39,623 nucleotides of DNA from an uncultured Schlesneria sp. (GTDB taxonomy: Bacteria > Planctomycetota > Planctomycetia > Planctomycetales > Planctomycetaceae): positions 1-39,623 of the forward strand of contig CAILLA010000270.1 of assembly GCA_903834925.1 (NCBI GenBank), given 5' to 3'. Below, piece after piece: positions 1 through 39,623 of this stretch. The position numbers were made by a program, and so were the translations under genes. Positions within the stretch are counted from its first letter, which is position 1. Each line of letters starts with the position of its first letter. The notes under the pieces were generated by a model that was not told where the DNA came from, ran no database searches, and saw only the letters and a program-made list of their open reading frames with translations.

Positions 1-653
1 GCAACTTCCACTGGCTGAGTCGCCAGTTTTGGTTTCAGTTCCATCGTCTGGTCAGCTTCGGGGACCAGCAGTTCAAAGTCGGTGATTCCGACTGTGGGGA
101 CGTCCAGCTCAAGACTTTTCCCCTCAGGAGCTGTTCGAACGCGCGCGGTCAGTTCGAGCGAAATCTTGTGCTCGCCCGCCGTTGGCAAAAGTAAGGAATA
201 CGTTCCGTTACCCGTACCGCGAAGCAAGACTTTTCCCGTATCGGATGTCAGCTTGCCGATGGCCGCTTCGCCGAATTTGACCGGAATCTCGGCCCATCCC
301 TTTTCCAGAACCTGAACGACAAGCGTCGCCGAAATCTGAGCGACGTCTTTTTCGACTTTCGCTGAATAGCTGGCCGAGGAAATCACACCGGATACCGGTG
401 GGTGATCTGGCTTGCGCATTCCGTCGCCGAACGCCTTTTCCCAAAGCTTGATGTAATCAGCATAAGGAACAAGAACAGAACCATCTGGTTTCTCGAAGAC
501 CGCCTTTAAGTTCTTAAATGGCATATAGATCAACCGCTCAGGCGGTTTTTCTTTTTCCGCGTTTCCCGCGTTTTGGGACCAGGCGGGACTGATCAGAAGG
601 CAGAATGTGACACACAGATTTGCCGCAAGTCTAAAATAGCGTGTTGTTTGCAT
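1..653 (-). CDS. secreted protein of unknown function, 3' end cut off by window edge
   Basis: The frame is open from an ATG at 653 to the left edge, giving about 217 residues. The N-terminus (MQTTRYFRLAANLCVTFCLL then ISPAWSQ) is a typical Sec signal peptide with cleavage expected near the AWSQ residues. The mature part is rich in beta-prone segments and includes a short motif naming a 'VPYADYIKLWEKAF' stretch near residue 60. I do not recognise a domain. A weak purine-rich stretch (aggaaaag) lies upstream of the start. Secreted, beta-rich proteins of this type are common in Planctomycetota, but the function cannot be stated from this fragment. Confidence 0.7.
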   Translation of the reverse strand, partial: MQTTRYFRLAANLCVTFCLLISPAWSQNAGNAEKEKPPERLIYMPFKNLKAVFEKPDGSVLVPYADYIKLWEKAFGDGMRKPDHPPVSGVISSASYSAKVEKDVAQISATLVVQVLEKGWAEIPVKFGEAAIGKLTSDTGKVLLRGTGNGTYSLLLPTAGEHKISLELTARVRTAPEGKSLELDVPTVGITDFELLVPEADQTMELKPKLATQPVEV

Positions 654-880
654 AGGCCAGTCCTACTTTTCCTGGTGCTGCGAGTCGCAAAGCAGCGCCA
701 TAATTCGGGAGGTTACCGGTTAATAGGGTAACTTCAGCAGATAGGGAAGTTGGTGTCGAGTCTGACGATTCGGAAAACCGGTCAAAATCGGTGAGAGAAC
801 GGGATCATGCGCATCAGCTAAACTGAGTATACGATTCGACGCACGAAGTGTCGGGAAAACTCCCGATTTTGTCTGAATTG
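654..880. other. intergenic, nothing recognised
   Basis: This stretch lies upstream of the truncated secreted-protein gene. It should hold that gene's minus-strand promoter, but I could not pick out a convincing -35/-10 pair. No repeat copy or RNA gene is evident. Confidence 0.5.
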
Positions 881-1174
881 TCAGAAAATTTCAGGTTGAG
901 AGTCAAGTCGGGCGCAGAAACGGATACGATTTGTGGCTTCTAGCAAAGCAATTGGGATTTCATCGAGCGACTTCGTCACCCGGTTGAACGCCTTGGTAAC
1001 CAACCTGAGCGCCTTCGATATCCGGTTGAATGCCTTGGTCGCCAATTTGAGTGCCTTGGCAAGATTTGAATGCTTTGGGGGTGAATAAGGTTTTTCCCCG
1101 AGGCAGGCGACTTTATCATTGAGTGCCTTCGTCACCGGTTTGAGCGCCTTCGGTGAATGAGCATCATCATCCAT
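881..1174 (-). CDS. possible small heptad-repeat protein (97 aa)
   Basis: A 97-residue frame starts at ATG 1174 with a TAGGAG-like ribosome site about 10 nt upstream. The middle is built from seven-residue units such as KALKLAT, KAFNRIS, KALRLVT, KAFNRVT and KSLDEIP, which would form an amphipathic, strongly basic helix or short coiled coil. No family is recognised. The heptads come from a 21-nt DNA repeat, so the frame could be a by-product of repeat DNA rather than a gene. There is no neighbour to support it as part of an operon. It is kept at low confidence because of the ribosome site and the consistent heptad phase. Confidence 0.35.
   Translation of the reverse strand: MDDDAHSPKALKPVTKALNDKVACLGEKPYSPPKHSNLAKALKLATKAFNRISKALRLVTKAFNRVTKSLDEIPIALLEATNRIRFCARLDSQPEIF
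972..1077. repeat. imperfect 21-nt tandem repeat (about five units)
   Basis: Five consecutive 21-nt units read along the plus strand, each of the form ttcgtcacccggttgaacgcc or ttggtaaccaacctgagcgc. They alternate in two sub-types, so a 42-nt higher-order unit (972-1013, 1014-1055) is visible. A further partial block lies near 1119-1150. Because 21 is a multiple of three, the array keeps frame in the small minus-strand ORF. Confidence 0.75.
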
Positions 1175-2245
1175 AAGCCTGAGTCTCCTACCGAAAACTC
1201 TCTCAAATTCATTCTGAATTTCAATTCATAGGTTGAACTGAGTTTTCGAGGACCGCCAAAACCTCAATCAACCGACTCATCGTAATCCTCGAAGCATGTT
1301 GGCCAAGTTGGCAAAGTTCCCTTTTTATAGGCATTTTCAGGATTTGAAGTTGGCCAACTTGACCAATTTCATTGCGATTGATTGGCTTGTTAAATTACTG
1401 AAAAGTCATCGAAGTCCAACAGGCGAAGCTTCAAATGACTTTCTGCTGTTTCGATTCGGTTCGTTGTCAATTTATTCCACGTCGCAAGAAATCAAATGCA
1501 GTCTTCCGGCATTGGTTTCCAGGATTCCATGCGAGCGACAATCCGTAGACGGCGGCTTGACGTGCATTAAAAAGCTACGCATGTTAGTGGTGTGTTCATG
1601 CGATAAAAGGAGACAACGTCTGAGCGATGATGTCCGCTACGGTTTCATCGCAGATTACTGTTTTCTTCGCAAAAAAAACTACAGAAAAATACATATAAAT
1701 AAATCGCAAGTCAATTGCAAAGCCGAAATACTTTTCTTCACGTTTGGAAGGTACTCATGAAATGAGTCCACAAACATTTCCCGTCAACTTTTCCATAAGT
1801 TGCGTCCTAAAAAGGATCGCTCGGCGAGGAGTTGTGGCTACGACTTCTGTTGTTGCGATCAGGATGCAGGTTCCAAAATGCTCGCGTTGGGCAAATAGAA
1901 AATTAGGAATTCGATCTTAAGCGGCGTCCCGTCGCGTGTCGATTTGACGTTTCAATCGGGGAAGTGTTCAAACTCTCTCGTCGCGACCACTTCGCCTATA
2001 GGAAATGTCAGAATTGCGTCAGATGGTATCCCTTGCAACGTTGCAGACGGTTGTGTTAGCGTCGAAGATCGTGCAGCTTGTGCCAATCCTGATGCAGTCG
2101 AGCCAGTCGGCGTCAGCCCCTTGATTCTTCCTTCCATGTTCCAAGTAAATCTTGCGACTGGTCATGAAAGAATCCCAGGGCAAACGCCGCTGGGCTCGTG
2201 TGTTTCGGTACGTTTGTCCTTCTGATGAAAGAGTCACCAGTCAAT
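1175..2245. other. long stretch without a supported gene
   Basis: About 1.07 kb. Several open frames exist (for example 1296-1760 plus, 1944-2225 plus and 1952-2137 minus), but none has a recognisable family, a good ribosome site or a convincing composition. Positions 1660-1700 are locally A-rich. Two similar 'ttggcca-agttgg' segments occur near 1300 and 1350. The 3' part must contain the promoter of the downstream dehydrogenase gene. A decayed gene is possible but not demonstrable here. Confidence 0.5.
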
Positions 2246-3418
2246 ATGTATAATGTTACTCTTATTCCAGGCGATGGGGTCGGTCCTGAAATTGCCGAAG
2301 CAACCCGACGATGCGTCGAGGCCACTGGCGTGAAAATCAGTTGGGATGTCCAGGAATGTGGTATCGAAGTGATCGAGAAAGTCGGCAAGGTTCCCGATTC
2401 CGTTCTCGCCTCGATTCGAAAGAATAAGGTCGCCCTGAAGGCTCCGATTACCACTCCGATTGGTAAAGGATTTCGTTCCGTCAACGTCTTCCTGCGTCAA
2501 GAATTGGGTTTGTACGCCTGCCTTCGTCCGTGCAAAAGTTTCCCCGGCGTCCGCACCTATTTCAGCGAATCGAACGTCAACCTGGTGGTTGTTCGTGAAA
2601 ACACCGAAGACCTGTATGCCGGGGTGGAATTCCAGGCGGGACTCCCCGCGACCGCAGAATTGATTCAGGCGATCAACAAGGCTGCGACCGGGAAGAAAAT
2701 CACTACGGGTCTGGATACCACCGGGATCAGCATCAAGCCAATTTCGACGGAAGGGACACGAAATATCGCCAATTTCGCGTTCGATTACGCCATCAAGCAT
2801 GGGCGAAAGTCGGTGACTTCGGTCTGCAAGGCGAATATTATGAAGTTCACCGACGGTCTGTGGTACGACGAATCCCGAGCCGTGGCAGCGTCATATCAAG
2901 CGAAATTCGAACAGCCAGAACTGAAATCAAAGTCAGATCCGACTCTCGATGGAAAAGTGCCGGACGGTAGCAACGTGACGTACATGGAACGTCTCATCGA
3001 CAACATGTGCATGCAACTCGTTCAGAAGCCCGAATTGTACGACGTGATCCTGCTTCCGAATCTTTACGGCGACATTCTCAGTGATCTGTGTGCTGGTTTG
3101 GTCGGGGGCCTAGGAGTAGCACCAGGTGCCAACTACGGCGCTGATTCCGCAATCTTCGAAGCAACCCACGGCAGTGCTCCGAAATACAAAGGCCAAAACA
3201 AGGTTAATCCGACCGCACTCATTCTGTCTGCGAAGCTGATGCTCGAACATCTCGGCGAACAGAAAGCCGCCGATCGACTCGAAGCAGCGGTTGCGAGTGT
3301 CATCTCGGAAGGGAAAGACGTCACCTACGATCTCAAGCCACACCGTACCGATCCAACCGCAGTTGGCACCAGCCAGATGGCTGACGCCATTTGCAAGAAG
3401 GTCGCCGAACTCGCGTGA
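2246..3418 (+). CDS. icd: isocitrate dehydrogenase, NAD-type / isocitrate-isopropylmalate dehydrogenase family
   Basis: A 390-residue beta-decarboxylating dehydrogenase, expected to oxidise isocitrate to 2-oxoglutarate in the cytosolic TCA cycle. The N-terminus [20 protein letters not shown] is the family nucleotide-binding start. [19 protein letters not shown] (residues 77-95) is the substrate-binding SxN...LR...LYA motif of isocitrate dehydrogenases. [10 protein letters not shown] (117-126) and [13 protein letters not shown] (about residue 272), which carries the metal-binding aspartates, follow. The substrate motif and RENTED favour isocitrate over isopropylmalate, but NAD versus NADP preference is not certain. 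I chose ATG 2246 because the family core starts there and a gaaagag purine stretch precedes it; ATG 2225 is an alternative. It stands as a single gene upstream of repeat DNA. Confidence 0.9.
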
Positions 3419-3434
3419 CCTAACATGAGGTTTT

Positions 3435-3462
3435 GGTGAGCCGGGTGGCATAAGCGCTCGGA
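3435..3462. repeat. family-B short interspersed repeat (gagccgggyggcrtaag core)
   Basis: The 28-nt core (ggtgagccgggtggcataag then cgctcgga) matches, on the same strand, the copy at 28505-28532 and, in inverted orientation, a block inside lpxK at 4039-4066. It lies just after the dehydrogenase stop codon. Confidence 0.75.
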
Positions 3463-3484
3463 ATCTTTGTGTTTTGAAGAGGGG

Positions 3485-3575
3485 GTCGGGCGTTCAAATT
3501 TCAAAATTGGCCGCCTCGCCCCTGTTTTCATTTGAGATCCTTTAATCGTCCAATTTTGAAGTTTGAACACCCGAC
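3485..3575. repeat. 26-bp imperfect inverted repeat, possible terminator or MITE-like element
   Basis: The arms at 3485-3510 (gtcgggcgttcaaatttcaa...) and 3550-3575 are complementary at 24 of 26 positions and are separated by 39 nt. The element fills the gap between the dehydrogenase gene and lpxK. It would form a long hairpin in either strand. There is no U-tract directly after the right arm, so a classical intrinsic terminator is not clear-cut. Confidence 0.7.
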
Positions 3576-3596
3576 CTCGGGAGCTTGAGTCGCTGA

Positions 3597-4883
3597 ATGG
3601 ATGAAGCTGCTCTGAACGAATTGCTCTCGGGACGCCGTCGCGATATCGCCGCGAAGGGGCTTCGTGGCGTTTTGCAAGTAGCATCGTGGGGTTACGCCTC
3701 GGTAATGAGCTTGCGAAATCTTGCATATTCCAAGCAATGGCTTCCGGTTCATCAAGTTTCTGTTCCTGTTATCAGCCTAGGTAACATCACCACTGGTGGA
3801 ACTGGCAAAACCCCTATGGCAGCATGGATAGCAAATTGGCTGGTTTCTCAGGGTCGTAAGCCTGGGTTGCTGAGTCGAGGCTATCGATCACTCAATCGGA
3901 AATCTCATGGGAAGTTCGAGAAAAGTCCCTTTCTTGACAATGCCCCACCTGTTGACATGTCACAACGCGAGAACGACTCACCTATTCTGAACCGGTCCTG
4001 CGGCGCGCATGGGCTGTCTGCGGCGGAAGGGGCAAGAGTCCGAGGGCTTACGCCGCCCGGCTCACCTGATCAACGCGCGAGCGACAATCCTATTCTGAAC
4101 CCGTCATGCGACGCGCATGGACCGCCTGCGGCGGTGGGCAATGATGAGAAGTTGGTTTTGGATCGGCTTTGTCCGGGGGTTCCGCATCTTCAGCAGCGGG
4201 ACCGAGTGACCTCGGCTGGCAGGTTGATTGCTGAGTTTGGATGTAATGTACTGTTGCTTGACGATGGGTTTCAGCATCGACGTTTGTATCGGGATCTGGA
4301 TCTGGTTTTGGTTGATGCATTGAAGCCTTGGGGTTATGGGCACGTTTTGCCTCGCGGACTGTTGCGTGAGTCGATGAGTGCATTGCGTCGAGCTGACCTG
4401 GTTGTGATTACGCGAGCTGATCAATGTTCGGCAGATCAGCTTCAGGCGTTGCGTGATGAGTTACGTCAGATTCGTGGATGCAGTGATTGTGCCGAGATTG
4501 CGTTCAAGCCGACTCAATTGGTTGACGTAAACTGGCAACCGCATGCATTGAGTTCTGTTGCTGGAAAAAAAGCATTTGCGTTTTGCGGGATTGGTAATCC
4601 AGACGGCTTTCGAAAGACGGTGAGTTCACTCAGGGTGAACTGTGATCTGATTCAAGGATTTCCCGATCACTATCATTACCAGATGAACGACCTTGTTAAA
4701 TTGGCGAAGACCGCGCGAGAGAATTCCGTCGACGTCGTTTTCACGACACAGAAAGACATCGTGAAGATTTCGACAGACGCCTGGGACGGGCCGCCACTAT
4801 TCGCGGTCGAGATTGGCGTCGAGTTTATCCATGGCCGCGAATTACTGGAGAACCGTTTGGTGAGAACGCTGAAGTTGAATTGA
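3597..4883 (+). CDS. lpxK: tetraacyldisaccharide 4'-kinase LpxK with an internal repeat-derived insertion
   Basis: LpxK phosphorylates the 4' position of the tetra-acylated disaccharide-1-phosphate to make lipid IVA, acting at the inner membrane. The N-terminal helix is followed by the P-loop GNITTGGTGKTP (residues 62-73) and SRGYRS (93-98). The C-terminal half has GNDEKLVLDRLCPGVPHLQQ and the conserved LDDGFQHRR (221-229), then LVLVDALKPWGYGHVLPRG. The protein is 428 residues. About residues 101-181 are not LpxK-like; removing them leaves about 347, the usual length. That segment carries two copies of a QR..(S/N)PILN.SC.AHG unit flanking RVRGLTPPGS, all encoded by interspersed DNA repeats. 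All catalytic motifs remain in frame, so the enzyme may still work. It is convergent with the Opu genes. Confidence 0.93.
   Translation: MDEAALNELLSGRRRDIAAKGLRGVLQVASWGYASVMSLRNLAYSKQWLPVHQVSVPVISLGNITTGGTGKTPMAAWIANWLVSQGRKPGLLSRGYRSLNRKSHGKFEKSPFLDNAPPVDMSQRENDSPILNRSCGAHGLSAAEGARVRGLTPPGSPDQRASDNPILNPSCDAHGPPAAVGNDEKLVLDRLCPGVPHLQQRDRVTSAGRLIAEFGCNVLLLDDGFQHRRLYRDLDLVLVDALKPWGYGHVLPRGLLRESMSALRRADLVVITRADQCSADQLQALRDELRQIRGCSDCAEIAFKPTQLVDVNWQPHALSSVAGKKAFAFCGIGNPDGFRKTVSSLRVNCDLIQGFPDHYHYQMNDLVKLAKTARENSVDVVFTTQKDIVKISTDAWDGPPLFAVEIGVEFIHGRELLENRLVRTLKLN
3963..4139 (+). repeat. A-B-A mosaic of interspersed repeats inside lpxK
   Basis: Family A unit 1 (3963-4031) and unit 2 (4071-4139) each start caacgcg and include cctattctgaacc(c/g)gtc and gcgcatgg. 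Between them lies a family-B core at 4039-4066 in inverted orientation relative to 3435-3462. The A core also occurs outside any gene at 8752-8801 on the opposite strand. All three blocks stay in the lpxK reading frame with no stop codon. Confidence 0.85.
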
Positions 4884-5084
4884 GGGCGTCGAAATCAAGA
4901 AAGACTTTTTGAACACTAATCTTCGCTAAGTGACACTAATTAGAATTGATGGCAAACAACGTTTGAAATCCGGTTATGATTCCGAGTTTTCTTTCTTATT
5001 CGCGCGATTCGTCTGAATTGTGGTTAAAAATATCTTGAATTAATGCAGCACTGCGACTGTCGCTGCAGCGACATTGAGTTCAAT
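4884..5084. other. convergent intergenic region with a perfect 16-bp palindrome
   Basis: This AT-rich gap separates the 3' ends of lpxK and the Opu fusion gene. At 5058-5073 the sequence tgtcgctgcagcgaca is a perfect palindrome, close to the minus-strand stop. It could act as a bidirectional hairpin, but no T-run follows on either side, so a terminator call is weak. Confidence 0.45.
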
Positions 5085-6722
5085 TTATGTCTTCGTTCTC
5101 AGGCCCTCAGGAACGTACCATTTCTCGATTTGATCGAATAAGCCTTGTATCACGATCGCCAGCACGGCAGCAGGGATCGCTCCTTGCAGGATCATGCTGT
5201 GGTTGTTGAGACGGACTCCATTAAGAATTGGTTCTCCGTAGCCGCCCGCACCGATCAGAACTCCAATTGTGGCAGTCCCGACGTTAATGACGGCTGCCGT
5301 TTTGATTCCCGCAAGAATCATTGGCGAGGCAAGAGGCAGTTCCAGTAATCGAAGTCGAGCAAACGGTTCCAAGCCTAAAACCGCGGCAGACTCTTGTAAC
5401 GAATGAGGTATACTTGTCAGACCTTGATACGTGTTACGTACGATTGGCAATAAACTGTAAAGGAACAAAGCGGCAATTGCGGGCCAGAAACCGATTCCCA
5501 AGAGCGGAATCATGAAGACCAGGATGGCCATTGAAGGGATCGTCTGCATCACCCCGATCACTCCCAGAATGACGTGACCGAACTTGGGAAGTTTTGCTGC
5601 CGCGATTCCCAAAGGGATCGCCACGATGACGGCAGCCAGCAAAGACAATGAAACCAGTTGGAGATGGTCGCGTGTGTTCCTCAGCAAATCCCAGAACAGA
5701 CGGTGGCTGGTCTTTTCAGGTGCAATCGCGATCTGAAGGCGATCTCTTAGCGCGCTCGAAGCAACCTGGCGTTCGGATTGACGGTCAAGCTTGACACGGG
5801 CATTCATTTCAATCATTGATGAATCATCTAAGCGACCTTCCATTTGTTTCCATGCATTGACGACATCAGGATGTTGTTCTTCCAAAGCTAATCGATAGAG
5901 AATTACACACTGATAGGCCGGAAAAAAGCTTCGATCATCGTTGAGGACACGGAGATTATAGAACCGGATGTCGGCGTCGGTGGAGTTCAAATCCGTAACT
6001 TGAATTGTGCCCGATTCCAGGCCGCGATAGGCAATATCATGGTCCATCCCGAGAGGTTCTTGCGGTAGTTGGTAGGTTCGTTTCAATCCAAGCCAGCCGT
6101 CTTCTCGGCCTTTGAATTCGTTACTGAAACCAAAGTCCAGTTTTGGATGCTGGGCTAATTCCGAGATCTTTCGAATCGAAAGCTTTTCTGCCAAGTCCTC
6201 TTTCATCCCCAGTGCATACGTATTGTTAAACCCTAGCTTATTCGTCATGCCAATCCCACGCAGGGCCAGGGCGTCCCGCATGCCTCGTTCGTCGCGAATT
6301 CGTTCCGACTTGAGAATCTCTTGTGTCAGTGTGCCGGTGTAATCGGCGTACGCATCAATCGACCCGTTTTCAAGAGCCTGGAAGACAATCTGCGTCCCAC
6401 CCATCGCGGCTATATGCTTGGATTTACACCCCGCATGCTCGGCAAGTAACGCCAGCATTTCACCCAGGATGACACCTTCAGTCAGAGCTTTCGATCCAAT
6501 CTGGATCGGCTTCGATTTGGGTCCCTCGGCTGAAACGTTACCCGCAAACAACGTCGCCAACATCGTCACTGTGATAACGAATCGCGCTAAACGGTTGGCG
6601 CGACCGGATAAGAATCGCGAATTCCTTCGCAAATCGACCAGGCGTTCCGGGCGACGTATGTCCCTGGATTCTTTATTTGGTCCTTCCTGTTGTTGCCATG
6701 TCCGGCTTTGATCAACGTCCAT
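5085..6722 (-). CDS. glycine betaine/choline-type ABC transporter, fused substrate-binding protein and permease
   Basis: About 545 residues. After a cytosolic N-terminal stretch comes a signal/anchor segment (RFVITVTMLATLFAGNVSAE). An OpuC/OsmF-type binding domain follows (IGSKALTEGVILGEMLALL, YADYTGTLTQEIL, VTDLNSTDADIRFYNL). The C-terminal third is an OpuBB-type permease with about six membrane segments, starting near RDHLQLVSLSLLAAVIVAIP, with an EAA-like loop (QESAAVLGLEPFARLRLLEL). It imports quaternary-amine osmolytes in the family; the exact ligand is not readable here. In this family the binding domain is more often C-terminal or separate, so the N-terminal order is worth noting. Its ATG at 6722 shares one base with the stop of the ATPase gene (TGATG); a TTG at 6725 is the alternative start. 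The unusually long 47-residue lead before the hydrophobic segment leaves the start uncertain. Confidence 0.88.
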   Translation of the reverse strand: MDVDQSRTWQQQEGPNKESRDIRRPERLVDLRRNSRFLSGRANRLARFVITVTMLATLFAGNVSAEGPKSKPIQIGSKALTEGVILGEMLALLAEHAGCKSKHIAAMGGTQIVFQALENGSIDAYADYTGTLTQEILKSERIRDERGMRDALALRGIGMTNKLGFNNTYALGMKEDLAEKLSIRKISELAQHPKLDFGFSNEFKGREDGWLGLKRTYQLPQEPLGMDHDIAYRGLESGTIQVTDLNSTDADIRFYNLRVLNDDRSFFPAYQCVILYRLALEEQHPDVVNAWKQMEGRLDDSSMIEMNARVKLDRQSERQVASSALRDRLQIAIAPEKTSHRLFWDLLRNTRDHLQLVSLSLLAAVIVAIPLGIAAAKLPKFGHVILGVIGVMQTIPSMAILVFMIPLLGIGFWPAIAALFLYSLLPIVRNTYQGLTSIPHSLQESAAVLGLEPFARLRLLELPLASPMILAGIKTAAVINVGTATIGVLIGAGGYGEPILNGVRLNNHSMILQGAIPAAVLAIVIQGLFDQIEKWYVPEGLRTKT

Positions 6723-7462
6723 CAATTCGATCCAAAGTTGGGGATTCGTTGTGCTCGGATAAAGTCGGTGACGAATGGGTCTGATGGTCGGTTTCCAAGG
6801 TCTTCCAAAGCTCCCTGTTGCACGATTCGCCCATCCTTGAGCAGTACAACATCGTCACCCAAGAAGTCCGCCTCGCCAAGGTCGTGTGTAACCAACAGCA
6901 CGGTTTTTTGCAGTGAGCAGAAAATCTCTTTTAGATCGTTTTGCAGATCGTACCGGACGAGTGGATCCAGCGCCCCCATCGGTTCATCGAGCAGCATCAC
7001 TTCCGGGTCCAGCATTAAGGCTCGCATGATGCCGACTCGTTGACGTTGACCACCCGACATCTGATGCGGAAACCGATTCAAAACGTCGTGGGGAAGCCGA
7101 GTCAGATCTGCCAGTTCTTCCACACGAGCGTTGACTCGCGATACTTCCCATCCCAGATGCCTGGCAAGCAGCCCCGCGTTTCCTAGCGCCGTCAGGTGAG
7201 GGAATAACCCGCCGTCCTGAAGCACAAACCCCATCTTCTGTCTCAATTTCTGTACGTTCTGTTGTGTCACCACTTCGCCATCGAAAAAGACTTGTCCCTG
7301 GTCCGGGGGAATCAATCCCGCCACGACGCGCAATAATGTACTCTTTCCGCAACCGCTCGGCCCCAACAGTGCGGTCGTCTTCCCAGCAGGAATTTCCATC
7401 GACATCGGACGCAAGACGACCCTGGTTCCGAATGACTTGGCAATATCAACAAGTCTCAGCAT
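6722..7462 (-). CDS. ABC transporter ATP-binding protein, glycine betaine/choline (OpuBA/OsmV-like) class
   Basis: A 246-residue ATPase that powers the adjacent permease. It has Walker A GPSGCGKSTLL (residues 34-44), signature MSGGQRQRVG, Walker B VMLLDEPMGALD and the switch histidine in LLVTHDLGEADFLGDD. It ends soon after the ABC core (RIPNFGSN) and lacks the C-terminal CBS pair found in longer OpuA/OpuCA proteins, so ionic-strength sensing through CBS domains is not expected. Its start overlaps the 3' end of the acyltransferase gene by 7 nt, and its stop is fused to the next start, which implies tight co-translation. Confidence 0.93.
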   Translation of the reverse strand: MLRLVDIAKSFGTRVVLRPMSMEIPAGKTTALLGPSGCGKSTLLRVVAGLIPPDQGQVFFDGEVVTQQNVQKLRQKMGFVLQDGGLFPHLTALGNAGLLARHLGWEVSRVNARVEELADLTRLPHDVLNRFPHQMSGGQRQRVGIMRALMLDPEVMLLDEPMGALDPLVRYDLQNDLKEIFCSLQKTVLLVTHDLGEADFLGDDVVLLKDGRIVQQGALEDLGNRPSDPFVTDFIRAQRIPNFGSN

Positions 7463-8658
7463 CTCGCTTCCTTCGCTGAGGCATTTATCGAATCGAGACC
7501 TGCCTGGACGTCATTTTCGATTCGGCGTGTCCACTCCGCGATCGCTCCTCGACCTCCCCGTTCCTTGGGGATTTCGAGCGGCATTCCAAACCGCACGACA
7601 ACACGGCGCGGCCCGCGAACACCAGGGTAATCCGCCTTGAGAACATCTTCTTCGAACTTGTCGAGTGTTTCAGCAACACGCTCAATCACCGGTTTTTCAG
7701 AGACATAGTCGCCAGGATAACTGTAAAGCTGAATCACGAAAAACAGATCTTCCATGTCGGAGTTAAGGGATTGTCTTTGTTCGGTGCTCAATTGGGATTC
7801 ATCCAACTTCTGAATGATGTCGCGTCGAGCGTCGCGAACTCGTTCGGGAATCGAATCGGTTCCGCGCGGCCGACCATGCTTGTCTTCCAGTCGATCAAGC
7901 ACATAGTTGGCGAGTCCCCCAATCCGTTCGACCAGAACCCCTTGTTGTGGTTGTCCCACATATTCCATTTCTTTCAGTGTGAGTAATCCCTCAGCGATTC
8001 GATAGACGCGAGCGTCGAGCGACAAGTTTGGCTGTGGACGCCAGTGAAGCGACTGCTCCAGCTGGTTCAGTGTTTCGCTCAGCGACGGAGTTGGATCGCT
8101 GAGATAAAAGCATTTCAACGAGCAGGGGATGACAACGACTTTGCGCGATGCTCGTTTAGAAGCCGACAAGGCAATCGCCGCTGCCCCATCGCGGAAGGGG
8201 CTGACGCGATCACTATGGTGATAGATGTCCCCTTCAGGAAAGATCACCAGCGGATGTCGGCCTGCGGCCAGGATCTCGATCGAACGCTTCAACGCCCCGG
8301 TATCGCTCGATTCACGATCCACACTGAAGCAACCGTGTCGCTGAAGCATCCAGCGTTGAAACGGGGTGCTCATCTGAAAAACTTGCCAGGCTGTCATGAA
8401 ATGAAATGGCGTTTGAACACGATGAGAAGTTTCGATGAGAACATACGAGTCGTAATGAAATGAGTGATTCGGCGTGATTAATATCCCGGCACCATCGTCA
8501 ATGGCACCGCGCAAGTGGTCAAGTCCCTTAATATCGAGTTGGTCGATCCGCTGTCGCTTCAAATCTCGCTGGATCAATGGTCGCATCCAGCGAACCAACC
8601 ACGGAGTCATCCGAGGTTCCCATGTTCGCGGCGGTGTCTGGTACGGCTGACGATTCAT
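7456..8658 (-). CDS. PlsC-family 1-acyl-glycerol-3-phosphate-type acyltransferase
   Basis: About 400 residues, first gene of the operon. The acyltransferase block has the H(x4)D motif NHSFHYDSYVL, then FPEGDIYHHSDRVSPFRDGA, the usual glycerolipid substrate-binding and FPEG motifs. The C-terminal 200 residues are charged and helical (KLDESQLSTEQRQSLNSDME) and do not match a domain I know. The enzyme should transfer an acyl group at the cytosolic membrane face; the acceptor is not certain. I chose ATG 8658; a TTG at 8667 is also in frame. Coupling to an osmolyte transporter is unusual and could mean only shared transcription. Confidence 0.85.
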   Translation of the reverse strand: MNRQPYQTPPRTWEPRMTPWLVRWMRPLIQRDLKRQRIDQLDIKGLDHLRGAIDDGAGILITPNHSFHYDSYVLIETSHRVQTPFHFMTAWQVFQMSTPFQRWMLQRHGCFSVDRESSDTGALKRSIEILAAGRHPLVIFPEGDIYHHSDRVSPFRDGAAAIALSASKRASRKVVVIPCSLKCFYLSDPTPSLSETLNQLEQSLHWRPQPNLSLDARVYRIAEGLLTLKEMEYVGQPQQGVLVERIGGLANYVLDRLEDKHGRPRGTDSIPERVRDARRDIIQKLDESQLSTEQRQSLNSDMEDLFFVIQLYSYPGDYVSEKPVIERVAETLDKFEEDVLKADYPGVRGPRRVVVRFGMPLEIPKERGGRGAIAEWTRRIENDVQAGLDSINASAKEARC

Positions 8659-8751
8659 TGTATGCAACCAATGACGAGTCCCAAGAGAAAGTGTATTTCT
8701 TCAGCTTATCACGTGACAGATCCAACCGCGACCGGCACAGCCGGTTTGTGC

Positions 8752-8801
8752 TTGTGTGCGCCGAATGACGGGTTCAGAATCGGTTGATCGTTCGGGCGTT
8801 G
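8752..8801 (-). repeat. family-A interspersed repeat, intergenic copy
   Basis: Read on the minus strand it begins caacgcccgaacgatcaacc and continues with gattctgaacccgtc and gcgcacac. This matches the two blocks embedded in lpxK, and even the conceptual translation (QR.NDQPILNPSFGAH) is alike. A small hairpin (accggc-aca-gccggt) lies beside it at about 8730-8745. Confidence 0.8.
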
Positions 8802-8809
8802 CTCGGGAG

Positions 8810-8886
8810 GGCGAAGCTGGTCTGATGAAGGGGTGTTTGCGTTGCCAGGGATGATGCGATTTTGAAACGGAATGCTTCGATGTAAT
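8810..8886 (+). repeat. family-F repeat, diverged copy next to family C
   Basis: This segment (gcgaagctggtctgatgaa ... cggaatgcttcgatgtaatg) aligns loosely with 24199-24281 and with the reverse complement of 29485-29565. In all three places it abuts a family-C element. Confidence 0.5.
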
Positions 8887-8990
8887 GGGTGCCACGGTTT
8901 TACCGTCTTCGGTAAGGCAGCGCTCTTCAGACGCGTTACAGACCCATGACGACACGGCCTTGTCGAGGACTCCAAAACCGTGGCACCCCG
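8887..8990 (+). repeat. family-C double-hairpin palindromic element
   Basis: The outer arms gggtgccacggtttt and aaaaccgtggcacccc bracket two inner hairpins built on ttaccgtcttcggtaa and on cacggccttgtcgagg. Related copies are at 24282-24385 (opposite orientation), 29381-29484 and, with altered stems, 22628-22722. The copy ends about 100 nt before the sulfatase start. Confidence 0.85.
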
Positions 8991-9095
8991 ACCCGTAGCG
9001 GACTTCCAGCCGCCGTAATCCAACCGTCACATCATCTCGAACCTTTACTCCGAACATCTTTGAGCTTTTTCGAGCTCAACGCTACCATCATCCAC

Positions 9096-10646
9096 ATGAA
9101 CACATTCTTTAAAATTACAATCGTGTGGGTGCTCGTGATCACGATTCAATCTGAATCGCCTGCGGTCGCCCAGTCGTCTCGTCCAAACATTGTTTACATC
9201 CTGGCTGACGATCTCGGCTACGGCGACGTGCAAGCGTTCAACCCGCAAAACGGTAAAATCAAAACGCCGAATCTCGATCGACTGGCGACTCAGGGAATGA
9301 TGTTCCGCGATGCTCATAGTGGTTCGTCTGTTTGTTCCCCGACCCGTTATGGATTGTTAACCGGCCGGTATTCGTGGCGAACACGAATGCAGTCCGGAGT
9401 TCTTAATGGTTTTTCGCCTCCGTTGATCACTCGTGATCGGCTGACGGTTCCCGCTCTGTTAAAACAACACGGTTACGCGACGGCCTGCGTCGGTAAATGG
9501 CATCTGGGGATGGACTGGCCGAAATCGACTGGAACTTCATTCGATCCTTCGGGCAAAATCGTTCCTGCGCTTACGGATATCGATTGGGCCAGATCGATTG
9601 CGAATGGTCCGACGACGTTGGGGTTCGATTATTATTTCGGGATCAGTGCGTCACTCGACATGCCTCCATACGTATTCATTGAAAATGATAAAGTCACGTC
9701 AGTTCCGACGACCGAGAAGAAATGGATTCGCTCTGGCCCCGCCGCTAATGATTTCGAAGCAATCGACGTCTTGCCCGCATTGACAAGCAGGTCTAGCGAA
9801 CTGATCGACAGCTACGCCAAAGATGCACAATCCGGCAAGCCATTCTTCTTATATCTCGCCCTGGCCTCGCCACATACTCCCGTGTTACCCACCAAAGAGT
9901 GGCAAGGGAAAAGTGGGTTGGGCGATTATGCCGATTTCGTCATGCAGACCGACGCTGCGATCGGTGAGGTGCTGGCTCGGTTGGACAAAAATCATTTGAC
10001 GGACAACACGCTCGTGATTGTGACCAGCGATAATGGGTTTGCACCGCCGGGCGACCCTCAAAACGTGCTGCGTAAGTCGGGGCATTTGCCGAGCGGCCCA
10101 TTCCGTGGCAGCAAGGCCGATATTTTCGAAGGAGGACATCGAGTCCCTTTCATTGCACGCTGGCCCTCTAAAATCCCTGCTGGCACGATCAGTGATCGAA
10201 CGATCTGTCATACAGACTTGATGGCAACCTGCTCGGAATTGCTGAACACACGCGTTCCAGACAACGCCGGCGAAGACAGCATCAGTTTTCTGCCAGCACT
10301 GTTTGGAAAGAACGAGATCGCGAATCGCCCAACCATTGTCAACCACAGCTCTACGGGACGCTTTGCCATTCGTGAAGGGGTCTGGAAGCTAACACTCTGT
10401 CCTGGCTCGGGCGGCTGGGCCTTGCCGAAAGATGAGGAAGCGATTCAGCAGGGACTTCCGTCGCTGCAATTGCATGATCTTTCCCAAGATCCCGGTGAAG
10501 TTGCCAACTTACAGGCAGCCCATCCCGAGATCGTCAACCGCCTGAAAGCTCGCTTACGTTCAGAAATCGCCAATGGTCGATCTACTCCCGGCGCGAAGCA
10601 GGCCAACGATGTCGCAATCAAAATCGAGGCCCTTGCCTCCGAGTAA
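9096..10646 (+). CDS. secreted sulfatase, arylsulfatase A family
   Basis: A 516-residue exported sulfatase expected to hydrolyse sulfate esters, probably on polysaccharides; the substrate is unknown. A signal peptide (MNTFFKITIVWVLVITIQS, cleavage near AVAQ) precedes NIVYILADDLGYGD, which carries the metal-binding aspartates D38 and D39. The formylglycine motif is SVCSPTRYGLLTGR with Cys80 as the residue to be matured. The second signature is GYATACVGKWHLG. VTSDNGFAPPG (near residue 310) supplies further metal ligands. A longer in-frame start at 8946 would translate family-C repeat DNA, so ATG 9096 is preferred. No anaerobic or FGE-type maturase is next to it. It stands alone between repeat DNA and small minus-strand genes. 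Confidence 0.94.
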   Translation: MNTFFKITIVWVLVITIQSESPAVAQSSRPNIVYILADDLGYGDVQAFNPQNGKIKTPNLDRLATQGMMFRDAHSGSSVCSPTRYGLLTGRYSWRTRMQSGVLNGFSPPLITRDRLTVPALLKQHGYATACVGKWHLGMDWPKSTGTSFDPSGKIVPALTDIDWARSIANGPTTLGFDYYFGISASLDMPPYVFIENDKVTSVPTTEKKWIRSGPAANDFEAIDVLPALTSRSSELIDSYAKDAQSGKPFFLYLALASPHTPVLPTKEWQGKSGLGDYADFVMQTDAAIGEVLARLDKNHLTDNTLVIVTSDNGFAPPGDPQNVLRKSGHLPSGPFRGSKADIFEGGHRVPFIARWPSKIPAGTISDRTICHTDLMATCSELLNTRVPDNAGEDSISFLPALFGKNEIANRPTIVNHSSTGRFAIREGVWKLTLCPGSGGWALPKDEEAIQQGLPSLQLHDLSQDPGEVANLQAAHPEIVNRLKARLRSEIANGRSTPGAKQANDVAIKIEALASE

Positions 10647-10695
10647 TCCCGCTTTGATATGGCTCGAGCGCTTCGATGTGGCACTTCCTGACGAC

Positions 10696-10881
10696 TTAAT
10701 TCGAATCTCTTGAATTGCCGTGATCGATGGCTGCTGACTGGCGCCGCTCTTCTTCGATCAACACCCCTGGCGGAAGAATCACTCGACATCGCTTCCCTTT
10801 ACCAAAAACGTGCTTCACGACGATCCGCTTGTCGTCAACAACGATCGTAAAGACGGCTCCTTTTACAGTACGTAACCTCAT
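10696..10881 (-). CDS. small basic protein (61 aa), possibly CsrA-like
   Basis: A strong AGAGGAAAAG ribosome site sits directly upstream of ATG 10881, so the 61-residue form is preferred over a longer frame. The core IVVDDKRIVVKHVFGKGKRC then RVILPPGVLIEEER has the spacing G...R..I..P..V.I.EE seen in CsrA/RsmA, and the length equals that of CsrA. The usual N-terminal LxLTRKxGE motif is replaced by LRTVKGAVF, so the assignment is tentative. If real, it could bind RNA; otherwise it is a small beta-rich hypothetical protein. It follows another small minus-strand gene after 93 nt. Confidence 0.6.
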   Translation of the reverse strand: MRLRTVKGAVFTIVVDDKRIVVKHVFGKGKRCRVILPPGVLIEEERRQSAAIDHGNSRDSN

Positions 10882-10926
10882 GTCTTTTCCTCTTTCATTT
10901 TCCTGTTTTAAAAACACAGTCAAAAA

Positions 10927-10961
10927 CGAGGTGTCGACGAACGTCCGTTGACGGAACCTCG
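10927..10961 (-). terminator. hairpin between two small minus-strand genes
   Basis: The sequence cgaggtgtcgacgaacg..ttgacggaacctcg folds imperfectly, with cgaggt/acctcg outer arms and gtc-acg/cgt-gac inner pairing. A T-rich stretch follows in the minus-strand direction only after several bases. It could act as an attenuator or partial terminator. Confidence 0.3.
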
Positions 10962-10974
10962 GTTGAACGCGCAA

Positions 10975-11310
10975 TTAAACCTCTTTTACGTCATAGCAGG
11001 TCGAGACAAGCGTCAGACAGTATCGTCTTCCATTCACGATGGTGGTGATCGTGCCTGGCACGAACGGCTCGCCACCCAATGCTGCGTCGATGCTTGGTTC
11101 GATAATTGTTCCTTCATCGTTCGTCGCTTCATCCACGAGCCATTGGGCCAGATCACGTCGATGGCGTTGTAACCGCTGCCATTCACGCGCGTCTGGCTCC
11201 CAGTTGTCAGATTGCTTGGCGACGAGTTGTTCCAGCAGCTGAACACGTGCGTCCGTCGCTCCCAATTGCTGGCGCAGCTGATCTCGTTCAGTCGGACTCG
11301 AAAAATTCAT
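10975..11310 (-). CDS. small hypothetical protein (111 aa), coiled-coil plus beta C-terminus
   Basis: ATG 11310 has a gggggaa ribosome site at good spacing; a TTG at 11325 is the only longer choice. Residues 7-65 are charged and helical (ERDQLRQQLGATDARVQLLE). The C-terminal 45 residues are beta-prone (PGTITTIVNGRRYCLTLVS). No family is recognised. It shares strand and direction with the CsrA-like small gene downstream, so the two may be transcribed together. The neighbouring gene upstream is divergent. Confidence 0.6.
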   Translation of the reverse strand: MNFSSPTERDQLRQQLGATDARVQLLEQLVAKQSDNWEPDAREWQRLQRHRRDLAQWLVDEATNDEGTIIEPSIDAALGGEPFVPGTITTIVNGRRYCLTLVSTCYDVKEV

Positions 11311-11535
11311 GTGTTCCCCCGTCAATAATCCAGGCCAGTCTCTAAAATTAAACGAAGATGATTACGTGAAAAGTATAGAAAGACTAAATCATGATAAAGA
11401 TAAAAAAATATATCGTCAATGCCGTTTAGTAAGAAAATTTTGCCGGAAGAGAGAAAATTGACGTTACGGATGACAAATCGTGACAACGTCACTAGCTTTA
11501 AGCGGGTGGTTCAACTTTTTTGAGGGGGAATTTGC
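11311..11535. promoter_or_regulatory. AT-rich divergent promoter region with an operator-like inverted repeat
   Basis: This 225-nt spacer serves two divergent small genes and is clearly more AT-rich than its flanks. At 11459-11491, tgacgtt and aacgtca form a 7-bp inverted repeat with 19 nt between the arms, which also contain a tgac-aaatc-gtgac direct repeat. It could be a regulator site. No exact -35/-10 pair can be assigned with confidence. Confidence 0.4.
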
Positions 11536-11898
11536 GTGCCAGTAAAATATGAAGTGAAGGGTGTCGACGTCGTAACCAGTACGGCCGAGTCGCTAAAGAA
11601 GGCAACCGAACAGCTGACTCAGGTGGCCTATGAGATGAACCAGCATGATCTGAAGCAGGCTCTTTTCCCTTGGACGCAGCGTCAATGGGATTGCCTCGAC
11701 GTGATCATTACACTGGCAAACCAGTGCGTTGCAGTGCTGCCTGCTCAGATTATTGCGAAGTCGCAGAATCGACCGTCGCAATACGAAATCATGCAAAAAC
11801 GTTCGAAACGGGACGTTGCAGCGAGAAAAGCGAGAAATGCCGGGGTCGCCGATGGGCCTCCTAAAAAACGAGGACGGCCTCGTAAAAAATCCGACTGA
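11536..11898 (+). CDS. small protein with C-terminal AT-hook-like tail (120 aa)
   Basis: The start is GTG 11536, preceded by a strong gaggggga ribosome site. Residues 1-70 are mixed helical (STAESLKKATEQLTQVAYEM, then a Trp-containing stretch PWTQRQWDCLDVI). The last 35 residues are very basic and end in PPKKRGRPRKKSD, whose GRPRK core matches the AT-hook that binds the minor groove of AT-rich DNA. A nucleoid-associated or DNA-binding role is therefore possible but inferred. No family is recognised for the N-terminal part. It faces an AT-rich divergent region that could be its own target. Confidence 0.75.
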   Translation: MPVKYEVKGVDVVTSTAESLKKATEQLTQVAYEMNQHDLKQALFPWTQRQWDCLDVIITLANQCVAVLPAQIIAKSQNRPSQYEIMQKRSKRDVAARKARNAGVADGPPKKRGRPRKKSD

Positions 11899-12128
11899 AA
11901 CAGCCCACGAATGCGAGTCAAGCCTTGTGCTTTGTGATTCACTCAAATTAGGACGACTCGGGCTAAGGAAGTGTGAGGAGGCTCATGAGACACGATTGCG
12001 GGTGTCCCACCCCGTCTCCTTATCACTTTCTTGTCTCGATGTTTTCCAAATCGCTTTGCCGATTTGGAGACAATTCCGTTACCATGAGCACATGGTCGCG
12101 GTCCCGACGTTCATTAAGTGAGGGTATC

Positions 12129-12596
12129 ATGAGCACAGTGCCAGCCGCACTTAGCACTCCGATCGATGGCGAATTGGCAATCGGCCAGCGTGAAACAGAA
12201 GGCGCGCGCATCGTTCTTTTCTTTGACGGAGTTTGTGGTCTGTGCAGTCGGTCGATCGATTTCGTACTGAAGAATGATGCTGCCGAAAAATTTCAGTTTG
12301 CTCCTTTGCAAGGGACGACTGCCCAAACCCTTCTGAAATCAGCGGATATCGAAGACTTGAATACGGTAGTGCTTTGGATCGCAGGTCGCACCTACCGTAA
12401 GTCCGATGCGGTCGTGCGAGTCCTCTGGCAACTTGGGACAGGTTGGCGAATGGTCGGCACCCTGCTCTGGTTGATCCCGTTACCACTTCGAAACGTCGGA
12501 TATTCGCTAGTGTCAAAGAACCGCTATCGGATCTTTGGCAAGAGTGAAACATGCCGTATGCCAACTCCCCATGAACGACTCCGATTTCTCCCATGA
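12129..12596 (+). CDS. DCC-family (DUF393) thiol-disulfide oxidoreductase-like protein
   Basis: A 155-residue protein of the DCC family, named for its Asp-x-x-Cys-x-x-Cys motif, seen here as FFDGVCGLCSRSIDFV (D33, C36, C39). The family has a thioredoxin-like fold and is thought to act in thiol-disulfide exchange; substrates are not known. A segment GWRMVGTLLWLIPLPLRNVG is hydrophobic and a conserved family feature. I start at ATG 12129, which has a gagggt ribosome site; an in-frame ATG at 12084 would add 15 residues. Its 3' end overlaps the next gene by 4 nt (ATGA), so the two are translationally coupled. Confidence 0.88.
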   Translation: MSTVPAALSTPIDGELAIGQRETEGARIVLFFDGVCGLCSRSIDFVLKNDAAEKFQFAPLQGTTAQTLLKSADIEDLNTVVLWIAGRTYRKSDAVVRVLWQLGTGWRMVGTLLWLIPLPLRNVGYSLVSKNRYRIFGKSETCRMPTPHERLRFLP

Positions 12597-13903
12597 AAAA
12601 TTCTCTTTTGGTCTGTGCCTTCATCGCGTTACTTTGCACTGGACCAATTCTTGCCGCCGATGCGATCGATCGCCTCACCGCTGAACGGCTTGAAGCGGTT
12701 CATCAGGCTGTTATGAAGCTGAGGAATGCTCGTCAAACACTTTCCCGGCCTGGAAATCTCATTGATGTCCGCGCCAACCTGCACGTTCATTCGGCGTTCT
12801 CGCATGACAGCCGAGGGAAAATCGACGAAATCGTAACGGCCGCCAAAGCGGCGGGAACCAAGGTCTTAATGTTCACGGAGCACCCGGCTGATCATTACGA
12901 CGTCTTCCGCGACGGACACCAGGGTCTGCGAGATGGTGTGCTGTTAATCCCTGGTGCCGAAACAAATGGAATGCTGGTCTATCCTCGTCAAAGCATTAAA
13001 GAATTTCTGAAATCAACTCCGCAGGAACTTTCCGAAATCGTACGCGGACGCGACGGATTGACCTTCCTGTCGCACCTCGAAGAACGAATGGATTGGGAAC
13101 TTAGCGGTTTGACAGGAGTCGAAATCTATAACACGCACGCGGACGCCAAAGATGAAAAGCGACTCCTTTCGTCTGTCAAAAATCCTCTCTGGCTGATGAA
13201 AACGGCAGAACTTTACCAGCGATATCCGCAAGAAGCATTCTCGTCGTTGCAGGACTACCCCAAAGACTATCTCAAACGCTGGGACGAATTGTGCCAGACG
13301 GCTCCGCACACGGGCGTTTCAGCCAACGATGCTCATCAAAATATCGGCGTTTCGGTCATCATGGCCGATGAGGGCAAAGTCCGTGTCGAAGACCCTTTGG
13401 GCGAACTGCTGCTGATGCTCGATGCCGCTGTCTTTAACACCATCAAACCAATCCCCAAAGACTCAAAAGTCGGTGATTCTTTGTTTCAGCTTCGGTTGGA
13501 CCCCTACGAAAACAGTCTTCGCCATGTCGGTACGCATTTGCTGCTGACCGAACTGTCACAACCCGCTGTCTGGCAAGCGCTGAACAATGGCCGAGCCTTC
13601 GTCGCATTCGACTGGATGGCCGATGCCACAGGATTCGATTTTGCCGCCGAGTCGGAGGGAGTGCGTTACGAGATGGGAAGTCAGCTCATGCTCTCGCAAG
13701 AAACCAAATTGACCGGCCAATCGCCTCTTCATGCTTACTGGAAACTCGTTCGAAACGGAAAGCTTGTGAGCCAGTCAGACGGAACGACGTTTGAGGCGTC
13801 CGTCACCGACGCGGGAAACTATCGAGTCGAACTCTGGCTGAACCTCGCTGGCGAAGATCGCATCTGGATTTTGTCTAATCCAATTTTCATTAGCAAAAAA
13901 TAA
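12593..13903 (+). CDS. secreted PHP-domain (polymerase and histidinol phosphatase) protein
   Basis: A 436-residue exported protein with a signal peptide (MKNSLLVCAFIALLCTGPIL, cleavage near AADA). The PHP metal site begins with NLHVHSAFSHDSRG (H64, H66) and continues with TEHPADH, GAETNG, FLSHLE and SANDAH. That pattern points to a trinuclear-metal phosphoesterase-like active site. The C-terminal about 130 residues are beta-rich and may form an accessory domain. The substrate is unknown; extracytoplasmic PHP proteins may act on sugar or nucleotide phosphates, but that is inference. It is coupled to the DCC gene through an ATGA overlap, an arrangement with no obvious shared pathway. Confidence 0.87.
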   Translation: MKNSLLVCAFIALLCTGPILAADAIDRLTAERLEAVHQAVMKLRNARQTLSRPGNLIDVRANLHVHSAFSHDSRGKIDEIVTAAKAAGTKVLMFTEHPADHYDVFRDGHQGLRDGVLLIPGAETNGMLVYPRQSIKEFLKSTPQELSEIVRGRDGLTFLSHLEERMDWELSGLTGVEIYNTHADAKDEKRLLSSVKNPLWLMKTAELYQRYPQEAFSSLQDYPKDYLKRWDELCQTAPHTGVSANDAHQNIGVSVIMADEGKVRVEDPLGELLLMLDAAVFNTIKPIPKDSKVGDSLFQLRLDPYENSLRHVGTHLLLTELSQPAVWQALNNGRAFVAFDWMADATGFDFAAESEGVRYEMGSQLMLSQETKLTGQSPLHAYWKLVRNGKLVSQSDGTTFEASVTDAGNYRVELWLNLAGEDRIWILSNPIFISKK

Positions 13904-14050
13904 CGTCGTCCAACCGAAATTTCTCATCCTTTTTGGATTCGAAGGTGACTCCTCGCCTTGCTGTTTTCGAAGTCATTTGAATCACTCTAAACTGTAATCG
14001 AGCGGCGCTCGACTTTTTCCGCGAAAATGCATGAGTCGGGCTGGCGAACT

Positions 14051-16840
14051 TCAGGTTAAGCGGCCACGCCACGGCCACCAGAGGCTGAAATCAATTCTAC
14101 GCAGGGCAACGTCAAGCACGAATAAAAGACACGCGGCGGTAAGCAGGTAGGGCCAAAGCGGTGTTGTTCGCTGGGCTGTACGCGGAGCGGCGGGCTGTTG
14201 TCTGAGACTTTTTTGGTCTGAGGATGTTTCGTCAGTACGAAAGATCTCTTCGGGGGTCGGATCGAAACGGCCTCCCGTGGCGGTTGCCAGCGTTTTCAAA
14301 AGTTCCGAGTTTGTTGGAAACAAACGTAGCTCATCGGGGTAGCCAACAATGAGTCCTCGTGTCTGCTGGTGCAACAACGTGCCGCCGGAGGTTTTTTGCG
14401 TCATATTCAAATGGTAGGCACCGGAAAGTGGAGTTTCGAATTCGGCAACGTAGCGACCAGGGCTGGTTTGTTTCATCTCAAGTTTGCGTTGGCCGAGTTG
14501 AGGATCGATGACCGTCAATTCGGTGTCAGCACGATTCAGGAATTTTCCGGATGGGTCAATCGCATCAAGCATGACGGTCGCTTTGCGGCGTTCTTGTTTT
14601 GCGTCGACAATCACACCCTTGACGTCATTCTTACGCATGGACTGGCGTACGACTTGTGCCCAGAACTTGCTGAAGCCAGGCCAAGTTAACCACTCTGCCC
14701 CCCAACGACTTTTCGCGTCGGACGTGAAAGCGACGGTTGTTCCCAGCCCGTATCGCCACCAGGCCAGAAGCGGGTCACCTGATTCTGTCGCGAGGATGAA
14801 TTCGCAGGTCGCTTTCGGGCGAGTCACGACATACCCCAGTAGAAACGGGGCCGTCTCGAAGTCAATGTCAGCGAGGACTTGTGTGGGGCGTACGACCTGT
14901 GGAACGAACGGTTGTTCGTTAATTGCAGACTTACTTGCCGTCATTGTTTCCTTGGCGAAAATCTGCGGCAGGGTACTTGCTTCCATAGCTTCAAAATATC
15001 GGCCTTGTCCAATCCGGGCGATTTCTTCGAGCAACTTTCCATCACAGCCTTCACCCACGGCAACGGTCGAGCACGTGATTCGAGCGGAGGCCATGCTTTG
15101 AGCAATCCCTTCGAAGTCACCTGGTGAGGAAATTCCGTCTGTGAGGACGATGACATGTTTCAGTTTGGCCGTCGCACCAAGTAGTGCGTTGTAAGCCTCT
15201 TCCATCGCGGGATACATCACCGTTCCACCGCCCGCTTCAATGCGGCTGATGTCGTCGATGATTCGGGCTTTATTACTGGCGGATTGCAGGTCGCTCACCC
15301 AATAGAAGTTCCCTTCGAATGCGATGACACCCAGTTGGTCACGAGGTCCCAATAGTTCCGCTGCGCTTTTTGCGGCCTCTTTCGCCATTTCAATTTTCTC
15401 ACCCCCCATGGAACCCGATTTGTCGATCACGAGAACCATGCCGAGCGAAGGCTTTTCTTTTTCCTTTTCAAAGTCCGAACGGACAGGCAAGATTTCTTCT
15501 AATACGGTCTTGTAGTAGCCACCCAGTCCGAATGACTGATCACCACCCAACATCATAAATCCGCCACCAAGATCCTGAACGTAGGTGCGCGCCAGTTCCA
15601 TCTGTCGTTGCGATAAACTTGTTGCTGGAACGTTTGACAGGACGAGCAACTCATAGTTTTGGAGATCTGATAGTGATTCAGGCATTCCCTCTACCGGACG
15701 GACATCGCATTCAATCTCTTCCTGTTGCAAAGCCCAAACCAGTTGTTGGGCCAGTTTGGGTTCACTTTCGATCAACAGGACACGAGGTTTGCCAGTCGTG
15801 AAGACCAATCCGGATTCGGAATTATTGTCGAGTAACGTATCCTGCTTCAGGCCACTGACTTTGACGGTGTATTGAGCCAGTCGTTCACCAGTAATCGATT
15901 GCTGAAAGCGAAAGCGATTCTCGCCAGACTTGAGTTTGCGAAGTTCGCTGAGCACTTTATGAGCTCCACGAAATACTTCGATCTGGCATTCGTCTTCATG
16001 GTTCGAGTTGATCACGACTTCAACGTAAAAAGGTTCGCCCTCGCGTACCTGGGCTGGCACCTCGACTGCAGCGACTTGGACTTCATTATCATCGCGAACC
16101 TTTAATGGAACGGTGTCAATCGGGATCAGATTTGATGTCGCTGCTTTGGATCGACCGCTGGGCGATTGTTGTCGACCGATGTCGGCAGAAATTAACGAGG
16201 CTGTACCGAGTGCCGCTTGTAGAGCATCGCCCGAAGTCTGATTTCCATCGGTCAGCAAAACGATTCTCGGGACGTAGTCTGGAGGTACTGCCCCGGCAGC
16301 CGAACGAATCGCTGCTGCGATGTCTGTTGAATTACGGTCGATTGAATCAGACGTTGCGACCGGAGAGCTGGAAACTGGGTTATAGTATTCATGTGGGGCT
16401 TTAAGTCGGTCTTTCCTTAATGAACCCGCCTGTGCTGCAAACGGCAGGTACATGACTTTGTGTTCATTGAATTTCCCTTCGACGGCAAGTGCTCGATCAA
16501 GGAATTCGTCGACTTGAGATGGCTTTGGAGAAGTTTTACCGTCACCGGTTGCTGGTTGAGAATCCGCTTCGCTCGAGTCGACACTTAAGCTCTCGTCAAT
16601 TGCAAAAATCACGAATTGCTGTTGAGTGGTACTGAGTAGTGCCAAACCGGCAAGCGAAAGTGCGATGAGAGCCACGACAATGGTTCGAGTAAGAAGTGAC
16701 ACAAACAATTGTCGCTTTGGAAAATCAGACAGCGATCTCCAAAAGTAGTAAGCGAGCAGCGGGATGACAAACGCCAGCGTGATCAGCCACGACGGGTGAG
16801 TCAGCTCTAATGAGTATGAGTCGAACATCAGGGGTCTCAT
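14051..16840 (-). CDS. large VWA / GATase1-like membrane protein
   Basis: A 929-residue protein. Two N-terminal membrane segments (about residues 17-32 and 49-70) are followed by FVIFAIDESLSVDSSE, the start of a first VWA-like region. A GATase1-like segment (RVLLIESEPKLAQQLVWALQ ... GGGFMMLGGDQSFGLGGY) comes next. A full VWA domain has the MIDAS motif VLVIDKSGSMGG near residue 470. One membrane segment lies near the C-terminus (WPYLLTAACLLFVLDVAL). Proteins of this design in Planctomycetota usually follow MoxR ATPase and DUF58 genes and may assist metal-dependent assembly in the periplasm; those partners are not in this window. It is separated from the upstream VWA gene by 11 nt, so they form an operon. 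ATG 16828 is an alternative start. Confidence 0.88.
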   Translation of the reverse strand: MRPLMFDSYSLELTHPSWLITLAFVIPLLAYYFWRSLSDFPKRQLFVSLLTRTIVVALIALSLAGLALLSTTQQQFVIFAIDESLSVDSSEADSQPATGDGKTSPKPSQVDEFLDRALAVEGKFNEHKVMYLPFAAQAGSLRKDRLKAPHEYYNPVSSSPVATSDSIDRNSTDIAAAIRSAAGAVPPDYVPRIVLLTDGNQTSGDALQAALGTASLISADIGRQQSPSGRSKAATSNLIPIDTVPLKVRDDNEVQVAAVEVPAQVREGEPFYVEVVINSNHEDECQIEVFRGAHKVLSELRKLKSGENRFRFQQSITGERLAQYTVKVSGLKQDTLLDNNSESGLVFTTGKPRVLLIESEPKLAQQLVWALQQEEIECDVRPVEGMPESLSDLQNYELLVLSNVPATSLSQRQMELARTYVQDLGGGFMMLGGDQSFGLGGYYKTVLEEILPVRSDFEKEKEKPSLGMVLVIDKSGSMGGEKIEMAKEAAKSAAELLGPRDQLGVIAFEGNFYWVSDLQSASNKARIIDDISRIEAGGGTVMYPAMEEAYNALLGATAKLKHVIVLTDGISSPGDFEGIAQSMASARITCSTVAVGEGCDGKLLEEIARIGQGRYFEAMEASTLPQIFAKETMTASKSAINEQPFVPQVVRPTQVLADIDFETAPFLLGYVVTRPKATCEFILATESGDPLLAWWRYGLGTTVAFTSDAKSRWGAEWLTWPGFSKFWAQVVRQSMRKNDVKGVIVDAKQERRKATVMLDAIDPSGKFLNRADTELTVIDPQLGQRKLEMKQTSPGRYVAEFETPLSGAYHLNMTQKTSGGTLLHQQTRGLIVGYPDELRLFPTNSELLKTLATATGGRFDPTPEEIFRTDETSSDQKSLRQQPAAPRTAQRTTPLWPYLLTAACLLFVLDVALRRIDFSLWWPWRGRLT

Positions 16841-16851
16841 TAAAAAATCAT

Positions 16852-18921
16852 TCAGCTAATCACACGGCGCTGATACAGGCACCATTCGATTGACGTCAGG
16901 GCAAGACCCAACAATGAAAGCCAGAACCAGATCGGGCGAGAGCCGAAGCCTGATAACATCGGAGACGGCATTGTTTTTTCGGAAAGCAACTCATTCGGCG
17001 GACGAATATCCGATTCCGTCGAATTGGACATATTGCAGGCGATCTCCATCAGGGGTTCGGATGATGAACGAATTTCGCTTTCACTCGAACTTCTCATTGA
17101 CAGAGATTGTTCTTCTTCGACTTTCCAGATTCCACATTGATCTAGTGGCCCAAATGTCGTCTTGTCGACGATCATCGGCAGATTCTTTCTCAAACCGGAG
17201 GGGTTAATAAGGACGAGTTGATTTCCTCGTGGTGGCGATGCAAAGTCGCTTGTCGTCACTGTTGCAACCGAGCCGGTGGCGAGAGATTCTCGAAGATCGC
17301 TCTTGTTTCCTGCGAACCAGTGCAGTGCATTGCCGACAAAAATCGGGAACGCCGTGCGAAGCGGTAAATCTCCCTTATCGAGATTGACCGTCATCACCAG
17401 GACTTTCCCGTCGGCTCGATTCACCGCAAAAAAGAGAGGGTCGGTTGAGACCGCTGCGGCTAACACTTGCGTCAGTTCAGGCTGCGTCGAGACGAGTTTA
17501 CGAGCTTCGGGCATCACGACATTATCGAGACGGACGTGTGACATCAGCGGCGAGTCTTTGTCCTGTTTTGTCACGATTGCAGTTTCGAGCGGATCTCCGA
17601 CGGAATAAAGGTCGCTGGAATTTGCAGGGTCGATGACAAACACATTTCCGTGCGGAAGCTTGGCCGGCGCGGTTCGGTGATAGACGACGACCGTTCCCGC
17701 AGGGATCGTTTCGGGAGGTTGATCGACAACGGTCAGTTTTACCAGTGGATTGACTTCAAAAACCTTTTGCAGGAAGAGATTTCCTGAAGTCACGAGAATC
17801 ACAGGCTGGATTTCACGGCGAGGCAACACTGCCCAGGCTCGATTGTCGGCTTCAAGCGTGTCCTGGTGAGGTCGATCAATTGCCATATTCTTCGGCGTAT
17901 TGACGGTCGATTGGAAATTCAGATGAGCCAATAGGTGGCCACCTTCGGCGGATGTTTTCTCGAAGACGTGACTCCATTTGCCATTGGCTTCAAGTTTCAA
18001 CGGTACGACATCGATCGGCTCTACATCTCGTGAGAGAGTTTTGAAATCGACTTCGAAACGACAATCCACTGGCTGATCCGATAAATTTGTGACTTCGGCG
18101 AGGATCTCGTAGCCGAGTGGATCGACAAGACTTCGCCTCACTTGGAACTGCGTGATTCCAACATTGGAAGATCGTTCACCAATAACATGAATTGAGACCG
18201 CTGCGTTCGCTTGATTTAAGGGGCCTGAGGCCGGTTCGGTCTTGATCGCAGCTGGAGAAGCAGGCTGGGCTTCATCGGGTTTGTCATTACGAGATTCCTT
18301 TTTCGTGAGAAAACGTTCAATCCCGGAAAAGCATCCGTCAGTCAAGACATACACTTCCGACTTCTTTCCATCATTCCGCTCGCCGAGCAGTCGTTGTCCA
18401 AGAGCGATGGCGTCTTCAACGTGCGACGGCCCGTCCGTGGAAGTGACGGCGCTGAGGGCGGCGCTCAAGGTTCGCTGTCGCGAGGTGAATCCAACGACCA
18501 CTTGTGGTTGTGTGGAAGCGGTAACAAGTGCAATCTCATCTCGCGGCCTCATCCCTGCGATCAGTTGCCCTGCTTGGAGTTTGGCTTCGGCCAGTCGCGT
18601 CGGCTTCACGTCGGTTGCATTCATGCTCGCTGAACTGTCAACGACAAGTACGATTCGTCGAGCCGACCGAATCTCCCAGAAAAAGTAGGGATCGGCGAGT
18701 GAAAGCACCAAAAGAGTCAGCATCGCCAGTTGCAACAATAGTGAGACGAAGTGTCGCAAACGCTGCCAGATCGAACGAGGGTTTTTCTCGTCGAGTACTT
18801 GTCTCCAGAAGATCACTGTCGACACAGGCTTTCGTCGCAATCGGATCTTCAAGATGTAGAAGACGACGATTGGGACAGCCAGTCCAAACCAATATAACGA
18901 GCTTGGCGAATCAAACGTCAT
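16852..18921 (-). CDS. BatA-type VWA membrane protein
   Basis: A 689-residue protein. The N-terminus (SSLYWFGLAVPIVVFYILKI) is the BatA/aerotolerance-type membrane segment, followed by a second one near LLLQLAMLTLLVLSLADPYF. The VWA MIDAS is IVLVVDSSASMNATD (near residue 95). A beta-rich region fills residues 200-600, and a last membrane span (PIWFWLSLLGLALTSIEWCL) sits at the C-terminus. ATG 18921 has an aggtg ribosome site; an in-frame ATG at 19005 would add 28 polar residues before the membrane segment and is unlikely. Together with the downstream VWA protein it forms a two-gene operon. Confidence 0.88.
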   Translation of the reverse strand: MTFDSPSSLYWFGLAVPIVVFYILKIRLRRKPVSTVIFWRQVLDEKNPRSIWQRLRHFVSLLLQLAMLTLLVLSLADPYFFWEIRSARRIVLVVDSSASMNATDVKPTRLAEAKLQAGQLIAGMRPRDEIALVTASTQPQVVVGFTSRQRTLSAALSAVTSTDGPSHVEDAIALGQRLLGERNDGKKSEVYVLTDGCFSGIERFLTKKESRNDKPDEAQPASPAAIKTEPASGPLNQANAAVSIHVIGERSSNVGITQFQVRRSLVDPLGYEILAEVTNLSDQPVDCRFEVDFKTLSRDVEPIDVVPLKLEANGKWSHVFEKTSAEGGHLLAHLNFQSTVNTPKNMAIDRPHQDTLEADNRAWAVLPRREIQPVILVTSGNLFLQKVFEVNPLVKLTVVDQPPETIPAGTVVVYHRTAPAKLPHGNVFVIDPANSSDLYSVGDPLETAIVTKQDKDSPLMSHVRLDNVVMPEARKLVSTQPELTQVLAAAVSTDPLFFAVNRADGKVLVMTVNLDKGDLPLRTAFPIFVGNALHWFAGNKSDLRESLATGSVATVTTSDFASPPRGNQLVLINPSGLRKNLPMIVDKTTFGPLDQCGIWKVEEEQSLSMRSSSESEIRSSSEPLMEIACNMSNSTESDIRPPNELLSEKTMPSPMLSGFGSRPIWFWLSLLGLALTSIEWCLYQRRVIS

Positions 18922-19196
18922 TGTAATGTGACACCTGGTACGGAGAGCGATCGAAATCGGTTCATGGTCGTTGGTCGATTTGGAAACCGGTCCAATCCTA
19001 ACCATCCTCGTCAGACAAAACCAGACAGCATGTCATTGTTCTGGCTGTCGCAGGCTGACATTACAACTCGGCGAAAGTCGGTTTGCAGATAAGGCTCGTT
19101 TGATTTGCATTCAAATCCGCAAAATTTTGGGAACGTAAGACGTTTTGCCCATTCATTTTTTGCTGATTGAGTACAACGGGCTTTTGTGGGGACAAC

Positions 19197-20219
19197 TCAC
19201 TTGGCGAATGTGGCAGACGGCTGGCCAGAAGCGACGACGCGAACAATCAGCACCCGTTGCTTTTTCATCCCATCGTCATCGTGGCAGAAGAAACTGTCAC
19301 CCAGAGTCCCTTCCGAATCCGGCGCGCTTGTAATCAGTGCTCTTTCGCCGACATTCATGGTCAAGCTGAATCGCTGAGCGACTCGGACGTCGACTTGCTG
19401 GCTCATCTTCAGCGAAAAGTCATCGTCAGCCGCGACGCGACGCATTTTCTTTTCACCGTGGTGAATTTCGGGTTGAAAGTCAATGCGAACCCAGCCTTCT
19501 TGCAATCGACTTGCCTTCATTCGAAGCACACAACTGGCCTGATCGTAAACGACCTTCTTGATCTGGTTCTTTTCTCGAATCTGGAATTCAGATTGGTTGT
19601 TGACGATTCCCGTAGGAATCTCTGTCTCAACGCCCGGCGGTACAAATCGACTGAATCCCATCAGTGGTTTCGTACTTTCTGCAGAATCAACGGGGATTTC
19701 GGAAACCATACCCAGCAGTTTCTGCACAGTGGGAGGTGGATTTGAGCTCACGTTTCCAATTCGAAATCCATTATTGCCGAGAATTTCTTGAGTTTCGGTT
19801 GGTAGCGCACCAAGCTGGTCAACCTCTTTCCAAATTGCAGAGTTCAACAAGTGATCTTCCGCAGGACGCTCAAGAAAAAAGACTTCGAGTTGAATTGAGT
19901 CGGGAGAAGCTTGGATTGGGGGCAACACCGGTCGCCCGGAAGAATGAATCGTGGCTGTTTCCGTTTTCGGAAACATCGAGCATCCCAAAATTGCAAAGAG
20001 GCACGCCGCGACCGCTAGTGAAAGAGGCCGCCCTTTCCGCACAAATTGACATGCGTGCGAGAACAAGTGCGTGTCCGCAAAGGGGGATATCGAATTGATT
20101 TGTAAACAGGCAGGGGGGAGAAGCGGGGAATTTATCCTCGTTGGGGCGTTTGTGTCAATTTGAGTTCTCCAGGAAACGAGGATTGATGGGTTGAACCTTT
20201 CAATTTCCGTAGACTTCAT
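19197..20219 (-). CDS. lipoprotein of unknown function
   Basis: 340 residues from ATG 20219, which has an excellent gggaag ribosome site. The export signal does not begin until about residue 61: RKGRPLSLAVAACLFAILGC, with lipobox LGC and Cys80 as the lipidated residue. A GTG at 20042 would give a normal-length signal peptide but has no ribosome site. Which start is used decides whether 59 residues precede the signal. The mature part is beta-rich (IQLEVFFLERPAEDHLLNSA, VRIDFQPEIHHGEKKMRRV) and resembles other planctomycete outer-surface proteins without a named family. It may share a transcript with the VWA pair downstream, after a gap of about 275 nt. Confidence 0.75.
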   Translation of the reverse strand: MKSTEIERFNPSILVSWRTQIDTNAPTRINSPLLPPACLQINSISPFADTHLFSHACQFVRKGRPLSLAVAACLFAILGCSMFPKTETATIHSSGRPVLPPIQASPDSIQLEVFFLERPAEDHLLNSAIWKEVDQLGALPTETQEILGNNGFRIGNVSSNPPPTVQKLLGMVSEIPVDSAESTKPLMGFSRFVPPGVETEIPTGIVNNQSEFQIREKNQIKKVVYDQASCVLRMKASRLQEGWVRIDFQPEIHHGEKKMRRVAADDDFSLKMSQQVDVRVAQRFSLTMNVGERALITSAPDSEGTLGDSFFCHDDDGMKKQRVLIVRVVASGQPSATFAK

Positions 20220-20277
20220 TCATTCTTCCCTTTCATAAATTAACTTCAGGCCATGGAATTGAAGTGGAAAGCGCACG

Positions 20278-20778
20278 ATGAGCGATTCGGGCATACGAGT
20301 AGGGCTGGGGCATGACAGGCATCGGTTTGTGCCAGATCGGCCGCTGATCCTGGGTGGAGTGACCATCGAGTTTGAATTGGGGCTGGACGGTCATAGTGAT
20401 GCCGATGTCCTGCTTCATGCCGTCACGGATGCAATCCTTGGAGCTGCCGGGTTGGGTGACATCGGTGAATGGTTTCCAAATACCGATCCGCAGTGGGGCA
20501 ACGCCAATTCGGCTCATTTTCTGCTGGCGGCAATCGACGAAGTTCGAAAGCGTGGTTGGGAGATCAGCAACCTCGACTGCACGATCCACGCCGAGCGACC
20601 GAAGCTGTCCCCGTACAAACACGCGATTGCAGCGAGAATCGCTGACCTGTTGCGAATCGATGTCAGTCAAGTCAACGTCAAAGCCAAGACCGGCGAAAAA
20701 GTGGGACCGATCGGACGACAAGAAGCGATCGACGCCGACGCAATTGTGCTGATCGTTCGCAGTACAAAATCCGCTTGA
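20278..20778 (+). CDS. ispF: 2-C-methyl-D-erythritol 2,4-cyclodiphosphate synthase
   Basis: A 166-residue enzyme of the MEP isoprenoid pathway. It converts 4-diphosphocytidyl-methylerythritol 2-phosphate to the cyclodiphosphate with release of CMP. The zinc ligands appear in GLGHDRHRF (D13, H15) and the later DADVLLHAVTDA histidine. GLGDIGEWFPNTDPQW, CTIHAERPKLSPY and VKAKTGEKVGPIGRQEAID are standard family motifs. The length is normal, and the start has a gtggaaag purine stretch upstream. It is divergent from the lipoprotein gene with only 58 nt between them, and no other MEP gene is adjacent. Confidence 0.95.
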   Translation: MSDSGIRVGLGHDRHRFVPDRPLILGGVTIEFELGLDGHSDADVLLHAVTDAILGAAGLGDIGEWFPNTDPQWGNANSAHFLLAAIDEVRKRGWEISNLDCTIHAERPKLSPYKHAIAARIADLLRIDVSQVNVKAKTGEKVGPIGRQEAIDADAIVLIVRSTKSA

Positions 20779-20971
20779 GCTTCGCCTCGCTTCCACCGTT
20801 GTTGGCGCAAGGGGGCTTATTCCGGCATGTTGTCGACCGTCCGGGTATTGAATGGGTTCGATTCGATCGGATGGTTTGATAGCATTACGCAGGAGACTCA
20901 ACATGGGATCAGTCCTTTCGGTTCAGTGGATGTGGTTGAGTTAAGCAGCGGCGACGCAGGGAAGGGTTTTT
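20779..20971. other. short intergenic region before the permease gene
   Basis: An in-frame-looking 75-codon frame (20827-21054) overlaps the permease start in another frame and is not credible. No repeat copy or clear promoter was identified. Confidence 0.4.
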
Positions 20972-22588
20972 GTGGCAGTAACCTCGGCAAATACTTTGAG
21001 TTCAGCATCCGTTTCTCCTCGTGGCAAAAGTCAGTGGGGACTCATCTGGAGTGAATTTTGTAAACGTCGACTTGCTGTGGCCGCAGCCTGTCTGATCCTG
21101 GCGCTAATCACCACGAGTATCTTTGCGCCGATCCTCGCAAATGCCCGACCCATCTACTATTTCGGCTTCAACCGATTCGAGTACCAGGAAGCGGCCCGAA
21201 CATTGCGTGGTGCTCTGGCCCAGATGATCGAATCCCGCTCGACTGATAACCCGAATGCCAACGTTGCGGCGTTTCTGAAAACGGTCCCTTTGCAAATCGA
21301 TCTCATGGCGAATGCGTTACCAGCAGAAAAAGGAACGCAAATCCGCGAACTGGGACAGCAAGTCATCGCCGCAGTCAATTCATCCGATCGACAACAGGGG
21401 ACCGACGATCTGAAACGCCTGCAACAGGAAGTTCGGTCGAACTTCGATGCAAAAGACGTCTCCCTGGTCTCACGTGCCAATTGGCCCGTGCTCGCCTCAC
21501 TCAATGGTCTCGACATTGGTTTTCTCATCGCGAACCTGCTGTTCTTGACTCTACCCATCTGGGGTTGGCTCATTCGGTGTTTCGTGCCGTCTGACGAAGA
21601 CCTTCGCCGTCGGTGGTGCTTCATTGCTGTTCAAATCGGATTGCCGTTACTGGCGGGTGGTTTATGGTGGTGGTTCATTCCCGCCCGAGTTGATCGGACG
21701 GACTATAAAAGCGGTGTCCTTGCGGCCGATCCCGAAGCTGCCAAGGCAACGGTTGTTTTCGAATCGGTCATCTGGCCGCCAATCGCTTATGGTTTGGACG
21801 AATATAACCTTGCTGAAAAATCTTCCGCTCCTGCCTGGTATCCTGCTGCCTGGCGTCCCATCGGAAAGGAAGCCCCCGCAGCGCAGACGGCGCACAATCG
21901 TTGGAGTGGTCCTCACTGGCTGGGCACCGACGAGTCTGGGCGAGACGTCCTTTGCCGCATGATCTGGGGCGGGCGAGTCAGTCTTTCCGTGGGACTTGTC
22001 GCTGTTGCAATCTATGTTTCCATCGGAATCTTCGTGGGCGCCATTGCGGGTTATTTCCGTGGTGTCTGTGACTTGGTCATCTCACGATTGATCGAAGTCA
22101 TGATTTGTTTTCCCACCTTCTTTCTGATCCTGACAATTGTGGCTTTGGTCGGACAAAGCATTCGTAACATCATGATAATTATCGGTCTCACAGGCTGGAC
22201 CGGCATTGCCCGACTTGTCCGTGGCGAATTCTTGCGGCTGGTCGATCAGGAGTTCGTGCTGGCAGGTCGAGCACTCGGGTATTCCCCCATGAGAATCATA
22301 TTTCGACATGTCCTTCCTAACGCGATGGCACCCGTTCTCGTGTCAGCAACATTTGGAATCGCAGGGGCCATCCTGACGGAAAGCGCCTTGTCCTTTCTTG
22401 GTCTGGGTATCTCGAAACCAACCCCGTCATGGGGAGGCCTTCTGGCGGACGGACGTGATTCGTTACAGCATGCTCCCTGGTTAATTCACTTTCCTGGCCT
22501 GGCGATTTTTCTCACCATTACTGCTTACAATTTGATGGGCGAAGCACTGCGAGATGCGTCTGATCCCCGTTTGCGCGGATCGCGATAA
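20972..22588 (+). CDS. OppC/DppC-type ABC transporter permease with a large N-terminal insertion
   Basis: A 538-residue inner-membrane permease. It starts at GTG 20972 after a ggaaggg ribosome site. The first membrane segment (LAVAAACLILALITTSIFAP) is followed by about 250 residues not found in ordinary OppC proteins. These include a charged helical stretch and two more likely membrane segments near LASLNGLDIGFLIANLLFLT and LPLLAGGLWWWFIP. The conserved core resumes with WLGTDESGRDVLCRMIWGGR and has the EAA-type loop AGRALGYSPMRIIFRHVLPN, ending SFLGLGISKPTPSWGGLL. Normal length is about 300. Peptide import is the usual family role. No OppB, ATPase or binding protein lies next to it. Confidence 0.88.
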   Translation: MAVTSANTLSSASVSPRGKSQWGLIWSEFCKRRLAVAAACLILALITTSIFAPILANARPIYYFGFNRFEYQEAARTLRGALAQMIESRSTDNPNANVAAFLKTVPLQIDLMANALPAEKGTQIRELGQQVIAAVNSSDRQQGTDDLKRLQQEVRSNFDAKDVSLVSRANWPVLASLNGLDIGFLIANLLFLTLPIWGWLIRCFVPSDEDLRRRWCFIAVQIGLPLLAGGLWWWFIPARVDRTDYKSGVLAADPEAAKATVVFESVIWPPIAYGLDEYNLAEKSSAPAWYPAAWRPIGKEAPAAQTAHNRWSGPHWLGTDESGRDVLCRMIWGGRVSLSVGLVAVAIYVSIGIFVGAIAGYFRGVCDLVISRLIEVMICFPTFFLILTIVALVGQSIRNIMIIIGLTGWTGIARLVRGEFLRLVDQEFVLAGRALGYSPMRIIFRHVLPNAMAPVLVSATFGIAGAILTESALSFLGLGISKPTPSWGGLLADGRDSLQHAPWLIHFPGLAIFLTITAYNLMGEALRDASDPRLRGSR

Positions 22589-22627
22589 CGAGGCTCGTGC
22601 GTTGTCAAACTTCTAAATTACGATCCT

Positions 22628-22722
22628 GTGCCACTGCTTCGGAGTCTTCGGAGAAGCAGTGTCTTCTCGTTCTGCCGGTGAAAGAGCACTGTATGACCGA
22701 AGACGGTCATACAGTGGCACCC
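22628..22722. repeat. family-C-like double hairpin with altered stems
   Basis: The outer arms gtgccac and gtggcac bracket a hairpin cactgcttc...gaagcagtg (9 bp) and a hairpin cactgtatgaccg-aaga-cggtcatacagtg (13 bp, perfect). The architecture equals the other family-C copies, but the stem sequence is cactg/cagtg instead of cacgg/ccgtg. It lies between the permease and amidase genes, which converge. Confidence 0.8.
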
Positions 22723-22754
22723 TAATTCAAAAGATTGGCAAAGCACTATGGCCC

Positions 22755-24146
22755 CTAAATATTCGGATGTTTCGTGTGCCAGTCGGTCTGCTGTTGATAA
22801 GCCATAGCGATTGCCAGGATTCGATTCTCGGCCATCGCACGGCCTGTGAATTCAATGCCCGTGGGCAATCCACGTTCTCCGAATCCGTTCGGTATCGTTA
22901 AACCTGGCAGCCCTGCAACGTTGGCCGCTGCGGTTAATTCCGAGGACACAAACCCTCGTGCCCATTCCGAGAACTTCTTCGTTATTGGCCCGGCTTCTGT
23001 GTTCAGCGTCGGTGTCACGACCGCGTCATAGTTCGCCATCAGACGGTCCATGGTCTGCTGAATCTTGACTCGAATTCGCATGGCATTGATGTAATCTTTT
23101 GCCGGAATGAGCAGATTGGAATGGCCACCCCATCGGTCTTCACGCGCCGCCAGTTCCCAAACGTCGCCGCTACTGATGAATTTCTCAAACGCCGCAGCCA
23201 TTTCGCAGGAAATGATCGTTGACCCAACGATCGAATAGGGCATGTCCGGCAGTTCAATCGTTTCGACCGTCCCGAGTTTTCGCAGGACCTCCAGAGATTG
23301 TTCGTAGTTGGCGAAGACTTCCGGTTGGACTTCAGAGCTTTCGACTTTCAACACCGCCATGCGAAAACCATTTTGCGGGGCTGCCGCTTCAAACGACCAG
23401 GGGGATGCGATGCTGGTTGCGTCAGCGGGATCGGGGCCAGCGATGGCGTTTAAGACCAGGCCGCAGTCTTCTGCCGTCCGGCACATCGGCCCGATCTTAT
23501 CCATCGTCCAACTGAGTGCCATGGCACCATGCCGACTGACTCGCCCGTACGTCGGCCTGAGTCCAGCGATTCCGCAATATCCTGAAGGAGTCACGATCGA
23601 CCCCATTGTCTCCGAACCGATTGCAAACGGGACCAACCCTGCTCCAACCGCTGATCCTGGCCCCGAGGAGGAACCACCCGACCAGCACGTTTTATCCCAG
23701 GGGTTGAGACCCGGTCCGGTAAAACTTGCGTTCGCCTGCTTGTATCCAAACCCACCTGCCAATTCGACCATTGCGAGCTTGGCGCACAGTACGGCACCCG
23801 CATTTCGCAGGCGTACAATCACCGTTGCGTCTCTATCAATCATCTGCTCTTTCAGTGGCGCCGCGCCCCATGAGGTCGCAATCCCTTTTGTGGCCAGCAG
23901 ATCTTTGACTCCAAATGGAATCCCATGCAGCGGCCCGCGATCCTGGCCGCGACTCAATTCTTCATCAGCCTGCCGGGCCTGTGCCAACGCAACGTCAGAC
24001 GGGATCTGCACAACAGCATTGTATTCCGCCCCGAATTGTTTGAGCCGTGCAAGAAAGGACTCAGTCATTTCGACGGCTGTGACATCACGCGAACGTAGCC
24101 GGCGGCCAAGCTCTTTAATCGAAACGAATGCGACGGGTTCAGGCAT
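22755..24146 (-). CDS. amidase-signature family hydrolase
   Basis: A 463-residue amidase. The Ser-cisSer-Lys triad is visible: Lys81 in GIPFGVKDLL, the glycine/serine block CWSGGSSSGPGSAVGAG (residues 154-170), and Ser183 in GSETMGSIVTPSGYCG. The family includes GatA of the tRNA-dependent amidotransferase, but GatA normally has GSDTGGSIR and sits with gatB/gatC, so this is more likely a stand-alone amidase of unknown substrate. The protein has no signal peptide. No clear ribosome site precedes ATG 24146. Confidence 0.9.
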   Translation of the reverse strand: MPEPVAFVSIKELGRRLRSRDVTAVEMTESFLARLKQFGAEYNAVVQIPSDVALAQARQADEELSRGQDRGPLHGIPFGVKDLLATKGIATSWGAAPLKEQMIDRDATVIVRLRNAGAVLCAKLAMVELAGGFGYKQANASFTGPGLNPWDKTCWSGGSSSGPGSAVGAGLVPFAIGSETMGSIVTPSGYCGIAGLRPTYGRVSRHGAMALSWTMDKIGPMCRTAEDCGLVLNAIAGPDPADATSIASPWSFEAAAPQNGFRMAVLKVESSEVQPEVFANYEQSLEVLRKLGTVETIELPDMPYSIVGSTIISCEMAAAFEKFISSGDVWELAAREDRWGGHSNLLIPAKDYINAMRIRVKIQQTMDRLMANYDAVVTPTLNTEAGPITKKFSEWARGFVSSELTAAANVAGLPGLTIPNGFGERGLPTGIEFTGRAMAENRILAIAMAYQQQTDWHTKHPNI

Positions 24147-24198
24147 AGTATTTTACCGTATGTAACTTGAAGAATTCTAAACTTACCGGGCTCGAAGA

Positions 24199-24281
24199 GT
24201 GCAAGGCCGGACTGTTGAAAAGGCAAAGCCGGGGCAAGACAATAGTGTTGCACCTTATGAGCGGAAAAGCAGCCGAAGCTC
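24199..24281 (+). repeat. family-F repeat next to family C
   Basis: The segment ggccggactgttgaaaagg ... tgttgcaccttatgagcgg ... cagccgaagctc aligns end to end with the reverse complement of 29485-29565 and loosely with 8810-8886. In each case family C follows directly. Confidence 0.65.
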
Positions 24282-24385
24282 GGGGTGCCACGGTTTTGGA
24301 GACTTCGACAAGGCCGTGTCTTCATGGCTCGATAAATTCTCCGAAGAGCGCGGCCTTACCGAAGACGGTAAAACCGTGACACCCG
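24282..24385 (-). repeat. family-C double-hairpin palindromic element, inverted orientation
   Basis: Outer arms ggggtgccacggtttt and aaaaccgtgacaccc, inner blocks gacttcgacaaggccgtg and cggccttaccgaagacgg. The order of the inner blocks is reversed relative to 8887-8990 and 29381-29484. It lies about 230 nt before the M50-HlyD gene. Confidence 0.85.
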
Positions 24386-24618
24386 TTACCGCGGCTTTCT
24401 GTTCCAAAAACGCTACACTCCCTGCAACGCGAACATCCTATCTTCAGATCGTTTCATCGGGCCAACCTCGCTCTCCCATAGGGTTGCTAAAGAAGCCCGC
24501 GCCGTGTTTCTTCATTTTCTCTCGATCTTCCGTATTTACTCGCGAAACTCTGACGCCGCCAACGACGAACTGATGCGGTTTCGATATCCTGATAGCATAA
24601 CCCATTCAAACTCGAATC

Positions 24619-26799
24619 TTGGATTGTGCGGTGTTCATTCCGTGGCGAAAGCGACCTGACTTGCAAATCACGCCTGCTCAACAGGGCCGTCGAAGTTGGG
24701 GTGTGAAAGATCCGGTCACTCTCAGTTATTACGAACTGCGAGACGAAGAGTATTTTGTCATGAGCCAACTGGAACGCCCAGTCGCCGTTAGCGATGTTTG
24801 TGCGGCGTTTGGAGAACGGTTCCGACCACAAATACTGGCTCCTGAAGAGTTGAGTCGGTTTCTGGGACAGTTGATTCAACAAGGGCTGCTCGTTTCTCAG
24901 CAACCCGGTTATGGACGGGTGCTCGCGGCCAGGTCTGCGAATGCAACGAAGTCGAAGCGCTGGTCGAAATTCTCGAATCTGCTGGCGATTCGTTTTCGTG
25001 GCTTTGATCCTGACAAGATGCTCGGCTGGCTGGCGGCTCGGTGCGACTGGTTGTTTTCTCCGTGGTTCGTGACCGCTGCGGGAATGTTGATTCTGTCGGC
25101 GGTGGTTCTGGTCATCGTTCAGTTTGACCAACTGGTGGCCAGGCTTCCTGAAGCACGAAGTTGGCTGAGTACACAGAATCTGGTGCTGATGGTCTGCATC
25201 TTGGCATGCGTCAAGGTCGTGCATGAGATTGGTCACGGTCTCGCCTGCAAGCGATTTGGAGGTGAATGCCACGAAATGGGGCTGATGTTGCTGGTCTTCA
25301 CTCCCTGTCTTTATTGCAATGTCAGTGATGTCTGGATGCTGAGCAGCAAATGGAAACGGATGGCGGTCAGCGCCGCAGGGATCGCCATTGAAGCCACGAT
25401 CGCGGCGGCTTGTACGTTCCTGTGGTGGTTCAGCGAGCCGGGTTTGTTTCATTCGATCTGTCTCAATCTGATGATCGTGTGCAGCGTCAGTACGATTGTT
25501 TTTAACGGCAATCCATTGCTGAGATACGATGGCTATTTCATTCTTTCCGACTGGCTGGAAATCCCCAATCTGTATCCCCAATCGGTCGCGGCGGTTCAAA
25601 GACGTCTGGCCAACTGGTACTTCGGCTTGAACATTCCGCTGGCCAGACCCTTGTCGACGCAACAGGAATGGGGATTGATTGCGTACGGCGCCATCTCGGC
25701 CACGTACCGAACATTTCTGACGCTTTCGATCTTGGCGGCTTTGTATTACTGGCTCAAACCGCATGGTCTGGTCCCGTTTGTGCAATTGTTTGGAGCGATC
25801 ACAATCATGCTGATGTTTGGCTTGCCCATCGTGAAGTTGTCCCGCTGGGTGAAAGCTCCAGATCAGCGAGACAATATTCAATGGCCACAATTCCGGTTCA
25901 AAGCAGGCCTGACGCTGCTGGGATTGGCTGCGATCATGTTTGTTCCACTTCCCACACGCGTCTCGACCACCGCAATCCTTGAGCCTGAGAATGCGGCTCG
26001 AGTCTATGTCACCGCCGAAGGGACGCTGGTTGAAAGCGTCAAACCAGGCTCGACGGTTGAGTCGAAGCAACAGCTTGCGAAGCTGGTTGATCCACGCCTT
26101 GAACGCGAACTGGCAAGACTGGAAGGTGAAGTTGCCGAATACCGCGTCCGGTTGGATCAGCTGGAGCGACGTCGAATTAACGAGCCAAGTGTATCGACCC
26201 AGATTCCGGTTGTTCGCGAAGCGCTGCACGAAATGGAGCAACAGCTTCAGCGTCGCACACACGATGCCGAACGTCTTGTCTTGCGAGCGACTCGCGCAGG
26301 GGTCGTGATGCCGGTCCAACAACAAGGTCGATCCCAATCCGGTTCGTTGCCGTACTGGTCGGCAACCCCGCTGGACGAACGCAACCAAGGTTGTTTTCTG
26401 CGAGCGGGTACTACGGTTTGCCTGGTCGGTGATCCTTCTCAATTGGAAGCCACGCTGGTCATTAATCAAGGTGATTTTCCTCTCGTACGAGCTGGTCAAT
26501 CGGTTCGACTCAGTCTGGTCGAAGCGCCCGGCCAAAATTTGACAGGCGAAGTTGTGGAACTTGCCGGTCTCGATATCGATCTCATGTCGAGCAGTCTGAT
26601 TCGTCGTGCCAATCTTCCGACTCGTATTACGTCATCAGGCATGATCAAGCCCGTAGGGACCTGGTATCAAGCCCGTGTTCGTCTTTCGACACGACCTGAT
26701 TCCCTGTTACCAGGAACCGTAGGTCACGCAAAAATCATCGTCGATTCTCAGTCCCTGTTCACAGGATTTCGTCGCTGGTTCGGAAGAACCTTCGGCTAA
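24619..26799 (+). CDS. M50-like zinc metalloprotease fused to HlyD-like domain
   Basis: A 726-residue membrane protein. Residues about 20-100 (YWVKDP-like start, LSYYELRDEEYFVMSQL) resemble a PqqD/winged-helix-type domain. Membrane segments begin near 150. The zinc site is HEIGH (202-206, within KVVHEIGHGLACKRFGGE), with a second-ligand motif NPLLRYDGYF (D304). Beyond residue 460 the protein becomes a HlyD/adaptor-like region: a barrel-type start (AARVYVTAEGTLVESVKPG), a coiled coil (LERELARLEGEVAEYRVRL) and a return strand region. Related planctomycete proteins are usually near separate HlyD or RND genes; none is adjacent here. It may process or export a peptide. The only starts are TTG 24619 or GTG 24631, and neither has a clear ribosome site. 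Confidence 0.85.
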   Translation: MDCAVFIPWRKRPDLQITPAQQGRRSWGVKDPVTLSYYELRDEEYFVMSQLERPVAVSDVCAAFGERFRPQILAPEELSRFLGQLIQQGLLVSQQPGYGRVLAARSANATKSKRWSKFSNLLAIRFRGFDPDKMLGWLAARCDWLFSPWFVTAAGMLILSAVVLVIVQFDQLVARLPEARSWLSTQNLVLMVCILACVKVVHEIGHGLACKRFGGECHEMGLMLLVFTPCLYCNVSDVWMLSSKWKRMAVSAAGIAIEATIAAACTFLWWFSEPGLFHSICLNLMIVCSVSTIVFNGNPLLRYDGYFILSDWLEIPNLYPQSVAAVQRRLANWYFGLNIPLARPLSTQQEWGLIAYGAISATYRTFLTLSILAALYYWLKPHGLVPFVQLFGAITIMLMFGLPIVKLSRWVKAPDQRDNIQWPQFRFKAGLTLLGLAAIMFVPLPTRVSTTAILEPENAARVYVTAEGTLVESVKPGSTVESKQQLAKLVDPRLERELARLEGEVAEYRVRLDQLERRRINEPSVSTQIPVVREALHEMEQQLQRRTHDAERLVLRATRAGVVMPVQQQGRSQSGSLPYWSATPLDERNQGCFLRAGTTVCLVGDPSQLEATLVINQGDFPLVRAGQSVRLSLVEAPGQNLTGEVVELAGLDIDLMSSSLIRRANLPTRITSSGMIKPVGTWYQARVRLSTRPDSLLPGTVGHAKIIVDSQSLFTGFRRWFGRTFG

Positions 26800-26817
26800 C
26801 AATTCACACGAGAACGC

Positions 26818-26947
26818 AACCCCACCGCCCCCGTGGCGGTGGTTAACGGGCCTTCGCACCAGCACGACCCACCATTCATCGGCACGACAAAATTCAAATT
26901 CCTAGGGCAAAGCCCCGTTAACCACCTCCGCAGGGGAGGTGGGGTTT
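26818..26947. repeat. family-D long palindromic element, copy 1
   Basis: A 130-nt imperfect palindrome. The ends are aaccccaccgcccccgtgg and cctccgcaggggaggtgggg, each able to fold into its own small hairpin. The inner arms are gttaacgggccttcgcacc and gggcaaagccccgttaac. Copy 2 is at 28556-28680, so the pair brackets the DUF1501 gene. Confidence 0.85.
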
Positions 26948-26970
26948 CGAAAAGAGGGTCGTTTGTTCCT

Positions 26971-28392
26971 TCACGCCAAAAGTTTCTGCACAACGTTTCC
27001 ATGCACGTCGGTCAGCCTGAAATCCCGTCCCTGGAAGCGGTACGTTAACTTCGTGTGATCAAATCCCATCAGATGCATGATTGTCGCATGCAGATCATGA
27101 ACGTGAACTCGATCCGCCGTGGCATTGAACCCGAACTCGTCCGATTCACCGATCGTGATCCCCGGCTTCACGCCGCCGCCGGCCATCCACATACTAAAGC
27201 AGTTCGGATGATGGTCGCGTCCGTCGTTGCCTCCTTGGACCATCGGAGTCCTCCCGAACTCGCCGCCCCAGATCACCAGAGTGTCTTCCAATAGCCCGCG
27301 TTGCTTAAGGTCCATGATCAGCGCAGCCGAAGCCTGGTCCGTCTTGCCACATTGATCCTTGAGGCCATTCACCAGACCGCCATGATGGTCCCAGGCTTCG
27401 TGGAACAGTTGCACGAAACGGACCCCTTTCTCGACCAGTCGACGAGCCAGCAAACAGTTGTTCGCAAACGACGATTTTCCAGGTTCCGCTCCGTACATTT
27501 CTAAAGTTGATTTCGTCTCGTTCGAAAGATCCATCAGCTCCGGAGCGCTCGCCTGCATCCGGTAGGCCATCTCGTAAGAACTGATCCGAGCGGCGATCTC
27601 GGGGTCGCCGGTTGCTTGCAGCCGAAGCTCGTTCAACTGGCGAAGTGAATCGAGGGATTCACGCTGGATTTGTCGATCGATTCCACGCGGGTTATCGAGG
27701 AACAGCACCGGCTCACCACTGGATCGGAAAAGGACCCCTTGATTCACGGTCGGTAGAAACCCGCAGCCCCAGTTCGACTGACCGCCGCTCGGTCCCTTCG
27801 ATCCCGAACTGAAAACGATAAAACCGGGCAAGTCCTGCGATTCGCTTCCCAGACCATACAACGACCACGCCCCCATGCTGGGCCGACCGAACTGTTGTGC
27901 CCCGGTGTTCATCATGATCTGGCCGGGAGCATGATTGAAGGCGTCGGTGACCATCGATTTCACGATCGCCACGTTGTCGACAACTTTCGCCAGATGCGGC
28001 AGCAATTCCGACAGTTCCGCTCCCGATTCTCCGTGTCGGGCGAATTTGAATTTCGGACCCAGCAAGGTCGAATTCGGATTGATAAACGCCGCACGATAAT
28101 CCTTGATCAGTTCCGGTGGCGGCTGCTTGCCATCCCACTTGGCCAGTTCCTGCTTGTTGTCAAACAGTTCCAGATGAGAAGGAGCACCCGCCATAAACAG
28201 ATAGATGACTCGCTTGGCTTTGGGCGCGAAGTGCGGCTGCTTGGGAAGCATCGAATCGACGAGTGACGGAGCGGCATTGCCTTGTCCCGCCATCAGCGAC
28301 CCTAATGCTGCCGAGGCAAGGCCAACTCCGCAGTCCTGAAAGAACCAGCGTCGTGTCAGTTGGCGGCCTGTTTCAAAGTCGATTGTCGTCAT
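26971..28392 (-). CDS. DUF1501 family Tat-exported protein
   Basis: A DUF1501 protein of about 473 residues. The N-terminus has the twin-arginine start [19 protein letters not shown], so it should be exported folded. [51 protein letters not shown] and [21 protein letters not shown] are the conserved stretches of this family, which belongs to the alkaline-phosphatase/sulfatase-like fold group. ATG 28392 puts the Arg pair at a normal distance; ATG 28416 adds eight residues. In Planctomycetota the gene is usually paired with a DUF1549/DUF1553 cytochrome-type gene, but no such partner is next to it here. It is bracketed by two family-D palindromes. Confidence 0.92.
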
Positions 28393-28504
28393 CGGTCGAT
28401 TCCAGAAGCGAAACATGGACGGACGGATTTATTCTTTTTCATGATACCGGCAAGAGCATGGGGGACGCCAAGCCAGCCGCCGGTCTTAGAATGTTAAAAA
28501 ACCA

Positions 28505-28532
28505 GGCGAGCCGGGCGACGTAAGTCCCCGGA
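28505..28532. repeat. family-B short interspersed repeat
   Basis: The core ggcgagccgggcgacgtaag then tccccgga matches 3435-3462 and, inverted, the block inside lpxK at 4039-4066. It lies between the DUF1501 start and the second family-D palindrome. Confidence 0.75.
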
Positions 28533-28555
28533 TTCTTCAACGAAAATTAAAACAC

Positions 28556-28680
28556 AACCCCACCTCCCCTGCGGAGGTGGTTAACGGGCCTTTGCACCAG
28601 CGCGCCGTTTGACGGATAAATGAGATTTCATTTTCTAGGGCAAAGGCCCTATAACCACCTCCACAGGGGAGGTGGGGTTT
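28556..28680. repeat. family-D long palindromic element, copy 2
   Basis: A 125-nt imperfect palindrome with ends aaccccacctcccctgcgg and acaggggaggtggggttt and inner arms gggcctttgc and gcaaaggccc. It matches 26818-26947 apart from the central loop. It ends 48 nt before the sigma-factor start, so it may lie inside that gene's leader. Confidence 0.85.
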
Positions 28681-28728
28681 CCATGAAATTTCGACATTCG
28701 TCAAACGGCCAAACCCAGGAAAACGCAG

Positions 28729-29361
28729 ATGTCCGACGATGAGGCAAAATTGCTGGCAGACATTCGACGCGGCGAACCCGCCGCGTGGGAACAGCTGATT
28801 GCCCGTTACGAAGGACGTTTGCTGGCGTTCATTCGCAGCCGGTTGCACAACGAATCGGCTGCGGAGGATATTGTTCAGGAGGCGTTCCTTGGTTTTCTGG
28901 TTTCACTACCCAACTACGACGAAGCCACTCCGCTCGAAGCGTTTCTGTTCGCGATCACCGCTCATAAATTGACAGACGCTTTGCGAAAAACCGGACGCCG
29001 TCCCATGTTGTCGCTGATCCCGTCGACCGATTCTCAACCGGGTCACGAACCAGCCAGCCGCGACCGGAAAGCGTCCAGCCTGGCTCGAAGCAACGAGTAT
29101 AAAATCGCCCAACAAAGAGTCCTCGTCGATTGCCTGCAAGGTTTGATTCAATCGTGGTTCAGCAGGGGCGAGTTCGAACGGCTGGAATGCATCGAACTGC
29201 TGTTCGTACGCGGCTGGTCCAATAAGGATGTCGCTGCAAAGCTGGGGCTCAGCGAACAGGCGGTCGCCAATCACAAGGATTTTACCGTGCGTAAGCTGAA
29301 GGCCGCCGCCGCAGCCGCCAAACTTCGCGACGTCGACTGGAACGGACTGAAACTGGAATAA
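28729..29361 (+). CDS. ECF-type RNA polymerase sigma factor
   Basis: A 210-residue sigma-70 family protein of the extracytoplasmic-function type. Region 2 is visible in AAWEQLIARYEGRLLAFIRS and AEDIVQEAFLGFLV. Region 4 with its helix-turn-helix is LLFVRGWSNKDVAAKLGLSE and QAVANHKDFTVRKLK. A linker of about 50 polar residues joins them. The expected partner, an anti-sigma factor or a membrane kinase, is not adjacent: upstream is repeat DNA and downstream a family-C/F block then the divergent queG gene. An aggaaaa ribosome site lies upstream of ATG 28729. Confidence 0.88.
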   Translation: MSDDEAKLLADIRRGEPAAWEQLIARYEGRLLAFIRSRLHNESAAEDIVQEAFLGFLVSLPNYDEATPLEAFLFAITAHKLTDALRKTGRRPMLSLIPSTDSQPGHEPASRDRKASSLARSNEYKIAQQRVLVDCLQGLIQSWFSRGEFERLECIELLFVRGWSNKDVAAKLGLSEQAVANHKDFTVRKLKAAAAAAKLRDVDWNGLKLE

Positions 29362-29380
29362 CACGAAAAATCCGCAAAAA

Positions 29381-29484
29381 GGGTGGCACGGTTTTACCGT
29401 CTTCGGTAAGGCCGTGCTCTTCGGAGACATTATCGATCCATGAAGACACGGCCTTGTCGAAGACTCCAAAACCGTGCCACCCCG
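29381..29484 (+). repeat. family-C double-hairpin palindromic element
   Basis: Outer arms gggtggcacggtttt and aaaaccgtgccaccc, inner blocks accgtcttcggtaaggccg and cacggccttgtcgaagac. Same orientation as 8887-8990. It begins about 20 nt after the sigma-factor stop codon. Confidence 0.88.
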
Positions 29485-29565
29485 TGTTTCGGCTCCTTTT
29501 CCGTTCATCAGGCGCAACAGGATTACCTTACGCCAGTTTGGCCTTTTCATCAGGCCAGCCTCGCC
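29485..29565 (-). repeat. family-F repeat next to family C
   Basis: On the minus strand this reads gaggctggcctgatgaaaa ... ggtaatcctgttgcgcctga ... ggaaaaggagccgaaacacg and then runs into family C. It aligns with 24199-24281. It ends just before the queG stop codon. Confidence 0.7.
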
Positions 29566-29595
29566 CGCCCGAATCTTTGGTCCTCTGATTCTTTC

Positions 29596-30705
29596 TCACG
29601 ATTGCGATCCCTCCTGAAGCTTCTTCAGTGCCCAGGTGATGGCCTCGCTGACCAGCGGCGGAACCTGCTCAAGGCAACCGACGAGTTCGGGTATCACCGC
29701 AGGGTCACCCGAATTACCCAGCACAATCGCCGCGTTGCGGCGCAATCCATTCCAACCGGGTCGTCCTAACGGCGAATGCTGGAACCGAGCAACAAATTCC
29801 GCTTCAGTCATTTTCAAAATCTGTAAAGCATCCGCTGGATGATGATCCGCTTGCGGCTGAAATGCAGGTTCGGATGTGACCGGTGCTTTGTTGTTCCAGG
29901 GACAAACATCCTGACACAGGTCGCAACCAAATAACCAGTCCCCAACCCCATCGCGTAAATCGATCGGGATCTGATTCTTCAGCTCGATCGTCAAATACGA
30001 AATACATCGCCGGGCATCCAGGATGTATGGAGCGACAAAGGCATCTGTCGGGCAGACATCCAGGCAGCGAGTACACGTCCCGCAATGACTGGTCGAATGA
30101 GCCAAGTCCGTTTCCAGTTCCAGATCCGTCAGCAAGGCCGCCAGCAGCAGCCAGCTTCCCGCCCGTTTGTTGATCAGCATCGTGTTCTTGCCAAACCAGC
30201 CGAGTCCGGCAAGTCTGGCAAAATCACGTTCTAATAGCGGAGCCGTATCGACAACACCACGAGTCCGACAGCCGGGCTGCAATTCATGCACGGCATCCGC
30301 CAGTTGTTTCAGCTTCCCCCTTAGCAGATCATGATAATCCGCCGAACCCTGAGCGTACCTGGCCACGCGGGCAGATGTCGTTGATGATTGGGCATCTTTG
30401 TCCTCCTCCTGCCCCGCGTGTGTATTGTAGTTAATGGCCAGCATAACGACGCTACGGACATTTGGCATGACATGTTCAGGATGTTCATAAGCGGTAGCTC
30501 GACGAGGCAGATATTGCATCTCACCGGCAAACCCATTGGCCAGCCAATCCGTCAGATGCCCCAAACCCGGCGGCGAGACGGCCGGTGCGACGCCTACTTG
30601 ATCAAACCCCACGTGACGTGCGACCGCTTTGATCGAAGCGGTCAATGTTTGGCCACTGTTGATCGCGGAGTTTGTTTTCTGTGTGATGGTGTCGTCCTGT
30701 GTCAT
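29596..30705 (-). CDS. queG: epoxyqueuosine reductase
   Basis: A 369-residue cobalamin- and iron-sulfur-dependent enzyme that reduces epoxyqueuosine to queuosine in tRNA wobble modification. RGVVDTAPLLERDFARLAGL then GWFGKNTMLI is the conserved catalytic region. Two 4Fe-4S binding motifs follow: CGTCTRCLDVCPTDAF and CDLCQDVCPWN. The C-terminus (GWNGLRRNAAIVLGNSGDPA) is the HEAT-like extension of the family. Length is normal. The ATG at 30705 has AAGG directly before it with almost no spacer, so translation may rely on coupling to a small frame upstream (30702-30887, 4-nt overlap). Confidence 0.94.
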   Translation of the reverse strand: MTQDDTITQKTNSAINSGQTLTASIKAVARHVGFDQVGVAPAVSPPGLGHLTDWLANGFAGEMQYLPRRATAYEHPEHVMPNVRSVVMLAINYNTHAGQEEDKDAQSSTTSARVARYAQGSADYHDLLRGKLKQLADAVHELQPGCRTRGVVDTAPLLERDFARLAGLGWFGKNTMLINKRAGSWLLLAALLTDLELETDLAHSTSHCGTCTRCLDVCPTDAFVAPYILDARRCISYLTIELKNQIPIDLRDGVGDWLFGCDLCQDVCPWNNKAPVTSEPAFQPQADHHPADALQILKMTEAEFVARFQHSPLGRPGWNGLRRNAAIVLGNSGDPAVIPELVGCLEQVPPLVSEAITWALKKLQEGSQS

Positions 30706-30887
30706 CCTTTTGGTTCCGTCATTTCATCGTCCAATTGCTCTTTCAGCCATCCCACGGCTTTTCCCAATTTCGAATCAGGTTTCGAGAAGCCCTGCTTATT
30801 TTCTCGAGCTTTCGATTTCAAATCGGTTTTCAGAACCGACAAATTCCGATCCCGTTGAAACGTTCGCGACAGTTTCTGTCCCGACAA
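30702..30887 (-). CDS. possible small charged protein upstream of queG (61 aa)
   Basis: A short frame (TTG start at 30887) gives a hydrophilic 61-residue peptide with a lysine-rich middle (DLKSKARENKQGFSKPDSKL) and an acidic end (LKEQLDDEMTEPKG). It overlaps the queG start by 4 nt (ATGA), which is typical of a translationally coupled pair. No ribosome site is seen before the TTG and no family is recognised, so this is uncertain. Confidence 0.25.
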   Translation of the reverse strand: MSGQKLSRTFQRDRNLSVLKTDLKSKARENKQGFSKPDSKLGKAVGWLKEQLDDEMTEPKG

Positions 30888-31659
30888 CGTGTGTTGACGG
30901 CAAACGTAATGCGGTTTCTTTACGTTTGGATGATGCCTAAGTTAATAGAGGAATTTGAAGAAAAGAATGGGACGCATGGGACTTATGCGACAACGATAGC
31001 ACCGCGATGGGCGGATAGCGCTGTATAGGGTTCTTTTTTCCTCGGTAGGAAGTCAAGGCATTTGGGCTGCCGGGACTGATCAAACTTATTGGACAAAGAA
31101 AGCACAGTCTTTGTCATACCGTCCCATGTGTCCCAATCTTCTTTCCTGCTGACCCAAGTGGCCAGTAAGAATTTTTGTTACGCCGTTAGAACCCGACTTC
31201 GGCAGAATTTGCCGAAGTTTAATCATGGGATTTGCCGACGTCCGTTCGCCGCGTTCTTGCTTGCTTGGCATCATCGCTGCTGCATGTTGTCCAATCGGGC
31301 TGGTGGCTTGAACAATTTGCTCATGTTGCCCAGTCGTTACGTTCGTGTCGTCTCGGGTCGGTGCAGGTGACGCAGTGTCGCTGATCGTTGTCGTCCTCCA
31401 ACTTTACGTGATCCGCCGAGATTGCATTTGCTGTCAAGAATATTTCGTGGCTTTGACCAGCAGTTCTTGCCTGTCCGACCGGACGTTTTTCCTTGATGTA
31501 GAATTCACGCAATCGACGACGTTTTGACGTTGCGGGTGATGAACGTTTCACACCAATCGCTTGTCAAAACTTTGCGCGAGCGGGATCAAGGAGGTTTCCT
31601 GACTGACGTGCCAAGACGGCGCGGCCGACCGATTTCGTAACACCATTCGTGGAGACGAC
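30888..31659. other. 770-nt region without a supported gene; repeat E fragments and a hairpin
   Basis: Family-E 'aatgggac..atgggac' sequence is at 30964-30990 and in inverted form at 31117-31141. At 31196-31218 a perfect 9-bp hairpin (acttcggca/tgccgaagt, 5-nt loop) occurs, followed by tttaatc, which is too short a T-run for a strong terminator. The frames present here are short and have no recognisable family. The last part should hold the promoter of the gene that starts near 31660. Confidence 0.5.
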
Positions 31660-33480
31660 GTGGCCATGCTGACGCGACACACCAAATTCGTTTGCCTGAT
31701 GAATGAATCCATTTCTGATCGTGAAGACCGGCGAGGTTGGAGCCATTGCGCTCATCCGTTTCGCGATTGGCGAAGACTTCTGCCCATGATCCTGCTTGTG
31801 GGACTGCTGCTTAGCTGGGTTTCTTCAGTGATTGCTGAAGAGACGCACACACCCGCACCCCTGACTGACGAAGAACGTAGAGCGGTGGCCGTGGCGTTGA
31901 ACTACAGCCGGGCTTCTCTGTATCGAATTCGTAAGTATCCATCGAAGTTGGTGCTGATCGAAGAGCAGGAAAAGATCCTGAATCATCTCGATCTTAACGG
32001 CATCAGCGATGAAGAAGTGTTGAAGTTGCACTCCGCAGTTCTTGACGAGATATCCAGTGTTCAAATTGCTGACCGTGAACGGGTTGCTCAGCGAGACCGT
32101 TATCTACGTGCTTTCCAGCGTGACTTGGGCCTGAACACGTTTCAGATCGCGGCCGAGTTAGCGACGACCCAGTATGTCTCAGCGGTTCGAACGGGAGCCA
32201 GCAGTTTCTGGGATCACCGCAACAATGCCGTGAGCCACGAAATGGACATCTGGCAGGTTGATAAGAAACAAATGGAATCGGTGGTTCAAAAGTCGAGCCA
32301 GTTTCTGGACGTCTCGTGGAAGATGGCCAAGGCGAAGAAGATCCCGGATAAGTGGCTGGTCCGGAATGACGATCTCGAAGAGCTGGAAACGGCTCAACGT
32401 GAATCCGATCCGAGTGTCCGGTTGAGAATATTAAAACGGATGGAAAGGTTCATGGAATGTTACCCACCCTACTGGTACTACGTGGCACGGACTCAGCAGC
32501 AGTTGGGTCAATTGTTTGCTGCCAATGAAACTTACGAAAAGCTGGTCAAAATTGGTCAGGACCACTTCCGCAAAGACGAAATGCTGGCGACTGGCCTGGC
32601 GAATCGCGCAATCATTCAGGCGTTTCTTAGTCAACCTGCTGCGGTGGAGACCGCTCGACAAGCCATGACGTATTCGAAAGATGCTTGGGAAGCGAATCTT
32701 GTTTGTGCCAGCGTCCTGCAAAAGTACGGCCACTATGACGATGCCGAGGACCTGGTTTTGCGGAATCTCGACAAAAAACTCGAAAAGTCTCAAAGCCGTG
32801 TGGCTCTGCTGGGACTGTATTATACGACCGACAATAAGATGAAGCTGGCGTCCCAACTCGAAGATCGGGATTGGGTCCGGGAGATTCCCGCGCAGACGTT
32901 GATCATCTGTGCCGCCAAGCTTGGTCAGTCGGATGTACCAAAGCACGTGGTAAATCATCTGGAAAACTCATTGAAAGGGACCCCGCGGCGTAATGTTGTT
33001 CGCACAGATTTCCTGGTAACAGCCAGTCGATCGTGGAATCTTCAGCAAGCCGTGGTGACGTTAAACGTGGGTGATAAATCGTTCTCGAACCCCCGACTTT
33101 CGGCAGGCTCGGATAATTCGCAGATCCTGACCTTCGAAAGCGTGGCCGACAACGGTTATATTATGCCGACGAATCACGGAACCTCGGATGTTTCGCTCAC
33201 CATTAGGTATCCCAACGCATCACCGATCAAGCTGGTCCTTAGTTCTGGTGGTAACGCCGTGAAAATGGGGAATATCGTCCCGGTTCCGCTCGTCAATCGG
33301 GTTCACCCTGTTTTTTCGATCAGCGCGATTGAACAGAACAACGTCCAGCTATCCATGAAGATTCCGGCAGTGCCAGCTGTGAAGAACGAAGAACCGATGT
33401 TACACACAACCGCAAAGCTTCCGACCAGAACGGACGAAGACCCGGTCAACGATGAAGAATTCAAGGGAGATACGAACTGA
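31660..33480 (+). CDS. secreted or anchored helical-repeat (TPR-like) protein
   Basis: 606 residues in the longest frame, from GTG 31660. ATG 31666 is an alternative with a similar product. A hydrophobic segment (RLLPMILLVGLLLSWVSSVI, about residues 40-59) is a signal peptide or anchor. Residues 60-400 are almost all helical, with Leu/Ala-rich pairs that look TPR-like around 260-370 (YWYYVARTQQQLGQLFAANE, YEKLVKIGQDHF). The last 170 residues are beta-rich (QAVVTLNVGDKSFSNPRLSA) and end with an acidic tail. No family is recognised. It is the last gene before the phage-like block, and a family-E repeat lies directly after its stop codon. Confidence 0.7.
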   Translation: MAMLTRHTKFVCLMNESISDREDRRGWSHCAHPFRDWRRLLPMILLVGLLLSWVSSVIAEETHTPAPLTDEERRAVAVALNYSRASLYRIRKYPSKLVLIEEQEKILNHLDLNGISDEEVLKLHSAVLDEISSVQIADRERVAQRDRYLRAFQRDLGLNTFQIAAELATTQYVSAVRTGASSFWDHRNNAVSHEMDIWQVDKKQMESVVQKSSQFLDVSWKMAKAKKIPDKWLVRNDDLEELETAQRESDPSVRLRILKRMERFMECYPPYWYYVARTQQQLGQLFAANETYEKLVKIGQDHFRKDEMLATGLANRAIIQAFLSQPAAVETARQAMTYSKDAWEANLVCASVLQKYGHYDDAEDLVLRNLDKKLEKSQSRVALLGLYYTTDNKMKLASQLEDRDWVREIPAQTLIICAAKLGQSDVPKHVVNHLENSLKGTPRRNVVRTDFLVTASRSWNLQQAVVTLNVGDKSFSNPRLSAGSDNSQILTFESVADNGYIMPTNHGTSDVSLTIRYPNASPIKLVLSSGGNAVKMGNIVPVPLVNRVHPVFSISAIEQNNVQLSMKIPAVPAVKNEEPMLHTTAKLPTRTDEDPVNDEEFKGDTN

Positions 33481-33530
33481 AAGGAAGAATGAAGAATCGG
33501 ACTGATGGAACGAATGCCCGTTCACGGTCT

Positions 33531-33565
33531 TTCATAAGTCCCATCGATCCCATAAGCCCCATTCT
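33531..33565. repeat. family-E repeat (ataagtcccat / cccataagcccc)
   Basis: The sequence ttcataagtcccatcgatcc then cataagccccattct is shared with the arms at 34718-34788 and, in the opposite sense, with 30964-30990, 35851-35870 and the in-gene copy 36853-36900. It marks the left edge of the plus-strand cassette. Confidence 0.7.
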
Positions 33566-33617
33566 TTTGTTTAACGACAAAAAAGTTTCAAAAAATAAAA
33601 AAACACGCAAAATAGTA

Positions 33618-33645
33618 TTGACAGTGTTTTGACGATGTGCATAAT
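33618..33645 (+). promoter_or_regulatory. near-consensus sigma-70 promoter
   Basis: A perfect -35 TTGACA (33618-33623) is followed by a 16-bp spacer and CATAAT (33640-33645), five of six matches to the -10 consensus. Transcription would start near 33652. It lies in a locally AT-rich segment and points into the structured RNA and the plus-strand cassette. Confidence 0.65.
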
Positions 33646-33651
33646 GCAACC

Positions 33652-33765
33652 CGTCACCACTCCGGTCATTAAGGTTTACTAAAACCCGCTGGAGGGTTGA
33701 CCCGAATTCTCGTCCGACTTTTCCGGGCGTGGGTGCTGGTCAGCCTTCTGCGGGTTTTTGCTTTT
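33652..33765 (+). ncRNA. structured leader or small RNA ending in a terminator-like hairpin
   Basis: Downstream of the promoter, the arms aaaacccgc (33681-33689) and gcgggttttt (33750-33759) pair. Inside them ggagg pairs with ccttc (with G-U) and ttgacc with ggtcag. An apical stem cgtccg/cgggcg (33711-33716 with 33724-33729) has a 7-nt loop. A T-rich tail (tttttgctttttc) follows, so the whole looks like a large intrinsic terminator or a regulatory leader with attenuator function. I do not recognise a known riboswitch or sRNA family. The next gene has its own ribosome site at 33769-33775. Confidence 0.55.
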
Positions 33766-33778
33766 TCAGGAGTGGATC

Positions 33779-34246
33779 ATGAAGCGATTGGGGATTGTGT
33801 TTGCGTTGTTTGCTGCGGCGCTTGTTAGCGCTCTTGTGTTTGTCGCGATTTCGGATGCGACAGTGGTCCCGATGGTAGCCAAAGGAGCTGGGCCGGGTGG
33901 CGTGCAAGTGACCACTTCGGGTTGGCTGGCACTGCTCACGTCGGCGCTGGGGGCTGGTGGATTTACCCTGGCCGGGATCGTCACTGCTGTCGCCGGTCGT
34001 TTCGGGATTTCAATGCCAGTTCAATCGTCCGAGATCTTGATCTCGGAAGTCGTTGAGCTGACCGCATCGTTCGCGGCCTTAATGCACGACAGGTCGAACC
34101 GGGCCTATCAGCGACGTTTCTTTTTCGCTCTGGTGGATTCCGCTAGCTTGATTCAAGGGTGCGACACGTCGCACGAGGCGGGGGTGATCGTGATCAAGTA
34201 TCGCGGCTATGCCGAACCCGTTGCCCTAGAGAATCGACCGCAGTAA
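33779..34246 (+). CDS. small two-TM membrane protein, possibly holin-like
   Basis: 155 residues from ATG 33779, chosen for its caggagtgg ribosome site. Two hydrophobic segments occur at about residues 4-24 and 49-72, joined by a Gly-rich loop (AKGAGPGGVQVTTSG). The C-terminal 80 residues are soluble and mixed (TASFAALMHDRSNRAYQRRF). A holin or a small accessory membrane protein of a phage cassette is possible, but no family signature is seen. It is the first gene after the structured RNA. Confidence 0.65.
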   Translation: MKRLGIVFALFAAALVSALVFVAISDATVVPMVAKGAGPGGVQVTTSGWLALLTSALGAGGFTLAGIVTAVAGRFGISMPVQSSEILISEVVELTASFAALMHDRSNRAYQRRFFFALVDSASLIQGCDTSHEAGVIVIKYRGYAEPVALENRPQ

Positions 34247-34357
34247 TTCACTACCCGCAAGTCGACCAAAGTGAATCGAACCACGTTCTTCACTTGGCCA
34301 ATATTTCCCATTCTTTCATCCAATTTCTCGCCGGAATGGCGTGGAACGGAAATTATC

Positions 34358-34687
34358 GTGATTCGAATGATGCTTTTAATTTGTCTCTTGATAATCAGTG
34401 GCTGCGGTCCGTTGATCTCACCATCCCCAGTCAATCTGGATATTCGACCTAATGTCGTGGAAGATCGCGCGACGGCGGCGGACATTTGGTGTGCGTTAGC
34501 CAAGGGCATCGAATGCCAATCGGTCACGTCATCGCAGCGACTGGCGCAGTTCGTCGTTGTGCTAGCCCGTCACGGTGACTTGTCGGCCGATGATGTTGCG
34601 GCTTTCGACAAAACGTTTCCGGGCGCTGCGAAGTCGGATCGACCACTGGGGGTGGATGACGCCGCGAAACTGCGGGCGGTTCAGTAA
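34358..34687 (+). CDS. small lipoprotein
   Basis: 109 residues from GTG 34358; ATG 34367 and ATG 34370 give shorter versions. The signal (MMLLICLLIISGCGPL) carries a lipobox ISGC, so the product should be lipidated at the Cys. The mature part is short and polar (VVEDRATAADIWCALAKGIE). A small lipoprotein directly after a two-TM protein recalls the holin/spanin order of phage lysis cassettes, but the similarity is positional only. A perfect inverted repeat follows the stop. Confidence 0.6.
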   Translation: MIRMMLLICLLIISGCGPLISPSPVNLDIRPNVVEDRATAADIWCALAKGIECQSVTSSQRLAQFVVVLARHGDLSADDVAAFDKTFPGAAKSDRPLGVDDAAKLRAVQ

Positions 34688-34717
34688 TCGTCAGAAGGAA
34701 CGGGACTGATTGGACTG

Positions 34718-34788
34718 ATGGGGCTTATGGGACCCATAAAAACAGTCGCACAAGTCCCAGGTGTCCTATTGGGTCCCATAAGCCCCAT
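34718..34788. repeat. perfect 19-bp inverted repeat of family E
   Basis: The arms at 34718-34736 (atggggcttatgggaccca) and 34770-34788 are exactly complementary with a 33-nt loop. The loop itself contains a further tcccaggtgtcc fragment. It occupies most of the gap between the lipoprotein and papain-like genes and may be a terminator, attenuator or mobile palindrome. Confidence 0.8.
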
Positions 34789-34812
34789 TTCTTCACCTAA
34801 CAAAGACAAAAG

Positions 34813-35844
34813 ATGACCATATCAAATAACCAGACGCAGCCAACCAACTTTGTTTCCGGGTGGGTTCGCGACCCTCAGCGGGTCGCTGCCGTCATCGCCG
34901 AACGTCAATCGCGTGGCGATGCCGTTATGTCGTCCTCATTCACAGAAAGGCATGCCCAGGAACTACCGGGTACTTGGGAAAGGATGAAGGCACGTGGCGT
35001 TACGGGAATTTTCTTGCGTGACCGCGAGCAATCGTTACTGGGTCGCTATCGCCGGCCGTTCCTGCAACGAGCGGGAACCTGCGTCGGTCGTGGTATGTGT
35101 CGTGGAGTTCAGGCATCTCTCGACGTTGCCGTCGCCGATCACGTCGAGTTGCTAAAACCCGTCGAAGTTACGTTCGCACCGATCTACACGATGGCTCGAC
35201 ATGAGTGCGGGCATGACCGCTGCGGCACGGAGGATGGTGCCATTCTGGCCGACGCGGCTCGGGCCGTTCACGATTATGGCGTTGCCACCTCGGAGCTATT
35301 TAACGGGCTGAGTGAAGACGCCGTTGAGCGACTCGCAGTCCGATATGCAGCGCCGGGTGTAGGAACGCCCGGCGATTGGCTGTTGGCGACAAAAGGGCAT
35401 ACGAGTGCCACGTTCTGGCCTGAGTCGCTGAATGTGTTATTCGATTGTCTTGCCGCCGGTTACGCGGTTCCTTACGCACACAACTATGTCACAGGGAGAC
35501 CGAATTCGAAGGGGATTTCGGATCTCGGAGCTTTCGGTCCCCATTGCCGATGTTTTGTCGGTTTATTTGTCGATGAGAACGGTGAGACTCAATTGGAATC
35601 GTCCGAGTCATGGGGCCGATTTCCCGCCGGGCAACCGAGCGATCTGGATCAAACGATGCCGGTCGAACAGATCCCTCAAGTAACCTTGCGATATGCAGGG
35701 GGTGAGAAACGGCTAGCTCCAGGTGATGTCGGGGTCAACGCGAAGCGGTTCTGGGATCAGATCCAGTCGGGCGGCGAAGCCTGGGCAGTCGGGCCACCGA
35801 AGTTTAAGGCGACATCCATCAGCGACATAGTTGCACGAGGATGA
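34813..35844 (+). CDS. papain-like cysteine-protease-fold protein of phage-like context
   Basis: 343 residues. QRAGTCVGRGMCRGVQASLD has the C1-like nucleophile pattern with Cys90. GFWP-like and GPHCRCFVGL (His244) supply the likely His region. The middle holds a Cys/His-rich loop (ARHECGHDRCGTEDG, residues 128-142) that could bind a metal. The pattern fits the papain-like fold, but I cannot say whether it is an active protease. There is no signal peptide. In a tail/lysis-type cassette it could act on a structural or envelope protein; that is inference. Confidence 0.6.
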   Translation: MTISNNQTQPTNFVSGWVRDPQRVAAVIAERQSRGDAVMSSSFTERHAQELPGTWERMKARGVTGIFLRDREQSLLGRYRRPFLQRAGTCVGRGMCRGVQASLDVAVADHVELLKPVEVTFAPIYTMARHECGHDRCGTEDGAILADAARAVHDYGVATSELFNGLSEDAVERLAVRYAAPGVGTPGDWLLATKGHTSATFWPESLNVLFDCLAAGYAVPYAHNYVTGRPNSKGISDLGAFGPHCRCFVGLFVDENGETQLESSESWGRFPAGQPSDLDQTMPVEQIPQVTLRYAGGEKRLAPGDVGVNAKRFWDQIQSGGEAWAVGPPKFKATSISDIVARG

Positions 35845-35892
35845 AAACAGGAATGGGACGTATGGAACCTATTTTAAATACGAGGTGATGAG

Positions 35893-37203
35893 ATGAAAGT
35901 TGTATTGGCTATTGTTGCGATGGCGGCTTTGATTATGTGGCGATTTGTATCGGAAGATTGTTTCGCCGGTGATGCTTCAAGTCCAGGGACGATCACATCC
36001 AGTACGTCGTCGATTGCGTATCGGAAGGCGGTGGCGGCGGTTGCTGTTGCGAGGGCCGTACTTGAGATTGCAGATGAGCGACCGATCCTTCCTGGTACCC
36101 GAACTCCGCAAGCCCCGATCGACACGGGGCGTGGTGATTCTAAACTCGGGTTTGGGCAGAAACAAATTTTGACCGCAATGCGGATCGAAATACCGAAAAC
36201 GGTCGTGATTCATGAGACCTTGCCTGCTCAGTTGATTATCGGACATTGGGTTAGTGGCTGTCCGGTGGGCGACCGTTTGGAACGTGACATTCGTCGAGTG
36301 CTAACGCCATTGGGTTGGCAGATCGGCAATTCCGGAGGGGATGCCATCCAGTTCATTCACCTACCGCAAACCGAATCTTGTCCGAAAGCGACGTTGTATC
36401 AGAACGGAGTGATTCTAAAGTCATGGGAGGGTTATCAAGATCCTGCGTTTCTCTCGAATGAATTACGGCGAGCTTGGGACTCGGCTTCACTGCCACTGCA
36501 AAACGTGTCGACGGCCGGTCCTGCCGGCGTCATTCATGCTCGTTCACAAATTGAGTCAGTCTTAGACTGGTGGAGAAAAGAGATCGGCGAGGGGATAACG
36601 GGATCGGTGAACTGGGACCGGACCGGGGCACAGGAGTTTCCGCTACTGGCACAAGGCAACTGGTCGGCCGAGGCGTTGTTCGGCAAGTCAGGTCGGATTG
36701 AAGTTTCGGCTTATGGTGCCAAGGGCTTGCCCGTCGATTCGCTCGGGTTTGGTTACCGGGTGATTGGCGATGACATGTCGTTTGATTGTGAACCCGTTTT
36801 GGTGAAGGGGCTGGCTGCCAGGTTGGGGGCGGGTTCGAAACAAGTTTCGTTAAAGAATGGGCCTTATGGGACGAATAAGAATTATGGGGTCGATGGGAGG
36901 AAAGATGCTGGTCCTGCGCGGTTTGGTTTGATGGGGATCTGGACCATTACGACAATTCTGCGTGACGTGTTTGCTCTGTTGAATCCGACCTGTGATTTGC
37001 AACTGGGTGGGAATGTTGCAGCCACGGCGGTGCTGAAGAGTGACACGATGACGATCGATTTTCAGCAATGCCCGTCTGTCAAGCTGGTGGCCTTATTCAC
37101 GTTTCATTTATCCGTTAAACGGGTCGAGATCACGGAGCAATCGATCAGGGTTGTTTTTAGTGGTTCGCGATTGGTGAAAGAGCGGACGTTTCAAGTGCAG
37201 TAG
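35893..37203 (+). CDS. exported thioredoxin-like protein with unknown C-terminal region
   Basis: 436 residues, start ATG 35893 after a gaggtgatgag ribosome site. A hydrophobic N-terminus (MKVVLAIVAMAALIMWRFVS) is a signal or anchor. Residues 110-190 look thioredoxin-like: AQLIIGHWVSGCPVGDRLER takes the place of the WCxxC loop but keeps only one Cys (C123), and ESCPKATLYQNGVILKSW has the cis-Pro and the KDG-like turn. Residues 200-436 match no domain I recognise. A family-E repeat stretch is translated near residues 321-336. A single-Cys thioredoxin-like protein would not make an intramolecular disulfide, so a binding rather than redox role is possible. Confidence 0.65.
   Translation: MKVVLAIVAMAALIMWRFVSEDCFAGDASSPGTITSSTSSIAYRKAVAAVAVARAVLEIADERPILPGTRTPQAPIDTGRGDSKLGFGQKQILTAMRIEIPKTVVIHETLPAQLIIGHWVSGCPVGDRLERDIRRVLTPLGWQIGNSGGDAIQFIHLPQTESCPKATLYQNGVILKSWEGYQDPAFLSNELRRAWDSASLPLQNVSTAGPAGVIHARSQIESVLDWWRKEIGEGITGSVNWDRTGAQEFPLLAQGNWSAEALFGKSGRIEVSAYGAKGLPVDSLGFGYRVIGDDMSFDCEPVLVKGLAARLGAGSKQVSLKNGPYGTNKNYGVDGRKDAGPARFGLMGIWTITTILRDVFALLNPTCDLQLGGNVAATAVLKSDTMTIDFQQCPSVKLVALFTFHLSVKRVEITEQSIRVVFSGSRLVKERTFQVQ
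36853..36900 (+). repeat. family-E-like stretch inside the thioredoxin-like gene
   Basis: The sequence aaagaatgggccttatggga, then a tggggtcgatgggagg end, resembles the intergenic family-E copies at 30964-30990 and 34718-34736. It is in frame and encodes a Gly/Asn/Lys-rich segment (LKNGPYGTNKNYGVDGRKDA). Confidence 0.5.
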
Positions 37204-37303
37204 ATCCGTGGGCTTTTCGACAGCCAGATCGATTGCATTTACTCGGCCCGGTTGTGATGAAAACGGGATTGATCAATGTCAAGTTATTCAAAGGCGACAA
37301 CAA

Positions 37304-37579
37304 ATGACACCCGACGCAACGTCTCTAAGCTGGTGGTTAACTCAGATTGGCCCTTCCGGAATGATCATCTTTCTGATCTGGAGGTCGCTGTTGTTTCTGA
37401 AGCCGATTGTGCTGGATTTTGTCCCGTACTTCAAAGACCTGTTGATAGGGCATATGCGGCTGATGAGCCTGATGGAGACTCATCTTACAAATGGGGCAGT
37501 GACGTTAAAGAAAGTATCGGACACTCAGGATGGTCATGGTGAGTTGATCCAGAAGATTCATGCCACCGTCGCGAAATGA
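37304..37579 (+). CDS. small one-TM membrane protein (91 aa)
   Basis: ATG 37304 has an aaaggcg ribosome site; longer starts run into non-protein-like sequence. One hydrophobic segment (LTQIGPSGMIIFLIWRSLLF, about residues 12-31) is followed by a soluble tail with heptad-like polar helices (LMSLMETHLTNGAVTLKKVS). No family is recognised. Its size and topology would suit a phage holin or spanin-like accessory, but this is based on context only. Confidence 0.55.
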   Translation: MTPDATSLSWWLTQIGPSGMIIFLIWRSLLFLKPIVLDFVPYFKDLLIGHMRLMSLMETHLTNGAVTLKKVSDTQDGHGELIQKIHATVAK

Positions 37580-37605
37580 TTACAACAAGTGAGGAAGCTG
37601 GATAG

Positions 37606-38715
37606 ATGGCGACTTATTACGTCGATCCATTGAATGGATTGGACAGCAACAATGGATCGTCAGTTTTCCTGGCGTTTAAGTCGACTGCGAAGAGCGAAAC
37701 AGTCGTCGCGCCGGGTGATACCGTGAAGTTTTTGTCGACGCAGGCCGAGTCGCTGATCGGCACAAACACGATCACGATGTCGGCGAGTGGAACGACGGCA
37801 AATCCCATTTATTGGCAGGGGTGCGATTCGTCCGGGAACGCATTGTCTGATGGAAGTTATTATACGGTCGATGGCACTGGAATGTCGTCCGGCATCGATA
37901 TTATCAACACGGGGTCGAAGACGAATCGCAGGATGCGAAATATGTTGTTTGCGAACGCAAAACGGTTCGCCGTATCGTGCACGGCCGATCCGTCGTATAC
38001 GATTCAGTTTGAATTATGCTCAATCACAAGTCCAACAACGGCATGTTTTGGAAGTCCTAACCTTTCAGTGGGATACGGCTTCGTTGTGATCAACTCGGTC
38101 TTTACAGGTTCAGGTGCCGGCGGAACACAACGTTTTTCCTACAACATCAGTGGAGGAGCCAATCGCTCCGATGTTAGTTGTATTGGATGTTCAATTGCGG
38201 CGTTCAATACGGTGTTTGCACAGGACTGGTCTAACGGGTCTGGCCTGATTTACGCGAACATTTTTTCTACGAACGGTACCGTTTTGCCAGGTAGTATCTA
38301 TGACCAGGGTCAATGGGTCCAAGGAAATGTGTTCTATGGGAATTCGTATTGCGTCGGGATTAGTGATCGAACAGTTACTGGCGGGGGTCGGTATGTCTCC
38401 ATTGTCAATAACACTTTCGTGAACAACTCGAAATGTATTGACGGCTATGATGTCACCGTCTCCACAGTTGTTAATTCATACAATCATTTCTTTGGTAACG
38501 CTTCTAATTACTCCGGCGGCAGCATCGTTGCCGGGTCTCATGAAATCGGTGGTGATCCGCTATTTAATTCGCCTGGCACGCTGGATTTTCGGCTGAAATC
38601 CGGCAGCCCATTAATCGGGGCGGGGCCAAGAGGAGTCAATGTTGCGGGGCTTGCACAGATCGGTAGTGGTAGCGGCGGTGGAGTGCCGCTGATCGGGGAA
38701 GGACTGGTGTTTTAA
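37606..38715 (+). CDS. right-handed beta-helix protein, tail-spike-like
   Basis: 369 residues, start ATG 37606. The opening (MATYYVDPLNGLDSNNGSSV) followed by long runs of short beta strands with Asn/Gly/Ser turns (VVINSVFTGSGAGGT, YANIFSTNGTVLPGS, SIVNNTFVNNSKCID) is typical of parallel beta-helix proteins such as phage tail spikes and surface adhesins. No signal peptide is present, as expected for a virion component. The stop shares one base with the next start (TAATG), so the two are translationally coupled. Confidence 0.7.
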   Translation: MATYYVDPLNGLDSNNGSSVFLAFKSTAKSETVVAPGDTVKFLSTQAESLIGTNTITMSASGTTANPIYWQGCDSSGNALSDGSYYTVDGTGMSSGIDIINTGSKTNRRMRNMLFANAKRFAVSCTADPSYTIQFELCSITSPTTACFGSPNLSVGYGFVVINSVFTGSGAGGTQRFSYNISGGANRSDVSCIGCSIAAFNTVFAQDWSNGSGLIYANIFSTNGTVLPGSIYDQGQWVQGNVFYGNSYCVGISDRTVTGGGRYVSIVNNTFVNNSKCIDGYDVTVSTVVNSYNHFFGNASNYSGGSIVAGSHEIGGDPLFNSPGTLDFRLKSGSPLIGAGPRGVNVAGLAQIGSGSGGGVPLIGEGLVF

Positions 38716-39623
38716 TGCCTGGTTATAAAGGTGACATCGTTGTCGGGTCTACGTTGTATTTCTCGTTCAATACGAGAGATTCCGGTGGAAATCCTATTAC
38801 GCTGGCAGGCACTCCCGTCGCCAGCGTCTTCAAAAATGCAGGGACGACTCCTTGTACAACAGCTCCAGTTCTGACCGTCAACAATGGCCAGACGGGGCGT
38901 CATACTGTTACCGTCAACACGGGCGTCGATACGACATTCTACGCGAACGGAAACGACTATTCGGTGGTGCTCACGGCGGGGACGGTGAATGGAATATCTG
39001 TCGTTAGCGTCGAGGTGGCCAGCTTTTCCATCAACAATCGAACGGTGGCTTCGGTTTTGACAGGGATGGCAACTCATGCCGACGTGACAACGGTTGTAGC
39101 TTCGATTACGGCTATGGGAATTCCTTTGCAAGCGTCGGCATACGTCGTTCCGAGTACACCTCCGACAGTGGTACAAATCCGTCAGGAAATGGATACGAAT
39201 TCGACGAAGCTTTCGAACCTGGACGTAGCAGTCTCCAGTCGCCTGGCGACAACGGCATACACGGCACCGCCAACCGTGTCATCGATTCAATCTGGCTTGG
39301 CGACACATACTGATGTCACGACGATCGAAGCGTCGATCACGGCCCTGGGGAGTCCATTGCAGGCGACGGCGTACGTTGCTCCGAGTACACCCCCGACTGT
39401 GGTACAGATTCGTCAGGAAATGGATACGAATTCGACGAAGCTTTCGAACCTGGACGTAGCGGTCTCCAGTCGCCTGGCGACAACGGCATACACGGCACCG
39501 CCAACCGTGTCATCGATTCAATCAGGCTTGGCGACACATACTGATGTCACGACGATCGAAGCGTCGATCACGGCCCTGGGGAGTCCATTGCAGGCGACGG
39601 CGTACGTTGCTCCGAGTACACCC
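38715..39623 (+). CDS. fibre-like protein with 77-residue tandem repeats, 3' end cut by window edge
   Basis: 303 residues are visible from ATG 38715 and the frame stays open at the window edge. The N-terminal 115 residues form a beta-rich domain (GDIVVGSTLYFSFNTRDSGG). From about residue 119 a 77-residue unit repeats: (A/L)ATH(A/T)DVTT..., VPSTPPTVVQIRQEMDTNST, KLSNLDVAVSSRLATTAYTA, PPTVSSIQSGL. The unit mixes a helical, N-rich motif with short beta parts, as in phage tail-fibre proteins. Copies 2 and 3 are nearly identical at the DNA level. It follows the beta-helix gene with a 1-nt overlap. Secreted adhesin is the alternative, but no signal peptide is visible. Confidence 0.65.
   Translation, partial: MPGYKGDIVVGSTLYFSFNTRDSGGNPITLAGTPVASVFKNAGTTPCTTAPVLTVNNGQTGRHTVTVNTGVDTTFYANGNDYSVVLTAGTVNGISVVSVEVASFSINNRTVASVLTGMATHADVTTVVASITAMGIPLQASAYVVPSTPPTVVQIRQEMDTNSTKLSNLDVAVSSRLATTAYTAPPTVSSIQSGLATHTDVTTIEASITALGSPLQATAYVAPSTPPTVVQIRQEMDTNSTKLSNLDVAVSSRLATTAYTAPPTVSSIQSGLATHTDVTTIEASITALGSPLQATAYVAPSTP
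39070..39623 (+). repeat. 231-nt tandem repeat, at least 2.4 copies
   Basis: The repeat period is 231 nt (cgacacatactgatgtcacg begins at 39301 and again at 39532). An earlier copy starts at 39070. Copies 2 and 3 are near-identical over the visible part; copy 1 differs in its first about 100 nt but matches copy 2 almost exactly over its last about 130 nt. The array continues past the window edge. Confidence 0.9.

Follow-up and report, generated by a model that had tools for sequence, protein, structure and literature searches.

The LpxK protein encoded in the 39,623-nt stretch of DNA analysed here (hereafter, the window) carries a translated insert built from repeats. In the reading that we prefer, to which we assign a probability of about 0.86, a copy of a dispersed repeat, A, entered a loop of lpxK in the ancestor of a clade, a unit composed of A and a second repeat, B, was added later, and the result is a nearly neutral translated loop. 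The window is contig C270 of its own genome, G000, a 9.02-Mb assembly of 307 contigs; its LpxK matches two contigs of uncultured Schlesneria MAGs at 75% and 72%. Three congeners of G000, designated G001, G002, and G005, likewise hold many copies of repeat A. The features of the window on which the argument rests are the following.

3435..3467, minus strand: repeat B copy between an Iso_dh-family ORF and lpxK (repeat match 3435-3462)
3597..4883, plus strand: lpxK ORF, 428 aa (Pfam PF02606, E 1.6e-75; best Foldseek matches 4lkv, 4ehy, and 4ehx, all LpxK)
3888..4136, plus strand: expanded LpxK loop, residues ~98-180, between SRGYR and GNDEK (from loop lengths, pLDDT, and dN/dS)
3963..4026, plus strand: repeat A copy 1 (A1), in a unit absent from G001, G002, and G005
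4034..4066, plus strand: repeat B, REP-like, in frame within ARVRGLTPPGSP (match start 4034/4038; a separate family)
4071..4134, plus strand: repeat A copy 2 (A2), the nearer of the two to the single A of G001, G002, and G005
4121..4135, plus strand: 3' hairpin of A2, ACCGCC-TGC-GGCGGT, a paired variant of the family stem
8733..8801, minus strand: repeat A copy 5' of a sulfatase ORF (8946-10646), outside Pfam-supported ORFs (8755-8801 by repeat match, 8733-8800 by profile)
28505..28537, minus strand: repeat B copy just past the ORF at 26971-28416 (repeat match 28505-28532)

An earlier note on this DNA had described two copies of A flanking B in frame within lpxK, with further copies of both repeats elsewhere in the window, and both observations are borne out by these coordinates.

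Several other repeats occur in the window. A dispersed repeat of 107-187 nt is found at 8884-8990, 24201-24387, and 29378-29564, in copies that are 86-87% alike, and its matches extend to loci of G001, G002, and G005. Composite inverted repeats at 26813-26949 and 28551-28681, the latter adjoining a B copy, have arms beginning AACCCCACC that are 81-93% alike and lie about 1.7 kb apart. Short repeats around ATGGGGCTTATGGGACCCAT occupy 30955-30991, 33538-33574, and 34718-34788 and include one exact 19-nt inverted pair with a 33-nt spacer, and a 231-nt tandem repeat (39041-39622, about 2.5 copies, 73-84% identity) reaches the contig end.

The lpxK frame is open across the whole insert, with no stop. 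As had been claimed from the letters of the sequence, the motifs on either side are intact: among 75 aligned LpxK proteins, Walker A (GGTGKT, residues 67-72) is invariant, and DDGFQHRRL (residues 222-230) is invariant or at least 90% conserved. The length that remains once the ~81 extra residues are subtracted, ~347 aa, is indeed normal for LpxK, compared with 360-372 aa in the A-free homologs P0018-P0022. Comparison of LpxK loci, in which 18 of 19 loops could be parsed, the window's own included (G029 was not parsed, and G004 gave no LpxK match), places the difference between the SRGY and NDEK motifs. The loop between them spans 89 residues with two A copies in G000, and 56-58 residues with one A each, in the same loop and frame, in G001, G002, and G005. 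The A-free loops are 18-35 residues long in ten other genus members and 10-11 in four family members.

These comparisons resolve the insert into two layers: an older A common to the three congeners, and an A+B unit. The two 64-nt copies in the window, 108 nt apart, are 83% identical to each other, and the single A of the congeners is 84-88% identical to A2 and 73-79% identical to A1. Since the congeners' A is nearer A2 than A1, the unit of A1 and B (108 nt, 36 codons) is probably later than the shared A. A search for B on the 5' side of A in the congeners' LpxK loops gave no match at E values up to 10. Thus, A in this loop is older than the window's species, and the idea of an inserted repeat stands, while that of a single insertion event gives way to an older A followed by a later A+B unit.

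Database homologs extend this picture. Among the best 120 of 7843 LpxK homologs past the cut-off, 119 of which gave a parsed loop (P0069 did not), the A peptide is present in 13, the window's own record included; 12 carriers match the A motif, and inspection of the loops by eye added P0012 and dropped P0042. The remaining 106 of the 119 parsed proteins are without the segment, as the earlier note predicted. P0006, a database LpxK that is 90% identical, is also a two-copy form with the extra 108-nt A+B unit, and P0016 and P0015 carry three and four motif copies, respectively. A tree of 51 LpxK homologs requires three changes for the A label, and a single origin is not rejected (p-AU 0.40). Because the length of this loop varies in A-free lineages too, LpxK yields no exact empty site. 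Three LpxK proteins without A (P0042, P0087, and P0108) have other repeat-like peptides, of the GEAPAEP or QEPRPP type, in the same loop. Presence and absence of A in lpxK are direct observations; the route of entry, which we infer, would be that one A copy entered the loop between SRGY and NDEK in the clade ancestor.

Repeat A measures 65 nt and is asymmetric, its 3' end forming a 6-bp hairpin (ACCGGC-TGT-GCCGGT). The consensus of 56 full G000 copies reads GTCAACGCGCGAACGAT, three variable positions, CCTATTCTGAACCCGTC, a variable stretch, and CCGACGCGCATGAACCGGCTGTGCCGG. Among 207 full copies from four genomes, five of the six stem pairs are kept in 89-95% and the outermost in 39%, and a few copies show swapped pairs; RNAalifold of 49 copies returned only nine pairs, spread over three short stems, and the covariation term was small. 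The consensus is not a palindrome as a whole unit, and its ends, TCAACGCG and CCGGCTGTGCCGGT, form no terminal inverted repeats on inspection. The proposal of a palindromic element that enters genes in frame, as in Rickettsia, is therefore sound as to in-frame entry and fails as to the palindromic unit, A being asymmetric with a 3' hairpin.

According to a sequence-only model applied to 15 genus genomes, A has at least 140 matches in G000, 152 in G001, 137 in G002, and 124 in G005, compared with 3 in G007, 2 each in G014 and G006, 1 each in G003 and G004, and 0 in the other six; these figures are lower bounds, with 150 candidates scored per genome. At the family scale, under filters stricter than those of the genus census, A was matched in 10 of 150 genomes, belonging to 3 of 58 genera. 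The detailed analyses below use 229 copies, a mostly high-scoring subset of at least 553. The 177-nt stretch 3963..4139 has 53 genome matches including itself, the best other place having an E of 4.7e-30; these matches, together with the zero count for the reversed-B control described below, put the stretch far from chance. Repeat A is thus a DNA element of 65 nt, non-coding in scale and dispersed, that belongs to a single clade of Schlesneria-like planctomycetes.

Repeat B, with the REP-like consensus CCGAGGGCTTACGCCGCCCGGCTC, behaves as a REP, being a short stem-loop present in many copies and in inverted pairs. Its pattern, with one mismatch allowed, occurs 60 times in G000, 24 in G001, 43 in G002, 40 in G005, and 97 in G008, and the reversed pattern, used as a control, gave 0 matches in the 15 genomes. 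In several inverted pairs of G008 the two starts are separated by 40-50 nt, as with C35:36239 on the minus and 36286 on the plus strand. Because G008 has 97 copies of B and no A match, B is an independent family, and the idea of A and B as one element is ruled out. The two repeats are often joined into a composite whose junction is fixed: of the 229 A copies, 57 have a same-strand B no more than 25 nt to their 5' side and none has one on the opposite strand, and the gap is 7 or 8 nt in 51 of the 57 pairs. Inspection of both consensus sequences found no terminal GTAG/CGTC tag beside a stem; the sequence beside the B stem is GTGAG, not GTAG. The expectation that both repeats would have many genomic copies, and that some copies of A would lie in frame in other genes, was correct.

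Evidence for the latter comes from a six-frame test of codon scores on both flanks, which placed 12 of the 229 A copies in genes, all in one orientation and frame. The hosts are LpxK of three relatives, a Cas4-Cas1 fusion, and, in two genomes each, a WYL regulator and an SPFH protein. The Cas4-Cas1 fusion holds five A copies at three sites; its best PADLOC model is Cas1g, and the same contig encodes Cas56g, Cas7g, Cas8g, and Cas3g. A looser coding filter added one ORF of 89 aa without a Pfam family. The window's own A1 and A2 failed the coding-flank filters, the probable reason being that the sequence flanking them is part of the loop. A search of a protein collection with the A peptide, QRANDxPILNPSSDAxxPAVP, found further carriers, including argininosuccinate lyase P0127 (ArgH), pseudouridine synthase P0128, ferredoxin-like P0139, and P0130 and P0131, which we take from their motifs to be HUH-type transposases. 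It should be noted that P0127, P0128, P0130, P0131, P0134, and P0139, having been found by the peptide, are uninformative on frame bias. Carriers with an N-terminal A (P0132, P0136, P0137, P0140, L284, and the 514-aa ORF of L282) were not counted as hosts, since A may sit upstream of the true start; the ORF of L253, presumably DUF1501-like, was left uncounted with its N-terminal A as well. In the Cas4-Cas1 protein P0142, the peptide QEPRPP lies beside A, and P0141 has a different insert instead of A at the third site, in the interior of Cas1. Several repeat families may use the LpxK loop and the Cas4-Cas1 site as landing zones.

Orthologs without A exist for some of these hosts. ArgH of G000, G001, G002, and G005 matches P0127 over residues 1-226/227 and 275/276-513 at 87-93% identity, and where P0127 carries two A peptides, G000 ArgH reads LLGFTRATSASTFEVAVAANSLDV, with only a few residues at the gap. 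The SPFH protein contains A in the same four genomes, and its G014 ortholog, at 83-86% identity, does not. In 60 strand-aware cross-species comparisons of A clusters, 21 were 1:1, 29 were unequal with at least one copy on both sides, and 6 were equal with 2 or 3 copies; A was wholly missing on one side in 4, all with diverged or unequal intervals. Most of these loci were chosen for holding A, so that empty sites are under-sampled. Repeat A thus varies in head-to-tail copy number, and it is this change of copy number that is visible, the first insertion being what we infer. A separate observation concerns L107:2320-2777 in G002, where five A copies with a 99-nt period leave a 202-aa frame open; this ORF was not accepted as a gene. 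The orthologous place in G005 has no A on that strand, and a single opposite-strand A is present in both.

No target duplication at A was readable in the 60 comparisons, and neither the neighbourhoods nor the abundance of HUH/Y1 genes tied a transposase to A. Among the Y1_Tnp loci of G000, A is present at 1 of 10 (L069), inside the neighbouring SPFH gene; among loci matched by P0131, A is present at 5 of 30, and those match P0131 around the A peptide alone. G014 has 60 P0131 matches and 2 copies of A, so HUH abundance does not track A; in G001, all P0131 hits among the matches listed lie around the A peptide, yet the genome has at least 152 copies of A. B gave two weak matches there, both within the A array of L239. 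Mobilisation of A by HUH/RAYT enzymes is thus unsupported by neighbourhood and abundance.

Of the 229 A copies, 193 leave the peptide frame open, compared with 15 to 92 for the remaining five frames; we put the openness of the peptide frame down to the consensus sequence. If openness alone counted, the chance of all six independent sites being in the peptide frame would be 0.44^6 = 0.007; resting on six sites, the frame preference may be partly chance. Among 189 non-genic copies, the peptide frame has a synonymous excess of 1.31, as weak coding constraint would produce, but the value for frame -1 is 1.35, and stop changes occur at 1.86 times expectation, that is, with no avoidance. The 11 genic copies show an excess of 1.23 in the peptide frame and of 1.32 and 1.46 in two other frames. 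Of 80 same-strand A-A spacings below 140 nt, 27 are divisible by 3, which is the chance level. These substitution counts and spacings give no sign of selection on the frame outside genes, and codon-level selection on non-genic copies was rejected, the frame -1 excess being equal or higher and stop changes exceeding expectation.

We considered whether the A peptide could instead be a co-opted functional linker, its frame and soluble sequence being selected, for example, to tune LpxK, Cas4-Cas1, or SPFH assembly. The shared frame and orientation of all six independent sites of the six-frame test, the retention of A across four species in LpxK and SPFH, and the three to four motif copies in P0016 and P0015 would fit such a role. 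However, genic copies show no synonymous excess special to them (1.23), LpxK, ArgH, and SPFH all have orthologs without A, and the hosts share nothing obvious, which leaves this explanation improbable. In the insertion model, by comparison, the peptide reading being stop-free in most copies would explain why the insertions that survive in genes mostly share this frame and orientation, and insertions would persist in loops where a soluble, disordered linker harms little. This survival by frame and loop is proposed on the strength of frame, structure prediction, and substitution rates.

The LpxK loop has the properties of such a site. Pairwise dN/dS among four species (6 pairs) is 0.47-0.95 in the loop, part of which aligns poorly, versus 0.09-0.14 in the core. 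An AlphaFold2 model built with 75 sequences (mean pLDDT 80.8), whose best PDB matches are Aquifex LpxK, gives 323 of 428 residues a pLDDT of at least 70 and residues 99-176 values below 50. The loop is predicted to be disordered and is relaxed; fast substitution and low pLDDT mark it as a tolerant site, and, with dN/dS below 1, weak constraint may still act on it. Identities between P0001 and P0006 amount to 88/97 before the loop, 50/83 inside it, and 248/248 after it, an abrupt shift that suggests recombination or a mosaic record.

These data bear on the test set by the earlier note, according to which conservation of the segment in close relatives would make it an ancient domain: a relative, P0006, does share the two-copy segment, yet the segment is the fastest-changing part of the protein. 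On the rates of change and the predicted disorder, we rejected the ancient domain reading. A related explanation, that the loop is a genuine LpxK domain under selection and that the copies in the genome are pieces that spread out of coding genes, might draw on the age of the insert, common to at least four species, and on the one frame open in most copies. We regard it as very improbable, because A is also found in unrelated proteins and in many places outside long ORFs, the loop evolves at the rates given above with 50/83 identity to P0006 and predicted disorder, and stop changes are in excess in non-genic copies. Finally, a repeat-driven misjoin in metagenome assembly, to which contigs ending in A arrays (e.g., C125 and C92, where the repeat breaks assemblies) and the mosaic-like P0006 might point, is scarcely credible, given A in the same LpxK loop and frame in four separate assemblies, further database proteins carrying A, and an lpxK without frame or stop damage.

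Returning to the two-layer insertion, duplication or insertion of the 108-nt (36-codon) A+B unit after the first entry would have produced the two-copy loop of the window, and the insert most likely stays in the translated product, where it would form a nearly neutral loop that has no role of its own. A bolder reading, which we consider unlikely though less so than the alternatives above, is that A is a selfish element with one translation-compatible frame, which yields a soluble, disordered, mostly stop-free peptide, and that A colonises loops of essential enzymes and of CRISPR adaptation proteins and so acts as a natural linker generator; if this were true, A copy number would vary inside host loops across the whole clade.

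The significance of these results, in our opinion, lies in the in-frame entry of short repeats into genes of a 9-Mb planctomycete (lpxK, Cas4-Cas1, and, by protein records, ArgH), a phenomenon best known from reduced intracellular genomes. LpxK proteins with 0, 1, 2, 3, and 4 motif copies form a natural series in which the cost or benefit of the insert is directly testable. For annotation, QRANDxPILNPSSDAxxPAVP should be treated as a repeat signature and not as a domain. No earlier report of the repeat A family was found by title or abstract start in the open-access literature on planctomycete or Schlesneria repeats, in-frame REPs, and lpxK repeats.

Related systems are known from other bacteria. 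Wolbachia reportedly has protein-coding palindromic repeats. RPEs lie in frame within Rickettsia genes, and they resemble A in being short dispersed repeats, intergenic as well as in frame in unrelated genes, with a recurrent peptide (PMC10969869). Like RPEs, A is inserted in frame in unrelated protein genes in one main frame; unlike them, it measures 65 nt versus ~150 nt, ends in a hairpin, forms tandem arrays, and resides in a 9-Mb planctomycete genome. MITEs with ORFs, such as intragenic ERIC, are described in the same paper as non-autonomous and able to fuse in frame with genes (PMC10969869); A is similar in lying in frame with genes and differs in a consensus without terminal inverted repeats. 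PARCEL repeats are described as amphipathic repeats found mostly in membrane proteins and share with A a DNA symmetry within protein-coding repeats and a variable number (PMC2996958), whereas A enters soluble enzymes too and is mostly outside supported genes.

The intragenic GTAG/CGTC REPs of Di Nocera and others (2013) are recorded from several species, including Opitutus terrae and Rickettsia conorii, with groups that encode up to 82 aa and may be neutral where they form linkers or loops; the PVC superphylum is named there as a source of GTAG repeats (PMC3733652). Both they and A/B are small hairpin repeats inside ORFs; A, however, has no terminal tag and is not a simple stem-loop, and B, although REP-like, has GTGAG beside its stem. 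The suggestion of a parallel beyond the phylum of Rickettsia is upheld, with the amendment that earlier records of in-frame REPs exist outside Rickettsia, among them Opitutus (Verrucomicrobia) (PMC3733652). Repeat A works like RPEs and other intragenic REPs, and represents a new example of a known phenomenon in a new group.
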